Source of the DNA: Thermococcus gorgonarius
Lineage (GTDB): Archaea; Methanobacteriota_B; Thermococci; Thermococcales; Thermococcaceae
DNA: 64,000 nucleotides
Assembly: GCF_002214385.1 (NCBI RefSeq)
Contig: NZ_CP014855.1
Location: forward strand, 1,426,001-1,490,000
Reading direction: 5' to 3'
Positions 1 to 64,000 of the stretch are shown in pieces. Below the pieces are notes generated by a model that was not told where the DNA came from, ran no database searches, and was given only the letters and a program-made list of their open reading frames with translations. Position 1 is the stretch's first letter, and the number at the start of each line of letters is the position of its first letter. The translations under genes and the position numbers were made by a program.

Positions 1-385
1 CGATGGTTATTATATCAAGGGGTGGCAAACCCCTCTCTTCCCTTGCCTTGTTAACTACCAGAGCGCCCTTGTAGGTCTCTTCACTAACGACTATGGCCTC
101 AAGGCTTTTCATCCTGTCGGCAAAACCGATGGCACTGTTAATCTTTATAATGCGGTAGTTGGAGTAGCCGTTGACCTCAAAGAACTTTATCAGATCCCTG
201 AGACGGAGCTCATAGGGGAGGATCTTCTCTGCGTAGGGCTTGTTCCTTATCATCTCGTCCGAGGTGAGTCCGACGTATACGTATTTTCCCACTTCAAACG
301 CCTTCCTCAGAAGGGCTTTATGGCCAAGGTGGAGCCTGTCAAAAGTGCCCCCAACCACTACCTTTCTGTAGGGCTTTCTCACCAT
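1..385 (-). CDS. coaD: Phosphopantetheine adenylyltransferase, archaeal type (partial, C-terminus cut off)
   Basis: Forms dephospho-CoA from 4'-phosphopantetheine and ATP in coenzyme A synthesis. The visible 128 residues begin MVRKPYRKVVVGGTFDRLHLGHKA in spirit: a VVVGGTFDRLHLGH nucleotidyltransferase signature near residues 9-22, then a VGLTSDEMI stretch that is typical of the archaeal cytidylyltransferase-like CoaD family. The ATG start is clear. The 3' part lies outside the window. It is followed on the same strand only by sequence beyond the edge; the DUF835 gene lies 9 nt upstream, so the two are probably co-transcribed with kae1. Confident on family; the missing C-terminus cannot be judged. 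Confidence 0.85.
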   Translation of the reverse strand, partial: MVRKPYRKVVVGGTFDRLHLGHKALLRKAFEVGKYVYVGLTSDEMIRNKPYAEKILPYELRLRDLIKFFEVNGYSNYRIIKINSAIGFADRMKSLEAIVVSEETYKGALVVNKAREERGLPPLDIITI

Positions 386-394
386 CGCCGACCC

Positions 395-1219
395 TCACAG
401 GGGCTCAAACTCCCTGAGGAGTAGCGCTTTCTGTTTCTCATCTAGGGCGTTCTCGTCTACGAAAACTATAAGGGCTTTCCTGCTTGAGACGATAATGTCC
501 TTAAGGTTGATCAGGAACTTGAAGACTGCCGGAAAGTCGTTGTAGATTAGGAGATATTCCAGACAATCTATAACCACTATGGAGCCATTTTTCTCCGAGA
601 TAAATCTTATCGCCTCGTCCTGCATAACATGAAGGGCAGTGGGGGGAATCCCTTTTCCATATATCTGGGTTACCCACACGGGGACAACAAAGTCCCCAAG
701 ATCACTATAGAGGTCTGGATTCCTGGTAAAAACCAGCGTTGGCTCGCTGAGATCCTTAAGAATTTCAAGAAGGTCAAACACTTTTCCCCTGGATCCCAGG
801 ATTATATAAGAACCAGCCAAGGGGTTTGACTTTAAGCTATCTTTCCGTCCTTCCAAATCAGAGGGGATAACAACTGGAATGTACGATCTCTCAAGTGTCA
901 GAACATAGGCTATCATAGTGTAGATGGATCCAATTATTGAGACCCCGTAGAAGGCCTCAATAAGATAATAATCATACGGAACTGGATAAAAATCAGCAAT
1001 GAGATCAAGCATATTGCCCAAGACACCAAAAAACAGGAATAGAGAGGCTCTATTAACGAAAAACCTCAGTCCGGATACATAGATACGCCTACGCTTGAAG
1101 AAAAACCACCATATGTACGTTATCGCCAAAAGGAGTATTACATCATACACCACCTTCCACAGGGGCACCCTAAGGCTCATCCACGCATCCCCCAGTAAAG
1201 CAACACATGATAATTCCAC
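395..1219 (-). CDS. DUF835 family membrane protein
   Basis: The 274-residue product has three hydrophobic segments near residues 20-40, 52-72 and 88-108. A soluble C-terminal part (about 130-274) matches the DUF835 pattern common in Thermococcales: a YIILGSRGKVFDLLE opening, then VVIDCLEYLLIYNDF and a strand-helix ending. The fold resembles degenerate RecA/KaiC-like domains; the function is unknown. The GTG start lies 4 nt after the kae1 stop and has GGGAG inside the end of kae1 as a ribosome site. A second possible start is the ATG at 1180, just before the first membrane segment. Co-transcription with kae1 is likely. Confidence 0.7.
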   Translation of the reverse strand: MELSCVALLGDAWMSLRVPLWKVVYDVILLLAITYIWWFFFKRRRIYVSGLRFFVNRASLFLFFGVLGNMLDLIADFYPVPYDYYLIEAFYGVSIIGSIYTMIAYVLTLERSYIPVVIPSDLEGRKDSLKSNPLAGSYIILGSRGKVFDLLEILKDLSEPTLVFTRNPDLYSDLGDFVVPVWVTQIYGKGIPPTALHVMQDEAIRFISEKNGSIVVIDCLEYLLIYNDFPAVFKFLINLKDIIVSSRKALIVFVDENALDEKQKALLLREFEPL

Positions 1220-1222
1220 CGG

Positions 1223-3177
<1,955 letters not shown>

Positions 3178-3277
3178 CCTCATCACCGAGTACTTTCTAC
3201 CCGTGCATGAATTATAAACTTTTTGTAGTATTTCTTCGAACTGCATGCTTTTTAAGCTCTGGAGCGGTGGGGGTAAC

Positions 3278-4588
3278 ATGCGTGTTATCGGTGTCATACG
3301 AAATTCGCGGCGTGAGAGGCTCAGCAGGGAGGAGTTCGAGGAGCTTTTGGAGAGTGCAGGGTATGAGGTTCTGGCGATACTTGAGCAGAATAGGGAAGAG
3401 CATCCGAGGTATAACATAGGCCGGGGAAAGCTTGAGGAGCTCAAAAGGCTCGTTGAAGATCTGAGGCCGGACAAAGTGGTCTTCGCCAACAAGCTCACCC
3501 CCAGTCAGGCTTACAACCTGTGGAAAGAGCTCAGGGTTGACGTCATCGACCGCTGGCAGCTCGTCCTTGAGATATTTGAGAAGAGGGCCCATTCCAAGGA
3601 AGCCAAGCTTCAGGTTGAGCTTGCCTCGCTCCAGTACGAAGTTCCCCTTGTGAAGGAGGCAATAAGAAGAATAAAGCTCGGTGACAGGGCGGGATTCAAG
3701 GGAATGGGTGAGTACCAAACTCAACAGTACCTGAAGCACATACGCTACAGAATGGGGAAGATAAGGAAAGAACTGGAAAAAGTCAGGGCGGACAGAGAAG
3801 TCAAGAGAAAAAGAAGGGAAGAAATGGGGTTTATTCTCGTGGCCCTGGTCGGTTACACCAACGCAGGCAAATCTACCCTGCTTAACGCCCTGGCGGGTGA
3901 AGAAGTCGAAGCCAGACAGCAGATGTTCACAACCCTGGCCACAACTACGAGGAGATTCAAACTCGGACGAAAAAGGGCCCTAGTAACGGACACGGTTGGC
4001 TTCATCGATAACCTTCCTCCCTTCATCGTCGAGGCCTTCCACTCAACCCTGGAGGAGATAACCCGGGCGGACATAATAGTCCTCGTTCTAGATGCGAGTG
4101 AGCCCTGGGCGGAGGTCAGAAGAAAAGTTCTGGCTTCACTCAGGGTTCTTAGGGAGCTTAAAGCCCCCGACAAGCCAATGATAATTGCCCTGAACAAGAT
4201 AGACCTCGTGGAGGAGGAAGACGCCGAGGAGAAGGCGAGACTACTGGGAAAGCTCCTCGAAGAAGTTGCTCCAAACGTCAGGGCCATAGTTAAAATCTCG
4301 GCAAAGGAAGGCCGTCTCGAAGAACTCTATAGGGCACTTGAGGAATCGATTCCAGAGCTACCAAAGTACAGGGCATTTAGGGTCGTAATACCACCAACCG
4401 AGGACGCCGGGAAAGTCATCTCAACAATTGAGGCTATCGGAGAGGTTTTGGACGTTCAGTACGGGGAAAGCACCGTTGTCCACGCACTCATTCAGACTGG
4501 AATGATAAAAGAGCTCACAAAGATGAACGTCAGGATAGAACATCTAAACGAGTCCGACAAAGTGGAACAGCTGGAAAACGGCAAGTGA
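3278..4588 (+). CDS. hflX: HflX-type ribosome-associated GTPase
   Basis: A GTPase that acts on stalled or resting ribosomes. The 436 residues hold an HflX N-terminal domain (about 1-170), a basic coiled segment (about 165-185), the G domain with G1 GYTNAGKST, G3 DTVGF and G4 NKID, and a C-terminal domain of about 90 residues. Length and order are typical. The ATG at 3278 is chosen because GGTGGGGG precedes it; an upstream ATG at 3245 lies within the probable promoter (TTTTTAAG at about 3249-3256). The last 45 bp overlap the end of the convergent Pit transporter gene. Confidence 0.92.
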   Translation: MRVIGVIRNSRRERLSREEFEELLESAGYEVLAILEQNREEHPRYNIGRGKLEELKRLVEDLRPDKVVFANKLTPSQAYNLWKELRVDVIDRWQLVLEIFEKRAHSKEAKLQVELASLQYEVPLVKEAIRRIKLGDRAGFKGMGEYQTQQYLKHIRYRMGKIRKELEKVRADREVKRKRREEMGFILVALVGYTNAGKSTLLNALAGEEVEARQQMFTTLATTTRRFKLGRKRALVTDTVGFIDNLPPFIVEAFHSTLEEITRADIIVLVLDASEPWAEVRRKVLASLRVLRELKAPDKPMIIALNKIDLVEEEDAEEKARLLGKLLEEVAPNVRAIVKISAKEGRLEELYRALEESIPELPKYRAFRVVIPPTEDAGKVISTIEAIGEVLDVQYGESTVVHALIQTGMIKELTKMNVRIEHLNESDKVEQLENGK

Positions 4589-5506
4589 TATTATTATCGC
4601 TATCGTTGGGGTTGCAACCCACCCAAAGACTATGTCCTTTATAACTCTTCTATCAACTCCCTCGCCGGTTATAAGACCAACACCGACAACTCCACCCACT
4701 ATGGCCTGACTCGAACTCACCGGAAGGCCAAACATGTTGGCGAGACTCACGGATATTGCCGAACCGAACTGGGCTGCAAAAGCAGATATCGGGCCCAGAG
4801 CAGTTATCTTCTTGCCCACTGTGTGCATAACAGCGTAGCTGAACGTCAAAGAACCCATGGCTAGACTCAGAGCAACCAGGCTCCCCGCAACCCTGGGTTC
4901 AAGGAAACCCGCACCAACTATCGGTCCGGAGGCATTGGCAACCTCGTTCGTTCCAAAGTTAAACGCCATGTAAGAGCCACCAAGGATGGCGAGGGCCTTG
5001 TAGAGGGCCTCGATAGTGGATATGCTCTTTATGTTGGAGACAACCTTACCATAGAACTTGTAGAGCACTGCCGCGAGAACACCCGCAAGAATCGGGGAGA
5101 AAACCCATGCAAGGGCTATCTGGAGCATGGTGGTCCATCTTATGGGAGCACCTATGCTTATGCCAACCCCAACAACACCTCCGACTATGGCCTGGGTTGT
5201 AGATACCGGAAGGCCCTTTATAGTCGCTATCGTAACCCAAACCCCGGCGGAGAGGAGGGCTATAACGGCCAGCTCAAGGGTCAGGTAGCCGGGAGGCACG
5301 ATTCCCTTACCGACGGTCTTCATGACTTTATATCCCTTGAGGTAAGCCCCCAGAAGGGTAAAGATAGCTATGGTGAGGGTGGCTTGCCTGAAGCTCAGTA
5401 TTCCGGCCCCGACGGCTGTACCCATGGCATTGGCTGAATCGTTTGCACCTATGTTCCATGCGATGTAGAAGGCAACCGCTATTATTGCAACCGCCACTGC
5501 GTCCAT
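4544..5506 (-). CDS. pit: Pit-family inorganic phosphate transporter
   Basis: A PiT/SLC20 permease that moves phosphate with H+ or Na+ across the membrane. The 320 residues form about ten helices with the internal repeat of the family: IAWNIGANDSANAMGTAVGAG near residue 12 and FNFGTNEVANASGPIVGAG in the second half, each followed by a GLPVST/SxxQAIVGG motif. The ATG at 5506 has GGAGGGG before it and begins the first helix; the frame extends upstream but without membrane-protein character. There is no phoU partner next to it. A palindrome lies at the expected transcription start (see the 5522 site). It ends inside the 3' end of hflX, convergently. Confidence 0.9.
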   Translation of the reverse strand: MDAVAVAIIAVAFYIAWNIGANDSANAMGTAVGAGILSFRQATLTIAIFTLLGAYLKGYKVMKTVGKGIVPPGYLTLELAVIALLSAGVWVTIATIKGLPVSTTQAIVGGVVGVGISIGAPIRWTTMLQIALAWVFSPILAGVLAAVLYKFYGKVVSNIKSISTIEALYKALAILGGSYMAFNFGTNEVANASGPIVGAGFLEPRVAGSLVALSLAMGSLTFSYAVMHTVGKKITALGPISAFAAQFGSAISVSLANMFGLPVSSSQAIVGGVVGVGLITGEGVDRRVIKDIVFGWVATPTIAIIISLAVFQLFHFVGLV

Positions 5507-5521
5507 GCCAGCCCCTCCACT

Positions 5522-5534
5522 ATATAGACTATAT
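5522..5534. promoter_or_regulatory. Perfect palindrome at the pit transcription start
   Basis: The sequence is ATATAG-A-CTATAT, a perfect 6-bp inverted repeat around one base. On the minus strand a TATA-like CTTTTTAATGG lies at about 5549-5559, so transcription should start near 5528, in the middle of the palindrome. This is where an archaeal repressor would block initiation. The bound factor is not known; a phosphate-responsive repressor is an inference from the gene it controls. Confidence 0.4.
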
Positions 5535-5728
5535 GGTGTAATGTAGTCCATTAAAAAGTTTGCCTCAGCGAATACATCCATTTCCCCCTGCAGAGATATC
5601 ATCATCAGCGCCCCAGAATGTTCACCTTTACCCAAAGACGCCTGTCGAGAAGGCCTTAGGTCAATACCGAAACCTAAATAAATGTGTTGGACTAATCCAA
5701 ACTGAAAAAACCCAGGGAGGCATGAAAA

Positions 5729-6286
5729 ATGATCGAGATTCGTTTTCACGGTAGGGGTGGACAGGGTGCCGTTACGGCCGCAAACATTTTAGCCTCAGCA
5801 GCCTTCAAGAGTGGCAAATACGTCCAGGCGTTCCCGTTCTTTGGCGTCGAGAGGCGTGGAGCGCCGGTTACAGCTTTCACAAGGATTGACGACAAGCCGA
5901 TAAGAATTAAGACCCAGATCTACGAGCCAGACGTTGTCGTCGTCCTCGACCCATCGCTCCTTGACACCGTCGACGTTACCGCCGGTCTCAAAGACGGCGG
6001 AATCGTCATCGTTAACACCGAGAAGAGCAAGGAGGAAGTTCTCGAAAAGCTCAAGAAGAAGCCGGCAAAGCTGGCCCTCGTCGATGCCACAACCATAGCC
6101 CTCGAAATCCTTGGCCTTCCAATTACCAACACGGCCATCCTCGGGGCGGTTGCTAAGGCCACTGGGATAGTCGATCTCAAGTACGTCCAAGAGGCCATTA
6201 AGGAGACCTTCTCCGGAACTCTCGGCGAGAAGAACGCCAAGGCCGCCGAAGAGGCATTCAACAAGACCGTTGTTTACGAGCTCTGA
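5729..6286 (+). CDS. porG: Gamma subunit shared by pyruvate and 2-ketoisovalerate:ferredoxin oxidoreductases
   Basis: The 185 residues carry the gamma-subunit signature [19 protein letters not shown] at the N-terminus and the [14 protein letters not shown] segment near residue 40. In Pyrococcus one gamma subunit serves both POR and VOR, and here too a single gamma gene precedes vorDAB and porDAB with no second copy. The ATG is preceded by GGGAGGC at a suitable distance. A TATA-like AACCTAAATAAA lies at about 5671-5682. It is the first gene of the cytoplasmic 2-oxoacid oxidation cluster that makes acyl-CoA, CO2 and reduced ferredoxin. Confidence 0.93.
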
Positions 6287-6325
6287 TTTTCTCTGCTTTC
6301 CTTAACTTTGGGGGAGGGGAGGAGC

Positions 6326-6643
6326 TTGAACACTCTGTTTGGAGAGAAAAAGGCGGAGGCAAAAAAGATAGTCTTCACCTCCGTTGATCAGTACCCTGAG
6401 GCCCCTATAAGCCTCGGGACTACCCTGAGCAACTTCACCGGTGACTGGAGAACCTTTATGCCTGTTGTGAACGAGGACAAGTGCGTCAAGTGCTACATCT
6501 GCTGGAAGTTCTGTCCCGAGCCTGCAATCTACATCAAGCCCGACGGCTACGTGGCCATAGACTACGACTACTGTAAGGGCTGTGGAATCTGCGCGAACGA
6601 ATGTCCGACCAACGCGATAACAATGGAGAAGGAGGAGAAGTGA
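6326..6643 (+). CDS. vorD: 2-Ketoisovalerate:ferredoxin oxidoreductase delta subunit (ferredoxin-like)
   Basis: A 105-residue 2x[4Fe-4S] electron-transfer subunit of VOR, which oxidises branched-chain 2-oxoacids. The clusters are CVKCYICWKFCPEP and CKGCGICANECPT. The TTG at 6326 is chosen as the start: GGGGAGG precedes it, and the product then has the 105-residue length shared with PorD. An in-frame TTG at 6308 has no ribosome site. It is closely followed by vorA. Confidence 0.92.
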   Translation: MNTLFGEKKAEAKKIVFTSVDQYPEAPISLGTTLSNFTGDWRTFMPVVNEDKCVKCYICWKFCPEPAIYIKPDGYVAIDYDYCKGCGICANECPTNAITMEKEEK

Positions 6644-6644
6644 T

Positions 6645-7838
6645 ATGGCCGAGTACAAACCCATTAAGAAGGTTGTGAGCGGTAACTACGCGGCCGCTTA
6701 CGCCGCACTCCACGCGAGAGTTCAGGTCGTTGCCGCTTATCCAATAACTCCTCAGACGAGCATCATTGAGAAGATAGCCGAGTTCATAGCCAACGGCGAG
6801 GCAGACATCCAGTACGTTCCCGTCGAGAGCGAGCACTCCGCTATGGCAGCCTGTATAGGCGCCTCCGCCACGGGAGCGAGGGTCTTCACGGCTACCGCCG
6901 CCCAGGGACTGGCTTTGATGCACGAGATGCTCCACTGGGCGAGCGGTGCGAGACTGCCGATAGTTATGGTCAACGCCAACAGGGCTCTGGCTCCGCCGTG
7001 GAGCGTTTGGGACGAGCAGACCGATTCACTCTCACAGAGAGACACCGGATGGCTCCAGTTCTACGCCGAGAACAACCAGGAGGTTTACGACGGCGTTCTG
7101 ATGGCCTTTAAGGTAGCCGAGGACAAGCGCGTTTCACTGCCGGCAATGGTCATTGAGAGCGCCTTCATTCTGAGCCACACCTACGACGTCGTCGAAATGA
7201 TTCCGCAGGAGCTCGTCGACGAGTTCCTCCCGCCGAGGGACCCGCTCTACACGCTAACCGACTTCGACAACCCGATTTCCGTCGGCGCTTTAGCCACTCC
7301 GAACGACTACTACGAGTTCAGGTACAAGGAAGCAATGGCCATGGAGAGGGCCAAGAAGGTGATCAAGGAAGTCGGCAAGGAGTTCGGCGAGCGCTTCGGA
7401 AGGGACTACAGCCAGATGATAGAGACCTACAGGACGGACGATGCAGAAATAGTGTTCATGGGAATGGGGTCACTCATGGGAACCGTCAAGGAGGCCGTTG
7501 ACCTCCTCAGGAAGGAGGGCTACAAGGTCGGAGCGGCGAAGGTCCGCTGGTTCAGGCCCTTCCCGAAGGAAGAGCTCTACGAACTCGCCAAGGAGGTTCC
7601 AGCCATAGCCGTAGTCGACAGGAACTTCTCCTTCGGTCAGGAGGGAATACTCTTCAACGAGTCCAAGGGCGTTCTCTTCAACACCGACGCGAGACCCCTC
7701 ATGAAGGACTACATCGTTGGTCTCGGTGGCAGGGACTTCACGGTAAACGACGTCAGGGCAATAGCCAAGGACATGAAGAAGACCCTTGAGAAGGGCAGGG
7801 TTGAGGAAGAGGTAGTGTGGTACCACCTTAAGAGGTGA
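6645..7838 (+). CDS. vorA: 2-Ketoisovalerate:ferredoxin oxidoreductase alpha subunit
   Basis: The 397-residue alpha subunit contains the OFOR domain I signature AAYPITPQTSIIEKIAEF (near 30), a VESEHSAMAACIGA segment that shapes the active site, and a C-terminal domain II with FMGMGSLMGTVKEAVD. It is homologous to porA about 2.5 kb downstream, as expected for two paralogous enzymes in tandem. It sits 2 nt after vorD and overlaps the vorB ribosome site, so translation is probably coupled. VOR feeds branched-chain acyl-CoA and reduced ferredoxin from peptide fermentation. Confidence 0.93.
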   Translation: MAEYKPIKKVVSGNYAAAYAALHARVQVVAAYPITPQTSIIEKIAEFIANGEADIQYVPVESEHSAMAACIGASATGARVFTATAAQGLALMHEMLHWASGARLPIVMVNANRALAPPWSVWDEQTDSLSQRDTGWLQFYAENNQEVYDGVLMAFKVAEDKRVSLPAMVIESAFILSHTYDVVEMIPQELVDEFLPPRDPLYTLTDFDNPISVGALATPNDYYEFRYKEAMAMERAKKVIKEVGKEFGERFGRDYSQMIETYRTDDAEIVFMGMGSLMGTVKEAVDLLRKEGYKVGAAKVRWFRPFPKEELYELAKEVPAIAVVDRNFSFGQEGILFNESKGVLFNTDARPLMKDYIVGLGGRDFTVNDVRAIAKDMKKTLEKGRVEEEVVWYHLKR

Positions 7839-7843
7839 GAGAG

Positions 7844-8779
7844 ATGGAGATTCCCGAGAGCATTAAGAAAAGACTTACCCTTCCCGCTGAGGAGCACTTC
7901 TATGCAGGCCACACAGCCTGCCAGGGCTGTGGCGCTTCCCTTGGCTTAAGGTACGTCCTCAAGGCCTACGGGAGGAAGACGATAGTTACCATTCCAGCCT
8001 GCTGTTCAACAATCATAGCCGGTGCCTGGCCCTACAACACACTTGATGCCCCGCTCTTCCACACGGCTTTCGCAACAACTGGAGCCGTCATAAGTGGAAT
8101 TGAGGCAGGACTCAAGGCCCAGGGCTACAAGGTCAAGGGCGAGGACGGCGTCATGGTCGTCGGATGGGCCGGTGACGGTGGTACCGCTGACATAGGCCTT
8201 CAGGCCTTGAGCGGTTTCCTTGAAAGGGGCCACGATGCTGTCTACATCATGTACGACAACGAGGCCTACATGAACACCGGAATCCAGAGGAGCGGTTCTA
8301 CCCCCTACGGTGCCTGGACGACCAACACCCCGGGCGGAAAGAGGCACTTCCTTGAGAAGAGGCACAAGAAGAAGGTCATTGACATTGTCATAGCCCACGA
8401 AATTCCTTACGCGGCAACTGCGAGCGTTGCCTATCCAGAAGACTTCATAAGGAAGCTCAAAAAGGCTCAGAAGACACCCGGCCCGAGCTTCATCCAGCTC
8501 TTCGCGCCGTGCCCGACCGGCTGGCGCTCACCGACCGACAAGAGCATCGAGATAGCTCGTATGGCAGTCCAGACGGCTTACTTCCCGCTCTTTGAGTACG
8601 AGAACGGAAAATACAAGATAAACATGCCAAATCCAAAGAAGGAGCCGAAGCCCATAGAGGAGTTCCTCAAACTCCAGGGCAGGTTCAAGTACATGACCAA
8701 GGAGGACATAGAAATCCTCCAGGGGTGGGTCAACCACGAGTGGGAGAAGCTGAAGAAGCTCGCCGAGGTCTTCGGCTGA
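7844..8779 (+). CDS. vorB: 2-Ketoisovalerate:ferredoxin oxidoreductase beta subunit (TPP-binding)
   Basis: The 311-residue catalytic subunit binds thiamine diphosphate: [17 protein letters not shown] and [14 protein letters not shown] form the GDG...N motif near residues 105-150. The cysteines CQGCGA (near 25-28), ACC near 51 and a later Cys near 220 can hold the proximal [4Fe-4S] cluster. The ATG at 7844 follows GGTGAGAG; a GTG at 7835 overlaps the vorA stop but lacks a ribosome site. A T-rich stretch follows and porD has its own promoter-like sequence, so vor and por may be partly separate transcripts. Confidence 0.93.
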   Translation: MEIPESIKKRLTLPAEEHFYAGHTACQGCGASLGLRYVLKAYGRKTIVTIPACCSTIIAGAWPYNTLDAPLFHTAFATTGAVISGIEAGLKAQGYKVKGEDGVMVVGWAGDGGTADIGLQALSGFLERGHDAVYIMYDNEAYMNTGIQRSGSTPYGAWTTNTPGGKRHFLEKRHKKKVIDIVIAHEIPYAATASVAYPEDFIRKLKKAQKTPGPSFIQLFAPCPTGWRSPTDKSIEIARMAVQTAYFPLFEYENGKYKINMPNPKKEPKPIEEFLKLQGRFKYMTKEDIEILQGWVNHEWEKLKKLAEVFG

Positions 8780-8848
8780 CCCTTTCGTTTCATTTTTGTC
8801 CACGCAAAGTTTAAGTTTCAAGTTGATAACTCACCAGAGGTGATATAT

Positions 8849-9166
8849 ATGGCTGAGAGCCCGTTTAAGGCCGACATTGAGAGGGTTCAGAAGGAGTATA
8901 GCGAAAAGATGACACCCGGAGCGATAGCATACATCCCGGGAAGCAGCGTCGTCAACAAGACGGGAAGCTGGAGAGTTTTCATGCCGGAGTTCAACAGGGA
9001 CAAGTGCGTCCGCTGCTACCTCTGCTACATCTACTGCCCCGAGCCTGCAATTTACCTGGATGAAGAGAACTACCCGGTCTTCGACTACGACTACTGTAAG
9101 GGTTGTGGAATCTGCGCCAACGAGTGCCCAACCGATGCAATAGTTATGGTTAGGGAGACCAAGTGA
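8849..9166 (+). CDS. porD: Pyruvate:ferredoxin oxidoreductase delta subunit (ferredoxin-like)
   Basis: A 105-residue subunit with two [4Fe-4S] sites, CVRCYLCYIYCPEP and CKGCGICANECPT, that passes electrons from PorB to soluble ferredoxin. The ATG at 8849 has GAGGTGAT before it. A TATA-like AAAGTTTAAG at about 8805-8814 in the 69-bp gap after vorB suggests an internal promoter for porDAB. It is about as long as vorD and clearly paralogous. Confidence 0.92.
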   Translation: MAESPFKADIERVQKEYSEKMTPGAIAYIPGSSVVNKTGSWRVFMPEFNRDKCVRCYLCYIYCPEPAIYLDEENYPVFDYDYCKGCGICANECPTDAIVMVRETK

Positions 9167-9177
9167 GGTGGTGAAAG

Positions 9178-10362
9178 ATGCCGATTAGGACCGTTATGAA
9201 GGCCAACGAGGCGGCCGCCTGGGCGGCTAAGCTCGCAAAGCCGAAAGTTATAGCCGCGTTCCCGATTACGCCCTCGACACTCATTCCCGAGAAGATAAGC
9301 GAGTTCGTTGCCAACGGAGAGCTCGATGCGGAGTTCATCAAGGTCGAGAGCGAGCACTCAGCGATTTCAGCCTGTGTTGGAGCTTCGGCAGCTGGAGTTA
9401 GAACATTCACGGCAACGGCCTCCCAGGGTCTGGCTTTGATGCACGAGGTTCTCTTCATCGCCGCTGGAATGCGCCTTCCGATAGTCATAGCCGTTGGAAA
9501 CCGCTCACTCAGCGCTCCAATCAACATCTGGAACGACTGGCAGGACACCATAAGCGAGCGCGACACCGGCTGGCTCCAGTTCTACGCCGAGAACAACCAG
9601 GAGGCCCTAGACCTCATACTCATAGCCTTCAAAGTCGCTGAAGACGAGAGGGTTCTCCTACCGGCCATGGTCGGCTTCGACGCGTTCATATTGACCCACA
9701 CCGTTGAGCCCGTGGAAATTCCTGACCAGGAAGTTGTTGACGAGTTCCTCGGTGAGTATGAGCCAAAGCACGCCTACCTCGACCCGGCCAGGCCGATAAC
9801 CCAGGGCACCCTTGCCTTCCCGGCCCACTACATGGAGGCTAGATACACCGTCTGGGAGGCCAACGAGAACGCCAAGAAGGTCATCGACGAGGCCTTTGCC
9901 GAGTTCGAGAAGAAGTTCGGAAGGAAGTACAGCAAGATTGAGGAGTACAGAACTGACGACGCCGAAATAATCTTCGTCACCATGGGTTCACTCGCCGGAA
10001 CCGTCAAGGAGTACGTTGACCACCTCCGCGAGAAGGGAATCAAGGCCGGTGCCGCGAAGCTCACCGTTTACAGGCCGTTCCCGACCGAAGAAGTTAGGGA
10101 GCTTGCAAAGAAGGCCAAGGTCCTGGCTTTGCTCGAGAAGAACGTCACCTTCAGCGTCGGTGGAGCCCTCTTCCAGGACTTCAGCAGGGCTTTGATCAAC
10201 CAGAAGGAGAAGCCGATACTCGTTGACTTCATCCTCGGCCTCGGTGGCAGGGACGTCACCTTCAAGGAACTCGACGAAGTCCTTGAGATAAGCAAGAAGG
10301 CCCTCGCCGGAGAGGAGTTTGATGAGGTCAACTGGATCGGCCTGAGGAAGGAGATACTGTGA
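9178..10362 (+). CDS. porA: Pyruvate:ferredoxin oxidoreductase alpha subunit
   Basis: The 394-residue subunit carries [19 protein letters not shown] in domain [16 protein letters not shown], and [14 protein letters not shown] at the start of domain II. Length and order match archaeal four-subunit POR. Together with PorB, PorD and the shared PorG it oxidises pyruvate to acetyl-CoA with ferredoxin reduction, the main entry of glycolytic carbon into acetate formation and H2 production in this group. The ATG follows GGTGGTGAAAG, 11 nt after porD; porB follows almost immediately. Confidence 0.94.
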
Positions 10363-10372
10363 GGTGAGGAAG

Positions 10373-11368
10373 ATGGCCGTTAGGAAGCCCCCGATTACCA
10401 CTCGCGAGTACTGGGCACCCGGTCACGCCGCCTGTGCTGGCTGTGGCTGTGCCACTGCTCTCAAATTAGCTACCAAGGCCTTCAGCGAGGCCATGGAGGA
10501 GAAATATGGCGATCCCAACGCCTTCGCCATAGCCCAGGCAACCGGATGTATGGAGGTTGTTTCAGCAGTGTTCCCGTACACGGCGTGGAAGGTTCCGTGG
10601 GTTCACGTGGCCTTTGAGAACGCAGCAGCAGCTGCCAGCGGTGTTGAAGCCGCTTGGAAGAAGCTCGGCAGGAAGGGCAAGATATTGGCCATAGGCGGTG
10701 ACGGTGGTACCGCTGACATAGGCCTTCAGGCTTTAAGCGGTATGCTCGAGAGGCGCCACAACGTGGTTTACCTCATGTACGACAACGAGGCCTACATGAA
10801 CACCGGAATCCAGAGGTCAAGTTCAACCCCCTATGGTGCCTGGACCACCACCTCACCACCGGGCAAGTACTCCATCGGTGAGGACAAACCCAAGAAGTGG
10901 GTCGCCCTAATAGCTGCCGCTCACCAGATACCCTACGTCGCCACCGCGAGCATAGGAAACCCCTTCGACTACGTCAGGAAGATGAAGAAGGCGGCAAAGG
11001 TTGATGGACCAGCCTTCGTGCAGGTCCACTGCACCTGCCCGACCGGCTGGAAGAGCCCGCTCGAGAAGGGCGTTGAGATAGCTCGCCTTGCCATCGAGAC
11101 CGGCGTCTGGCCGCTCTTCGAGATCGAGAACGGCGACTTCTTCAACATCAAGATACAGGCACCGGGAGGAGGAGCCAAGGTCAAGCGCGAGGGCGGAAAG
11201 ATAGTCGCCATTGAGTTCAAGAAGCCCATCGAGGAGTACCTTAAGTTACAGGGCAGGTTCAAGCACCTCTTCAAGAGGCCCGAAGCAATAGACGAGCTCA
11301 GAGAGCAGATCAAGGCCATGTGGAAGGTTCTTGGTGTGGACGTCTACCTCCCCAAGCCGGAGGAGTGA
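10373..11368 (+). CDS. porB: Pyruvate:ferredoxin oxidoreductase beta subunit (TPP-binding)
   Basis: The 331-residue TPP-binding subunit has [16 protein letters not shown] and [15 protein letters not shown] (near residues 108-150) plus the cluster cysteines CAGCGCA near 24-29 and CTCP later. Long stretches of the TPP region are nearly identical at nucleotide level to vorB, which suggests gene conversion or strong constraint between the paralogues. The ATG at 10373 follows GAGGTGAGG. The gene ends in TTTTCTCTTTTTC, a probable terminator. Confidence 0.94.
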
Positions 11369-11400
11369 TTTTCTCTTTTTCTGTTATCTTTTCTTGGTTG
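11369..11400 (+). terminator. T-rich terminator after the porG-vorDAB-porDAB cluster
   Basis: Directly after the porB stop codon there are several runs of four or more T within about 30 bp (TTTTC, CTTTTTC, CTTTTC). Archaeal RNA polymerase stops at such T tracts without a hairpin. The next gene has its own TATA box, which agrees with a transcript end here. Confidence 0.5.
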
Positions 11401-11445
11401 ATTGACATATTAACATCGTCTCATTGGGTGAACCAAATGACTTAT

Positions 11446-11462
11446 AAATCGTAACACGATTT
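11446..11462. promoter_or_regulatory. Inverted repeat beside the cooC-like promoter
   Basis: AAATCG-TAACA-CGATTT is a perfect 6-bp inverted repeat with a 5-nt spacer. It starts inside the TATA-like CTTATAAATC (11441-11450) of the CooC-like gene and covers the bases just downstream of it, so a bound protein should block TBP/TFB or polymerase. The regulator is unknown. Confidence 0.4.
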
Positions 11463-11480
11463 TGTACTTTGGTGATACCA

Positions 11481-12209
11481 ATGAAGGTTCTCGTGAGCGG
11501 TAAAGGCGGTTGCGGAAAGAGCACCATAAGCGCGATGCTTGGAAAGTATTTGGCTGAGAAGGGGTACCGCGTTCTAATCATAGACGCCGACGAGTCAAAC
11601 CCGGGCCTCTACAGGATGCTGGGCCTTCCAAAGGTCAAAACGCTCGCGGAACACCTTGGGGGCAAGACGAGGGCCAAGATACTCATGGCGGCCGAGGGCC
11701 AGGGGGAACTCGACGAAGAACTCTTCAACTGGACCCTTGATGACATTCCTGAAGAGATACTCGCCAAAAAGGGGAACCTGGCCGTTCTCACGATAGGTAA
11801 AATTGAGGAGGCCGAGGAAGGCTGTGCTTGCCCCTACGGCTTCCTGGCCAGAAAGCTCCTCGAGGGGATTAAGCTTGGGGAAAACGAGGTCATCATAGTT
11901 GACACCGAGGCAGGAATAGAGCACTTCGGCAGGGGCGTTGACAAATACGTTGACGTTGTAATCGACGTTGCAGAGCCTTCAGTTGAGTCAATAGAGCTTT
12001 CGAAAAAGATAGCCACGCTGAGCAGGAGCCTCGGCCTCACTCACGTCTTGGTTCTCAACAAGGCTCTGCCCGGGGTTGAGGACAAGCTTCCGGTTAAACC
12101 CGACGTCACAATACCCTTCGACCAGGGCTTCATACTCGACAGCCTAAACGGGAAAGAAGTCAGGCCAGTGAAACAAATAGAAGAACTCTGGGAAATAATC
12201 CCCGGATGA
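11481..12209 (+). CDS. CooC-like MinD-family nickel ATPase
   Basis: A 242-residue P-loop ATPase with the deviant Walker [10 protein letters not shown] at residues 7-15 and DADESN at 35-40. Cysteines C115 and C117 (EGCACPYG) match the Cys-X-Cys motif with which CooC dimers bind nickel for insertion into CO dehydrogenase. No CODH gene is in the window, so the target may be elsewhere or the protein may serve another nickel enzyme such as hydrogenase. The ATG follows GGTGAT at 4 nt. It is a single-gene unit between porB and acs with its own promoter. Confidence 0.75.
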
Positions 12210-12484
12210 GCACATTTGGAAAAACTTGACGTTCTGACACATTCCTCAATTTCTTTTAACAAAATTCCGGCAAACCTTTTTAGGACTTCTCATTTCCCTT
12301 AACTTTTCCCGGCGATTAAATGCCACTCCGAACCTGATTTGGGCAAACGGCTATTTTCATTTCGGTTTTTGGCTTATTAAGTTGCCCCAACTTATTTTCG
12401 TCATCCAACGATTATCATATTGACAATCAACGAAAAAATTTTAAGGAACTCTAACATCTTCTTTCGAAAAATCGGGTGGTTGCC

Positions 12485-14425
12485 ATGCAGGTAGGCGAAG
12501 GATTTTTGAAAGAGCGCTACATTCCACTGCAAGCCTTTCGGGAGGAGCACAAGAAGTCCATCGAGAACCTTGAGGAGTTCTGGGCAGAGCAGGCAAAGGT
12601 CCTCGACTGGTTCAAGACATGGGACAAGGTCTTGGACGACTCAAGGGCGCCTTTCTTCCGCTGGTTCGTTGGAGGGGAGCTGAACGCGAGCTACAACGCC
12701 CTGGACAGACACATAAAAGCGGGAAAAAGGAACAGGGCCGCGATAATTTGGGAGAGTGAGAATGGCGAAACAAGAACTCTAACCTACTACGAGCTTTACC
12801 GCGAGGTCAATCGCTTCGCCTCAGTCCTGAAGAACCTCGGCGTTGGTAAGGGCGATAGAATAGTAATCTACATGCCACTCGTTCCAGAGGTTGTCATAGC
12901 CATGCTCGCCAGCGCGAGGATCGGGGCGATTCACAGCGTCGTCTTCTCCGGATTTTCAGCGGAGGCTTTAGCGACGAGGATAAACGACGCTAAGGCGAAG
13001 GTGGTAATCACCGCAGACTACCTCTACAGGCGTGGTAAAGCTCTGAACCTCAAGGAAATAGTGGACAAGGCCCTTCTCGAGACCCCGAGCGTCGAGAGCG
13101 TCGTTGTCCTCAAGAGGGGCTCCGATGATATCAACATGGTCGAGGGAAGGGACTACTACTGGCACAACCTCCTTGAGGGCGCTGAGAAATACGTCGAGCC
13201 CGTCCCGGTCGAGAGCAACCACCCGCTGTTCATCCTCTACACGAGCGGAACGACCGGGACGCCGAAGGGCATAGTCCACTCCACAGGTGGCTACCTCGTT
13301 TACGTTGCAAAGACGATGCAGTGGGCCTGGGGGATAAGAGAGGACGACCTCTTCTGGAACACCGCCGATGTTGGCTGGATTACGGGGCACAGCTATCTCG
13401 TCTACGGACCTCTGACTCTCGGCCTGACCGTGATGATGTACGAGGGGGCGCTCAACTATCCAAAGCCAGACAGGCCCTGGGAGATAATCGAGAAGCACGG
13501 AGTTACGATATTCTACACCGCGCCGACGGCGATAAGGATGCTCATGCGCTATGGAGATGAATGGGTGAAGAAGCACGACCTCTCAAGTTTGAGACTTCTC
13601 GGTTCCGTCGGCGAGCCGATTAATCCTGGGGCATGGAAGTGGTACTACGAAGTCGTAGGAGGGAAGCGCTGTCCCATCATCGACACATGGTGGCAGACCG
13701 AAACCGGCGGCTACATGATTTATCCCTCGGCTGGAATACAGCTACCTCCTCTCAAACCCGGATCGGCTACCTTCCCGGGGCTGGGGGTTGATGCAGACGT
13801 CTTCGACTCGGAGGGCAAGCCTGCAAAGCCGAACGGGCGTGGCTACCTTGTAATCAAGAAGCCCTGGCCCGGAATGCTCCTCGGAATATGGGGCAACGAC
13901 GAGCGCTACATAAGAACCTACTGGCAACGCTTCAGCAGGCCGGACGAGGGGGTCTGGATTTACTACCCGGCTGACTATGCTATGAAGGACGATGAGGGCT
14001 ACTTCTGGATATTCGGCAGGGCAGACGAGGTTCTCAATGTCTCCGGCCACAGGATTGGCACTGCCGAGATAGAACACGCTTTAGTCCTTCACCCGGCCGT
14101 TGCTGAGGCAGCCGTCATAGGCAAACCCGACGAGATAAAGGGTGAAGTGCCTGTGGCCTTCGTGATACTCAAGGCTGACTACGCTCCAACCGAGAGGCTG
14201 AAGAAGGAGCTGATAGACTACGTCAGGGAAACCCTCGGACCGATAGCGGCTCCAGCCGAGGTCTTCTTCGTTAACAAACTGCCGAAGACGAGGAGCGGAA
14301 AGATAATGCGCAGGGTTTTGAAAGCCCTCGCGAGCGGGAAGAGCCTCGGCGATCTCTCGACGCTTGAGGACGAGGCGAGTGTTGAAGAGGTTAAGAAAGC
14401 CCTCGAAGGCTTCGAGATGCGCTAG
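12485..14425 (+). CDS. acs: Acetyl-CoA synthetase, AMP-forming
   Basis: An ANL-superfamily enzyme that activates acetate (or propionate) to acyl-CoA with ATP going to AMP and PPi. The 646 residues have the full Acs length, the AMP-binding loop YTSGTTGTPKGIVHSTGGY, WNTADVGWITGHSY and WWQTETGG, and the C-terminal TRSGKIMRR with the catalytic lysine that is acetylated in bacteria. This is the opposite direction to the ADP-forming synthetases Thermococcales use to make acetate and ATP, so acetate assimilation or CoA-ester salvage is likely. The ATG at 12485 follows GGTGG; the AT-rich AAAATTTTAAGG at about 12435 is a probable TATA box. Confidence 0.92.
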   Translation: MQVGEGFLKERYIPLQAFREEHKKSIENLEEFWAEQAKVLDWFKTWDKVLDDSRAPFFRWFVGGELNASYNALDRHIKAGKRNRAAIIWESENGETRTLTYYELYREVNRFASVLKNLGVGKGDRIVIYMPLVPEVVIAMLASARIGAIHSVVFSGFSAEALATRINDAKAKVVITADYLYRRGKALNLKEIVDKALLETPSVESVVVLKRGSDDINMVEGRDYYWHNLLEGAEKYVEPVPVESNHPLFILYTSGTTGTPKGIVHSTGGYLVYVAKTMQWAWGIREDDLFWNTADVGWITGHSYLVYGPLTLGLTVMMYEGALNYPKPDRPWEIIEKHGVTIFYTAPTAIRMLMRYGDEWVKKHDLSSLRLLGSVGEPINPGAWKWYYEVVGGKRCPIIDTWWQTETGGYMIYPSAGIQLPPLKPGSATFPGLGVDADVFDSEGKPAKPNGRGYLVIKKPWPGMLLGIWGNDERYIRTYWQRFSRPDEGVWIYYPADYAMKDDEGYFWIFGRADEVLNVSGHRIGTAEIEHALVLHPAVAEAAVIGKPDEIKGEVPVAFVILKADYAPTERLKKELIDYVRETLGPIAAPAEVFFVNKLPKTRSGKIMRRVLKALASGKSLGDLSTLEDEASVEEVKKALEGFEMR

Positions 14426-14477
14426 CGGATCTTTGCCTTTTTATTTCCTCCCAATTTGTCAAAAGAAAAGGGGAAAG

Positions 14478-15494
14478 TCAGCATATCCTTGGCACGGGGT
14501 CTCCTTCTGGAGGTTCCATAAAGCGCTTTCCTCCGATTCCCGTCTCAAGGATAACCTTCCCGCGGTATTCTGGGATTACCTCGCCAATTATCGCCGCGTT
14601 CTTGCCCTTCTCGGTTTTCCTCATTGCCTCAAGGGCCTCCTCGGCGTAGTCTTTAGCCACAACCATCACTACCTTGCCCTCGTTGGCAACGTCGTATGGG
14701 CTTATGCCGAGCATCTCACTGGCGGCCCTGACCTCCGGCCTTATTGGAATATCCGCTTCCCTTACGAGGATTCCCACGTTACTCTTACGAGCGATCTCGT
14801 TGAGAGCGTTGCTCAAACCAGCCCTCGTCGGGTCCTTCATAGCGTGGATGTTCTCCCAGCCTATGGCATCTGCAACGGCTTTAACAACGTCCCATATTGG
14901 CGCAACATCGCTCTTCAGCTCGGTCTCAAAGGCTATTCCCTCGCGGTGGCTCATCAGCGCTATCCCGTGGTCTCCTATCGTCCCGCTGACCAAAACAGCG
15001 TCTCCGACTTTGGCCCCGGCATCGCTTATCGGCCTCTCGGCAATGCCTATTCCAGCGGTGATGACGAACATCTCTATCGGGTCTTCGACGACCTTAGTGT
15101 CGCCTGTGACTATTGGAACGGGCACTTCCTTAGCGGTTTCATCCATCGAGCGGAGAACCCTCTCAAGGACCTCCATATCAAGGCCCTCGCCGATTATCAT
15201 GGAATTCGCCAAAGCGAGCGGCTGGGCACCCATAACAGCCAGGTCGTTCACCGTCCCGCTGACTGCCAGCCTGCCGATGTCTCCGCCGGGGAAGAAGAGC
15301 GGCTTAACCGTGTGGCCGTCTATTGTGAAGACTAGGTGCTTATCGCCGAAGGGTATCGTTGCGCCGTCGTCCAGGGCGTCAAGTCCTATTCCACCGGCGC
15401 TCTTGAGGGTCAGCGTTTTGAGTATCACGTCCCTCAAAAGCTCCTCCATTATCTCTCCGCCGGCTCCGTGCTCGAGCTTTATCTTTTCTCCCAT
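14478..15494 (-). CDS. hypE: HypE, hydrogenase maturation: makes the cyanide ligand
   Basis: HypE dehydrates the carbamoyl group that HypF places on its C-terminal cysteine to a thiocyanate, the source of CN- for the [NiFe] centre. The 338-residue protein belongs to the AIR synthase-like fold (LEHGAGGEIMEELL at the start, GDTKVVEDP in the middle) and ends in PRIC, the modified cysteine tail. The ATG at 15494 has GGAGG before it; a TTG at 15500 is an alternative. It follows an MNT/HEPN pair whose second gene would end within its ribosome-site region. It converges on acs. Confidence 0.95.
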   Translation of the reverse strand: MGEKIKLEHGAGGEIMEELLRDVILKTLTLKSAGGIGLDALDDGATIPFGDKHLVFTIDGHTVKPLFFPGGDIGRLAVSGTVNDLAVMGAQPLALANSMIIGEGLDMEVLERVLRSMDETAKEVPVPIVTGDTKVVEDPIEMFVITAGIGIAERPISDAGAKVGDAVLVSGTIGDHGIALMSHREGIAFETELKSDVAPIWDVVKAVADAIGWENIHAMKDPTRAGLSNALNEIARKSNVGILVREADIPIRPEVRAASEMLGISPYDVANEGKVVMVVAKDYAEEALEAMRKTEKGKNAAIIGEVIPEYRGKVILETGIGGKRFMEPPEGDPVPRIC

Positions 15495-15496
15495 TT

Positions 15497-15890
15497 TCAA
15501 CCCTCCAAAAGGCCCTTTTCGCGAAGGTAATCAACGGTAAAGCCGAGAAATTCCTCGGCGCGTCTGATATTCCCACATGCCTCCCCCCTCGGTGATATCA
15601 ACAACAAAAGAGTAATCCGCGGTCTGTCTCAGGTTAAAGGCAGTTCTCAAGTGAGTAAAAAATTTGTGAGGGACTTCACCAGTCTTAACGAACTCCTTGC
15701 CGAGGAGTGCTATCACTGTGAAATGCTTGGAAGCACTTATGCCTTTTGTGAGTAGAATTGCCTCGGCACAGTAGAACATGGTGTAGTATGCCCTCGAAAG
15801 TGCAAAACCATAGAAACCCTTTTTCAGCAAGGTTTTGGCTGCTTCAAGACTCTCCTCGGCCTTTTTTATCATGTCCTCATATCTGCTCAT
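15497..15890 (-). pseudogene. HEPN-domain protein, frameshifted in a G6 run
   Basis: The reading frame gives MSRYEDMIKKAEESLEAAKT, ALSRAYYTMFYCAEAILLTKG and a HEPN four-helix pattern, but after ...FVVDITE it runs into GGGMWEYQTRRG and stops at 15531. If one G is dropped from the G6 tract (C6 on the plus strand at 15583-15588), the frame continues as EACGNIRRAEEFLGF and TVDYLREKGLLEG, normal HEPN helix 4, and stops at 15497, right at hypE. So the gene is either frameshifted, slips at the tract, or contains a sequencing error. It overlaps the upstream nucleotidyltransferase by ATGA, as in MNT/HEPN toxin-antitoxin modules. Confidence 0.75.
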
Positions 15891-16213
15891 ACCTTTATTC
15901 CCTCCACGTGGACGGTCTGGATCAGCGGGTCGTGTTCCATTCTGGGACTCAGCGGATAGACGATGAGGGAAATAATGATGCCCTTCTCCAGGACGTACTT
16001 TTCAGTAATCTCGTTTAGTTTATCGTGTTCCTCAAGGCTCAAACGTCTCCTGGTTACTAGCAGAACGTCAACGTCGCTTCCATCCCTCGCCTCTCCCCTT
16101 GCGTATGAACCGAAGAGTATGACCTCGACTAGGTCATCGCCGAGTATCTCCTTCAGCTTTCCCTTGACCTCCCTCAGGATTTCGAGGAGTTCGTCCCTTG
16201 GAATGACAGGCAT
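15887..16213 (-). CDS. MNT-type minimal nucleotidyltransferase (antitoxin partner of HEPN)
   Basis: A 108-residue pol-beta-like nucleotidyltransferase with VILFGSYARGEARDGSDVDV, the GS...DxD metal motif, at about residues 32-51. In MNT/HEPN modules the MNT enzyme adenylylates the HEPN RNase and silences it. The ATG at 16213 follows GGAGGAG; the frame continues 11 codons upstream without a better site. A four-base ATGA overlap couples it to the HEPN gene. It lies between hypF and hypE, so the module splits the hyp genes. Confidence 0.85.
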   Translation of the reverse strand: MPVIPRDELLEILREVKGKLKEILGDDLVEVILFGSYARGEARDGSDVDVLLVTRRRLSLEEHDKLNEITEKYVLEKGIIISLIVYPLSPRMEHDPLIQTVHVEGIKV

Positions 16214-16255
16214 ATCTCCTCCTCCGGTGAAACTTCGGCGTTCCAAACTTAAACT

Positions 16256-18574
16256 TTATAGTGTCAAATCCTCTCTGCTCAGGTAGCCCTCAAGGTAGAG
16301 GCCACCGAGGAAGGCCTGGCCGACGTTTATCCCGTTGTCTCCGCGCGGAACTTCTGTCGTAACTTGAAACCTCAGTCCAGATGCTTCAACAGCCTTTCTT
16401 ATTGTCTTCACGATGAGCTCGTTGTAGGCTACGCCGCCGCTTATGGCAACGTCCTTCACGCCGAACTCCTTGGCTTTATCTATGGCAACGTTCGCGAAGG
16501 CCCTCGCGAGAGCCAGGTGGGCTGAATACGCTATGTCCGCCGGAGACGCTTTCTCGATTGCATCAAGGGCTTGAAGGAACAGCTCTTCCACCTTTATCAC
16601 CTCGCCCTCGACGGGAACTTCGAACTTCAGGTCGTTCTTGCCCTTCATCGCAAAGCTCTCAAGCTTCATCGCCGGTTCGCCCTCGTAGTGCCTCCTGTAG
16701 GCGACGTTGAGCAGAACCGCTAAGGAATCTAGAACCCTCCCAGTCGAGGAGGCATAGGCCGTGTTTACGCCCTTGGCGAGCTGGTTGAGGATAACGCTGA
16801 ACTCGACCTTTCCGTACTTGAGGCTCTCGGCAGCTTTGGGACAGCAGTGCCCTATTATCTCCCCAAGCTCCTCGATTGAGTAGACCTTGCTCAGAATCCC
16901 CATCAACGCCCTCAGCGGGTAGTAGCTCGCTAAATCCCCGCCGGGGAGCGGGTAGTAATCTATGTGGGCCAGCCTTTCGACGTCCTCATAACTCAGATAG
17001 AGAACCTCACCGCCCCAGACGTTTCCGTCAGTTCCGTAGCCAACTCCGTCGAGGGCAATCCCAACTGCCGATTCAAGGTTCTTCTCCGCCAGAACGCTCG
17101 CTATGTGGGCGTAGTGGTGCTGAACCTGGAGGAGCTCAACGTCAAGCTCGTTAGCCAGCTCCATAGCCAGCTTCGTCGTGTTGTAGCCCGGGTGGAGGTC
17201 GGAGATGATTAAGTCAAAGTCCTTGACGCGGAGAATCTTCCTGAAGTGCGCTATTGCCTCGCGCATGAACTCAAGGACTTCGAGCTTCCCGGTGTTGCCT
17301 ATGTACTGGCTCGGGTAAACCTTTCCGTTCTTTGCAACGCCAAATGCATTCATCAGCTCTGCCCCAACGGCCAAACCGCGGTAATCGAAGGGAATCTCTA
17401 CCGGCAACGGCACAAAGCCCCTGCTCCTCCTTATCACGGCCCTCTTCCCGTCCACAAAGCGAACAACGCTGTCGTCCGCCCTGTTGAGTATCTTCCTGTT
17501 GTGCAGGAGAAGGTAGTCGGCCATCTCTTTAAGCTCCTCGAAGGCCCTCTCGTTGTCCTTGACCATGGGCATTCCGGGGTAGTTCGCTGAGGTCATCACG
17601 TAGACTTTAGTCTTGCTCCAGTGGAAGAGTATGTAATGTGTTCCCGCGTAGGGGAGCATGACTCCGATGGTGTGGAGCCCCGGCGCGAGGTTCTCGGGCA
17701 GGGGGAAGGGTTCCTTCTTGCGGAGCGTTATTATCGGCCTCCTGTAGCTGGTTAGTTCTTCTTCCTCTTCCCTGCTCACGTAGGCGAAGCTCTTAACAGT
17801 CTCAAGGGAGTCGGCCATTATCGCGAAGGGCTTCTGTGGCCTGAAGGTTCTCCTCCTGAGTTCAGCTACTACCTCTTCGTTGGTTGCGTCGCACGCTAAA
17901 TGAATCCCACCGATGCCTTTAATGGCCACTATGTAGCCTTTGTCTATAAGCTCGGCCGCCTTCCTCAGCGGGTCGCCTGTTAACTCTTCTCCATCGCTCG
18001 TGTATAAGCGGTAACTCGGCCCGCAGACGGGACAGGCCGTCGGCTCGGCATGATAGCGCCTGTTGAGAGGGTCTTCGTACTCGCTCCTGCAGAAGTCGCA
18101 CATGGGGAACTCTCTCATGGTCGTGTTCTCGCGATCGTAGGGGAGGTCTTCAATTATCGTGAACCTTGGCCCGCAGTTGGTGCAGACGATGAACGGATAC
18201 ATGTAGCGCTTGTTTGTTGGGTCAAAAAGCTCCCTCAGGCAGTCGTCGCATATAGCTATGTCGGGCGGGATTATGGAGTCGCCTCCCTTTCCACCCTTCG
18301 AGCTTCTCTCGATGTAGAATTCCGGGAAACCCTGGGGCGGGATTTCCCTCTTCTCAACATTATCGATCCTCGCGAGCGGCGGCTTCTTGCGGTATAGGTC
18401 CCTGAGAAAGGCCTCTATATCCTCTTCCCTGCCCTCAACCACTATCTCAACTCCCGCATCTCCGAGGTTCTTGACGTAGCCCTTGAGGTTGTGCTCGTGA
18501 GCTATTCTGTAAACGAAGGGCCTGAATCCAACGGCCTGGACTATTCCCTGAACGTGAAGGTGGTACGCCTTCAT
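16256..18574 (-). CDS. hypF: HypF carbamoyltransferase for [NiFe]-hydrogenase maturation
   Basis: HypF uses carbamoyl phosphate and ATP to carbamoylate HypE. The 772 residues are full length: acylphosphatase domain (about 1-90, VQGIVQAVGFRPFVYRIA), two zinc fingers (CDDCLRELFDPTNKRY...CTNCGPRF and CDFCRSEYEDP...CPVCGP, about 105-200), a YrdC-like domain (about 200-380) and a Kae1-like domain with HHYAHIASVLAE and GVGYGTDGNVWGGE. The ATG at 18574 follows GGTGAGAGG. A TATA box (CTTTATAGG, 18607-18615) and a SurR-type site lie upstream, so SurR activation is likely. hypD is the next gene upstream, separated by 91 bp. Confidence 0.96.
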   Translation of the reverse strand: MKAYHLHVQGIVQAVGFRPFVYRIAHEHNLKGYVKNLGDAGVEIVVEGREEDIEAFLRDLYRKKPPLARIDNVEKREIPPQGFPEFYIERSSKGGKGGDSIIPPDIAICDDCLRELFDPTNKRYMYPFIVCTNCGPRFTIIEDLPYDRENTTMREFPMCDFCRSEYEDPLNRRYHAEPTACPVCGPSYRLYTSDGEELTGDPLRKAAELIDKGYIVAIKGIGGIHLACDATNEEVVAELRRRTFRPQKPFAIMADSLETVKSFAYVSREEEEELTSYRRPIITLRKKEPFPLPENLAPGLHTIGVMLPYAGTHYILFHWSKTKVYVMTSANYPGMPMVKDNERAFEELKEMADYLLLHNRKILNRADDSVVRFVDGKRAVIRRSRGFVPLPVEIPFDYRGLAVGAELMNAFGVAKNGKVYPSQYIGNTGKLEVLEFMREAIAHFRKILRVKDFDLIISDLHPGYNTTKLAMELANELDVELLQVQHHYAHIASVLAEKNLESAVGIALDGVGYGTDGNVWGGEVLYLSYEDVERLAHIDYYPLPGGDLASYYPLRALMGILSKVYSIEELGEIIGHCCPKAAESLKYGKVEFSVILNQLAKGVNTAYASSTGRVLDSLAVLLNVAYRRHYEGEPAMKLESFAMKGKNDLKFEVPVEGEVIKVEELFLQALDAIEKASPADIAYSAHLALARAFANVAIDKAKEFGVKDVAISGGVAYNELIVKTIRKAVEASGLRFQVTTEVPRGDNGINVGQAFLGGLYLEGYLSREDLTL

Positions 18575-18622
18575 CCTCTCACCTGTCCCTCCTTTGCAAT
18601 CGGAGGCTTTATAGGTTTCCAA

Positions 18623-18639
18623 AACCAAAAGTTGAAAAC
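18623..18639 (-). promoter_or_regulatory. SurR-type binding site upstream of hypF
   Basis: On the minus strand the bases read GTT-TTC-AAC-TTTTG-GTT, an exact match to the extended SurR motif GTTn3AACn5GTT known from Pyrococcus. It lies 8 bp upstream of the hypF TATA box (18607-18615), the position from which SurR activates hydrogenase genes when sulfur is absent. Confidence 0.7.
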
Positions 18640-18665
18640 GATAGGGGAGTTTTGAACCTTTGGTG

Positions 18666-19790
18666 TTAGAACAAGACGCCGTACTTGTAGAATATCTGGC
18701 AGGTTCCCTCGTAGGACACCATGCACGGGCCAACGGGATGCCTCGGCGTGCAGGTCTTGCCGAAGTGCGGGCAGTCGGTTGGGAGCGCCAGTCCCCTCAG
18801 CACTGCACCGCAGAGACAGCCCTTTTCGAGGTCGGGCAGGTTCTTCGGCACCTCAACCTTGTAGAGGTTCTTGATGTCGAGTTCCTTCCACTCGTCTCTC
18901 AGTTCAAGGCCCGTCCCCGGGAAGACACCTAAGGCGCGCCACTTGGCATCCACGACCTTGAAGTACTTGTTTATAAGCCTCTGCGCGACCACGTTTCCCT
19001 CGTACCTAACTGCCCTCTTGTACTCGTTCACCACTCGCGCGTCGCCTTCCTTGTACATTCTGATTAAGAGGAGGATGGCTATTAGAACGTCGTTCGGCTC
19101 GAAGCCCGCTACGACCTGCGGGATTCCATACTTCTCGCTCAGGAACTCCCAGCCCTTAACGCCGATTATCGTCGAAACGTGGCCGGCATCTATGAGCGCA
19201 TCTATCCTGCTCTTCTGCTTTATGAGGACCTCTATTCCCTGGGGCGTGAGCCTGTGGACGGAATATATCTTGAAGTTCTCAAGACCCTCGTTTATGACGG
19301 CGTTTATCATCCCTGCCGTTGGCGCGGTTGTGGTTTCGAAGCCCGGGCTGAAGTGGACGACGGTCTTGTCAGGGTTCTCCTTCGCTATCCTGTAGGTGTC
19401 GAAGATGGAGTAAACTATTCTCACGTCAAAGCCCTCGCTCTTTAGGTCGGCGAAGCTCCCCATAGGTGTCGGAATCTTGTACATGTCCCCGAAGGTGGTC
19501 AGGATTATCTCCTCGCCCTCTTCCCTTGCTTTCTTCATGATGAGCTGCATAGCCACTATGTCCTCGACGGGGGTGATACAGACGGGACAGCCGGGCCCGC
19601 TCACGACCTTAACGTTCTCGGGCAAAAGGGAGCGTATTCCCGAGCGGGTTATGGTATCTTCATGAGTGCCGCAGACGTGCATTATCCTTATCTCGCCGTC
19701 TAAGGTCTTTGCCTCTTCTTTGATTTTCTCCACGAGCTTTTGGGCTATCCTCTTATCCCTGTAGGGCTGGACGACTTCCTCAACAGTCAT
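18666..19790 (-). CDS. hypD: HypD, scaffold for Fe(CN)2CO assembly
   Basis: HypD carries a [4Fe-4S] cluster and, with HypC, holds the iron while cyanide and CO ligands are attached. The 374-residue protein contains the conserved segments VCGTHEDTITRSGIR (near 40), GPGCPVCITP (near 66), FGDMYKIPTP, and the cluster cysteines near the end (CLCGAVLRG, DCPHFGKTCTPRHP, GPCMVSYEGTC). The ATG follows GGTGATTGAG; it starts 2 nt beyond the hypC stop, so hypC and hypD are translationally linked. Confidence 0.96.
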   Translation of the reverse strand: MTVEEVVQPYRDKRIAQKLVEKIKEEAKTLDGEIRIMHVCGTHEDTITRSGIRSLLPENVKVVSGPGCPVCITPVEDIVAMQLIMKKAREEGEEIILTTFGDMYKIPTPMGSFADLKSEGFDVRIVYSIFDTYRIAKENPDKTVVHFSPGFETTTAPTAGMINAVINEGLENFKIYSVHRLTPQGIEVLIKQKSRIDALIDAGHVSTIIGVKGWEFLSEKYGIPQVVAGFEPNDVLIAILLLIRMYKEGDARVVNEYKRAVRYEGNVVAQRLINKYFKVVDAKWRALGVFPGTGLELRDEWKELDIKNLYKVEVPKNLPDLEKGCLCGAVLRGLALPTDCPHFGKTCTPRHPVGPCMVSYEGTCQIFYKYGVLF

Positions 19791-19791
19791 C

Positions 19792-20052
19792 TCAATCACC
19801 CGGGTAGTAGTAGCCGCCTATCGCGTCCTCTTCGACCTTGAAGACTTCTTCCCACGCGTTCAGGATTTCTTTGGCTGTCTTTTCGTCAACGCGCTCGATA
19901 ATGAAGCCCGTGTGTATCAGGACGTATTCTCCAACTTTAACGTCGGGCATCAGGTCTATCCTGGCCTCTCTCTTAACTCCCCCGAAGTCAACCCATGCGG
20001 TTCCCTTCTCGGGGTTCACCTCAAGCACCTTCGCAACCGTTGCGAGACACAT
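19792..20052 (-). CDS. hypC: HypC hydrogenase maturation chaperone
   Basis: The 86-residue chaperone starts MCLATVAKVLEV, with the essential Cys2 that becomes N-terminal after methionine removal and binds Fe in the HypCD complex and the large-subunit precursor. An OB-fold-like barrel follows (GTAWVDFGGVKREARIDLMPDVKVGEYVLIH in outline). The ATG at 20052 has GGTGAGAGAG before it. It lies between the hypC paralogue and hypD in one run. Confidence 0.94.
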   Translation of the reverse strand: MCLATVAKVLEVNPEKGTAWVDFGGVKREARIDLMPDVKVGEYVLIHTGFIIERVDEKTAKEILNAWEEVFKVEEDAIGGYYYPGD

Positions 20053-20096
20053 CTCTCTCACCGTCCAGAAATACCAACGGTTGTTATTTAGCCTTT

Positions 20097-20354
20097 CTAA
20101 AACCTCAGGTTTTCAACCAGCGAGAACTTCATCTCGACCTTTGCTCCCTTGTGGTAGGAGCAGTGCTCCAGCGTTTCCCTGGCCTCTTCTTCGCTCACCT
20201 TCTCAAGGACTATGCCGTAGTATATTGTAACATAGTCGCCTGGCTTGACATCGCTTATAAAGTCGAGCTTAGCTTCCTTGAGCTGACCTTCGACATCGAC
20301 TATAGCCTTGTTGCCCCTGACCTCAACGACCCTGCCTGCTAACATCAGGGCCAT
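20097..20354 (-). CDS. HypC/HupF-family paralogue lacking the N-terminal cysteine
   Basis: The 85-residue protein aligns with HypC along its whole barrel (GRVVEVRGNKAIVDVEG, then DFISDVKPGDYVTIYYG and IVLEKVSEEEARETLE) but begins MALMLAGRVV. No start codon in reach gives the canonical Met-Cys. Its only cysteine, near residue 69, is in the tail (HCSYHKG). Starts possible: ATG 20354, ATG 20345 (giving MLAGR) or TTG 20363. It is first in the hypC'-hypC-hypD run. The promoter has a TATA box (AAATATAAATCC on the minus strand, about 20382-20393) and a TetR-type operator just upstream. It may hold a variant role or be a specificity partner. Confidence 0.75.
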   Translation of the reverse strand: MALMLAGRVVEVRGNKAIVDVEGQLKEAKLDFISDVKPGDYVTIYYGIVLEKVSEEEARETLEHCSYHKGAKVEMKFSLVENLRF

Positions 20355-20398
20355 AGCTATCAACCGAAGGTTAAAGAAAGGGATTTATATTTCTTGCT

Positions 20399-20414
20399 CT
20401 GACTGGTCAGTCAG
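20399..20414. promoter_or_regulatory. TetR-type operator upstream of the hypC-hypD promoter
   Basis: CTGACTG-GT-CAGTCAG is a perfect 7-bp inverted repeat. It lies about 7 bp upstream of the TATA box of the hypC' gene. The core TGACTGGTCAGTCA is identical to the core at the fdh operon start (21323) and fits the consensus of the site over the tetR promoter (20622). Confidence 0.7.
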
Positions 20415-20621
20415 ATAATTTTTCCATGGAGGAAATGACGAGGCAGATGGTGAAGGATGGTTCCATGAGAACTGAGGGAAGGCCGCGGAGATAGACGAGG
20501 AGATAATCTCGGCTGTTCTCTAATCGAACCCTTAATTGTCCTATTTTTCAACTCTCTGGTTTTCTCTCCATCCCATGGAAAAGCTTAAATCCTCCTTTGC
20601 CCATAGATGTCCAGTAGTTAA

Positions 20622-20635
20622 TGACCAGATGGTCA
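20622..20635. promoter_or_regulatory. Autoregulatory TetR-type operator
   Basis: TGACCA-GA-TGGTCA is a perfect 6-bp inverted repeat located between the TATA-like AAGCTTAAAT (about 20581) and the tetR start codon, 10 bp before the ATG. It shares the pattern TGACYRGWYRGTCA with the operators at 20399 and 21323. Its place downstream of the TATA box fits autorepression. Confidence 0.6.
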
Positions 20636-20645
20636 GGTGTGTCAG

Positions 20646-21239
20646 ATGTCCACCAAGTCTCCTGGGAAGACGCGGGAAAAGCTCGTCTCGGCGGCAATGG
20701 AGCTTTTTGCAAAGAAAGGCTTTGACAAGACTACCGTGGATGAGATAGTGGCCAAAGCGGGCGTTGCTAAAGGCACTTTTTACCTCTATTTCAAGAGTAA
20801 AGACGACCTTATCAAGGAGCTTGCCTTCGAGGTTATGCCGATAATGGCCATGCCATCTTTAAATGACCCTTACATAACCCTCAGCTACCCCACCCTTGAG
20901 AGTTACCTCCTCCAGCTCGGGAAGGAGTTCCTCGACTTTTACTCCGAGAACTATCGAGCTGATATATTCTTCCACATGCTTTCTGTGAGGAGAAGGATGA
21001 AGAGCCTCAACGAGATTTACAGTCAGTCCTGCTCCGAACTTCTCCGTGAGGGGGCTAGGAGAATAACTGCTTACGTTAAAGTGGGCTTTGAGGACGCTCT
21101 CATAGCGTTCCAGATGTTTCTGGCTTCCCTTATGCACTACCTCCATGCCGGGGATTGCCTGGGCTTCTCCAGGGAACACTACCTGAAGAAGGTCATCTCT
21201 GCTGTAATACACCACCTCAAGCTCTCGGCCAGCGTATAA
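20646..21239 (+). CDS. TetR-family transcriptional regulator of the hydrogenase locus
   Basis: The 197-residue protein has a TetR helix-turn-helix (TREKLVSAAMELFAKKGFDKT, then VDEIVAKAGVAKGTFYLYF) at about residues 8-53 and a helical ligand domain behind it. TetR proteins usually repress and release on binding a small molecule. It sits between the hypC-hypD run (divergent) and the molybdoenzyme-hydrogenase operon (downstream, same strand). Matching palindromes at both promoters and over its own promoter indicate that it controls all three. The ATG at 20646 follows GGTG. The ligand is unknown. Confidence 0.88.
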   Translation: MSTKSPGKTREKLVSAAMELFAKKGFDKTTVDEIVAKAGVAKGTFYLYFKSKDDLIKELAFEVMPIMAMPSLNDPYITLSYPTLESYLLQLGKEFLDFYSENYRADIFFHMLSVRRRMKSLNEIYSQSCSELLREGARRITAYVKVGFEDALIAFQMFLASLMHYLHAGDCLGFSREHYLKKVISAVIHHLKLSASV

Positions 21240-21240
21240 T

Positions 21241-21269
21241 TTTGTTTAACATCTTTGAATTTGTTTAAC
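21241..21269 (+). repeat. Direct repeat TTTGTTTAAC upstream of the fdh-hydrogenase promoter
   Basis: Two exact copies of TTTGTTTAAC start at 21241 and 21260, a 19-bp period (about two helical turns), each containing the palindrome GTTTAAC. They lie 26-50 bp upstream of the TATA box of the operon (about 21295-21304), in the space between the tetR stop codon and the promoter. This is a good position for an activator. The spacing does not match SurR (GTTn3AAC). Confidence 0.4.
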
Positions 21270-21322
21270 TGCATGGATTTCTCTGTTCAAAAAAACTATA
21301 TAAGGCATTGTTCACCAATGTT

Positions 21323-21340
21323 AATGACTGGTCAGTCATT
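21323..21340. promoter_or_regulatory. TetR-type operator over the start of the molybdoenzyme-hydrogenase operon
   Basis: AATGACTG-GT-CAGTCATT is a perfect 8-bp inverted repeat. The TATA box AACTATATAAGG lies at about 21294-21305, so transcription should begin inside the palindrome. Its core equals the hypC operator. A protein bound here should repress. Confidence 0.7.
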
Positions 21341-21355
21341 ACAAGGGTGATGCCC

Positions 21356-23413
21356 ATGGCAGAGAAGTTAGTACCTGTTGTATGCCCATGGTGTTCCGTG
21401 GGCTGCCGTTTCTACGCGGTCAGTGCCAACGGATACATCAGGAGAATAGAGTTCGACTACGACCATCCAACGATAGCAAACAGGGGTAAGCTCTGCCCCA
21501 AGGGAGTAGCTTCCTACCAGTTCATCAACAGTCCGAAGAGGCTTAAGAAGCCCCTCAGGCGCGTCGGCGAGAAGGGTGAAGGAAAGTTCGAGGAGATAAG
21601 CTGGGAAGAGGCCTACAAGATAATCGCCAGCAAGATTAGGGAGATAAAGGAAACCTACGGCCCGGAGGCGATAGCCTTCCTCGGGAGCGAAAAGATAACC
21701 CTTGAGGAGAACTACCTCGTCCACAAGCTTTCCAAGGCTATAGGAACCAACCACCTCGACTTCCCTGGACGGTACTGCCAGTACTCGAATAGCCCCGCAA
21801 GGACCATGGTGTTTGGAAGTGCCGCTGCCACAAACCCCTTCGAGGACATAGCCAAGGCTGAGCTGATAGTCATATGGGGTCACAACCCGGCCGAGACGGC
21901 TCCGGTTCTCTTCGGGCAGTACATCGAAAAGGCCCTTGACAACGGTGCCGAGATGGTTGTTATTGACCCGCGCTCAACTAGGGGTCACAAGTACGCCTCG
22001 CTCCACCTCAAGCCCTATCCGGGAACGGACCTGGCAATAGCGCTCGCCATGCTTAACGTGGTTATAACCGAGGAGCTCTACGACAAAGAGTTCGTCCAGG
22101 AGAGAACTACCGGGTTTGAAGGGCTCAAGGAGTCGGTCAAGGATTACACCCCTGAGTGGGCCGAGAAGATAAGCGGTGTCCCGGCCGAGGAGATAAGGAA
22201 GGTTGCGAGGCTTATCGCAACGAAGAGAACTGCTTTCCTCGTCAATGAGGGTATGAACCAGCACGTTAACGGTCTGAACACTGCCATTGCCATAGCCAAC
22301 CTCATAGCGATAACCGGTAACATCGGCAAGGAGGGCGTCTGGAGCGGTGTCTTCCCCGGAGCGCAGTGCGGTTTCTGTGCCGCCATGAGCGGTATAGCTC
22401 CAAACAAGCTCCCGACCGGGAAACTCGTCACGGATGAGGCAGCGAGGGAGGAGCTTGAGAGGCTATGGGGCTTCCCGATTCCCGACTGGATTGGCCTCGA
22501 CCTGACAACGATGGTCAGGGAGATAGGCAACAAGATACGCATGATGTACATCGTTGGCGGCAACATCGCCAAGTCAATGCCCAACAGTGGGTGGGTGAGG
22601 GAACAGCTCAAGAAGCTCGACTTCCTCGTTGTTCAGGACATATTCCTTACTGAGACGGCCATGTACGCGGACATAGTTCTTCCGGCTGCTGCCTGGTTCG
22701 AGAAGACTGGAACTGCAATAAGCGCTGAAAGAAGAGTTCAGAGAACCTACAAGGCAGCAGAAGCACCGGGAGAGGCCAAGCCTGACTGGCTCATCATCGT
22801 GGAGCTTGCCAAGGAGCTAGGCCTGGGTGAGTACTTCAAATACGAACACCCGGACGAGGTACTCAGGGAAATCAATAAGGTTATACCCGTTTTCAAGGGG
22901 GCAACGCCGGAGTATCTCGCGGAGCACCCCGAAGGATGCTTCTTCCCCTGCAGCGAGCCTGGCGAAGGCACCAAGATTCTCTTCAAGAATGGCTTCAAGA
23001 CGCCCGACGGAAAGGCCCACCTTCAGCCGGTGGACTGGCGCGAGCCACCGGAGATGCCTGACGAGGAGTATCCGTTCTGGCTCACCAACTTCAGACTCGT
23101 TGGACACTGGCACACGGGAACCATGTCCTTTGAGAGCCCGAGCCTGCAGAAGCGCTGGCCCGAGGAGTACGTCATGATCAACCCGAAGGACGCCAAGACA
23201 CTTGGCATAAAGAGCGGCGATCTCGTGAAGGTCTCAACGAGGCGCGGAAGCATTCTCGTTAGGGCAGAGGTCACCGAGCACATCAGGGAAGGGGTCATAG
23301 CGATGCCATGGCACTGGCAGGCCAATTTCCTCACGCTGGACGAAATAAACGAGAAGACCAAGATGGCCGAGCTGAAGGCCGTCGCCGCTAAGGTCGAGAA
23401 GGTGGAGGAGTGA
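21356..23413 (+). CDS. Molybdopterin (W/Mo-bisMGD) oxidoreductase, formate-dehydrogenase-like catalytic subunit
   Basis: A 685-residue DMSO-reductase-family enzyme. An N-terminal [4Fe-4S] site is formed by C10, C13, C17 and C47 (CPWCSVGC...GKLCPKG). C141 (GRYCQYSNSPAR) aligns with the metal-binding Cys/Sec of formate dehydrogenases, but the histidine that normally follows is Gln142, and the usual region after NIG (GQNNVQGACDMG-like) reads GAQCGFCAAMSG. So it belongs to the family, yet formate is not assured as substrate. There is no signal peptide; it should face the cytoplasm with the hydrogenase. ATG at 21356 follows GGTGATG. Operon leader under TetR-type control; a MobA-like gene lies downstream. 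Confidence 0.8.
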   Translation: MAEKLVPVVCPWCSVGCRFYAVSANGYIRRIEFDYDHPTIANRGKLCPKGVASYQFINSPKRLKKPLRRVGEKGEGKFEEISWEEAYKIIASKIREIKETYGPEAIAFLGSEKITLEENYLVHKLSKAIGTNHLDFPGRYCQYSNSPARTMVFGSAAATNPFEDIAKAELIVIWGHNPAETAPVLFGQYIEKALDNGAEMVVIDPRSTRGHKYASLHLKPYPGTDLAIALAMLNVVITEELYDKEFVQERTTGFEGLKESVKDYTPEWAEKISGVPAEEIRKVARLIATKRTAFLVNEGMNQHVNGLNTAIAIANLIAITGNIGKEGVWSGVFPGAQCGFCAAMSGIAPNKLPTGKLVTDEAAREELERLWGFPIPDWIGLDLTTMVREIGNKIRMMYIVGGNIAKSMPNSGWVREQLKKLDFLVVQDIFLTETAMYADIVLPAAAWFEKTGTAISAERRVQRTYKAAEAPGEAKPDWLIIVELAKELGLGEYFKYEHPDEVLREINKVIPVFKGATPEYLAEHPEGCFFPCSEPGEGTKILFKNGFKTPDGKAHLQPVDWREPPEMPDEEYPFWLTNFRLVGHWHTGTMSFESPSLQKRWPEEYVMINPKDAKTLGIKSGDLVKVSTRRGSILVRAEVTEHIREGVIAMPWHWQANFLTLDEINEKTKMAELKAVAAKVEKVEE

Positions 23414-23423
23414 GGTGGTTGAG

Positions 23424-23924
23424 ATGGCCCACAAGAAGATCTTCCTCGATTATAAGCGCTGCATTGGCTGTAAGGCCTGTGAAGTGGCCTGTGAAATGAC
23501 CCACGGCGAGGCAAGGATCAAGGTCTTCGAGTTCCCAGACCTCTTCACGGTTCCGTTCAACTGCCGCCACTGTGAAAAGGCACCGTGTCTCAACGTCTGC
23601 CCAACTGGAGCACTCTTCAGGGACGAGGACGGGGCGGTTGCCTTCGACCCGCTCAAGTGTATCGGCTGTCTCATGTGTGCCGTTGCCTGTCCCTTCGGAG
23701 TTCCCAAGCTGGACGAGGAGAACAAGATCATGGACAAGTGCGACCTCTGTGCCGACAGGAGGGAGGAGGGCCTTCTCCCGGCCTGTGTATCCGCCTGCCC
23801 AACTGAGGCCCTTAAGTTCGGCGAGATAAACGAGGTGCTCTGGAACAGGGAGGGGAAGATAGTCGCCAACCTCAAGAGCTCAGCGGAGAAGGGTGAGGGC
23901 GAAGAAGCCTACCTCATCCTCTGA
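23424..23924 (+). CDS. Four-cluster ferredoxin subunit (HycB/FdhB-like)
   Basis: A 166-residue protein with four [4Fe-4S] motifs: CIGCKACEVACE, CRHCEKAPCLNVCP, CIGCLMCAVACP and CDLCADRR...CVSACP. It matches HycB/HydN-type subunits that link a formate dehydrogenase to the hydrogenase arm of formate hydrogenlyase. The ATG at 23424 follows GAGGTGG, 10 nt after the molybdoenzyme stop. Fits as the wire between the molybdoenzyme and the NuoI/NuoB-like subunits encoded further on. Confidence 0.9.
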   Translation: MAHKKIFLDYKRCIGCKACEVACEMTHGEARIKVFEFPDLFTVPFNCRHCEKAPCLNVCPTGALFRDEDGAVAFDPLKCIGCLMCAVACPFGVPKLDEENKIMDKCDLCADRREEGLLPACVSACPTEALKFGEINEVLWNREGKIVANLKSSAEKGEGEEAYLIL

Positions 23925-23949
23925 TATTATTTTTGCAAAGAAACCAAGG

Positions 23950-23958
23950 GTTAAAAAC
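23950..23958 (+). promoter_or_regulatory. Minimal SurR-like motif inside the hydrogenase operon
   Basis: GTT-AAA-AAC fits the core GTTn3AAC, but the extra n5-GTT half is missing on this strand. It lies in the 50-bp gap after the HycB-like gene, 17 bp before the next start codon, where TTAAAAAC could also serve as a weak internal promoter. Short enough to occur by chance. Confidence 0.2.
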
Positions 23959-23974
23959 CAACGGGTGATGAAAG

Positions 23975-25411
23975 GTGAACGGAGAAATCTTCCTCGCATC
24001 GGCCCTGCTTCCTTTCCTGCTACTGTTACTCTTCAAACTTGAGGGCAGAGCCGCTGACGCAGTGGCCTCGACTATAATCGGCATTGCTCTCCTTATCAAC
24101 GCCTACGGAACCTACGACTTCTTCCAGGGAGGGGCCGAGAAGGTCTACCATTACGCTTACGCCAGCGGGGGCAACCTCGGTGAGGTCCTCGGCCTCAACG
24201 TTGACGTCGCCTCAGTTCTCATGGGCTTCACGTCCCTGCTGATAGCGTTCCTGCTGGTTCTCTACGCGGCTGACTACATGGGACCAAGGAACAGAGCCCA
24301 CCCGCTGGAAGGGGGGAAAGGTAAGTTCTACGCCTTCTTCGGCCTGCTGACGGGTGCTTCTATGGTCTTCATATACTCCACGAACTTAGTTCAGTTTATA
24401 GTGGCCTTGGAGCTTATGGCGATAGCGCTGCTCTACCTCGTGGACTTCTACGGGGACGCAAGGGGCAAAGCCCTCAAGGGCTTCCTCGTCCTCAACCTCG
24501 CGGTTCTCCTCATGGTAATCGCCACTGCGATCCTAGGAAACGGCCAGGAACTTGCCAAAATGGGTTCACTTGCCCAGTCAACCAAGGACACCGCCTTTAC
24601 ACTGCTCATATTCGCGGCGCTGACGATGAGCTCCCAGCTGTTCTTCTACTCCTGGCTTCCAGATGCCACGGCCGGCCCGGTTCCAGCTTCAGCGTACGTC
24701 CACGCCGCTTCCATAGTCCCGCTCGGGAGCTTCATGCTCTTCAGGGTTATCCAGTACATGAACCCGGGCAAGGACGACTTCTGGCTCCTCGGTCTCCTCA
24801 CAGTCGCCCTCATCGTCCTGATGATGATCTACTACCCGCTCCAGAGGGACGGCAAGAGGCTCATAGCCTACTCAACCATAGCCCAGGCCGGAGTTGCGTA
24901 CATAACTCTCGCCTACGCACTCCTTGGGCACGTTGAGGGCCTCCAGATAGCAGTTTACCAGGTCGTAAACCACGCCTTCGTCAAAGCCCTCGCGTTCATG
25001 AGCGTTGGCGTTTTCGCCTACTCCCTTGGAACCACGGACTTCACGATGATCAAGGGAATCAGAAAAAGCCTCCCATGGGCAAGCATTGGCTGGTTCCTCA
25101 GCTTCTTTGGACTGGCTGGAGTTCTGCCGCTCGGCTTGTTCTTCAGCAAGGCCTTCACCATCATGAGCACCAGGCACGCCCAGGGCATAGCCTCGTGGCT
25201 CTTCCCTGGAACGGTTCTCTTCGACGCGGCGATATTCCTCGTGGTGACTCTGCTGTGGTTCAGAGAGATATTCTTTGGAGAACCGGCACCATCAACCGAA
25301 GTCCACTCCTCCAAGCTCATGTGCGCAGTAATGATAACACTCATCCTCATAGGCATAGTCGCCCCCTGGGTCACCCTGGACATAGTGATGAAGATAGGTT
25401 TCGTGGGGTGA
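23975..25411 (+). CDS. Proton-translocating membrane subunit of group 4 hydrogenase (NuoN/MrpD/HyfF-like)
   Basis: A 478-residue antiporter-like subunit with about 14 helices. It has the family hallmarks LVQFIVALELMAIALLY (glutamate in TM5), SQLFFYSWLPDATAGPVPASAYVHAASIV in outline, and KRLIAYSTIAQAGVAY. Such subunits couple electron transfer to H+ or Na+ movement. The GTG start has GGTGATG 4 nt before it. It is closely related to the gene at 61749, indicating two paralogous membrane complexes in this genome region. Confidence 0.88.
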   Translation: MNGEIFLASALLPFLLLLLFKLEGRAADAVASTIIGIALLINAYGTYDFFQGGAEKVYHYAYASGGNLGEVLGLNVDVASVLMGFTSLLIAFLLVLYAADYMGPRNRAHPLEGGKGKFYAFFGLLTGASMVFIYSTNLVQFIVALELMAIALLYLVDFYGDARGKALKGFLVLNLAVLLMVIATAILGNGQELAKMGSLAQSTKDTAFTLLIFAALTMSSQLFFYSWLPDATAGPVPASAYVHAASIVPLGSFMLFRVIQYMNPGKDDFWLLGLLTVALIVLMMIYYPLQRDGKRLIAYSTIAQAGVAYITLAYALLGHVEGLQIAVYQVVNHAFVKALAFMSVGVFAYSLGTTDFTMIKGIRKSLPWASIGWFLSFFGLAGVLPLGLFFSKAFTIMSTRHAQGIASWLFPGTVLFDAAIFLVVTLLWFREIFFGEPAPSTEVHSSKLMCAVMITLILIGIVAPWVTLDIVMKIGFVG

Positions 25412-25417
25412 TGTGGG

Positions 25418-27412
25418 ATGTTCATAGAATATGCCCTTGGAGCGTTCATCATCGGTGGCCTGCTCGGCTTCATTAGGGATTACAAAGCCTCTGTAAAGGC
25501 GTCGAGCTTTATGGCATTGATAGGCTCCCTGGCACTCCTAGGCGAGGTTTACAACGTCTACACAAACGGTCCCCAGAGGATCGACCTCTACGGAATCCCG
25601 CTCCACATAACCAACCTCTCAAGCGTCTTCCTTCTGATAATAGGCATCGTTGGAACCGCGGCTTCTCTCTACGCCATAAGCTACATGGACATCTTTGAAA
25701 AGACCGGCAAGGGCTGGGTGTACGCAATAGCATACAACACCTTCCTTGCGAGCATGGCTCTTGTCGTTACAGTGAACAGCATGGAATACTTCGTAATGGG
25801 CTGGGAGTTAATGACGCTCAGCTCATTTATACTGGTCTTCTTCAGCGAGAAAGCCAGAGACGTGGATGCCAGCGTCAAGTACTACATCACCATGCACTTC
25901 CTCGACACGATACCGCTCTTCCTTGCCCTCGGTACGGCCTACTCCCTCGTCGGGAGCTTTGAAAATCTCAGCTTCGACAACATCGCCACCGCCCTCGCGA
26001 GCGCTCCAGCCCATACCAAGATAGTCTTCGGCGGACTTCTTCTGATAGCATTCATGACCAAGGCTGGAATAGTGCCCTTCCAGTTCTGGGTTGCGGAAAC
26101 CTACCGCGCCGCACCAACCAGCGTCTCAGCTGTCATGGCAGGTGCAATGGAAAAACTGGCTCTCTACGGCCTGATAGCCCTCGTTTGGAATCTGGTTGGA
26201 ACCAGTTACTACCTGGGAATAGCCATAGCCCTCCTCGGAGCGATAACCCTCACCGTTGGAACGCTATACGCCCTGAGGGAGACCAACGCGAAGAGGCTCT
26301 TGGCTTACCACAGCGTCGGTCAGATGGGCTACATCTGGCTCGGAATAGGCATAGGCATGGCCCTCATACCAAAGGGCGGGGCTCTGGGAGCGATAGGCGC
26401 ACTCGGAGCCTTCGCGGGGCTCTTCCACGCCCTCAACCACGCGATATTCAAGAGCTCCCTCTTCCTCTCGGCCGGAGCAGTTGAGTACAGAACAGGAACG
26501 GTTGACCTCAACGAGCTGGGTGGCCTCGGAAAGCAGATGAAGTGGACCGCCCTGGCCGCGCTCTTTGCTTCGCTGGCAATAGCAGGAGTTCCACCTTTCA
26601 ACGGTTTCATAAGCAAGTGGCTCATCTACGTCGCTGGCTACCAGTCCAAGGACTTCCTGCTGGCATTTGGTGCGGTTCTGGCTGCTTTTATCAGTGCGGC
26701 AACGCTCGCTTCCTTCGTCAAGTTCTACGGAACACAGTTCGGCGGCGAGATGAAGAGGTACGAGGAAGTGAGAGAAGTTCCCGGAACGATGCTCGTCGGT
26801 CAGTGGATACTGGCTGGCTTAACTCTCGTGATTGGCATTTTCCCGGGAACTGTAACCGGAATCCTCAACGTCTTCAACGCCCCAATAGAGGACGGCGTTT
26901 ACAGGATAGGCTTTGATTCGGTGCTCTTCAGCCCAGTGCTCTTCATAGTCCTCGTTGCAGTCCTTGCGTTTGGCCTCTACCTCAGCTTCAGGCCAGAGTT
27001 CGGTAAGGAGGCAAAGCCCTGGGACTGCGGAGCAACCGCTTTGAACGAGGACGAGTACAGAGTGGATGCCGAGGGCTACTACATAAAATATGAGGAGAAG
27101 ATTGGCTCCTTCTACCGCTTCGGCGACTGGTTCTACAGCGTTGGAAGGGCGATAATTCACTACATAACGAGGGCCTACCTCTGGATTGCCAGCTACTTCG
27201 TCAAGGTAGTCGATACCCCCTACACCAGGATTGAGACTCTCGACGACCTCAGGAAGGGCCAGGTCCTCAACGCCGACGAAGAGGTCCTCAAACCGCTTAT
27301 CAGGTTCCTCAGAATAGCCTACGATGTGCTCCCAGGGATACGGCTCGGAACCTTCGTGGTGATAGCCCTAATCGTCGTTGGGGCCGTCATAGGAATACTC
27401 ATGGTGCTGTGA
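25418..27412 (+). CDS. Large antiporter-like membrane subunit of group 4 hydrogenase (NuoL/HyfB-like)
   Basis: A 664-residue NuoL/HyfB-type subunit. TM segments hold MEYFVMGWELMTLSSFIL (key Glu), KAGIVPFQFWVAETYRAAPTSVSAVMAGAM in outline and KRLLAYHSVGQMGYIWLG, then a long C-terminal part after helix 14 with the soluble DCGATALNEDEYRVDAEG region, a possible lateral-helix equivalent, and a final helix. The ATG follows GGGTGATGTGGG, 6 nt after the previous stop. Together with the 23975 gene it gives the complex two ion-translocating modules. Confidence 0.9.
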   Translation: MFIEYALGAFIIGGLLGFIRDYKASVKASSFMALIGSLALLGEVYNVYTNGPQRIDLYGIPLHITNLSSVFLLIIGIVGTAASLYAISYMDIFEKTGKGWVYAIAYNTFLASMALVVTVNSMEYFVMGWELMTLSSFILVFFSEKARDVDASVKYYITMHFLDTIPLFLALGTAYSLVGSFENLSFDNIATALASAPAHTKIVFGGLLLIAFMTKAGIVPFQFWVAETYRAAPTSVSAVMAGAMEKLALYGLIALVWNLVGTSYYLGIAIALLGAITLTVGTLYALRETNAKRLLAYHSVGQMGYIWLGIGIGMALIPKGGALGAIGALGAFAGLFHALNHAIFKSSLFLSAGAVEYRTGTVDLNELGGLGKQMKWTALAALFASLAIAGVPPFNGFISKWLIYVAGYQSKDFLLAFGAVLAAFISAATLASFVKFYGTQFGGEMKRYEEVREVPGTMLVGQWILAGLTLVIGIFPGTVTGILNVFNAPIEDGVYRIGFDSVLFSPVLFIVLVAVLAFGLYLSFRPEFGKEAKPWDCGATALNEDEYRVDAEGYYIKYEEKIGSFYRFGDWFYSVGRAIIHYITRAYLWIASYFVKVVDTPYTRIETLDDLRKGQVLNADEEVLKPLIRFLRIAYDVLPGIRLGTFVVIALIVVGAVIGILMVL

Positions 27413-27422
27413 GGTGAGGAAG

Positions 27423-28343
27423 ATGGAGATAGACGCCGTAAAACTCGGCTTCAGCCTCGCCGGTATCATCATAATGCTCTTCCTCCCGCCATACCTTGAC
27501 GGTATCGCGAGAAGGGTAAAGGCCAGACTCCAGTACAGGCGCGGGCCACCGCTCAGCCAGACCTGGTACGACCTCCAGAAGCTCTTCGGCATGCCCTCCG
27601 TTAAACCCACCAAGAGGGCGTTCTTCACCTGGGCACCCTACATAGCCCTCGCCTCTGCAATATCCGCCGCACTCCTGCTTCCCTACGGCAACGTCGTCCC
27701 AGTAGACTTCGGCTTCAACCTGGTGGTGTTCTTCTACGTTATCCTGATGGTCAGCGTTGCCCTCATGCTCGCGGGCCTTACAGTGCAGAACGCCTTTAGT
27801 CACCTCGGTTCCGCAAGGGAAATGCAGATAGTCCTCACAGTCGAGCCACTGATAGCCGTACTCTACGGAGTTCTGGCCTACAACGCGGGTTCACTCAACA
27901 TAGCCGACATAATAGCGAACCTCCACGCGACGCCCTCGCTCATACTGACCTACATCCTCTTGGCCTACGCACTCTACGTCGAGAGCGGCTTCGTGCCCTT
28001 TGACATAGCCGAGGCCGAGCAGGAGGTAATAGGAGGCCCGCTCACCGAGTACAGCGGAAGGCTCCTCGGTGTCTTCTACTATGCAATCTACATCAAACGC
28101 TTTGCCCTGCTGTGGTTCTTCGTCAGCCTGCTGACGCTCCCGTGGCTCGGCCCGATCAGCACGCCTGAGAAGGGGGCACTCGTCCTAGCTTTACAGTTCC
28201 TGCTAACTGTAGCGTTCTACCCGATCATAGCGGCACTCGAAGCCACTAACGCAAGGCTCAGGATAGACCATGTCGTTAAGATGAACACTAGGGCTTTCTT
28301 TGCGGGGCTGATAATACTCGCGATGGCGTTTATGGGGTGGTGA
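27423..28343 (+). CDS. NuoH/HyfC-like membrane subunit
   Basis: A 306-residue, roughly eight-helix subunit with RRVKARLQYRRGPPLSQTWYD at the cytoplasmic loop after helix 1 and VPFDIAEAEQEVIGGPLTEYSG, the conserved NuoH acidic loop that touches the NuoB/NuoD subunits. It anchors the hydrogenase module in the membrane. The ATG at 27423 follows GAGGTGAGG; it is tightly packed between the HyfB-like and HyfG-like genes. Confidence 0.92.
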   Translation: MEIDAVKLGFSLAGIIIMLFLPPYLDGIARRVKARLQYRRGPPLSQTWYDLQKLFGMPSVKPTKRAFFTWAPYIALASAISAALLLPYGNVVPVDFGFNLVVFFYVILMVSVALMLAGLTVQNAFSHLGSAREMQIVLTVEPLIAVLYGVLAYNAGSLNIADIIANLHATPSLILTYILLAYALYVESGFVPFDIAEAEQEVIGGPLTEYSGRLLGVFYYAIYIKRFALLWFFVSLLTLPWLGPISTPEKGALVLALQFLLTVAFYPIIAALEATNARLRIDHVVKMNTRAFFAGLIILAMAFMGW

Positions 28344-28345
28344 AG

Positions 28346-30145
28346 ATGGTAACGACAAGGGATTTGGAAGCTCACTTCGAGTTTGAATGCAAGGCCTGTG
28401 AGAACGGCCACTGCTCAAAGGCTGACGTGGAAAGCATACTGGCCGAAAGAAAGGGCCTTAGGGAATTTTACGAGGCGTTCAAGGAGCACATAAGGGAATG
28501 CAAGAGGATGACCTACGGGCAGTATCAGTTCGTAATAGACCGTGAGGTTCTCCCCGAGGCGGTGCTCTGGTGGCACAACCACCCCGAGTTCAAGGAGACC
28601 CATCTCTCAACCGCAGTGGGAACGGACGAGAGACCCCTCAGCGGTCGCTTCGTTTACATGCCATTCCTCAACGTCCAGGTCGAGCCCTTCAACATGGACG
28701 AGAACTACTGGGTCTTCCTCAAGGCATACATGCCCGCCGACGACCCAAGCTTTCCGAGCGTGGCGGCAAAGCTTCCCGCTGCCCTCTGGATAGAGAGAGA
28801 AGTCAAGGACTTACTCGGCTTCAATCCCGTTGGCCATCCCGACCCGAGGAGGCTCATCCTTCCGGAGGACTGGCCCGAGGGAGTTTACCCGCTCAGGAAG
28901 GACATGGACTACAGGCACTCGCCGATAACCGAGCCGAAGACGGAATACAGGGAAACTCCAGAAGGAACCACGCTCGTCCCCATGGGGCCTGTCCATGCGG
29001 GCGTTGAGGAGCCAGCCCACTTCAGGCTCTTCGTTAAGGGCGAGGAGATAGTTGACGTTGACTACCGCGGTTTCTACTCCCACCGTGGCATTGAGAAGAC
29101 CGGCGAGGGAAGGCTCACATACAACCAGGTACTCTTCCTTGCGGAGAGAATATGCGGTATCTGTGGCTACCAGCACTCGGTTTCCTATGCAATGGCCGTT
29201 GAGAGGTTGGCCGATGTTGAGATACCCGACAGGGCCCGCTACATCAGAACCCTCCTCCTTGAGCTTGAGAGGATTCACAACCACCTCCTCTGGGTGGGTA
29301 TAGCGGCACACCTCGTCGGCTACGACACGGGCTTCATGCACGCATGGCGTATTCGTGAGCCGGTAATGTGGCTCGTCGAGAGGCTTACCGGCAACAGGAA
29401 GCAGTACGGTATGAACATCGTCGGCGGTGTCAGGAGAGACCTCCTCGATTACAGGAAGGAGGAAGTCCTGAAGGTCGTCAAGCAGATACGCGAGGAGACA
29501 AAGAAGTTCCTAGACATCGCCCTGAACACAAACACTTTCATCAAGCGCGCTGAGGGAGTGGGAATACTTCCGTACAAGGTCGCCAAGGCCTATTCCGTCC
29601 TCGGACCAACGGCAAGGGCGAGCGGAAGGAAGATTGACGCAAGGCTCGATCAGGCGACAAAGACGGCCACCGCTTACAACGAGGTTGACTTCAAGGTTCC
29701 GGTCTACAAGGAGGGCGACGTTCTGGCAAGGGTTCTCGTCAGGATGGACGAGCTCTTCGAGAGCATCTGGATCGTCGAGCAGCTCATCGATCAGATGCCT
29801 GAAGGAGACATAATGGTTCCGATAGGCGACCTGCCAGAGTATGAAGAGGCCCTGGGCTTCACAGAGGCCCATCGCGGTGAGGTGGTTCACTACGTCATGA
29901 CCGGCGAGAAGAACAAGGTCTACCGCTGGAAGGTTCGCGCACCGACCTACAACAACCTGCCGGCTGTTCCGGAGATGCTCAAGGGTTACCACGTCGCCGA
30001 TGCACCACTTATCATAGCGAGCATTGACCCGTGCTACTCCTGTACGGAGAGGGTGCAGTTCGTGGACGTCGAGACGGGCAAGGTTAAGGTCCTAACCGAG
30101 GCCGAGTTCAACGAGCTATCAATCAAATACAAGGGGGTGTTCTGA
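28346..30145 (+). CDS. [NiFe]-hydrogenase large subunit with fused NuoC-like domain (HyfG-like)
   Basis: A 599-residue fusion. Residues 1-190 are NuoC-like (WIEREVKDLLGFNPVGHPDPRR), 200-599 NuoD-like. Both [NiFe] ligand pairs are present: ERICGICGYQHS and DPCYSCTERVQF, so this is a catalytically competent group 4 hydrogenase and not a Complex I relative that lost nickel. A tail follows the second CxxC, to be cut by a HycI-type protease such as the one encoded at 33235. N-terminal CKACENGHCSK is an extra cysteine pair. ATG 28346 has GGGGTGG in front. Overlaps the next gene by one base. Confidence 0.94.
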   Translation: MVTTRDLEAHFEFECKACENGHCSKADVESILAERKGLREFYEAFKEHIRECKRMTYGQYQFVIDREVLPEAVLWWHNHPEFKETHLSTAVGTDERPLSGRFVYMPFLNVQVEPFNMDENYWVFLKAYMPADDPSFPSVAAKLPAALWIEREVKDLLGFNPVGHPDPRRLILPEDWPEGVYPLRKDMDYRHSPITEPKTEYRETPEGTTLVPMGPVHAGVEEPAHFRLFVKGEEIVDVDYRGFYSHRGIEKTGEGRLTYNQVLFLAERICGICGYQHSVSYAMAVERLADVEIPDRARYIRTLLLELERIHNHLLWVGIAAHLVGYDTGFMHAWRIREPVMWLVERLTGNRKQYGMNIVGGVRRDLLDYRKEEVLKVVKQIREETKKFLDIALNTNTFIKRAEGVGILPYKVAKAYSVLGPTARASGRKIDARLDQATKTATAYNEVDFKVPVYKEGDVLARVLVRMDELFESIWIVEQLIDQMPEGDIMVPIGDLPEYEEALGFTEAHRGEVVHYVMTGEKNKVYRWKVRAPTYNNLPAVPEMLKGYHVADAPLIIASIDPCYSCTERVQFVDVETGKVKVLTEAEFNELSIKYKGVF

Positions 30146-30774
30146 TGGCCGAGGCCCCGGCCTACAGCGAGAGGCTGAAGAAGTGGGATCGCTTCGAGGC
30201 CGAGAAGTTCAGCAAGAAGGCCCCGGTCACCACCCCTTATCCTTTTATTGACATCGAGAAGCCTCCAGAATACAGAGGAATACCGCACATCAACCCCGAA
30301 AAGTGCATAGGCTGTGGAGCCTGCGTCAACGCCTGCCCGCCCGATGCCCTGATAATGGAGTGGGACAAGGAGCACGGTGTCAAGAGGCTCACCTACAACG
30401 CAGCGCGCTGTATTAGATGTGCCCGCTGTATAGAGGTCTGTCCGACCGGTGCGATGGAGCCAACAACGCGCTTCGAGGTTGCAACCGACAACAAGGAAGA
30501 CCTGGTCGAAGTTGTGGAGCACAAGCTGGCCTACTGTGAGGAATGCGGGGAATACCTTGACTTCACTGAGAGGCAGATAGAGTACGTCAGGAACATTCTC
30601 CCGAAGGAAATCTTCGACATGTACGCTCTGGAAGACAGAATAAAGCTAACCCAGGAGGAGAAGATGCGCAGAACCGTCGTCAAGCTCAGGGAACTTGAGG
30701 GCAACGTCTATCCGGCTTTCATGCTCGTGGAGAAATCCGATAAGGCTCCCAAGAAGAAGGGAGGTGAAGAGTGA
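30145..30774 (+). CDS. NuoI/HyfH-like 2x[4Fe-4S] subunit
   Basis: A 209-residue ferredoxin-type subunit with CIGCGACVNACPPDA and CIRCARCIEVCPTGAM. A further pair, CEECGEYLDF, might bind metal. It carries electrons between the molybdoenzyme arm and the small hydrogenase subunit. ATG overlaps the large-subunit stop (TGATG), and its own stop overlaps the small-subunit start. Confidence 0.92.
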   Translation: MAEAPAYSERLKKWDRFEAEKFSKKAPVTTPYPFIDIEKPPEYRGIPHINPEKCIGCGACVNACPPDALIMEWDKEHGVKRLTYNAARCIRCARCIEVCPTGAMEPTTRFEVATDNKEDLVEVVEHKLAYCEECGEYLDFTERQIEYVRNILPKEIFDMYALEDRIKLTQEEKMRRTVVKLRELEGNVYPAFMLVEKSDKAPKKKGGEE

Positions 30775-31613
30775 TGGGGAAGCAGAAGCTCAAGTCCGTC
30801 TGGGTCTATCACGTTGACGCAGGCTCGTGCAACGGCTGTGACATTGAAGTCCTCGACGTCCTCAGCCCTTACTACGACATCGAGAGGCTCGGTGTCAAGG
30901 TCGTCCCGACGCCGAGACACGCCGATGCGCTCTTCATTACCGGCCCACTCACAAGGCAGACGAGGATAGCCCTCAAGAAGGCCTACGAGGCCATGCCACC
31001 CAAGCCGAGGATTGTAGTTGCCATCGGAACATGCGCATGTAGCGGCGGAATATTCTACAACAGCTACGCCCTCTACAACACCTCCCCCCAGCGCGGAAGG
31101 GACAGGCTCAGGAGCGGCGGGCCCGAGATGATAGTGCCCATAGACATGTACATCCCCGGCTGTCCGCCCAGCCCTGAGGAGATACTCTACGGAGTTGCCC
31201 AGCTCCTAGGTATCAAAGAGAAGAAGATGAAGGGCGAATACTGGATAGCCCTTCCACCGGGAGAGGAGCCGAGCAGGGAGAACGAGATAAAGTTCAAGAT
31301 ACCCGACAGGCCAATACCCCTCCGCTACTGGCTCACGCTGAGGGAGGAGCTAAGAAGAGTGGTCGGCTACTACGACAGGGATGCTGTACTCAACGACTTC
31401 ATTGAACTTGTGGGAAGGGCCTACGAGGAAGCCCCCGACAACCCGAGGGAGAAGCTCCACGACCTAATAACCGGTTACTTCCTCAAGGAAAAGGACTCCA
31501 GGGTAAAGGTGGCCATGCGCTTCCTTGAGAACGAGTTCTGGCGCTTGGTGGATGAATACAGGGAGTGGGGTGAGGCACTCAGGAGAAAGTACCCAGTTAC
31601 TGCGGGTGTCTGA
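30774..31613 (+). CDS. [NiFe]-hydrogenase small subunit (NuoB/HyfI-like)
   Basis: The 279-residue subunit holds the proximal [4Fe-4S] cluster: CNGCDIEVLDV, GTCACSGGIFYN and PGCPPSPEE. The last 110 residues form a helical C-terminal extension beyond the usual NuoB core. The ATG at 30774 follows GAGGTGAAGAG and overlaps the preceding stop. Faces the large subunit in the peripheral arm. Confidence 0.93.
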   Translation: MGKQKLKSVWVYHVDAGSCNGCDIEVLDVLSPYYDIERLGVKVVPTPRHADALFITGPLTRQTRIALKKAYEAMPPKPRIVVAIGTCACSGGIFYNSYALYNTSPQRGRDRLRSGGPEMIVPIDMYIPGCPPSPEEILYGVAQLLGIKEKKMKGEYWIALPPGEEPSRENEIKFKIPDRPIPLRYWLTLREELRRVVGYYDRDAVLNDFIELVGRAYEEAPDNPREKLHDLITGYFLKEKDSRVKVAMRFLENEFWRLVDEYREWGEALRRKYPVTAGV

Positions 31614-31614
31614 A

Positions 31615-31932
31615 GTGCCCTGGAAGCTTTACATTTTCAAATACGAAGACTATCCAGAGTACTCCGCGAGGATTACAGGCCACTACGCCGGCGACATGCT
31701 CATCATAGAGGAGGAGGGCGAGCTCAGCGAAGAGGCCGTGAAGCTCATAAAAGAGACCCTAGGGATAGGGGATGATGCAAGGTACTTCAACATACTCCCT
31801 TCCCAGGTGCTCAAGATACCGATAGAGAAACTGCCTGAGAAAGACAGGAAGACACTGCTCTCCGCTGCCGAGAAGCTCGACTCCGAGAGCAAGCTCCACG
31901 TTGAGTACCGCTACCAGCCGAGCTTCGATTGA
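31615..31932 (+). CDS. Small operon protein of unknown function
   Basis: I do not recognise this 105-residue acidic protein. It begins (GTG) VPWKLYIFKYEDYPEYSARI, then alternates beta and helix with GEELSEEAVKLIKE-like helices and DARYFNILPSQVLKIP. No cysteines, signal peptide or membrane segment. The GTG at 31615 has GGGTG before it and lies one base after the hydrogenase small-subunit stop, so it is the last gene of the operon. Because every other gene is a structural subunit, it may be an assembly or stabilising factor. An in-frame GTG at 31606 is an alternative start. Confidence 0.7.
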   Translation: MPWKLYIFKYEDYPEYSARITGHYAGDMLIIEEEGELSEEAVKLIKETLGIGDDARYFNILPSQVLKIPIEKLPEKDRKTLLSAAEKLDSESKLHVEYRYQPSFD

Positions 31933-31972
31933 TTTTTATTCTTTCTTCACAACCTTTTCTGGGGGTGAAACG

Positions 31973-32419
31973 ATGGACGCTGAAACTCTAACAAGGGCGA
32001 AGGAAGAGCTCGTGAGAAGAATAAAGGAGTTTTACGGTGACAACTTGCTCTCCATAATCTTTTATGGCAGGCACCTTAAGGATCCGAGCTTTCCGGAGAT
32101 AGACGTCGTCGTTGTGATAGACAAGCCATACGATCCTGTCAAGCTCAACCGTATTGCTGACTTCGTTGAGAAGGTTCGCGACCCCATAGAGGAAAAATAC
32201 GGCTACCACGTCTCCTTCGAGCTCTACACGCGTGAGGAGGCTGAGAACTTCCACTCGGGCTACTTAGATGTCGTCGTCAACTACGAAGTGGCCTACGATA
32301 AAAACAACTACTTCCAGAACCTCCTCAGGGACATGCTGAACCCCGAGAAGGCGATGGATTATGTGAAGTACATAAGCACCATCGAGTACGTTCCCGTTGA
32401 TAGGGAGGAGAAGGAATGA
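31973..32419 (+). CDS. Degenerate nucleotidyltransferase-fold protein
   Basis: A 148-residue protein with a pol-beta-like N-terminal fold ([25 protein letters not shown] in outline). The usual GS is GR and the first aspartate of DxD is missing (PEIDV), so catalysis is doubtful. The C-terminal half has a helix rich in Asn/Tyr. ATG at 31973 after GGGGGTGAAACG. The stop overlaps the MobA-like start (ATGA), which couples the two genes; a role with molybdopterin nucleotide chemistry is a guess. Confidence 0.65.
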
Positions 32420-33000
32420 TAGGTGCCGTTTTAGCGGGCGGAAGGGGCAAGCGCTTCGGGGGTGACAAGCTCCTCTTTGAAATTTCCGGAAAGCCTTTGA
32501 TTCTTTATACAATTGAGAGGCTCGAAAAAGCTGATTCAATAGATGAGGTTGTGGTAGTGGCCTCTCCTGAAAACGCTGATAAGCTCAAGCCCCTCGGCTA
32601 CCGCGTGGTTGTTGACGAGCTCCTCGTAGGTCCTATCGGCGGTGTCTACACGGCCTTATCCCTCGGGGATGCCTTCGTGGTGGCAGGGGACATGCCGCTC
32701 CTCGTTCCAGAGTTCATTGACTTCATAGTCGAGCGCTTTAAGACGGCTAAAAAGCCCGCCTGCGTTCCGAGATGGGGCAACGGCTACCTTGAGCCGCTCC
32801 ATGCGGCCTATTCTTCGGAGTTCAGAGAGTTTTTAGAAGAGAATATCAAAGCAGGGCAGTATGCGATAAACCAGGCAATAAGGGAGAGCGACGCCTGCTA
32901 CATCGAAATCGAGAGCCTTCCGGAGAAGTGGAGAGAGAGCTTCTTCAACGTGAACACGAGGAAGGATTTGGGGAGAATTGGGAAATACAGGGGGCCTTGA
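32416..33000 (+). CDS. mobA: MobA-like molybdenum cofactor guanylyltransferase
   Basis: MobA attaches GMP to molybdopterin (Mo or W), producing the dinucleotide cofactor that enzymes of the DMSO-reductase family need. The 194 residues have the GT-A nucleotidyltransferase signature [29 protein letters not shown] and VVAGDMPLL. The length is typical. It overlaps the preceding gene by 4 bp. Position behind the molybdoenzyme-hydrogenase operon supports a supply of cofactor to that enzyme. Relatives act on other sugar or pterin nucleotides, so the substrate is inferred. Confidence 0.82.
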
Positions 33001-33011
33001 ATCTTCTCTTC

Positions 33012-33242
33012 TCATCCGTGCCGCCATCTGATCCATTTCTTCCTGGACTCGGGCAGGTAAACGAGCACCGCCGCGAGGATGAAGATAGAGCCGAGAACGT
33101 CTCTTCGGAAATACCACAGCAAGAAGCCGGTGCCGAGGAAGAGGTCTTTCAGTGTCTCCTCCTTGCTCTCTTCCGCTTTCAAGTCTAAGATGGCGGATGC
33201 AATGCCCAGGATTCCCGCCACAAGCCACACGTATTCAATCAT
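33012..33242 (-). CDS. Small membrane protein
   Basis: A 76-residue protein with hydrophobic segments near residues 4-20, 36-50 and 52-66 and a basic end (SRKKWIRWRHG). Function not recognised. The ATG at 33242 has GGTGATGGGT before it; its start overlaps the end of the HycI-type protease gene by 8 bp, so the two are co-translated. An ATG at 33248 is also possible. It is convergent with the mobA-like gene. Confidence 0.65.
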   Translation of the reverse strand: MIEYVWLVAGILGIASAILDLKAEESKEETLKDLFLGTGFLLWYFRRDVLGSIFILAAVLVYLPESRKKWIRWRHG

Positions 33243-33720
33243 ACCCATCACCGCGCAGGATTCCCGCTAGTAACTCGGCAAGCCTCTCGGCCTTTTCCTT
33301 TATCAGCTCGCTCGGTTCCTCGAAGAGTCCCGTTGAAGCTGGCTGACAGCCTATTAAGACGAAATCAGCTTTAATGAGCGTCTTCATAAACCCGGTGACG
33401 AACTTCAGCGGAAGGCCGTGGGTCGAAACTGCCTCGCCTATCGTTCCCTTCGGGTCGGCTATTATGTATTCACCGACTTCTCCTCTGAAGTCCACGGCAT
33501 CGACGAAAACAACGAGTTCCGGATTGAACTCCTTTATTTTCCCGGTGTAGTTTTCGGGAACTTCGCCGCAGTTTATCACGAGAACATTGGGATTGTCGAG
33601 GAGCTCTTTAAGCCTCTCTGCGACGAGAACTCCAAAGGCGTCATCCCCGCGGATGTCATTGCCAATGCCGCAGATCACTATCCTTTTCTTTCCCGCAAAG
33701 ATTTCTTCGAGGGCGTTCAT
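33235..33720 (-). CDS. hycI: HycI-type hydrogenase maturation endopeptidase
   Basis: Cleaves the C-terminal tail of a hydrogenase large subunit after nickel insertion. The 161 residues begin with a Rossmann-like ICGIGNDIRGDDAFGVLV, whose Asp (second D of RGDD) is a nickel-binding ligand, followed by INCGEVPENYTG, VFVDAVDF and THGLPLKF (the His ligand). It is closest to the HycI/HyfG-processing group, which fits the group 4 large subunit encoded 3 kb away. ATG at 33720 after GAGGTG. Confidence 0.9.
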   Translation of the reverse strand: MNALEEIFAGKKRIVICGIGNDIRGDDAFGVLVAERLKELLDNPNVLVINCGEVPENYTGKIKEFNPELVVFVDAVDFRGEVGEYIIADPKGTIGEAVSTHGLPLKFVTGFMKTLIKADFVLIGCQPASTGLFEEPSELIKEKAERLAELLAGILRGDGYD

Positions 33721-33730
33721 AGGGGACACC

Positions 33731-34096
33731 TCAAATTTTATCCAGTACAAACTCCAGAACTTTCTTTGCCGTTTCTATAGCCTCAGCGGCAATCTCCTTA
33801 GGGACAGTATAGTACCCCGGATATCTAACTTCAACGGCAAAATCCGAGAGGTAGTGGGCGTTCATGTCGTAGAGCCTTTCAAAAGATGGGTCTACCTCTT
33901 TACACAGTTCAATCAGGTAAGCGATGTCGTGGGTTCTGGGAACGGGTTTGCCTGCCTTCACAAGAAAAGCCTTCAGGAACTTCTCAACTGCTTGCTGGGC
34001 GTGGAATGCGGCATAATCATAGATTCCGTTCTCAAGGGCCAGTTCAGCGAGCCTGAGGTCGTCCTCGCCTTTGTTTATCCATCGCTCGTAACTCAT
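33731..34096 (-). CDS. HEPN-domain protein (partner of MNT nucleotidyltransferase)
   Basis: A 121-residue four-helix protein: MSYERWINKGEDDLRLAELA, HAQQAVEKFLKAFLVKAGK, PRTHDIAYLIELCKE and the EVRYPGYY motif seen in this HEPN group. Intact, unlike the HEPN gene at 15.5 kb. It overlaps its MNT partner by ATGA. HEPN proteins are often RNases; the classic Rx4-6H motif is not clearly visible here, so activity cannot be asserted. Located between hycI and hypB, it is the second MNT/HEPN pair inside hydrogenase maturation genes. Confidence 0.88.
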   Translation of the reverse strand: MSYERWINKGEDDLRLAELALENGIYDYAAFHAQQAVEKFLKAFLVKAGKPVPRTHDIAYLIELCKEVDPSFERLYDMNAHYLSDFAVEVRYPGYYTVPKEIAAEAIETAKKVLEFVLDKI

Positions 34097-34413
34097 ACCC
34101 TGATTCCCTCCGAGAGGGCGTAGCTGTAAACGTAGCCGGGATCGTTTTTTAGTTTATCAAGTTTCTCTCTGGATATTATGAGGACGTCGATGGGCATTCC
34201 CCTCTTCGCGAGCCTCTTCCTAATCTCTCCACTGAGGTGGAGGCGCTCCCTCCAGCTAAGCTCTCTCCCGGTGACGATTAGGATATCCCAGTCGCTGTCC
34301 TTTCTAAAATCCCCCCTCGCGCGGGAGCCGAAGAGGATAATATCCTCTAACCCTATTCCCAATTCTCTGCAGACCTCGACAACTGTTTCCTTGATGAGTT
34401 CTTTTTCCTTCAT
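34093..34413 (-). CDS. MNT-type minimal nucleotidyltransferase
   Basis: A 106-residue enzyme with IILFGSRARGDFRKDSDWDI, the GS...DxD metal motif, near residues 25-44, all key residues present. It probably adenylylates the HEPN partner whose gene overlaps it. The ATG start has GGGTCGGGA nearby, a weak site. It lies downstream of hypB on the same strand with a 46-bp gap. Confidence 0.87.
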   Translation of the reverse strand: MKEKELIKETVVEVCRELGIGLEDIILFGSRARGDFRKDSDWDILIVTGRELSWRERLHLSGEIRKRLAKRGMPIDVLIISREKLDKLKNDPGYVYSYALSEGIRV

Positions 34414-34459
34414 TCCCGACCCCTAGACAAATTTGAAAAACTGGAGAAAACCCTTTCGC

Positions 34460-35191
34460 TCAGAGCTTCCCCGCCACTTCCTTTATCCTCTCCGCGAACT
34501 CAGTCTTCATGAGCTCGTCAACGTTTCCTATTCTGGCGTCGAGGTCAGGGTAGAAGGGTATCCCCGCTAAGTAGGGAATTCCGAACTCCTTTGCTAAGGC
34601 CTCGACGTCCTTTTCCTCGTCCAGCTTCATGTTTTCAACGATTCCGAGAACCCTGTGCTTCTCTTCAAGGAGGAGCTGGACGAGCTTTCTGACCACGTTG
34701 AGGGCGAGCTTTGAGGGCGTCGCTACAACCAGGAATTCACCCCTCTTGAGGAAGCGGAGCACATCGAGGAGCTGGTCGCCGAGGCCGGGCGGCATGTCAA
34801 TGACGAGGTAGTCCAGCTCGTCCCAGCGGGTTATTGTGAGGAGCTCGATTAGAGCGTCGCTTATCTCCTTCCCGCGGAGCGGCGTCGGCCTGTCCTCGGT
34901 GTAGTAGGCTATCGTCATGAACTTAATTCCGTGGACTGTATGCGGAACGACGCCTTTGTCCTCCTCAGGGAACTCCTTCGGCTCAAAGCCGAGGATGACG
35001 TGGTCGCTCGCCCCGTGGAAGTCGAGGTCGAGGAGGCCTACCTTGTGGCCTTTCTCGGCCAAAGCTAAAGCCAGCGTTGTAGAAACCAGCGACTTCCCTA
35101 CTCCGCCCTTTCCGCTGACGACCGGGATAATCCTCTTAACCTTCTCAAGCCTCGCGCTTATAGCTATCTCGCGCGGGTCTATACCTATCAT
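34460..35191 (-). CDS. hypB: HypB of the Mrp/MinD type (HypA-enhancing ATPase)
   Basis: A 243-residue P-loop ATPase with VVSGKGGVGKSLVST (Walker A, about 23-37), LLDLDFHGASD and VIDMPPGLGD. It is not the SIMIBI GTPase HypB of bacteria. In Thermococcus kodakarensis the protein encoded next to hypA is this Mrp-type ATPase, which binds HypA and raises its nickel affinity; the gene order here is the same, with a 4-bp overlap (hypA stop at 35188). Part of the nickel-insertion step. Confidence 0.88.
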   Translation of the reverse strand: MIGIDPREIAISARLEKVKRIIPVVSGKGGVGKSLVSTTLALALAEKGHKVGLLDLDFHGASDHVILGFEPKEFPEEDKGVVPHTVHGIKFMTIAYYTEDRPTPLRGKEISDALIELLTITRWDELDYLVIDMPPGLGDQLLDVLRFLKRGEFLVVATPSKLALNVVRKLVQLLLEEKHRVLGIVENMKLDEEKDVEALAKEFGIPYLAGIPFYPDLDARIGNVDELMKTEFAERIKEVAGKL

Positions 35192-35607
35192 TCCTCTCCC
35201 TCCTTCTCTATCATTATTCCCGCGACGTAAACGCCCCTACCCTGGACCACCTCAAAGTCGTGGCTCCCGCACTTTGGACAGGCCAGAAAGGCGTGCACAA
35301 CCTCGGGGATGAAGTGAATGTCCTCCTTAATGCGCTCGTCGAAGGAATCTTTAACTTCCTTGAGCTTCCACTCATGGCCGCAGTTCCTGCACCTAAAAAC
35401 CGCTTCCTCTTCTTCAAAGATTATCTCCGCACCCTCTGCGACAGTGCCCGTGAAGAGTTGCTCCATCGCGAACTTCACTATGTCTTCCGCGACGTCCTGC
35501 AGTTCGCCGAGAACAACCTTGACGGCCTTGACGCGCTTCGCTCCCTCCCTCTGGGCGTAGTCGAGGACAGTTCTAACTATGGCATCCGCTAAGGCCCACT
35601 CGTGCAT
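35188..35607 (-). CDS. hypA: HypA nickel chaperone
   Basis: The 139-residue protein starts MHEWALADAIVRTVLD; the N-terminal Met-His-Glu binds nickel. A zinc finger follows (CRNCGHEW ... CPKCGSHDFE) with the long insert typical of Thermococcales HypA. It delivers Ni to the hydrogenase large subunit together with HypB. The ATG at 35607 is fixed by the MHE motif. The promoter has TATA CTTTTTAAGG (35637-35646, minus strand) and a SurR-type site immediately upstream; nikR lies divergently. Confidence 0.95.
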   Translation of the reverse strand: MHEWALADAIVRTVLDYAQREGAKRVKAVKVVLGELQDVAEDIVKFAMEQLFTGTVAEGAEIIFEEEEAVFRCRNCGHEWKLKEVKDSFDERIKEDIHFIPEVVHAFLACPKCGSHDFEVVQGRGVYVAGIMIEKEGEE

Positions 35608-35652
35608 GGTATCACCAAATTGGCATAAACGTAACACCTTAAAAAGGGTTGA

Positions 35653-35669
35653 GTTGAAAACCATACGTT
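35653..35669 (+). promoter_or_regulatory. SurR-type binding site between hypA and nikR
   Basis: GTT-GAA-AAC-CATAC-GTT matches GTTn3AACn5GTT exactly. For hypA it lies 7 bp upstream of the TATA box (activating position). For nikR it lies between the near-symmetric CCTTAAAAAGG element and the start codon, a position that could repress. One site may therefore set the two genes in opposite directions. Confidence 0.7.
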
Positions 35670-35691
35670 GAACTGATAATGGGTGAGGGTC

Positions 35692-36108
35692 ATGGGCGTT
35701 GTTCGCTTTGGCGTTTCAGTCCCTGAGGAGCTTCTTGAGAAGTTTGACAGGATCATCGAGGAGAAGGGCTACGTCAACCGGAGCGAGGCCATACGCGATA
35801 TGATGCGCGACTTCATAGTCAGGCACGAGTGGGAGCAAGGCGACGCTGAAGTGGCTGGAACTATAACGATGCTCTACAACCATGACGAGGCCGATGTTGT
35901 GAAGGAGCTCCTCGATTTGCAGCACGACTACCTTGAGGAGATAATTTCGAGCATTCACGTCCACATGGACGAACACAACTGTCTTGAGGTCGTTATCGTC
36001 AAAGGAAAGGCAAGCAGAATAAAGGAGATAGCGGACAGGCTGTTGAGCCTGAAGGGAGTAAAGCACGGCAAGCTCGTCATGACTGGAACTGGAAAGGAGC
36101 TCGTTTAG
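35692..36108 (+). CDS. nikR: NikR nickel-responsive regulator
   Basis: A 138-residue ribbon-helix-helix repressor ([31 protein letters not shown]) with a C-terminal ACT-like nickel domain. The four-ligand high-affinity site is present: H in [12 protein letters not shown] in [11 protein letters not shown] and C in NCLEVV. Nickel-loaded NikR represses nickel uptake and Ni-enzyme genes. The ATG at 35692 follows GGTGAGGG. It sits between hypA and the fmdE-ABC operon, probable targets. Confidence 0.94.
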
Positions 36109-36159
36109 GGTTCGCAGGGCAGTATCTATTTCTCCTTTTGGGTTCTTCGTGGGTTAGAC

Positions 36160-36182
36160 GTTTGTAACCTCCGGTTAATAAC
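36160..36182 (+). promoter_or_regulatory. Double SurR-type site upstream of the FmdE-ABC operon
   Basis: Two complete GTTn3AAC motifs with exactly 5 bp between them: GTT-TGT-AAC, CTCCG, GTT-AAT-AAC. They end 17 bp before the TATA-like GGTTAAAAAG (36199-36208). The upstream position points to activation by SurR. Confidence 0.7.
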
Positions 36183-36238
36183 ACCAAATTCCAGAAATGG
36201 TTAAAAAGCGTGCTATTAAATCATGAAATGGTGATACT

Positions 36239-36931
36239 ATGCTCAACCTCAACCGGCTGGTGGAGGCAGGAGATGCAGAGGGCATCCTCGAATACGCGAG
36301 GGAGTTTCACGGGCACGTCTGCCCCTACCTCGCGCTCGGGATACGGGCGTCCCTCCTGGCGATGGAAGAACTCGACGTCGGAAGGCTCGACTACTCGGGA
36401 AGCGTTGACGAGAGCATTCTCGCGATAGTCGAGGTGAACAGTTGCTTCACGGACGGCGTGCAGGTCACCACAGGCTGCACCCTCGGGAACAACTCGCTGA
36501 TTTACTTCGACCTCGGAAAGACTGCCTTGACGCTCGTGAAGCGCTCGACGTGGGAAGGGGTGAGGGTCTACGCAGACGCAGAGAGGCTGGCCAAGTACTA
36601 CCCACCCGGGGCGAGGGAGCTCTTCAACAAAGTCATCAAGGAAAGAAGGGGGACTCCAGAGGAGAGGGCAAAGCTCTGGAAGCTCTGGGAGGAAGCCGCT
36701 CACAGAATGCTCCACCTGCCGAGGGAGGAGTTCAAGGTCGAGCGCGTTAAAGTGCCGCCGATAGAGCAGGCACCCATATTCGATAGCGTACGTTGTTCGA
36801 AGTGCGGTGAACTCGTCATGGAGACGAGAGCTGTCTACCTCGATGGAAAGCCCTTCTGCCTCCGCTGCGCCGGGAAGAAGTACCTCGGCGTGGTCGGCAG
36901 GGGAATAATCGAACTCGGAGGGAGGGAGTGA
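36239..36931 (+). CDS. FmdE-family protein with C-terminal zinc ribbon
   Basis: A 230-residue protein. The FmdE domain (about 18-165) begins [19 protein letters not shown] with the conserved H-x-x-x-C-P pattern and continues [22 protein letters not shown]-terminal finger has CSKCGELV...CLRCAGKK. FmdE co-purifies with tungsten formylmethanofuran dehydrogenase in methanogens but occurs widely with metal transport genes, and its role is not settled. ATG after GGTGATACT. It starts an operon with a FecBCD-type importer. Confidence 0.85.
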
Positions 36932-36932
36932 A

Positions 36933-38051
36933 ATGAAGAAATTACTCTCCCTTTTCATCATCGCGCTGGTTGTATCCCTCAGCGGCTGCATAGGGAGCAT
37001 GAACACGGGGGGCACTAGTAAGGAGACCGTGACTGTCACTGACTCCCTTGGGAGAACGGTCGAGGTGCCGGCGAAGGTGACGAAGGTCGTCGCCGCTGGG
37101 CCAGGGGCATTGAGGCTCATAGTTTACCTCAACGCCAGCGACATGGTGGCTGGTGTTGAAGACTTTGAGAAGCGCTACTCCTACGGCAGGCCCTACATCA
37201 TAGCCCATCCCGAACTCAAAGAACTGCCCAGCATAGGGCCCGGCGGGCCTGGCAAGCTGCCTGACTTCGAGGCCCTGATAAACCTCAAGCCCGACGTGAT
37301 ATTCATGACCTACGTCGATAAAAAGACCGCCGACGATATACAAGAGAAGACCAGAATTCCGGTCGTGGTTCTCAGCTACGGCGAGCTGGCGACCTTCGAC
37401 GACGAGGAACTCTTCAAGTCCCTTGAGCTCGCTGGCAGGATACTCGGAAAGGAAGAAAGGGCGAAGGAGGTCATAAACTTCATCAAATCCGTCCAGGATG
37501 ACCTTTCAAAGCGCACTGAGGGTGTGGAGCCCAAGAAGGTCTACGTCGGTGGGATCGGCTACAAAGGCGCCCACGGCATAGAGAGCACCGAAGGGGAGTA
37601 CCCACCGTTCGTGGCGGTTCGCGCGGATAACGTCGCCGACGAACTCGGCAAAGGGCACCACTCGATAGACAAGGAGAAGCTCCTCGAGTGGCAGCCGGAC
37701 TACATCTTCATCGACGAGGGTGGATTGAAGCTCCTCCTCGACGACTACAGGAAGAATCCCGACTTTTACAGCTCGCTGAAGGCAATAAAGAACGGCAACG
37801 TCTACGGCCTGCTCCCGTTCAACTTCTACACGACAAACATAGGCACTGCGCTGGCGGATGCATACTACATCGGAAAGGTCCTCTACCCAGAGCGCTTCAG
37901 CGACGTCGACCCAGCGGAGAAAGCAGACGAGATATACACCTTTCTCGTCGGGAAGCCGGTTTACAGGGAGATGGCCGAGCAGTTCGGAGGCTTTGGAAAG
38001 ATAGACCTCGAGAACGGAACCGTTAAGTACTCACTACCAACCTCACCGTGA
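36933..38051 (+). CDS. Metal-chelate ABC transporter binding lipoprotein (FecB/BtuF type)
   Basis: A 372-residue class III binding protein. A signal peptide with lipobox LSGCIG (Cys at about 20) anchors it outside. Two Rossmann-like lobes ([39 protein letters not shown]) are linked by a rigid helix. Family members bind Fe-siderophores, cobalamin, molybdate or nickel chelates. SurR-type sites, NikR and hypAB next door favour a metal for hydrogenase or the molybdoenzyme, with nickel my first guess. It starts two bases after the FmdE stop. Confidence 0.88.
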
Positions 38052-38056
38052 TGGCC

Positions 38057-39091
38057 ATGGACTACGAGAGGTACGTGGCGAGAAAGCTCTTCATTGGCGT
38101 CCTCCTTCTCCTCTTTACGATTCTGGTCAGCCTCTACTCCATCTCCCACGGCTCCTACTACATTCCCCTACGGGAGGTGCTCGACGCCCTCCTTGGAAAG
38201 GGGAGCGAGAGCGCTCACCTTGTCGTCTGGAAGGTCCGCATGCCCCGTATAGTGGCCGGCCTCCTCGTCGGCTCTGCACTTGCAGTTGCCGGTGCCGTTA
38301 TGCAGGGATTCCTGAGGAACCCCCTTGCCACGCCTTTCACGATGGGCGTTTCCCACGGGGCCATGTTCGGTGCCTCCCTCGCCATAATCCTCGGTGCCGG
38401 CTATGCCGAGAGCTCTGGAAGGATATCCCTCGACAACCCCTACGCCGTCGTGCTCTTCGCCTTCATCGGCGCAATGACTGCGGTCGGGGTGATTCTGCTC
38501 CTGGCAAGGCTTAAAGGCCTGTCCCCGGAGGCTATAATCCTCGCCGGAGTGGCCATGAGCTCCCTCTTCGTCGCCCTCACCACATTCGTCCAGTACTTTG
38601 CCGACGAGCTTCAGCTGGCGGCGATGGTCTACTGGAGCTTCGGCGACCTCGGCAGGGCCACGTGGAGAGAGGACGCCATAATGCTGGCCGTGTTCACTCC
38701 GGTCTTCGTATACTTCGTCATAAAGAGGTGGGACCTGAACGCTTCGGCCGCCGGCGATGAGGTGGCGAAGAGCGTCGGCGTTGAGGTCGAGAGGGTTCGG
38801 CTGATATCGACCTTCCTCGCGGCGCTGATAACGGCCGTCAGCGTTGCTTTTGTCGGAGTTATCGGCTTCATAGGTTTGATAGCACCGCACGCCATAAGGC
38901 TCGTCGCCGGTGGTGACTACCGTTTCCTGATACCGCTTTCAGCCCTCGCGGGTGCGTTCCTGCTCGTGACTGCTGACACCGTCGCCAGGCTGGTACTGGC
39001 CCCGATGGTGCTTCCGGTTGGGATAGTGACCTCGTTCCTTGGGGCACCGACGTTCATATACCTGCTCGTGAAGATGGAGGGAAGGAGATGA
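38057..39091 (+). CDS. Metal-chelate ABC transporter permease (FecCD/BtuC type)
   Basis: A 344-residue permease with about nine to ten helices and the family segments WKVRMPRIVAGLLVGSALAV, GAVMQGFLRNPLATPFTMGV and VAFVGVIGFIGLIAPHAIRL. Start is uncertain among GTG 38048, ATG 38051 and ATG 38057; the last has GTGAT 4 nt upstream. Overlaps the ATPase gene by 4 bp. Forms the pore for the substrate delivered by the preceding lipoprotein. Confidence 0.92.
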   Translation: MDYERYVARKLFIGVLLLLFTILVSLYSISHGSYYIPLREVLDALLGKGSESAHLVVWKVRMPRIVAGLLVGSALAVAGAVMQGFLRNPLATPFTMGVSHGAMFGASLAIILGAGYAESSGRISLDNPYAVVLFAFIGAMTAVGVILLLARLKGLSPEAIILAGVAMSSLFVALTTFVQYFADELQLAAMVYWSFGDLGRATWREDAIMLAVFTPVFVYFVIKRWDLNASAAGDEVAKSVGVEVERVRLISTFLAALITAVSVAFVGVIGFIGLIAPHAIRLVAGGDYRFLIPLSALAGAFLLVTADTVARLVLAPMVLPVGIVTSFLGAPTFIYLLVKMEGRR

Positions 39092-39834
39092 AAGCTATAA
39101 AGGCCAGAAACCTCAGCTTTTCCTACAACGGCGCCGATGTTCTGAAGGGGATAAACCTTGAGGTTGAAGAAGGCGAGTTCTTGGCGATTCTCGGCCCGAA
39201 CGGGGCCGGAAAGAGTACCCTCCTCAAGTGCATCTCAGGAATCCTGAACTGCAGGGGCGTCGAGGTTTTTGGAAAACCTATCGGAGAGTATTCTCGGAAT
39301 GAATTAGCCAGAATAATTGCTTACGTGCCCCAGAGAACCGAGCCGGGCTTTATGACGGTTTTCGACACCGTTCTCCTCGGAAGGAGACCTTACATGGGAC
39401 TGAGACCATCGAAGAAAGACCTCGAAGCTGTCAAAAGGGCACTCGAAAGAATGGGGATAGCTGGCTTTGCCCTGAAAACCACCAACAAACTGAGCGGCGG
39501 GGAACTGCAGAAGGTGGGCATAGCCCGGGCACTGGCCCAGGAGCCCAAAGTTCTGATGATGGACGAGCCGACGAACAACCTCGACATAAGGAGCCAGCTG
39601 GAGGTCATGCGCCTCGCGAGGGATTTCTCCGCAGAGGGCGGTACTGTCATCATGGTGATGCACGATGTCAACCTCGCCCTCCGCTTTGCCAGACGGTTTG
39701 TTTTCATGAAAAACGGCAGAATAGTTGCTGACGGCGGGAGGGAGATACTGAAGCCTTCCCTCTTCAGGGAGGTTTACGGTGTCAATGTGATAATAGAAGA
39801 GGTGAGGGGAATCCCCCTCGTCGTGCCCGTTTAG
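39088..39834 (+). CDS. Metal-chelate ABC transporter ATPase (FecE/BtuD type)
   Basis: The 248-residue nucleotide-binding subunit has Walker A GPNGAGKST, signature LSGGELQKV, Walker B VLMMDEPT and an H-loop histidine (VMHDVNLAL). Last gene of the FmdE-ABC operon; its stop overlaps the convergent flavodiiron gene by 4 bp. Confidence 0.93.
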   Translation: MKAIKARNLSFSYNGADVLKGINLEVEEGEFLAILGPNGAGKSTLLKCISGILNCRGVEVFGKPIGEYSRNELARIIAYVPQRTEPGFMTVFDTVLLGRRPYMGLRPSKKDLEAVKRALERMGIAGFALKTTNKLSGGELQKVGIARALAQEPKVLMMDEPTNNLDIRSQLEVMRLARDFSAEGGTVIMVMHDVNLALRFARRFVFMKNGRIVADGGREILKPSLFREVYGVNVIIEEVRGIPLVVPV

Positions 39835-41060
39835 CTGATCCAGCCCACCAGCTTCCTCACGCCTTCTCTGAGCTTTTCCTCGTCCTCCTTTGTTGGCATC
39901 CCCTTGCTCTCTACCGTATCGACGAGGTCGAACTTGCTCCTGCTGATGAGGGTCTCTATCTTCTTGCCCGCAACGCCGCCCCAGCCGAAGGCACCGACAA
40001 TGAGGACCGGCTTCTCGTAGTTGGCCTTGTCGAGTATCTCGTAGAGGGTGTAGCGTATTCTTGGATGTATCTCAGCCTCGTAGGTTGAGGCGCCGATTAT
40101 CAAAGCCTCGCTGTCCGGAACCTCACCGAGTATGTCGCTCACAGCTGGAGCCTCCTTGTCCGTGAAGCGGTAAACGACGGGCTTCTTGCCGAGCTTCTTG
40201 AGCTCGTCGATAACGATGTTCATCCTCCTCTCAACGAAGCCGTACATTGAGTCGTAGATGACCAGCACCTTGTCCTTCGTGGCCTTTCCTGCGCCAACGG
40301 CCTCGTAGTGCTCGAATATCCTCTTAGGGTTCTTTCTCCACACGAGTCCGTGGCCGGGCAGTATCATCCTTGCCCCCTCAACGATGCCGAGCTCCTTGAG
40401 CTTCTTTATGTTCTGGACGATGTACTTGTGGTAGTGGCCGATGACGGTAACGATGTACTTGGTGACGTGCGGCAGGTACTCCTCCACAACTCTCTCGTCG
40501 CTGTCGTCTATCGTCTCCGGAATTCCGTAGCCGCCGCCGGCGTCGCAGCTGAATATGAGCTTATCTTCAACCACGTAGGTTATCATCGTGTCGGGCCAGT
40601 GGAGCCAGGGGACGGCTATGAAGCGGAAGGTTTTGCCTCCAATCTGCATCTCCTCGCCGTCCTTGACGACCTTGAAGTTCTCAACTACCTTCTCACCGTA
40701 GAAGCCCTGGAGGAGGTTCCTCGCGAAGGTCGTGCCTATTACCTGTGCCCTGTAGCCGTTCTCTTCAAGAACCTTCGGCAGTGCTCCGCTGTGGTCCGGT
40801 TCTGTATGGTGGACTATTATGTGCGTTATCTCCTTCGGGTCAACGAGCTTTTTCAATGCATCCATGAAGAGGTCGGTATATTCGGCCTTGGTCGTGTCAA
40901 AGAGCACAACCGCGTCTTTCAGCTTCATCAGGTAGGAGTTGTAAGTTATGCCCTCCGGGATGTCCCAGGTGGCCTCGAAGTACTTGATCTTGTCATCGTC
41001 AACCCTGATGATGTACAGTTCGGGATCGGTGCAGAGCTGCTCAACCCTAACGTCGACCAT
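39831..41060 (-). CDS. Flavodiiron protein (FprA-type O2/NO reductase)
   Basis: A 409-residue protein of a metallo-beta-lactamase-like diiron domain and a flavodoxin domain. Diiron ligands: HHTEPDHSG (H-x-E-x-D-H), PWLHWPDTM, SCDAGGGYG and LPGHGLVW. The FMN domain begins KVLVIYDSMYGFVERRM near residue 260. Flavodiiron proteins reduce O2 to water (or NO to N2O), protecting anaerobes; next to hydrogenase genes this protects oxygen-labile centres. ATG at 41060 after GGTGAT. TATA CTTTTTATCC lies near 41083-41092. Confidence 0.93.
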   Translation of the reverse strand: MVDVRVEQLCTDPELYIIRVDDDKIKYFEATWDIPEGITYNSYLMKLKDAVVLFDTTKAEYTDLFMDALKKLVDPKEITHIIVHHTEPDHSGALPKVLEENGYRAQVIGTTFARNLLQGFYGEKVVENFKVVKDGEEMQIGGKTFRFIAVPWLHWPDTMITYVVEDKLIFSCDAGGGYGIPETIDDSDERVVEEYLPHVTKYIVTVIGHYHKYIVQNIKKLKELGIVEGARMILPGHGLVWRKNPKRIFEHYEAVGAGKATKDKVLVIYDSMYGFVERRMNIVIDELKKLGKKPVVYRFTDKEAPAVSDILGEVPDSEALIIGASTYEAEIHPRIRYTLYEILDKANYEKPVLIVGAFGWGGVAGKKIETLISRSKFDLVDTVESKGMPTKEDEEKLREGVRKLVGWIS

Positions 41061-41135
41061 TGGCATCACCGTAGGGAGTTCGAAAGAACGGATAAAAAGG
41101 TTTTCATCGAAAAAATAGAAATTCGAAAAGGGAAC

Positions 41136-41891
41136 TCACTTCAGGTAGAGAATCGCCAGGGTTATGACATAAAGAAGCATCACACTCCCAAAGACGCTCC
41201 AGCCGAGCCTTTTTATGTCCTCTATCTTCGCCACGTAGGTGCCCTCCCTCAGGTTTCTGAGAAGCCTCACCGTCGGCTCTATCAGCGCCAAGACGAGGTA
41301 GGGGTTATAAAGAACCACGAGAAAAGCTGGAAGCCACGCAATCAGCGGGTACTTCCTCGGGAACTTCCTGAAGGCAAGCTTTGTCTCAACGTAAGCCGCT
41401 CCAATCGCCTCGTAGTAGGCTAAGAGGAACCAGAATACAAAGATGTCATCGCTGAAAGGCCTGCCAGAAACTGCCGGAGCAAATAAAGCCGGCACCGCAG
41501 GAAGGAGATTGCCAAGAGCGTATGTTACCGGGCTCTTCCAGCCTTTGGTTCTTGAGAACGCGAAGTGGAGCGCAAAGAGGACCGCGACGACGCCAAACGG
41601 GATTGTAAGTACGCTGATTAAATCGTCAATGCTCCTCCACCAGTAGAGTGCTGGAATGAGGTAGGTCAGCCCGTTAATGCCCAGGGCGACGGCCATGTCC
41701 TTAAGCTTCCATGCCCGGTAGGAGTCGAAGGCGTAGTCGAAGGTGAAGAACGTGACGAGTGCAACAGCCATCCCGATGAGCCAGCCCAGCCAGTCAGCAT
41801 GAGCCAGGATTAAGCCGCCTATCATTGATAGAACTATCGTTCCGCCCGCTCCAGGTTCCCTCGGAATCTGGAAAACTCCACCCATCTTCAT
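41136..41891 (-). CDS. Polytopic membrane protein, YwiC-like
   Basis: A 251-residue protein with about eight hydrophobic segments. The opening FQIPREPGAGGTIVLSMIGG resembles the start of YwiC-like proteins (IPREHGAWG), whose function is unknown. RAWKLKDMAVALGINGLTYL and LAYYEAIGAAYVETKLAFR follow. The ATG at 41891 has GGATGAG before it. A TATA-like GATTTAAAGT lies near 41911-41921 on the minus strand. The 195 bp upstream (41892-42086) contain no gene I can support. Confidence 0.6.
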   Translation of the reverse strand: MKMGGVFQIPREPGAGGTIVLSMIGGLILAHADWLGWLIGMAVALVTFFTFDYAFDSYRAWKLKDMAVALGINGLTYLIPALYWWRSIDDLISVLTIPFGVVAVLFALHFAFSRTKGWKSPVTYALGNLLPAVPALFAPAVSGRPFSDDIFVFWFLLAYYEAIGAAYVETKLAFRKFPRKYPLIAWLPAFLVVLYNPYLVLALIEPTVRLLRNLREGTYVAKIEDIKRLGWSVFGSVMLLYVITLAILYLK

Positions 41892-42086
41892 CCCTACTCA
41901 TCCTAAATCTGCACTTTAAATCCTTTTCTGGGCGCATCTGGGTAGAGAATTATCAGGATTCCAAAAAGAGAAAAACAGCAAGGAACAAAAGCCAGAAGTT
42001 ACATGGATTCCAGTGATTGTTTTCTCATTGGCGCAAACTAAACGGCTTCCACAAAATTGACGTGCTCTGAATATAAAAGGAAAAGA

Positions 42087-42968
42087 TCAACTCTTCTCCT
42101 TGAAGAACTTCTTCACGAGGTCAAGTTTTGGCTCGCGCTTCCAGAGCGGGGTCTTGTCCTTCCTGTAAGCTGGAACCATCTCCTCGAAGGTCGGCTTCTC
42201 GTTGATGTAGAAGATTCCCAGCGGGAGCGGGTTGCTCTCAAGGGCGCGTTTAAATGCCGCTTCCCTGTCGTAGGGGTCGTGGTCGTCCATCCAGTAGGTG
42301 TGCTCCCTGTACCATGCGTAGGTGTTCACCTTGTTGAAGCTGACGCAGGGGTGCAGGATGTCAACAATCGCGAGGCCCTTATGCTGAATCGCCTTCTTGA
42401 TGATCTCGACGCTCTCCTTGAAGTAGCCCATAAACGTTCTTGCCACGAAAGAGGCGTTTAAAGCCACCGCAAGCGCGACCGGGTTGAAGGGCTCCTCAAA
42501 GACGCCCCAGGGCTGTGTTGGCGTCTTCATTCCGAGCATCGTCGTCGGTGAGGCCTACCCCTTGGTGAGGCCGTAAACCTGGTTGTCGTGAATGAGTACC
42601 GTTATGTCGGGGTTCTTCCTTATCGCGTGCATAAGGTGGTTTCCGCCCTCCGCGTACATGTCGCCGTCTCCGCCTTCAGCTATAACCGTCAGCTCCGGGT
42701 TAGATGCCTTAACGCCAGTCGCTATGGGTATTGCCCTTCCGTGGAGCGTGTGGTAGCCGTTGGCGTTGACGTAGTGGGGCATCTTTGCCGCCTGGCCAAT
42801 TCCGCTGATTATCGCGACTTGGTTCGGTTTTAACCCGAGTTCAGCCAGGGCGGAGATGAGTATGTTCCTTATGCCGAAGTTTCCACAGCCGGGGCACCAG
42901 GCTATATCTTCACTCCCCGGCCTCTTTGGCTCAAAGAGTTCTCTTCCGGTGGGAAGCTGAACGTTCAT
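42087..42968 (-). pseudogene. 2-Oxoacid:ferredoxin oxidoreductase beta subunit with internal amber codon
   Basis: A full-length beta subunit (292 coding residues) interrupted by TAG at 42557-42555. Before it: [28 protein letters not shown] and the TPP motif ...[11 protein letters not shown]; after it [17 protein letters not shown] continues in the same frame. The normal sequence at this point is GLTKGQASPTT, so one C-to-T change turned CAG into TAG. Without the second half the enzyme cannot fold. The N-terminal start [11 protein letters not shown] overlaps the alpha remnant by 4 bp. Together with the damaged alpha gene this is a dead operon; sequencing error or amber readthrough are less likely alternatives. 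Confidence 0.88.
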
Positions 42969-43717
42969 TCTACCACCCCCTTGAGGGCCTCAACAACCTC
43001 TTCAACAGGGAAGGGCCTCCCATCGTACTTGAGAACCCTGTGGTCGGCCCTAACGCCGAGTTCTTTCCAGAGCAAATCGGCAAACTGGCCCGTTATGTTG
43101 TTCTCCACAACTATCACCTTCCTGCCCTCGAAGAACTTCCTGACTTCAGGGTTGAGCGGGTAGACCCAGCTGAAGTGTAAGTGTGCCACTTTATCGCTCC
43201 CGAGCTTCTCAAGGGCTTCCTCGACGACGTGGAAGGTCGAACCCCAGCTTACCACGAGGTATTCTGCATTCTCGTCGCCGATCAGCTTTGGAAGCGGGGC
43301 GTTCCTTTTTATGGTTTCGAGTTTTCTGATAGCCCTTTTCTCCTGCATCTTTATTGTCAGCTCTGCATCCTCTGTTATGTCTCCCCATTCGTCGTGCTCG
43401 TTTCCGTTGGCTATCACTACTTCCTCGCCGTAACCGGGAACGGCCCTCGGCGAGATCCCGTCCTCGGTCAGCTCATACCTCCTGTAGCCGGGCTTTGCTT
43501 CAACGATGTGGCGCTCGAACTTGACCCTGCTCACATCGGGCGCAGGCAGGTTGTAGTAGGTGTCCACGAAGTACTGGTCGGTGAGGACTATCACGGGCAC
43601 CTGGTACTTATCGGCCAGGTTGAGGGCCTCTGCAGTAAGGTAGAACGCCTCCTCGAGGCTTCCTGGGGCGAGGATTATCCTCGGGAAGTCTCCGTGGCCG
43701 GCGTAGAGGACGAGGTT
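42965..43717 (-). pseudogene. 2-Oxoacid:ferredoxin oxidoreductase alpha subunit, 5'-truncated
   Basis: Homology starts abruptly at NLVLYAGHGDFPRIILAPGS (43717 downward) and continues through EEAFYLTAEALNLADKYQVP, VVIANGNEHDEWGDITED and WVYPLNPEVRKFFEGRKVIVV to the normal C-terminus. About the first half of an alpha subunit, including the PITP domain, is absent. An ATG inside (43600) could start a 211-residue fragment, but no complete enzyme is possible. Upstream it joins the start of another gene in a different frame (see 43675-43824). Confidence 0.85.
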
Positions 43718-43824
43718 ATGACCTCTATGAAAACTTTGGGCCCCTTTGGCCTTTCCTCTATCATTCCCGCCCTCTTCATGAGCTCGAGCATTTTCTTGCG
43801 CCTTATCATCTCCAGCTCGTCCAT
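43675..43824 (-). pseudogene. 5' end of a small (thioredoxin-like?) gene joined to the alpha-subunit remnant
   Basis: A good ribosome site (GGGGTGAGGG) and ATG at 43824 start MDELEMIRRKKMLELMKRAG, MIEERPKGPKVFIEVIT. After about residue 37 the sequence turns into out-of-frame alpha-subunit DNA and stops at 43675. The charged helix followed by a beta strand resembles the N-terminus of archaeal thioredoxin/glutaredoxin-like proteins, but without the CxxC part the identity is uncertain. The abrupt switch marks a deletion junction near 43717. Confidence 0.55.
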
Positions 43825-43870
43825 GCCCTCACCCCTATGGGAGTGAAAAATCGGGTTTAAAAGAGATTAT

Positions 43871-43939
43871 GTGAAAAAACTTTCAAAAGCCTGGTTTTCA
43901 CATGTACTCCCACACGCCAGTGCCCCTGAAGTTGTGTAT
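43871..43939. repeat. Hairpin-plus-46-bp repeat, copy 1 (left flank of sugar operon)
   Basis: A GTGAAAA ... GTTTTCAC hairpin (43871-43901) runs into a 46-bp segment (43894-43939) containing CAGTGCCCCTGAAGTTGTGT. The same arrangement, about 85% identical by eye over 46 bp, occurs at 51647-51708 in the same orientation. The pair encloses the whole sugar transport operon. Ends with a hairpin recall IS200/IS605-type elements, but no transposase is near. Confidence 0.55.
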
Positions 43940-43979
43940 TATCCAGGCCCGTCCAGGGGGAGAAGACTAGCCAATCCAA

Positions 43980-44101
43980 AAAAGTTGCTTGCCCCTATAA
44001 AAGAAGCTGAGGCCGCGACCTTATGGGAGAGCTTCCAGAGCCAGGCCCAGCCGTATGCTACGGAGAGGATGAAGTATATCCGAATGGTCAGCAGTATCTA
44101 A
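43980..44101 (-). pseudogene. Fragment resembling an ACR3 arsenite efflux permease
   Basis: On the minus strand an open frame reads LLTIRIYFILSVAYGWAW, LWKLSHKVAASASFIGASNF and then loses similarity. ACR3 permeases carry a near-identical stretch (VAxPSALIGASNFFELAVA) before their last helices. Neither a start nor the remaining transporter is present. The similarity ends close to the repeat at 43871-43939. The other strand in this 337-bp gap (43825-44161) holds no convincing gene. Confidence 0.45.
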
Positions 44102-44161
44102 AGTGAGAGAAGAGCAGGGAAAAGAATAAGAAAGAAAAGCTTCTTGATCTTCCGGTGAAGT

Positions 44162-45280
44162 TCAGAATACTGCTTTTCCACTTCTTTTCTCGAAGATATG
44201 GATTTTCTTCATGTCAAAGACTATGTCCACTTCTTCGCCCTCACTGACCTTCGACTCCGCAGGGAACTTACCCACAAGAGTAACATCTCCAACCTTCAGG
44301 TGAACAACCTTCTCCCCACCGAGATTTTCCACAATCTCAACCAGCGCCCTGGCCATGTTCTCCCCGGGAATCTTGACCTGCGCGAAGAACGCATCGTACA
44401 CGTCCTCCGGGCGGATTCCGAAAATCACTTCTTTTCCGATCAATCCGGCCTCCTCGAGGACTTCAACCTGATCGGGCAGGAGTTTAAGTTTGAAATCCCC
44501 AAAGTCCGCGAAGCCTTCCTCCGTAATGTTCACGCTCATGAAGTTCATTGGCGGGCTTCCAATGAAGCCGGCCACGAAGGTATTAGCCGGCCTGTCATAA
44601 ACCTCTTCCGGGGTTCCAACCTGCTGAAGTTGCCCCTGGTTGATTACAGCTATCCTATCGCCCATTGTCATTGCTTCAACCTGATCATGAGTCACGTAAA
44701 TCGTTGTCACGCCAAGCTGCCTCTGAAGTCTCTTCAATTCCGCACGCATTTTAACTCTCAACTTAGCGTCCAGGTTACTCAACGGCTCGTCCATGAGGAA
44801 GACCTGTGGTCTCCTCACTATCGCTCTGCCTAGGGCTACCCTCTGCCTCTGACCTCCACTGAGCTCTCTGGGTTTTCTGTTCAGGAGTTCACTCAACCCA
44901 AGCATTTCTGCAACTTCTCTAACGCGCTGGTCAATCTCACTCTTCGGAACTTTCCTGAGTTTTAGTGGGAAGGCTATGTTGTCGTAAACCGTCATATGCG
45001 GGTAGAGAGCATAGCTCTGGAAGACCATGGCAATGTCCCTGTCTTTGGGTGGCACGAAGACTCCTTTTTCTGGGTCGGCGACTAGTTTGTCGCCGATGTA
45101 GATTTTCCCCTTGCTGGGTTCTTCCAGGCCCGCTATCATCCTAAGCGTGGTTGTTTTACCGCATCCACTCGGACCCAGGAGAATCATAAACTCCCCATCC
45201 TTAATGTCAAGGTTTATGTCCTTAACAGCCTCAAACTCCCCAAATATCTTCCACACATTCTCCAGCCTGACCTCAGCCAT
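44162..45280 (-). CDS. malK: Sugar ABC transporter ATPase (MalK/MsmX type)
   Basis: The 372-residue ATPase has Walker A GPSGCGKTT, the signature LSGGQRQRVALGRAIVRRP, Walker B VFLMDEPLSNLDAK, and a C-terminal OB-type regulatory domain (about 240-372, IFGIRPEDVYDAFF) as in MalK. It powers the MalFG-like permeases upstream. ATG at 45280 after GGGGTGAG. Last gene of the sugar operon, five bases beyond the trmB stop. Confidence 0.93.
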   Translation of the reverse strand: MAEVRLENVWKIFGEFEAVKDINLDIKDGEFMILLGPSGCGKTTTLRMIAGLEEPSKGKIYIGDKLVADPEKGVFVPPKDRDIAMVFQSYALYPHMTVYDNIAFPLKLRKVPKSEIDQRVREVAEMLGLSELLNRKPRELSGGQRQRVALGRAIVRRPQVFLMDEPLSNLDAKLRVKMRAELKRLQRQLGVTTIYVTHDQVEAMTMGDRIAVINQGQLQQVGTPEEVYDRPANTFVAGFIGSPPMNFMSVNITEEGFADFGDFKLKLLPDQVEVLEEAGLIGKEVIFGIRPEDVYDAFFAQVKIPGENMARALVEIVENLGGEKVVHLKVGDVTLVGKFPAESKVSEGEEVDIVFDMKKIHIFEKRSGKAVF

Positions 45281-45285
45281 CACAC

Positions 45286-46302
45286 TCACCCCTGAATATC
45301 TTCATTGTTATGAGATTTCTTCGGACGGAGCACGACGCCGACCGCCTCGTACTCCTCAAGTATGGAGAACGGTCCTCCGATGAGGACTTTTCTATCCCCA
45401 GTGTCCAAAATGAAGTTGTTTATTATCCTGGTGTTCGTAAAGTCGGTAACCCTACCTCTGAGTACCTCTCCAGAGATCGTGTGAACCTCTGCGTCCACCT
45501 CAAAACCCTTCGTGAGGAAATTCTCAATCACCTGAATGGCGTGGTAGAACACTGCGAACCTCATATCTCCATTTCCATTCAACGCGAAATTCATGGGCTT
45601 TGATTCCTCGAAGATGTCCCTGAGGTAGATGTAGTAGGAGAATATTATCTCCGGGAAGTTGGACTTGAAGCCGGAGGGCAACTCTTCCTCAACGTTGAAG
45701 ACCAAGCTGGGAGAGACCAGAACCTCAGTTGTGTCCCTCATGGCGATTATGTGCCCTATCTTGTCGGTCAGTCTTATGAAGACGTTCCCTTCCATAGTCA
45801 GACCCGGCTCCTCGTCAGTGTAGATGGAGACCGTGACCCCCTTCTCCAGAAGCCCCCTGAGGCCGTCCTCGACCTTCGGGAGGAAGCCCTTCGGGGCGAG
45901 CAGTGTGAACTCGAACTTTGCCTTCTTCATCATAGTTTTCAGGCTCAGGAGGACTTCCTCGGGAGAGGAGAACCTCCATATCGCGTACTTCTGTTCCTCA
46001 ACGCCCATGCTCTCCGCGAATTGCCTGATTTCCTCGACCAGTTCTTCCAACGACCTGCTGTAGCGGTGGAATGCCACTTCGGGCTCGACCGCCACGAAAG
46101 TCCTGGCCTTGCCCTCCAGCTCTTCAACGAAGCCTCTTTCTTTAAGGGAGGTCAGGACGTCATAGGTCCGGTTGTAGGGAATTTGAGCCCTCTGGGAAAT
46201 ACCCCTGGCGGTTAGGGGACCATATGAGAGGAGGGTTATATAGGCAAGCGCCTCGTACTTGGTGAACCCAAACTTCTTGAGCTTTTCCAGCAGGCTCTCC
46301 AC
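45286..46302 (-). CDS. TrmB-family sugar-responsive regulator
   Basis: A 338-residue TrmB-type regulator: winged helix at 1-75 (LLEKLKKFGFTKYEALAYI, RAQIPYNRTYDVLTSLKER), a coiled linker (80-100) and a sugar-binding C-terminal domain (110-335). TrmB of Thermococcus litoralis and Pyrococcus represses trehalose/maltose transport until sugar binds. Gene order here resembles that operon. The GTG start follows GGTGAGG and lies one base after pfkB. The palindrome at 51521 is its likely operator. Confidence 0.9.
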   Translation of the reverse strand: MESLLEKLKKFGFTKYEALAYITLLSYGPLTARGISQRAQIPYNRTYDVLTSLKERGFVEELEGKARTFVAVEPEVAFHRYSRSLEELVEEIRQFAESMGVEEQKYAIWRFSSPEEVLLSLKTMMKKAKFEFTLLAPKGFLPKVEDGLRGLLEKGVTVSIYTDEEPGLTMEGNVFIRLTDKIGHIIAMRDTTEVLVSPSLVFNVEEELPSGFKSNFPEIIFSYYIYLRDIFEESKPMNFALNGNGDMRFAVFYHAIQVIENFLTKGFEVDAEVHTISGEVLRGRVTDFTNTRIINNFILDTGDRKVLIGGPFSILEEYEAVGVVLRPKKSHNNEDIQG

Positions 46303-46303
46303 A

Positions 46304-47164
46304 TTACCTCACCTTTACCAGTGTTCCCTCTGCACGGACTACCTTTGAGGCAACTTCTACCCCGGACCTTATAGCCTCTTCCATCTCGTGACCCTGTGAG
46401 AGCTTTGCCAGCACCGTTCCCAGAAGTGAGTCCCCCGCTCCAGTCGGGTCAACCAGCTCCGCCTTCTCTGCCGGCACCCTGATGTATCCGCCCTCCTCCG
46501 TAAGTGCTATGACGCCCTTCGAGCCCATGCTCAGGATGACGTTCTTGGCACCCAGTTTTTTGAATCCTCTCAGAACGGCTATCGGATCCTTGATTCCCAG
46601 GAGCTCCTTGGCGTCGTCGAGAGAAGGCTTGACTAGGTCTGCCAGCGAAATGGCCTCAAGCAGGGCCTTCTCGTCCGCTCCCCACTTTTCCCATATCCGC
46701 CTTCTGTAGTTGGGGTCAACGGAAATTAAAGCGCCGTTCTCTTTGGCGGACTTCAGCGCCTCCAGTATCGTTTCCCTGGCAGGAGAGAGTGAGAGTGCAA
46801 AGGCCGAGGTGTGCACAATCCTCGCGTCCTTCCAGGTCTCTTCCAGCTGCCCCTTTGTTATGAACCTGTCGGCCCCTCTGTAGATTATTGGAATTGGGGT
46901 CTCACTCTCGGCCTTTATTAGCACTAAAGTTGTGTTGTGATCGACAACCGAGAGCGTCGGCTTGAAGTCTAATTCCTTGAGCTCCTTCTTTATATTGTCC
47001 CCAAGGAAGTCATCCCCTATCGTGCCTATAAATGAGGACTTTGCCCCCGCCTGCTGGGAATAAAAGGAAACGTTAAGGCAGGAGCCTCCGGTGTGCATAC
47101 TAATCTTCCCGTCTATAAGCTTCAGATCCACCAGCACTTCCCCGATTGATAGCACGTCCAGCAT
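46304..47164 (-). CDS. PfkB-family carbohydrate kinase (fructokinase-like)
   Basis: A 286-residue ribokinase-family enzyme with the sugar-site motif HTGGSCLNVSFYSQQAGAK near residue 30 and the catalytic VDPTGAGDSLLGTVLAKLS near 240 (Asp base, anion hole). PfkB kinases act on fructose, 2-keto-3-deoxygluconate, ribose or nucleosides; sequence alone does not decide. Location directly after a sucrose-synthase-type GT4 and in a sugar uptake operon makes a hexose, fructose in particular, the best guess. Both neighbours are within 10 bp. Confidence 0.85.
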   Translation of the reverse strand: MLDVLSIGEVLVDLKLIDGKISMHTGGSCLNVSFYSQQAGAKSSFIGTIGDDFLGDNIKKELKELDFKPTLSVVDHNTTLVLIKAESETPIPIIYRGADRFITKGQLEETWKDARIVHTSAFALSLSPARETILEALKSAKENGALISVDPNYRRRIWEKWGADEKALLEAISLADLVKPSLDDAKELLGIKDPIAVLRGFKKLGAKNVILSMGSKGVIALTEEGGYIRVPAEKAELVDPTGAGDSLLGTVLAKLSQGHEMEEAIRSGVEVASKVVRAEGTLVKVR

Positions 47165-47174
47165 GTCTTTCCCC

Positions 47175-48377
47175 TCACAGCCCCTCGTAGAGGTCCCGCA
47201 TTTTCCGAGCTACACTGTCCCAGGAGTACTTCTCGGTAACCTTTCGGTAGGCTCTCTCGGCGAAGATCTTTCTGAGCCCTTCGTCCTCAAGCATGAAGGC
47301 TATTTTCTTACCCATCTCCTCTGAGTCCCTCGGATCAACGAGGAAGCCGTCATACCCGTCCTGGAGAACCTCCGCCGGACCTCCAAACTTCGTGGCGACG
47401 ATCGGGGTCTTGCACGCCATGGCCTCTAGCATAACTATCCCGAAGGGTTCGTAGGGTGAAGGCAGAACGAAGACGTCCGCAGCTGAGTAGTACTTGGGAA
47501 CCATGCTGACGGGCTCTATTGCGGGGATTATTTTGACATACTCCTTAACTTCAAGCTCCTCAATGAGGCTTAGGAGCTTGTTCATCTGCTTCTCTTCTTC
47601 CTTCGCCCCGGTACCGGTGCTTATGAGCACGAGAAAGTTTCTTTGATAATACTTCTTTATGTAAGGGACGCTTTTTATCAGCAGATCGAGGCCCTTCCTG
47701 GGGTCGAGCCTTGCGAGGGTGAAAACCAGAGGAACTTCTGGGAGGCCGAGCTCCCTCTTCAGCTCTCTTTTGTCGCCCATGGGTCTGTAGAAGGTCGTGT
47801 CCACGCCGATGGGGATGACGTGTATCTTGCCCTCGTCAATCCCGTAGAGGCTCGCGATGTCCCCCTTCTCGATCTCCGTCGTGGCGACTATGGCATCACT
47901 CGTCTCATAGATTTTCTTCTCGAGCTCTATCCTTTCCCTGTAAGGCTCGAAGTCGCCGAGGGCCTTTGCCTTCAGTATTCCCAGCGAGTGGGAGGTGTGA
48001 ACCATCTTAACCCCGTGGCGATCCTTGAGCTCCATCCCCACGAAGCCGCCGTCCCAGTAGTGGGTGTGAACAATATCATAGCCCTCTTTCTCGAAGTACT
48101 CGGAAACCTTGTCCGTGAACTCTGGTAGGTAAGGCATGAGCTTCTCCTTGGGGATGAAGCCATCGGGTCCGCACTCTATCCTGATCACTCTGACGTTCTC
48201 GTTTATGTGCTCTATCTCCTTTCTTCCACCCCTCTGCCTCGTGAATATGTCAACCTTTACTCCCAAAGCCCCTAAGTGCCTGCTCAGCTCCTTAACGTAG
48301 ACGCACTGGCCGCCCGTATCGGGCTCGCCGAGCTTCCCGAGCGGGTCACCGTGGGGAGTTACCATGGCAACCTTCAT
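47175..48377 (-). CDS. GT4 glycosyltransferase of the sucrose-phosphate/sucrose synthase type
   Basis: The 400-residue retaining GT-B enzyme has the SPS/SuSy hallmarks: PHGDPLGKLGEPDTGGQCVY at residues 8-27, IECGPDGFIPKEKLMPYLPE near 67-86, HTHYWDGGFVGM near 104, LARLDPRKGLD near 221 and the donor-binding E310/E318 pair in YEPFGIVMLEA. It is not TreT, the trehalose synthase found at this place in the T. litoralis mal operon: the N-terminus is entirely different. In a catabolic operon the reaction may run backwards, splitting an imported fructoside into NDP-hexose and fructose. ATG follows GGGGTGATCGAAG. Confidence 0.82.
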   Translation of the reverse strand: MKVAMVTPHGDPLGKLGEPDTGGQCVYVKELSRHLGALGVKVDIFTRQRGGRKEIEHINENVRVIRIECGPDGFIPKEKLMPYLPEFTDKVSEYFEKEGYDIVHTHYWDGGFVGMELKDRHGVKMVHTSHSLGILKAKALGDFEPYRERIELEKKIYETSDAIVATTEIEKGDIASLYGIDEGKIHVIPIGVDTTFYRPMGDKRELKRELGLPEVPLVFTLARLDPRKGLDLLIKSVPYIKKYYQRNFLVLISTGTGAKEEEKQMNKLLSLIEELEVKEYVKIIPAIEPVSMVPKYYSAADVFVLPSPYEPFGIVMLEAMACKTPIVATKFGGPAEVLQDGYDGFLVDPRDSEEMGKKIAFMLEDEGLRKIFAERAYRKVTEKYSWDSVARKMRDLYEGL

Positions 48378-48383
48378 CTTCGA

Positions 48384-49220
48384 TCACCCCTTAACTCCTG
48401 TTGTGGCAATACCTTTGATGTAGTACCTCTGGCCTAGGAGGAACAGTATCACCGACGGCAGGGAAACGAGTATAGTTGCCGCCGTGAGAAGATGGTACTG
48501 GGCGATAAACTGCTCCTGGAATATGGTCAGGCCGAGCTGGACGTTCCTCATCTCCGGAGACTTGACGAGTATCAGCCACTTGAAGAGGGAGTTCCACTCC
48601 GCTATGAAGGTGAACATGAAGAGCGTCAGTACCGCTGGAGTCGCCAGGGGGAGCATGATCTGCCACAGTATCCTGAACCTCGATGCTCCGTCAACTATTG
48701 CCGCTTCTTCTATATCCTTAGGGATCGTGAGGAAGAACTGTCTGAAAAGGAAGACTCCAAAGCCGTTGAAGAACCACGGGATCGCGAGGCCCTTGTAAGA
48801 GTCTATCCACCCGAACTTCGCGAGCATGACGTAAAGTGGGACGATGATTATCTGCTCGGAGATCAGCATTGAAGCTATTGCGACGTTGAATATGAGGTCC
48901 CTCCCCCGGAACTCCATCCTGGCGAGGGCGTAGCCGGCCATCGCGGAGGTGACTATCTGGCCGAGGGTAACCGTTATCGCCACAATAAAGCTGTTTAGGA
49001 ATTTTCTCGGGAACTCCGCCTGTTCCCATGCTATCCTGTAGTTTTCCCACCTCCAGACCTCGGGGAGGAAAGTTCCGTGTGCTATTTCCACAGGGGTCTT
49101 CAGAGACGTGAAAAACGTCCAGAGAATTGGAACCAGGATTATCCCGACGAAGACCCAGAGGACTGCATGGGTTAGCAGGCTCTTTATCGAGATTTTTGTA
49201 CGTGTCCTAGTCCCATCCAT
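48384..49220 (-). CDS. malG: Sugar ABC transporter permease (MalG type)
   Basis: A 278-residue permease with six helices and the EAA loop EEAAIVDGASRFRILWQIMLPLA near residue 185, which docks on the ATPase. The start at 49220 (ATG) follows GAGGTGAGAAAG; it lies beyond an upstream in-frame ATG that would overlap malF. Pairs with the MalF-type permease to form the channel. Confidence 0.92.
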   Translation of the reverse strand: MDGTRTRTKISIKSLLTHAVLWVFVGIILVPILWTFFTSLKTPVEIAHGTFLPEVWRWENYRIAWEQAEFPRKFLNSFIVAITVTLGQIVTSAMAGYALARMEFRGRDLIFNVAIASMLISEQIIIVPLYVMLAKFGWIDSYKGLAIPWFFNGFGVFLFRQFFLTIPKDIEEAAIVDGASRFRILWQIMLPLATPAVLTLFMFTFIAEWNSLFKWLILVKSPEMRNVQLGLTIFQEQFIAQYHLLTAATILVSLPSVILFLLGQRYYIKGIATTGVKG

Positions 49221-49230
49221 CTTTCTCACC

Positions 49231-50118
49231 TCAGTATATCGCCTCATCACCGAAGACCTTTCTCTGAAGGTACTGGACTGCTATTACAAAGAACAGCAAA
49301 ATGACAGCCACCGTGGCGCCCTCCGAGAACCTAAACCTCTCAAAGCTCAGGACGTAGATGTAGTACGCCAGTGTCGTTGTTGACATCAGAGGCCCCCCGC
49401 CGGTCATCGTATAGATCTGGTCGAAGTCCCTGAAGGAGAATATCGTGAGCATAACCAGAACCAGCACGTGGGTTGGCTTGAGGAGCGGGAGGGTTATATG
49501 GAGGAACTTCCGGAAGGACGTTGCTCCGTCAACCTCAGCAGCCTCGTAGTACTCCTCGGGTATTGTCTGCAGGCCAGCGAGATAGATAACCATGAAATAA
49601 CCAACCCTGGCCCAAACCGTGGCTATTATAACCGCGAGCATGGCGTAAGATGTGCTTTTGAGCCAATCGAGTGGGGAAAAGCCGAGGGCTTCAAGGACGC
49701 GGTTTACCAGTCCGTAGTCCGAGTTAAACATCCAAACCCAGATTATTCCAGTCGCTACGAAGGAAATCGCTGTTGGGGAGAAAATGGATGTTCTGTAAAA
49801 GCTTTTGAGCCTTATTTTGGTGTTTAATAGGACTGCTGCTATAAGAGAGAGAACCATTGTCGTAGGAACCACGCCGAGGATATATATGATAGTGTTTTTC
49901 AAGACTTGCCTGAACTCCTCGCGCTGGAGGATCATCTTGTAGTTGTCGAGGAAAACGAACTCTTTTGCACCAAGTCCCCTCCAGTCAAAGAAGCTTATGT
50001 AGAAGAGGTTCAGTACGGGGTATATGATGAACGTGATGAGAATTACAAGTGCAGGGGCCAAGAAGCCGTAGGCCTCCAGTGTATATTTCATTTTTCTCCG
50101 AGAGGGCAGTGAAACCAT
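49231..50118 (-). CDS. malF: Sugar ABC transporter permease (MalF type)
   Basis: A 295-residue permease with six helices (first at about 12-34) and the EAA loop EEYYEAAEVDGATSFRKFLHI near residue 190, followed by LTIFSFRDFDQIYTMTGGGP, a segment conserved in MalF/UgpA-type proteins. ATG preceded by GGAGGTG. Short compared with bacterial MalF, typical of archaeal forms. Confidence 0.92.
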   Translation of the reverse strand: MVSLPSRRKMKYTLEAYGFLAPALVILITFIIYPVLNLFYISFFDWRGLGAKEFVFLDNYKMILQREEFRQVLKNTIIYILGVVPTTMVLSLIAAVLLNTKIRLKSFYRTSIFSPTAISFVATGIIWVWMFNSDYGLVNRVLEALGFSPLDWLKSTSYAMLAVIIATVWARVGYFMVIYLAGLQTIPEEYYEAAEVDGATSFRKFLHITLPLLKPTHVLVLVMLTIFSFRDFDQIYTMTGGGPLMSTTTLAYYIYVLSFERFRFSEGATVAVILLFFVIAVQYLQRKVFGDEAIY

Positions 50119-50154
50119 TCCTTACACCTCCCTAAACTAAAAAAGAGAAAGAGG

Positions 50155-51507
50155 TCAGGACTTAAACAGGGGTTCAACTTTCGCTTGAGCTTCCTTGAGG
50201 GCAGTGGCAGGATCCTTCTTCTGAAGCAAGGCTGCCTCAATGGCCTCTCCTATGGCTGCGGACATATCTGGATACTGAGGAACTGGAGGCCTGGCCTTAC
50301 CGTACTGCAGGTTCTCCACGTATATCTTTATGAAGGGGTTCTCTTCCAAGAACTTCTTGTACTCCGGGTCTTCAAGGGCGCTCTTACATACCGGGAGGTA
50401 GCCCGTCTTAAGCGCCCACGTAACCTGGAACTCGGGGCTCATGACGAACTTGGCGAACTCCCATGCAGCCTGCTCCCTCTCGGGCGTTGTCTTGAATATG
50501 AAGAGGTTCTCACCGCCAATGTTGGTGGCTATCCTCTTGTCGTAGGGCATCAGCATAACTCCGGTCTTGTCGAGCCATCCTTGTTCCTTCAGAACGGGAT
50601 AGTTCCAGGGCCCGTTTATGGTCATGGCAACCCTGCCGGCGAAGAAGTCGTCGAGCTTGTAGCCCGCGTTGGGCTCGCTGAGCTTCGCAACCTTGTCCTT
50701 GTAGACGAGGTCAACCCAGTACTGGAGGGCCTTTACGCCGGCGTCACTAGCGAAGGTTGGCTTGCTCTGATCCTCGGAGAGAAGCTCGCCACCGGCCGAC
50801 CAGAGGAAGACCTCCCATGTCCAGACCGTCCACTCGAGCCTTCCGAAGGGAACCATGAACCCGTACTGGTCGATTTCACCGTCTCCGTCTTTGTCCTTCG
50901 TGAGCTTCTTGGCCAGCTCCCTGAACTCGTCCCAGCTCAGGGCCTTACCCATGTAGGCCTCGGGGTCGAGCCCGGCCTCTCTGAAGAGTTCCTTGTTGTA
51001 GTAGATGGCTAAGTTGTTGGTGTCAAAGGGGGCAGTGTATATCTTGCCCTTGTATGTTCCAAGCTCCCAGAGCCCCTCGTAGATGTCCTCCTTGTTGAAG
51101 GACGGGTCGTTCTTTATGAAGTCCTCAACCGGGGCGAGAACTCCGGCCTCAGCAAAGAATCCAGTCTGAGCCGGGTTGAGCCAGACGAGATCCGGTGGAG
51201 TGCCAGCCTGAGCGGCGGCCATGATCTTAGGAACCGCCTTGTCCTGAGCGCCATAGTTGACGAGTTTTATCTTGATGTTAGGATGTTCAGCCTCGAACTT
51301 CCTGACGAGTTCCTCAAGAACCTTCTGGTTTTCTGGGGCTTCTATCCCATGCCAGAACTCAAGTTCAACTACTTTTCCGGTTGCAGTGCTGTCAGATTGG
51401 CCTGTGGTACCAGTGGAGGTCTTTTCTCCGGATATGCATCCGCTCGCTGCGACTCCCAAAATCAAAACACTAACGAACAAAATCCCGAAGAGTGCTTTTT
51501 TCTGCAT
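50155..51507 (-). CDS. Sugar-binding lipoprotein of ABC transporter (MalE/UgpB type)
   Basis: A 450-residue extracellular binding protein. Signal peptide with lipobox VAASGCISG (Cys at about 24), Ser/Thr linker, then a class I binding fold (VVELEFWHGIEAPENQKVLEE, VWLNPAQTGFFAEAGVL, DTNNLAIYYNKELFREAGL). Sugar not predictable from sequence. First gene of the operon; ATG after GGTGACCA, promoter TATA TTTATATACC (minus strand, about 51553-51562) and a palindromic operator over the start site. Confidence 0.9.
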   Translation of the reverse strand: MQKKALFGILFVSVLILGVAASGCISGEKTSTGTTGQSDSTATGKVVELEFWHGIEAPENQKVLEELVRKFEAEHPNIKIKLVNYGAQDKAVPKIMAAAQAGTPPDLVWLNPAQTGFFAEAGVLAPVEDFIKNDPSFNKEDIYEGLWELGTYKGKIYTAPFDTNNLAIYYNKELFREAGLDPEAYMGKALSWDEFRELAKKLTKDKDGDGEIDQYGFMVPFGRLEWTVWTWEVFLWSAGGELLSEDQSKPTFASDAGVKALQYWVDLVYKDKVAKLSEPNAGYKLDDFFAGRVAMTINGPWNYPVLKEQGWLDKTGVMLMPYDKRIATNIGGENLFIFKTTPEREQAAWEFAKFVMSPEFQVTWALKTGYLPVCKSALEDPEYKKFLEENPFIKIYVENLQYGKARPPVPQYPDMSAAIGEAIEAALLQKKDPATALKEAQAKVEPLFKS

Positions 51508-51520
51508 TGGTCACCACCAT

Positions 51521-51539
51521 ATTGTACTCCTAGTACAAT
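51521..51539. promoter_or_regulatory. Palindromic operator of the sugar operon (likely TrmB site)
   Basis: ATTGTACT-CCT-AGTACAAT is a perfect 8-bp inverted repeat. The TATA box lies at about 51553-51562 on the minus strand, so transcription should start inside the palindrome. The core TACTnnnAGTA resembles the TACT...AGTA site bound by TrmB at the trehalose/maltose operon. A half site (CAGTACAA) sits upstream of the TATA box at about 51569-51576. Confidence 0.65.
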
Positions 51540-51646
51540 ACAGTAGGTTCAAGGTATATAAATTTTTTCAGTACAAAAGAGCACCTTTGAGCACCAGGGA
51601 TAACAAGAGTTTAACCAGAAAACTCATAACGGCAGTTCTTCAAAGA

Positions 51647-51708
51647 TGAAAACTGTAGGAGAGTTTTCACATGCACTCTCACAGGTCAGTGCCCCTGAAG
51701 TTGTGTGC
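51647..51708. repeat. Hairpin-plus-46-bp repeat, copy 2 (right flank of sugar operon)
   Basis: TGAAAAC-9 nt-GTTTTCA (51647-51669) runs into CACATGCACTCTCACAGG and CAGTGCCCCTGAAGTTGTGT, matching the copy at 43871-43939 in the same orientation. It lies in the 380-bp gap between the binding-protein gene and the HIBADH-family gene; apart from the sugar promoter and this repeat I see nothing in that gap. Confidence 0.55.
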
Positions 51709-51887
51709 TATCCTGGTCCTCCGCTCGCAGGAGAAATGTAGAAAACAAAAAAGTTCATTAAACGGCTCACAGAATTGTTGGCAATATTTAGTTCGAAAAA
51801 ATATTAAGAACGTCGATAGGGGAAACGTTAATAGTGATTTTCTGCTATCAGACCTTGAACCTATCCAAAATTTTGGAGGTGGGAGCA

Positions 51888-52724
51888 GTGATAGGATGGA
51901 TAGGCCTTGGCCACATAGGCAGAGCGATGGCGGAGAGGCTGTCGGAGGAGTATGAGCTTATAGTGTGGAATAGAACTCTGGAAAAGGCAAAGGGATTCAG
52001 GAACGTCGCCAAAAGTCCAGAAGAAGTAGTCGAAAAAGCCGACATCGTGTTCCTTTCCCTCTACGACAGCAATGCAGTTGAAGAGGTTTCGAAGAGAATT
52101 CTAAGCAAGGACATCGAGGGGAAGATCATCGTTGATACTACCACAAACCACCACAGGAAAGTCCTTAGGTTCCACGAGCTCTACAAAAATGCAGGGGCAC
52201 ACTACCTTGAGAGCCCGGTAATTGGAAGCGTCATACCGGCAAGAAACGGCCAGTTGACTATTCTCGTAAGTGGGGAAAAAGAGGCCTATAAAAAGGTCCT
52301 GCCGTATCTGGAGAAACTCGGGAAGAAGATATTCTACTTTGAGGAGCCAGGAAAAGCTACAAAACTCAAACTCATCAACAACTTCGTCCTCGGGGCATTT
52401 ATGACGGCCCTCGCGGAGGCAATAGCTCTTGGCGAAAAGGCGGGTATACCAAGGGAGGAACTCGTGGAAGTCCTCGAAAACGGTGCTGGAAACTCAGTAG
52501 TCCTGAAGGCAAAAAAGGAGAAGATGCTCAGCGAAGATTATTCAACGCACTTCTCGATTAAAAACCTTGTAAAAGACCTTTCCTATGCCTATGATCTGGC
52601 CTTAGATTCAAACAAAACTGTCCCTCTGAATGCAGTTGTTAGGGAGCTTTACAGGGTTGGCTTTGAAAAAGGTCTTGAAGAGCTCGACTTCTCAGCTATT
52701 TACAAGATACTTCGGGAGTTTTGA
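51888..52724 (+). CDS. 3-Hydroxyisobutyrate dehydrogenase-family NAD(P) oxidoreductase
   Basis: A 278-residue beta-hydroxyacid dehydrogenase. Rossmann start IGWIGLGHIGRAMAERL (GxGxxG), then LESPVIGSVIPARNGQLTIL (substrate loop), KATKLKLINNFVLGAFMTALAEA with the catalytic lysine (K in KLINN) and a C-terminal helical domain. Family members oxidise 3-hydroxyisobutyrate or reduce glyoxylate/succinic semialdehyde; the exact substrate is open. GTG at 51888 after GGAGGTGGG, a strong site. It stands alone downstream of the repeat. Confidence 0.87.
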   Translation: MIGWIGLGHIGRAMAERLSEEYELIVWNRTLEKAKGFRNVAKSPEEVVEKADIVFLSLYDSNAVEEVSKRILSKDIEGKIIVDTTTNHHRKVLRFHELYKNAGAHYLESPVIGSVIPARNGQLTILVSGEKEAYKKVLPYLEKLGKKIFYFEEPGKATKLKLINNFVLGAFMTALAEAIALGEKAGIPREELVEVLENGAGNSVVLKAKKEKMLSEDYSTHFSIKNLVKDLSYAYDLALDSNKTVPLNAVVRELYRVGFEKGLEELDFSAIYKILREF

Positions 52725-52808
52725 TTATAAAATGATAGGCAAGTCTCCTTTTTATGTTAACTTTTTTGTGAGGGCTTTTGATGCACCTTCCCATCATGGG
52801 TGTAGCCT

Positions 52809-52910
52809 TCAGAAGGTCCCGCTCCCAAGGCCGCAGATGTTTGCGAAGGGGCAATAAAGCACGAGGACACGTACATCATAAAAGGGAATGGTCTTGAGAG
52901 GGTGACCTGA
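52809..52910 (+). pseudogene. Possible 3' gene remnant
   Basis: After a stop codon, an open stretch of about 33 codons reads SEGPAPKAADVCEGAIKHED, TYIIKGNGLERVT and ends in TGA. The composition is protein-like with a plausible C-terminus, but there is no start or ribosome site. The family is unknown. The rest of the 240-bp gap holds nothing else that I can support. Confidence 0.3.
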
Positions 52911-52964
52911 GCTTTTCCCTCCTCTGCATTTTCAAGCCGGGCAGTAATAAAAAGAAACGGATCA

Positions 52965-53318
52965 TCAAAGCTCCTCAATAACAGCCCTCACGTCTTCAAG
53001 CGGCTCCTTGATGACCTCTACAACGTCCTCAGCCGTGTTTATAGCTATGTAGACTTCCCCGCCCTTCTCGTAGAGGAGAACCGGGCACGGGGCAAAGGAG
53101 CCGATCTCGTACTCCACCTTGGTCATCTCGTAGAACTTCTTCGGGTTGCAGACATAGAGGATTCTATATGGTTCCATCTCAACGCCGAGCTTGGCCTTCA
53201 CAACGTCGCTCGGCGTGAACTCAAGCACGACCTTGTAGCCCTTCTCCTCAACCTTCGCCTTAAACTTCTCTTCGGCCTCCTTGAGCCCCATGTCGAGTTT
53301 CCTCCTGTACCTGAACAT
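52965..53318 (-). CDS. DUF302 family protein
   Basis: A 117-residue protein of the DUF302 fold: FRYRRKLDMGLKEAEEKFKAK in outline, ILYVCNPKKFYEMTKVEYEIGSF and PCPVLLYEKGGEVYIAI. Single cysteines at YVCNP and APCPV. Function unknown; in many archaea it lies beside CcdA/DsbD or sulfur-related genes, as here (13 bp after the CcdA-type gene). ATG after GGGGGTGG. Confidence 0.85.
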   Translation of the reverse strand: MFRYRRKLDMGLKEAEEKFKAKVEEKGYKVVLEFTPSDVVKAKLGVEMEPYRILYVCNPKKFYEMTKVEYEIGSFAPCPVLLYEKGGEVYIAINTAEDVVEVIKEPLEDVRAVIEEL

Positions 53319-53330
53319 TTTACCACCCCC

Positions 53331-54626
53331 TTAAAGCTGTGAGAGTGATTCAAAGAGCTTGCTCCAGAGTTTGAGTGTGGTCACCTCGGTGAGCATCAGC
53401 ATGCCGAGAGCAATCAGGGTGAGCCCGAGGGCCAGTTCCCACTTGGAGCTTTTTCCGCCGAGCGAGACCCCACGGGAGAGCAGTTTCCTGTTTATCCACT
53501 CACCCAGGTCTTTGGACATGGTGATGAGGTAAACTGTAAGGCCCATCCCGAGACCGTAGGTGCCCATGACGACCACACCCTTGAGAGTCTCCCCGGTTAG
53601 GGCCGCCGTAATGACAGCGAAGCCGACGTAAGGCGCTATACAGCCGAGCCACGTCGCCCCCAACGCGGAACCGAGGGCGAAGTCGTAGGCGATGCCCTTC
53701 TTTGAGACTATTCCCTCAGCTGGAGAGAAGCTTAGGAGCCTCTCGAGCCTTGCCCTCAGGTCAGCACTTACAAAGCTCGCTCCAATGAGTATGAAGCCAA
53801 CTCCGCCGATGAGGTAGAGCGCCCCCTGTATTTGGGAAGCGTAGCTCCCCAGACTGCCAACCAGCGCACCGAGGAGGGCGAAGGAAGCAACCATGCCTAC
53901 TATTATTACTTCCACCCTTCTCCTAGCGAAGGTGAGCGAGAGCGCCCCCGCTATAACCGGCAGCACGCAGGGAGAGAAGACGCTAAGCACCCCGGCGGAG
54001 AAGATGGGGAGAAGAACCGTGAGGCTCAGCCTTGTGCCCGAAGATTCCTCCGTCACTACTTCTTTTGCGGTTTCCGTCTGAGTACTGTTGGTGGTTGAGT
54101 TCTGGAGCTCGTCTCCAATTGCCGTTTTTATAAAGAACTCCAAACCATCTGGAGTCAGGGCGCCAACGGCAACTCCCTTGAGAACCTTCTCGCCGTTCTC
54201 GACCTTGAAGAGAACCATCGTTGGCGTCCCCGGGACGCCGACGTTTATCTTCTCCCCTGGATTCTTCGGCGTGTAATAGCCTGAGTTCTCGGGCTGGATT
54301 ACGAAGACCTTCTCCTTTACGACGTATCGAAGATTAGTGAGCTCTCTTCCTTTGTAGACGTCAATAGCCACCAGGTTGATGCCGCTCAGAACTTCCCTGG
54401 CCTTCTGCGTTGGAAAAACGCTCTCCTTCATATAGCGACAGGCAGGACAGCTCTGGGAGTGGTAGAAGAGGAAGAAGTATTCCCCCTCGTGGGCGGATAT
54501 GAGAGCGTTAAGTTCCTCCTCGCTCGAAACGTCGTGGAACCCAAGCCCCCCGTAGGAGACCTCGCCGGCAGCGACGAACCCCGCGAAAATGAGCGATAGC
54601 ACGAATATTAAGAGCGCTCTCCTCAC
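53331..54626 (-). CDS. Thioredoxin-fold plus CcdA/DsbD-type thiol-disulfide transporter
   Basis: A 431-residue fusion. Signal helix (about 4-22), extracellular thioredoxin-like domain with FYHSQSCPACRYM (CPAC redox site near 60) and VPGTPTMVLFK (cis-Pro), a Thr/Ser linker near 190, then a six-to-seven-helix CcdA domain with FSPCVLPVI and LGCIAPYVG, the two transmembrane redox cysteines. It should carry reducing power outward and deliver it to extracytoplasmic thiols. GTG at 54626 has GGTGA 5 nt before it; GTG at 54635 is an alternative. Followed by DUF302 in one unit. Confidence 0.88.
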   Translation of the reverse strand: MRRALLIFVLSLIFAGFVAAGEVSYGGLGFHDVSSEEELNALISAHEGEYFFLFYHSQSCPACRYMKESVFPTQKAREVLSGINLVAIDVYKGRELTNLRYVVKEKVFVIQPENSGYYTPKNPGEKINVGVPGTPTMVLFKVENGEKVLKGVAVGALTPDGLEFFIKTAIGDELQNSTTNSTQTETAKEVVTEESSGTRLSLTVLLPIFSAGVLSVFSPCVLPVIAGALSLTFARRRVEVIIVGMVASFALLGALVGSLGSYASQIQGALYLIGGVGFILIGASFVSADLRARLERLLSFSPAEGIVSKKGIAYDFALGSALGATWLGCIAPYVGFAVITAALTGETLKGVVVMGTYGLGMGLTVYLITMSKDLGEWINRKLLSRGVSLGGKSSKWELALGLTLIALGMLMLTEVTTLKLWSKLFESLSQL

Positions 54627-54860
54627 CCCGTTCACCCGGAATAGCTCAATAACGCCGTTAAAAAGACTTTTCTTGAAGGATTTTTCATTAAAATGTCATT
54701 GGAACGTAGCTTTTTTTCCAAATAATCCGCAATTATTTTTCCCACGTATTCGACTCCGGTGTACTTTTCAAGGGAAACTGTGAACTTAAGCGTGTAAAAA
54801 GGTTTTAGAAAGGCTTGATGCGAAGGGGAAATGTTCTGAAGCCGTGGAATAAGCACGGGG

Positions 54861-55400
54861 TTAGGCCTTAAACGGCATTCCGAACTCGTTTTTACTAACC
54901 TTTTCCCATTCGAAGACATCTTCCCCGTGGGGAGGCTTCTTCTCCGCGGGATAGCCAACCCCAATGATGCAGAGGACGCGGTAGTTTTCTGGGATGTTCA
55001 AGAGCTCCCTGACGTACTCCTCGGCCGTTTTCTCTTCACTGTGCATCCTGTTCCTTATCTGCACCCAGAAGGAGCTCAGGCCAAGGTCAAAGGCAGCTAA
55101 CTGTATGTGCTCTGCCGCTATGCTTGCATCTTCAATCCATACGTCGCTCCTGCTCTCGTCCGCGGTTACAACGATCGCCAGCGGCGCTGTGGCCAGACCT
55201 GAAGCCCCAAGCTTGGCCTTAGACAGGGCCTTCAACTTCTCCTTGTTGTCAACCACGATGAAGTGCCAGGGCCTCCTGTTGAAGGAGCTCGGTGAGAGGA
55301 AGGCCGACTCTAAGAGCTTCTCCACAAACTCCTCTGGAACGGGCCTGTCCTGGAAGCGCCTCACGCTCCTCCTTCTGCGAAGAACTTCGAAGAACTCCAT
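54861..55400 (-). CDS. Nitroreductase-family FMN oxidoreductase
   Basis: A 179-residue nitroreductase-fold protein: RRRRSVRRFQDRPVPEEFVE and SAFLSPSSFNRRPWHFIVV (FMN contacts) then AAEHIQLAAFDLGLSSFWV and VLCIIGVGYPAEKKPP. The substrate is unknown; homologues reduce nitro compounds, flavins or quinones with NAD(P)H. ATG start. The 234 bp before the next gene downstream contain no clear feature. Confidence 0.9.
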   Translation of the reverse strand: MEFFEVLRRRRSVRRFQDRPVPEEFVEKLLESAFLSPSSFNRRPWHFIVVDNKEKLKALSKAKLGASGLATAPLAIVVTADESRSDVWIEDASIAAEHIQLAAFDLGLSSFWVQIRNRMHSEEKTAEEYVRELLNIPENYRVLCIIGVGYPAEKKPPHGEDVFEWEKVSKNEFGMPFKA

Positions 55401-55535
55401 AGCACCACCGTGAAGGATTCTCCAAGGGCTTTAATACCCTTACGCCGCTTCCCATAAGTTCTGGCTACCCGCAGTATCCCATCTCACTGAAAAGCTTTAT
55501 AATCCGCGTCTGTGTCTCGGAGGCGAGGGGAGATA

Positions 55536-56598
55536 GTGGCTAAGGGCCTGGCGGAATTCATAAAGCGGGAACGTAGTCCTACTTCTCAGGGACGGCTCGC
55601 TCCTCAAAAGGACGCCTGCTCTTATAGACTGGGGCGGGCTTTCACTGATAACCTCGCTTATACTCGTCTCCCGAGGACTCGAACTGTCGGGGGCCTTCGG
55701 GAAGCTTTCGCTCCAAATCATTGCCCTCTCCCGCGGTTCGGAAAGGAGGCTCGCCATGATTCTCCTCCCGACCATAGCGCTGTCTTCGGCAATCATAATG
55801 AACGACACCGCCATGCTCATTTTCATCCCCTTTATTGTAGCTCTCTCGCGCCTCATTGAGAAAGACATGACGGCTTTGGTCGTCTTTTCGGCCATAGCGG
55901 CGAACGTCGGCTCCGCCCTGACCCCGATAGGAAACCCCCAGAACATAATAATCTGGAGACATTACGGCGTTCCCTTCCCAGACTTCGTAGCCTATATACT
56001 CCCCTTCGTCCTGCTCTGGTTGATCCTTCTCCGCCTCTTTGCCTTTGTGACCTTCAGGGGTTCCCTCCCCGAAAGAAAGCTCCACCAGGTGAAGGTCCGT
56101 GAAGGCCTGCTCTGGAGTTCGCTCTTTCTGCTGATAGCTAACATCGTGCTCGCCCGGGAAGGAAAGGCCCTCTGGACGTTGCCCCTCACCGTGGTGATTC
56201 TCTCCCTGGTCGGGGGGGACGTTTTACTCAGCTTCGACTGGGCCCTGGTGTTGACCTTCGCGTTAATCTTCGTGGACTTCGGCGAACTCTCAAGGATTAT
56301 GGCCTCGCTGGGTTTCCATCCACCTTCGTCCAGGATTGGGCTGTTCATCTCTTCAGCACTCCTCAGCCAGGCGGTGAGCAACGTGCCCGCCACTGTCCTG
56401 CTCCTTTCCGCAGAGAACTGGGGCCCGCTCGCCGTGGGAGTTAACGCCGGCGGAACGGGCTTCATGGTGGGCTCGCTGGCAAACCTGATAGCGATAAGGA
56501 TAGCGCGGATGAGCATAGAGGATTTCCACCGCTATTCGGTGCCGTACTTCCTTCTGATCCTTCTCCTGTCCGCTTTACTCCTCTGGATTCTCCCTTAG
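55536..56598 (+). pseudogene. SLC13/ArsB-NhaD-type anion transporter with 5' frameshift
   Basis: The start GTG 55536 (GGAGGCGAGGGGAG before it) reads VAKGLAEFIKRE and then fails. In the next frame, bounded by a TAA at 55561, the sequence VVLLLRDGSLLKRTPALIDW, GGLSLITSLILVSRGLELSG follows directly and continues in frame into the transporter (NDTAMLIFIPFIVAL, ALTPIGNPQNI, LSQAVSNVPATVLLL, NAGGTGFMVGSLANLIA). No start codon exists in that frame before 55756. One extra base between 55564 and 55575 explains it. The family includes ArsB, CitM and Na+/dicarboxylate carriers. Confidence 0.8.
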
Positions 56599-56680
56599 GC
56601 GGATCGCCCCGTAAGGCAGAGCAGGTGAAAATGAAAGAAGAGAGGTTGCCGGGTTTTAGCTATGGAGCTTTCGAGTGCTA

Positions 56681-57589
56681 TCAGTCCCAGCCTTCAAGGA
56701 TCTCCTTCAATACCTCACGCACCCCGTCCCTGTCCTTCCTTGCCCTCTCTATGAGCGTCCTTATCATTGAAGCCAGCTCTGTATCCTGGAGGAGCATCTT
56801 AATGGAGTCCGCTATCACGTTTTCGTCAATGTATATCATCTTCTTCGTCATTCCGCCGTCTATGACCACGTTGACACCCGTCATCCAGCCGGCTTCGTCG
56901 GAAGCCAGAAAAGCAACGAGCGCGGCAACATCCTCCGGCCGCCCGACCCTTCCGGCCGGATGCTGTCCGTGGTCAAGGGGGCTTAACTCAGGTCTTCTTG
57001 GGGGTATCTGCCACTCACTCGTGTCTATCCAGCCGGGAGAAACTGCCAGAACCCTTATCCTGTAAGGTGCGAGGCTCATCGCGAGGGCGTGCGTCAGTGC
57101 GAGCAATCCCCCCTTGGAAGCCGAATATGGCTCCGTGTTCGGCTCGGACTGGAGTGCCCTCGTAGAGGCTATGTTTATTATCACACCTCCTCTCTCCTTC
57201 ATGTATCTGACGGCATGTTTGGCACATAGATATGGCCCGGTGAGGTTGACGTCTATTACTCTCCTCCACTCATCGAGCGTCTGGAGCTCCAGAGGTTTTT
57301 CGTATCCTATGCCGGCATTGTTCACAAGGACGTCGATTGAGCCAAAAGTTTCATAAACCTTGTCAATGGCTTTGGAAACTTCTTCCTCAACGGAGACATC
57401 CGCCTTGAAGAACTTGACCGATAAACCCATTGAAGTGAGCTGCTTCTCCCTTATCCTGCCGGCCTCTTCGTCAACGTCCAGGATGGCCGTTTTACAGCCC
57501 TCAGATGCGAGGCGGTGGGCTATCGCCGCGCCTATACCCCTTGCACCCCCGGTTACGATGCAGGTTTTGCCCTCAAATCTACCGGACAT
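56681..57589 (-). CDS. SDR-family oxidoreductase with C-terminal extension
   Basis: The 302-residue protein has a classical SDR core: TGGARGIGAAIAHRLAS (cofactor), NNAGIGYEKPLEL, INIASTRALQSEPNTEPYSA with catalytic Ser, Tyr and Lys (YSASKGG), and VSPGWIDTSEW. Core ends near residue 245; a helical extension of about 55 residues follows (IYIDENVIADSIKMLLQDTE...EILEGWD), absent from ordinary SDRs. The substrate is unknown. ATG at 57589 after GGAGGTG. Confidence 0.88.
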   Translation of the reverse strand: MSGRFEGKTCIVTGGARGIGAAIAHRLASEGCKTAILDVDEEAGRIREKQLTSMGLSVKFFKADVSVEEEVSKAIDKVYETFGSIDVLVNNAGIGYEKPLELQTLDEWRRVIDVNLTGPYLCAKHAVRYMKERGGVIINIASTRALQSEPNTEPYSASKGGLLALTHALAMSLAPYRIRVLAVSPGWIDTSEWQIPPRRPELSPLDHGQHPAGRVGRPEDVAALVAFLASDEAGWMTGVNVVIDGGMTKKMIYIDENVIADSIKMLLQDTELASMIRTLIERARKDRDGVREVLKEILEGWD

Positions 57590-57686
57590 TTTAACACCTC
57601 CCAAAGCTCTTCCTGCTGTTTAAGGCATTTCCAAGCCCATACTCCTAAAGTATACTTCTCCTTTTAAGAAGGTTTACGCCGTAGGC

Positions 57687-58253
57687 TTAGAGGTGCTCCT
57701 CCTTCTCTCTAAGCTTTTCCCTTACCTCATCCCTTATCGGCCCGAGGGCCCTTGCGTACTTCTCAAGGGTCCTGAAAAGCCGTTCAACTCTCTCTTCGTA
57801 CTTCTCGTCTCTAAGCTCCTCGCCCTCAAAGATATCATCAACGTTGTAGAAGAGCACCTGGCCAACGGGGAGCATGCGGTAGTTGAGCATCGCGGTTCTA
57901 AGCTCCATCAGGAGCCTCGTCCCTCCGGTAACGACTGAAACCGTGACTATCCCAACGGGTAAAGCCTCGTACTCGTCGTAAATCGTGTCGAGGAGTATCT
58001 TAAGCTCGCCGGGATAGCTCCCGTTGTACTCAGGTGCAACTATAACCAGGGCATCAGCCTCAAGGATTTTGGCCCTGTAACGCTCCATCTCCGGAGTTAC
58101 CTTCCAGCGGTGGGTGTAGCAGAGGAGGTAGTCCTTTACATCCATCAGCTCCGCTTCCCAGCCAAGCTCGCTCGCCTTTCTGGCGAGATATCTCGCTACC
58201 TTCTCGCTCTTCCGCCCTTCCCTTGCCGTCCCGAGAATTATCTTAACCTTCAT
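57687..58253 (-). CDS. NADPH-dependent FMN reductase-family flavoprotein
   Basis: A 188-residue flavodoxin-like protein: KIILGTAREGRKSEKVARYLA (phosphate loop), then VIVAPEYNGSYPGELKILLD, the pattern of NAD(P)H:FMN/quinone reductases, and VSVVTGGTRLLMELR. Likely moves electrons from NAD(P)H to flavin, quinone or metal ions. ATG with GGTGAT upstream. Single gene, 97 bp from the SDR gene. Confidence 0.9.
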   Translation of the reverse strand: MKVKIILGTAREGRKSEKVARYLARKASELGWEAELMDVKDYLLCYTHRWKVTPEMERYRAKILEADALVIVAPEYNGSYPGELKILLDTIYDEYEALPVGIVTVSVVTGGTRLLMELRTAMLNYRMLPVGQVLFYNVDDIFEGEELRDEKYEERVERLFRTLEKYARALGPIRDEVREKLREKEEHL

Positions 58254-58330
58254 ACCATCACCGGAGAGGGCTCGTTCAGGGGGTTATTTAAATTTGCTTC
58301 CCACATCGGAAAGCACCGAATTTCGAAAGT

Positions 58331-58450
58331 TCATCCCTCGGCCAGAAGCAGGCCCTGCTCGTTGTAAGCCCTAATTTTCTCAAATCCCGCGTTTTTGAGG
58401 ACTGAGATAACATCCCTCAGAATCCGATTTTGGAGGTTTATGGCCAGCAT
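58331..58450 (-). pseudogene. Probable truncated 3' gene fragment or 39-residue protein
   Basis: An ATG at 58450 opens MLAINLQNRILRDVISVLKN, AGFEKIRAYNEQGLLLAEG, then stop. The frame upstream has a TGA four codons earlier. The helix-strand character looks like a genuine domain end, but no ribosome site precedes the ATG, so a remnant is more likely than a peptide gene. Family not recognised. Nothing else found in the 298-bp gap. Confidence 0.35.
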
Positions 58451-58551
58451 CTCGTAGAGAGGTCAATTTACCATTTGAAGATTGCGATTCTCCGCGGTAA
58501 AAGACTTTACAGATGAGCCTTCACTCAATAAGACAGAAAAGAAAAAGGAGT

Positions 58552-59163
58552 TCAGGCGAAGGTAACGCTCCTGTCCTTGAGGGAGCGGTTGAGCAGGTCG
58601 GCGTGCTCCAGCGTAACCTGGTACTCCGCTATCTTCTCGAGCTTGATCTCCTTGCCGTCGAGGATTATCTTGTTGACGTAGACCTTGCCCTCGTCGAAGC
58701 CGACGGTGTAGACGAAGAGGTCCTTCTTGCTCAGGTACTCCCTGATCTTCTCGTCCTCCAAAGCTTTGGCAAGGCCTCCAGCCGCGAATATCCTGACGTG
58801 GACGACGAACGCTCCAGGAACGTCCTTCTCGGCGAACTGCCTGAGTGTCTCGACGAATATCTCCTTGGTCTCCTCGATTGGGGTCTCACCGCCGAACTGG
58901 AGAACCGTAACCTGCGGGGCGAACTCCTTCACGCGCTCCGCTACCTCAGCCTCCTTGCCCTTCTCGGCGAGGAAGTGGTAGGTAACGCCTCCGCTGAGGG
59001 TTATGAAGGTCGCCTCGGTAGCCGTCGCTATGCTGGAGCAGATTATGTTCCTGCTGGCAACAACCGCGACCTTGTTGAGTCCGAGGTCGGCAAGGGCCTT
59101 TCCGACGAGCCTTCCGGTCAAAGCCCTCAGGTAGATCTCCTCCTCAAAGGTTGTCTTCGCCAT
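58552..59163 (-). CDS. Conserved-looking protein of unknown function opposite ferritin
   Basis: I do not recognise this 203-residue protein. No signal peptide or membrane segment. Features: a helix with RALTGRLVGKALADLGLNKV, a central VAVVASRNIICSSIATATEA stretch, GGVTYHFLAEKGKEAEVAER and a final LDGKEIKLEKIAEYQVTLEH. One cysteine (IICSS). The expression signals are excellent: GGAGGTGATGTGAA before the ATG, TATA near 59224-59236. It is divergent from ferritin across a shared AT-rich region, so the two may be co-regulated (iron or oxidative stress). Confidence 0.75.
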   Translation of the reverse strand: MAKTTFEEEIYLRALTGRLVGKALADLGLNKVAVVASRNIICSSIATATEATFITLSGGVTYHFLAEKGKEAEVAERVKEFAPQVTVLQFGGETPIEETKEIFVETLRQFAEKDVPGAFVVHVRIFAAGGLAKALEDEKIREYLSKKDLFVYTVGFDEGKVYVNKIILDGKEIKLEKIAEYQVTLEHADLLNRSLKDRSVTFA

Positions 59164-59467
59164 TTCACATCACCTCCATACCCACTTTTGTGGGTTTGTT
59201 CTCGATATTGTCCAATGAAATTCGGAAATATAACTTTTTCGGTTTCCCTAATGAACTTTTATCAGCCGAAATAAATTTTGCTTTTGACAAGATGACAAAA
59301 ACATGCCTTAATTTGACCACTTTTTTGACATTTTGATTGTACAAAAATGTAAACTTGCCAGAATTTCAATCACTCGCGGTGGTGATGGGCAAAGATTTTA
59401 GTCTAGAGTTAAGTTTGATAGATAAACTTATAAGGTTCGAAAACAAGAGTAACCTGAGGTGATGTTA
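59164..59467. promoter_or_regulatory. Divergent AT-rich promoter region between the unknown gene and ferritin
   Basis: This 304-bp gap contains no gene. It holds a TATA-like GGAAATATAACT (59224-59235) for the leftward gene and AAACTTATAAGG (59424-59435) for ferritin, plus T-rich and A-rich stretches. I could not find a convincing inverted repeat shared by both promoters. Confidence 0.5.
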
Positions 59468-59989
59468 ATGCTCAGCGAAAGAATGTTAAAGGCCCTGAAC
59501 GAACAGCTCAATAAGGAGCTCTTCTCGGCGTACTTCTACCTTGGCATAGCAGCCTACTTCAGGGACAAAAGCCTCGACGGCTTCGCCAGCTGGATGGAGG
59601 CTCAAGCAGAGGAGGAACTTGGCCACGCGCTCAGGATATACGACTACATCTTCGACCGCGGCGGGAAGGTCGAGCTCGAGAGGATAGAGAAGCCAAAGCA
59701 GGAGTTTGAGAGCCCGCTCAAGGCCTTTGAGGCGGTTTACCTTCACGAGGTCGGCGTTACCCAATCGATCTTCAAGCTTGTTGACCTGGCCAAGGAGGAG
59801 AACGACCACGCGACCTACAACTTCCTCCAGTGGTTCGTGGAGGAGCAGGTCGAGGAGGAGGCCAGCACCAAAGCTATCCTCGACAAGCTCAAGATAATCG
59901 GCGACCATCCAAACGGTCTCTTCATGCTCGACAGGGAGCTCGGAGCCAGGAGCTCTCAGCTCAGGGCTTTAATAAACCCCAAGGCCTGA
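59468..59989 (+). CDS. ftn: Ferritin (24-mer iron storage protein)
   Basis: The 173-residue four-helix ferritin starts [20 protein letters not shown], with ferroxidase ligands E ([11 protein letters not shown]), EEELGH (Glu/His) and later EEQVEEEA. It oxidises Fe(II) and stores Fe(III) in the cage, and is close to the well-known Pyrococcus ferritin. ATG at 59468 after GAGGTGAT; an ATG at 59462 and a GTG at 59459 are less suitable. A T-rich terminator-like TTTCCTTTTTC follows. Confidence 0.94.
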
Positions 59990-60026
59990 TTTCCTTTTTC
60001 TCATTTTGATGTTCGGAGGTTCCTCA

Positions 60027-61634
60027 ATGCGGGTTTTTCTCCTCGGTGGAAGCGGCTTTATAGGTGGTTACGTTCTCAGGGAGCTTCTCCAGAGGGAGCA
60101 CGAGGTCGTTGTCCCAACGAGGAGGGACTTAAAGCACGATAAGGTCAGGACGATTAAGATTTCCGGAAGGCCGGAGGAGTACGCCCGGCTCGTGGAGAAA
60201 CTAAGCCCTGACGTCATCATAAACCTCATTGGAGTCCTCAAAGGCGATTATTTCGTCCACTACGAAATCCCCCGAGCTCTCTCCGATGCCATCAAAGGAA
60301 CGGGCATCAGATTGATTCAGATGAGCGCCCTCGGTGCCGATGAGAACTCTTCCATAGAGTACTTCAGGAGCAAGGCCCTCGGCGAGCGGGAAGTTAGAAA
60401 GCTCGAGGACTACGCGATAGTCAAGCCCTCTCTCGTCCTCGGGCCTGGACAGAGGCTTTTCAAAGAGGCTCTCCGCTGGAGGGTTTTTCCAAATCTTAAG
60501 ACACCCGTCCAGCCCGTTGACGTTCGAGATTTAGCAAAGCTCCTCGCGGACCTCGCTGAAGGTAATGGAAAGAGCGAGGTCAACGTCTGCGGGCCGGAAG
60601 TGGTTCCGCTCGGCCAGCTCGTGAAGCTTGTTGTGGATAAAGCTGGAAAGCGGATTTTCCTCATTTCCCTGCCCGAGTCCCTCTTAAGGGTCATGGGAAA
60701 GCTCGATAACTCCCTTTTAATGGCCTTAACTCCCAGCGTCTGCCCGGAAGAGGGAAGCGTTGAACTCGCGAAGAAGATAAGGGAGTACATGATACGGAGT
60801 GGAGGGAAGAGGATAAGGCCGAGGATAACTTTGGCGGTTTCAAAGGGCCTCGGCCTCGACGAGGAAGACGCCCTCGACCTCGCGTCTGCCGTTGAACTCA
60901 TCCACACTGCCAGCCTTATCCACGATGACGTCATAGACCTGGCTGAAAAGCGGAGGAACAGTCCAACGGTGCCCATGCAGTGGGGGCCGGAGTTGGCCGT
61001 TCTCAGCGGCGACTTCCTCTTCGTGAGGGCACTCAGGATAATCGCCTCGAAGAGGGTTGAGATGGTTGACTACGTCGCCAAAGTCGTTGAGGACATGGTG
61101 AAGGCTGAAATCCTGCAGGAGGCTGTGAGGGGGAGCGTCCACCTCGACATCGAAACCTACTACAAGATAATCGACGGAAAAACCGGTAAGCTCTTCGGGG
61201 CGTCCTTTGCGCTGCCCGCTTACTACATCGGGAAACCTTTCTGGAGGGAGCTTGACAGGGCTGGAACCCTCGTCGGCAGAGCCTTCCAGATAGTTGACGA
61301 CGTTCTCGACTACTTCCCGGGAACCGGCAAGGATCGCTTCAAGGGCTTACTCAACGGGAAGACGACTCTCCCTCTCATACTCTACTCCGAGCGCTACGGC
61401 TCCGCAATCGTCCAGAGAACCCTGCTCCAGCCTACGGAGGAGAATCTCCTCGACCTCTTTGAGAGGATGAGCAACGCCGGCGTCTTCAGGGAGGCCATGG
61501 AAACGGCGAGGGGCTTCCTGCGGGAGGCGTACGAGTCCATTAGGGCACTCCCCTTTGACTCCTCCGGTGTCATCTCGCTAGTCGATGAATACTTCGAGGG
61601 GGTCTTTGCGAAGTTCGAAAAAATTAGCGGTTAG
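60027..61634 (+). CDS. Fusion of an NDUFA9-like SDR and a polyprenyl diphosphate synthase
   Basis: One continuous frame of 535 residues. Residues 1-235: atypical extended SDR (FLLGGSGFIGGYVLRELLQ, VIINLIGVLKGDY, RLIQMSALGADENSSIEYFRS minus a few, KPSLVLGPGQ). Residues 241-535: isoprenyl diphosphate synthase lacking its first about 30 residues (RSGGKRIRPRITLAVSKGLG, first Asp motif DDVID at 300-304, GKTGKLF, second motif DDVLD at 424-428). Both Asp motifs are intact, so prenyl transfer is possible. The SDR is shorter than relatives. ATG at 60027 follows GGAGGT. The junction near 236-242 suggests a deletion fusion; a natural two-domain enzyme is the alternative. Confidence 0.8.
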   Translation: MRVFLLGGSGFIGGYVLRELLQREHEVVVPTRRDLKHDKVRTIKISGRPEEYARLVEKLSPDVIINLIGVLKGDYFVHYEIPRALSDAIKGTGIRLIQMSALGADENSSIEYFRSKALGEREVRKLEDYAIVKPSLVLGPGQRLFKEALRWRVFPNLKTPVQPVDVRDLAKLLADLAEGNGKSEVNVCGPEVVPLGQLVKLVVDKAGKRIFLISLPESLLRVMGKLDNSLLMALTPSVCPEEGSVELAKKIREYMIRSGGKRIRPRITLAVSKGLGLDEEDALDLASAVELIHTASLIHDDVIDLAEKRRNSPTVPMQWGPELAVLSGDFLFVRALRIIASKRVEMVDYVAKVVEDMVKAEILQEAVRGSVHLDIETYYKIIDGKTGKLFGASFALPAYYIGKPFWRELDRAGTLVGRAFQIVDDVLDYFPGTGKDRFKGLLNGKTTLPLILYSERYGSAIVQRTLLQPTEENLLDLFERMSNAGVFREAMETARGFLREAYESIRALPFDSSGVISLVDEYFEGVFAKFEKISG

Positions 61635-61748
61635 CCTATCGGATTTCACGTATTTGTGCATCCGTTAAAAGGACTTTCGAAAATCGCCGAAAAACTTTAA
61701 AAGGTTAATTAGACCAACCTAATGGGTTTAGGTTCAGGGGGGCGGGAG

Positions 61749-63218
61749 ATGATAGGGCTTCTCACTACGCTAACTTTCACGGTTCCACTGATTGGAGGCT
61801 TGCTCCTGTTCAGGCTCGACGAGAGAAAGGCAGATGCGGTTATGTTAGGCTCGTTTCTAATCGCTATGCTCCTGCAGTTTAGCGTTTTAGTTGAGTACCT
61901 GCTCCACCACAACCACGAGACCGTTCACATCGCCTACATAACCACAGAGAGGCTCGGCGAGGCCTACGGCATTATAGTCGACCCGATGAGCGTTTTAATC
62001 GGCACTGTCGTCGCCCTAGCCGGCTTCATCTTCATGTTCTATGGCATGGAGTACATGAGCGGGAGAAACGTAGGACATCCGGTTGGAAAGGGGCGCGGTC
62101 TCTTCTACGCCTGGATGACGCTCTTTGAGGGGGCAACACTCGGCTTCATTTACTCCTCCACATTCCTCGGCCTGCTCATCTTCTTCGAGCTGATGGGCCT
62201 GGCCTGTTGGGGTGTGGTGAGTTACTACAACACTCCTGCAGGGAGGAGGGCAGGCTTCAAGGCCTTCATAATCCCGAACGTCGGGGCGATGATAGGCTTC
62301 TACACGGCCATAGGGATTGGAATAACCCAGCTCCACGATTTAAGCCTCTTCTCGCTCTCCCACGTTTCCGATTCGGTAAAACCCTGGCTGTTTCTGGCTC
62401 TGCTCATAGCCGGCTACACAAAGAGCGCCCAGTTTCCGACCTACTCGTGGATTCCCGACGCGATGGAGGCCCCAACTCCAGCGAGTGCATTCCTCCACGG
62501 CGCGGCGATGGTCGAGATGGGCGTTTATCTTGTTGCAAGAGTGCTACAGTTCATCGGGACTCTGCCAACGTGGATCTTCTACTTCATGGCCGTGATGGTC
62601 TCGCTCACTCTGCTCATCCCGATACTCAACTACCCTGTCCAGAACGACGCCAAGAGGCTTTTGGCTTATTCAACGGTCGCTGAAGCTGGAATAATGTTCG
62701 TCGGCCTGACCTTTGCCTCCCTTGGCCTCGAAGTGGGCCTCAAAGCGGCCATGTTCCAGCTCACCACCCACGCCTTCGTCAAGGGATTGGCTTTCCTCAC
62801 CGCAGGAACCTTCACCTACTCCCTCGGGACCCTCGACATGAGGAAGATCAGCGGTCTAAAGGAGGTTCTCCCGATCAACGCCCTCGCCTGGAGTGTTGCC
62901 CTTCTCGGTCTTGCGGGCCTTCCGCCGATGGCCATAGCCTTCAGCAAGGCGGAGCTTTTAACGGGCTTGGATGCCCTCAAGACAACTCCCGTTGCGTGGC
63001 TCCCAATCCTCATGGTCTTAGCTGATTCGGCAGTGTTCCTCTGGGTCGGCGTCAAGTGGATAACCCGGAACGTCTTTGGAAAGAAGAGTGTCGAGATGGC
63101 CAGTACGCACCCAATAATAACGGCCTCGCTGATAATGCTTATCATTCTCGTCTTCATCGTTCCCTACCTGGCCTATCCTCTCGTCCATGAAATAGGCTTC
63201 TTCGGGGGTGGGCACTGA
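61749..63218 (+). CDS. Antiporter-like membrane subunit of a second Complex-I-like complex
   Basis: A 489-residue paralogue of the 23975 gene: about 14 helices with FLGLLIFFELMGLACWGVVSY, TKSAQFPTYSWIPDAMEAPT, ASAFLHGAAMVEMG, KRLLAYSTVAEAGIMF and TTHAFVKGLAF. Start at ATG 61749 (GGGGGGCGGGAG); a TATA CTTTAAAAGG (61695-61704) makes an upstream ATG at 61722 too early. Belongs to a membrane-bound hydrogenase or Mrp-type operon continuing beyond the window. Confidence 0.88.
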   Translation: MIGLLTTLTFTVPLIGGLLLFRLDERKADAVMLGSFLIAMLLQFSVLVEYLLHHNHETVHIAYITTERLGEAYGIIVDPMSVLIGTVVALAGFIFMFYGMEYMSGRNVGHPVGKGRGLFYAWMTLFEGATLGFIYSSTFLGLLIFFELMGLACWGVVSYYNTPAGRRAGFKAFIIPNVGAMIGFYTAIGIGITQLHDLSLFSLSHVSDSVKPWLFLALLIAGYTKSAQFPTYSWIPDAMEAPTPASAFLHGAAMVEMGVYLVARVLQFIGTLPTWIFYFMAVMVSLTLLIPILNYPVQNDAKRLLAYSTVAEAGIMFVGLTFASLGLEVGLKAAMFQLTTHAFVKGLAFLTAGTFTYSLGTLDMRKISGLKEVLPINALAWSVALLGLAGLPPMAIAFSKAELLTGLDALKTTPVAWLPILMVLADSAVFLWVGVKWITRNVFGKKSVEMASTHPIITASLIMLIILVFIVPYLAYPLVHEIGFFGGGH

Positions 63219-64000
63219 TGGAGCCACTCACGATGCTCAACCTTGCCCTCCTCCTTCTCTTCACGGGCGCGCTCGTTGCCCTCTTCAAGGGTGGCAGGAT
63301 AGCTTACCTCTTCACGCTCTCCGCATCTATCCCCATCTTCCTTGTCTCAATAGCCGGCATTGACGGCTTTAAGGGTGAAATACTTCCCTTCCTGCCGACT
63401 GGCGTTGACGTTGACCCCCTCTCCGCTCTCTTCCTGATGGTTCTGGCCTTTCTCACCTTCTCCATATCGCTCTACCTCCTCGATTATAGAGTCAGGGGAG
63501 ACGAGCGCTACCTCGGCCTCTCCGTCAACATGGCGCTGCTCTCTGCCCTGCTCTTCATCACCACAGACGACCTCGAGAGGCTCACCCTCGCCTACGAACT
63601 CTTCGCCGTCTTCACCTTTGTCCTGATTCTCACGTCAGAGACGAAAGGCTCGAGGAAGGCGGCGTGGAGGTACATCGTCTTAACCCAGCTCTTCGGCATA
63701 ATCCCCCTTCTCACAGCGACCTCCCTGGCTCACGCCGCCGGTGCTTTAACCTTTGAAGAGCTTAGAGCAAACCTCGCGAACCTCCCGGTTGGCCTCTGGG
63801 TCATGTATGCCCTCTACCTCTCGGCCTTCCTCGTTAGGGCTGGCGTTTTTCCCTTCCACACATGGGTTGCTAGAACCTACCGCTCGGTCCCTAGTCCCCT
63901 CATCCCAGTCTTCATCGTCGGTGAGGGCTTCGGCTTCTATGGCATTCTCAGGATGACGGAGTTCGTCCTTCCGACCTCGAAAACTGTGGGATACGTTATA
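63218..64000 (+). CDS. Second antiporter-like membrane subunit (partial)
   Basis: The ATG overlaps the previous stop (TGATG). The 261 visible residues form about eight hydrophobic segments with VDVDPLSALFLMVLAFLTF, TDDLERLTLAYELFAVFTFVL (key Glu), and RAGVFPFHTWVARTYRSVPS, the NuoL/HyfB signature. It corresponds to the 25418 gene. The 3' end is outside the window, so which electron donor this complex uses cannot be told. Confidence 0.85.
   Translation, partial: MEPLTMLNLALLLLFTGALVALFKGGRIAYLFTLSASIPIFLVSIAGIDGFKGEILPFLPTGVDVDPLSALFLMVLAFLTFSISLYLLDYRVRGDERYLGLSVNMALLSALLFITTDDLERLTLAYELFAVFTFVLILTSETKGSRKAAWRYIVLTQLFGIIPLLTATSLAHAAGALTFEELRANLANLPVGLWVMYALYLSAFLVRAGVFPFHTWVARTYRSVPSPLIPVFIVGEGFGFYGILRMTEFVLPTSKTVGYVI

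Follow-up and report, generated by a model that had tools for sequence, protein, structure and literature searches.

A putative nickel importer operon of Thermococcus gorgonarius with SurR-type and NikR-type promoter elements

The importer operon and its neighbours

The window, a stretch of 64,000 nucleotides of the Thermococcus gorgonarius genome, contains an operon in which an FmdE-family gene is followed by genes for a binding protein, a FecCD permease and an ATPase, together a full Fec-type importer set. The operon adjoins nikR, and the hypA promoter is divergent from nikR.

34460–35191, minus strand: ATPase of the Mrp/ParA type (by family assignment), 3' of hypA
35188–35607, minus strand: hypA, hydrogenase nickel metallochaperone (NF003008, 225.4 bits, cut-off 125)
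35683–36108, plus strand: nikR, nickel-responsive regulator (NF003381, 226.9 bits, cut-off 105)
36239–36931, plus strand: FmdE-family protein (PF02663) with a C-terminal zinc finger (138.7 bits, cut-off 22.9)
36933–38051, plus strand: lipoprotein substrate-binding protein (Peripla_BP_2), closest solved chain 2etv
38048–39091, plus strand: FecCD-type permease (profile match)
39088–39834, plus strand: ABC ATPase (profile match)

We take the Mrp/ParA-type ATPase at 34460–35191 to be the archaeal HypB. In many species, though not in the window, a second Mrp/ParA-type ATPase lies behind the importer operon, about 100 bp after the ATPase gene, and is about 35% identical to the HypB-like protein of the window (L072–L076, L078, L080). 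Two small pairs of HEPN and nucleotidyltransferase-like genes, of a probable toxin-antitoxin type, are found inside the hydrogenase region on the minus strand (33731–34413 and 15531–16246).

Fec importers associated with FmdE are currently given an iron annotation, and no substrate is assigned to them. The NCBIfam profiles gave no specific substrate for any subunit of this importer, all scores being below cut-off. The importer had been described in a preliminary description as FecBCD-type, it is indeed of the Fec type but has a single FecCD-type permease gene. The binding protein matches 2etv, which we take to be a Thermotoga maritima binding protein, over nearly its full length (E 3e-162). 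The ligand of this T. maritima protein is not assigned and it is annotated as an iron protein; no literature was found for TM0189. Enterochelin-type CeuE chains are matched only at E values of about 1e-8, so that the best match among solved chains is 2etv and not NiuB/CeuE. In Helicobacter a Fec-type system under NikR, NiuBDE (FecDE/CeuE), is known to import nickel and also carries cobalt (PMC5140060). NiuBDE is, like the system proposed here, a Fec-type importer and a NikR target; it differs from the window operon in its distant sequence and in having neither FmdE nor SurR.

The FmdE protein of the window shares its core fold, and the HxHxC plus Cys ligands, with the family structures 2gvi, 2glz and 3d00 (PMC2954224). 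The HxHxC metal-site residues are conserved in the alignment. Most genes of the family adjoin metal transporters, and 2glz held Zn/Ni, bound by its HxHxC and Cys residues (PMC2954224). FmdE probably handles the metal.

SurR-type and NikR-type elements in the importer promoter

The promoter between nikR and FmdE contains four elements, all on the plus strand.

36160–36182: double SurR-type site GTTTGTAACCTCCGGTTAATAAC, an exact match to two GTTn3AAC
36178–36184: extra NikR-like half-site ATAACAC that overlaps the proximal SurR half-site; the next half-site follows after 25 bp
36200–36208: TATA-like element GTTAAAAAG, recognised by sequence and conserved across orthologous promoters
36210–36237: NikR-type operator GTGCTAT-N14-GTGATAC, an exact pattern match between the TATA box and the start codon

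The preliminary description had noted two full GTTn3AAC motifs spaced by 5 bp and placed 5' of the TATA box, and this is exactly the arrangement of GTTTGTAACCTCCGGTTAATAAC relative to GTTAAAAAG and the FmdE start codon at 36239. A pattern search finds the exact double pattern once in the window and twice in the 1.67-Mb genome, against one match for the reversed control pattern. The other genomic copy (1001506–1001528) is intergenic and lies 5' of a small membrane protein gene. The genome has 38 copies of the published long motif GTTn3AACn5GTT and 7 of its reversed control. Intergenic copies precede Nsr/CoA-disulfide reductase-like, glutaredoxin-like Pdo, Nfn and MbhA-like genes, recognisably the kind known to be regulated by SurR. 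In these intergenic copies the first base of n5 is mostly a pyrimidine and the last a purine, which is less often so in intragenic copies; the importer site, AAC-CTCCG-GTT, fits this YnnnR type.

Orthologous importer promoters (67, from related species and hence not independent) contain the exact long motif in 45 cases, against 0.4% of shuffles, and a single GTTn3AAC in 58, against 6.7%. The full double site is found in 15 of the 67 and in no shuffle, so only a minority of the promoters have the perfect double form of a SurR-type site that, judged by its conservation, is real. The proposal of a SurR-type site in the activator position is thereby supported. The site resembles the published SurR sites of Thermococcales (GTTn3AAC and GTTn3AACn5GTT) in sequence and spacing and in its position 5' of BRE/TATA (PMC12162507, PMC10025317), it differs from them in that its proximal site overlaps a NikR-like half-site and in that the target is a metal importer. 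SurR-type motifs are also found 5' of hypF and of a hypCD-like operon (AACCAAAAGTTGAAAAC at 18623–18639, AACCTCAGGTTTTCAAC at 20095–20117), so other hydrogenase maturation genes of the window look SurR-linked as well.

The NikR-type operator lies outside the region first described and surfaced when the orthologous promoters were aligned. The alignment has a fixed GTGYTAC straight after the TATA box and a GTGATAC against the start codon, a conservation that exceeds what SurR accounts for. The second half-site overlaps the ribosome-binding site. Two of the genomes compared are presumably those of T. kodakarensis and T. gammatolerans. The T. gammatolerans group has lost the SurR core from its importer promoters and has the first half-site of the operator flipped (ATAACAC-N14-GTGATAC), a change that is tolerable because the half-site is nearly palindromic (GTnnnAC). 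Most Thermococcus promoters keep the extra half-site upstream, at a distance of N24/25 from GTGYTAC, but the T. gammatolerans group does not have it, so it is optional. Where FmdE is missing the operator directly precedes the binding-protein gene, it therefore belongs with the importer and not with FmdE.

The NikR signal that Rodionov and colleagues derived for delta-proteobacteria is GTGTTAC-N13/14-GTAACAC, with half-sites reversed in some species (PMC545781). This was applied as an a-priori consensus, allowing up to three mismatches, and was matched by 44 of the 67 Fec promoters (1.8% of shuffles) and by 23 of 31 NikM promoters (1.0% of shuffles), nearly always with N14. The importer operator of the window has four mismatches to this consensus, which is a delta-proteobacterial one. 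The T. kodakarensis importer operator, GTGTTAC-N14-GTGACAC, is identical to a site printed for Geobacter sulfurreducens (PMC545781). The Thermococcales operators thus share half-site sequence, N14 spacing and an importer and nikR context with those of delta-proteobacteria. They differ in belonging to an archaeal promoter, in a second half-site that is usually GTGATAC by the start codon, in variable half-site orientation and in the extra half-site 5' of the TATA box.

Two other leads were set aside. The sequence GTTNNTAACAC alone has further matches in the genome that do not have the matching promoter layout. A perfect palindrome TAACAC-N24-GTGTTA (875475–875510 of the genome) closely follows the TATA box of a BMP-family lipoprotein gene, but neither the lipoprotein nor the promoter layout is that of the importer operon.

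The same operator at other nickel genes

In Thermococcales the NikR-type element precedes four nickel operons, those of the FmdE-Fec importer, NikMNQO, hypA and a CooC-like ATPase, and SurR-type motifs are found upstream in all four groups. Two of the other three are present in the window.

11451–11478, plus strand: NikR-type operator of the CooC-like gene, GTAACAC-N14-GTGATAC
11481–12209, plus strand: CooC-like nickel-insertion ATPase, full-length match to CooC (3kje, residues 1–227, E 3e-16)
35609–35637, minus strand: hypA operator GTGTTAC-N15-GTGATAC, an exact match between the TATA box and the start codon, conserved in other species
35653–35669, plus strand: long SurR motif GTTGAAAACCATACGTT, upstream of the hypA TATA box

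When 94 Thermococcales genomes were searched for exact copies of GTATCAC-N14/15-RTARCAC, the pattern matched 74 times and its reverse 6 times. All but 8 of the 74 were inspected, and at least 65 precede FmdE/Fec, hypA or cooC: 37 are just 5' of FmdE and 7 are 5' of importers that have no FmdE, while the remaining inspected matches are 5' of hypA or the CooC-like ATPase gene, except for one chance match in a coding region. Apart from that one, the inspected matches are restricted to nickel genes. In the T. gorgonarius genome the only two exact matches are the importer promoter and the hypA promoter. At least 16 orthologous CooC promoters have an exact GTGYTAY-N14/15-GTGATAC, and 9 of 16 have the exact long SurR motif. 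In the NikMNQO promoters the operator follows the TATA box and a SurR-type core (AACYnnnRGTT) precedes it in 29 of 31; these importers share the two promoter elements with the Fec importer, the transporter itself is unrelated and of the ECF type.

The elements after the TATA box could instead be basal promoter and ribosome-binding-site sequence, in a nickel importer controlled by SurR alone. GGTGAT is an archaeal Shine-Dalgarno sequence and the SurR motif is strongly conserved, but GTGYTAC has no basal role and matches the published NikR half-site, its distance of 14–15 bp from GTGATAC is fixed, the pair is confined to nickel genes, and the T. gammatolerans group keeps the pair at N14 even though the SurR core is lost. 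We consider control by SurR alone improbable and prefer a promoter that would respond to both regulators.

Substrate and regulation of the importer

nikR is present in 91 of the 94 Thermococcales genomes. T. gorgonarius has no CbiM/NikM and no NicO; of the two importers it has only the FmdE-Fec system. All complete genomes but one have the Fec importer, NikM or both, and the one without either, G058, has no nikR. None of the 73 complete genomes with nikR lacks both importers, where 3.8 would be expected (P=0.0065, ignoring kinship; the count was assembled by hand and degenerate copies were scored as absent). In one genome the Fec operon is broken and NikM intact (G015), in two others NikM is broken and the Fec operon intact (G009, G084). 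In G015 (L067/L123) a deletion has fused the N-terminus of FmdE to the C-terminus of the ATPase, and the operator is still intact.

The importer also adjoins nikR or cooC in several phyla outside the Thermococcales. nikR is found within 5 kb of it in five loci of different lineages, and in a Desulfurococcaceae genome the two are divergent. In an Omnitrophota locus (L230, 1760–8464) nikR is followed in one direction by genes for a TonB-dependent receptor, FmdE, binding protein, permease and ATPase, with NikR-like sites around nikR, this operon is a candidate for a complete nickel uptake system of a Gram-negative cell. In seven loci (L219, L220, L222, L239, L210, L221, L262) a CooC homologue replaces FmdE directly 5' of the binding protein; they belong to several archaeal lineages, including Archaeoglobus, Methanothermococcus and Bathyarchaeota, and to one deltaproteobacterial lineage. 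A scan of other phyla with the Rodionov consensus gave matches near the start in some Archaeoglobales and Omnitrophota and nothing in most loci, NikR operators probably differ there. An Rfam scan of the loci of 42 bacterial relatives found no NiCo, Moco or cobalamin riboswitch.

The nickel assignment, which was the leading candidate in the preliminary description, draws its real evidence from the shared NikR-type operator and the complementarity with NikM, and nickel is far better supported than tungsten, molybdenum, iron or cobalamin. Two of the original arguments carry less: SurR control alone does not identify the metal, and the adjacency to nikR and hypAB, though present here, is a weak argument as it is found in only about a dozen species. 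Tungsten or molybdenum, then the second choice, has gained nothing, given that the bacterial relatives have no Moco riboswitch and have recurrent nikR and cooC neighbours instead. Molybdate or tungstate import for formate dehydrogenase and aldehyde oxidoreductases would suit the FmdE name and the presence of a formate dehydrogenase gene in the window, and the binding protein is distantly similar to MolA, which binds molybdate (3psa, E 2e-15). Several iron binding proteins are at least as close to it as MolA, however, and we regard molybdate or tungstate as the least probable of the substrates considered.

Cobalt or cobalamin is also very improbable. The NikM and CbiM families overlap, NiuBDE carries cobalt as well as nickel, and the complementarity with NikM could fit cobalt too, but hypA and cooC are nickel genes and the cobalamin riboswitch is absent near the bacterial relatives. 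Import of an iron chelate or siderophore agrees with the Fec-type fold and the annotation, and the authors of a T. gammatolerans study class tg0819, induced by Cd, Zn and Ni, as an iron transporter (PMC3407056). Against this, the operator is common to NikM, hypA and cooC and not to iron genes, the importer is complementary to NikM, and the genome has a second Fec locus. An iron substrate is therefore unlikely, if less so than cobalt.

We therefore propose, with a probability of roughly three in four, that the product of the operon is a nickel importer of high affinity, which SurR activates and nickel-loaded NikR represses. As the SurR site and the NikR operator are common to other nickel genes, the importer most likely serves to take up nickel while hydrogenases are being produced and the metal is scarce. 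In cells that make [NiFe]-hydrogenases without elemental sulfur, reduced SurR would bind 5' of the TATA box and activate transcription, as proposed for the mbh, frh and fhl operons (PMC10025317). NikR loaded with nickel would occupy the half-sites between the TATA box and the start codon and block initiation, so that import would be switched on when hydrogenases are under construction and nickel is scarce. SurR and NikR may compete at the optional third half-site (36178–36184), since it overlaps the SurR site. The binding protein, permease and ATPase would import nickel and FmdE may pass the metal on. In related genomes the same two-input promoter would drive NikMNQO, hypA and the CooC-like ATPase gene. 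We think it fairly probable that there is a two-input nickel regulon over four operons, with SurR reporting the hydrogen mode and NikR nickel, and that Fec importers associated with FmdE or CooC are nickel importers widespread among anaerobic archaea and bacteria.

A 2009 survey of archaeal nickel and cobalt transporter families listed only NikMNQO, NikABCDE and NiCoT, besides the predicted CbtX (PMC2667541). A nickel assignment would explain how hydrogenases are supplied in species that lack NikM, such as T. gorgonarius and T. gammatolerans. It would also supply a specific NikR operator for archaea and tie sulfur sensing to metal supply in a way that can be tested, which matters for Thermococcus strains that produce hydrogen. 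The literature searched, whose coverage was incomplete, contained no account of SurR and an archaeal NikR operator sharing a promoter, and an earlier prediction may exist.

Two published transcript studies do not fit the proposed nickel importer model simply. The T. gammatolerans gene tg0819, identified by its map position as the ATPase of the importer operon, rose 9.5-fold with 250 uM Ni and also rose with Cd and Zn (PMC3407056). This counts against the model because simple repression by nickel-loaded NikR predicts the opposite. The same three stresses also raised mbh (PMC3407056); the response may therefore reflect mainly mismetallation or a general metal stress. Nickel/cobalt transport transcripts of Palaeococcus pacificus rose on elemental sulfur (PMC6981617), which is opposite to SurR activation and so also counts against the model; our guess is that sulfide could precipitate nickel and relieve NikR repression. 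In T. onnurineus the proteins of hydrogenase maturation were lower on sulfur (PMC4463584), among them an ATPase next to hycI, perhaps HypB, and this decrease is consistent with activation by SurR.
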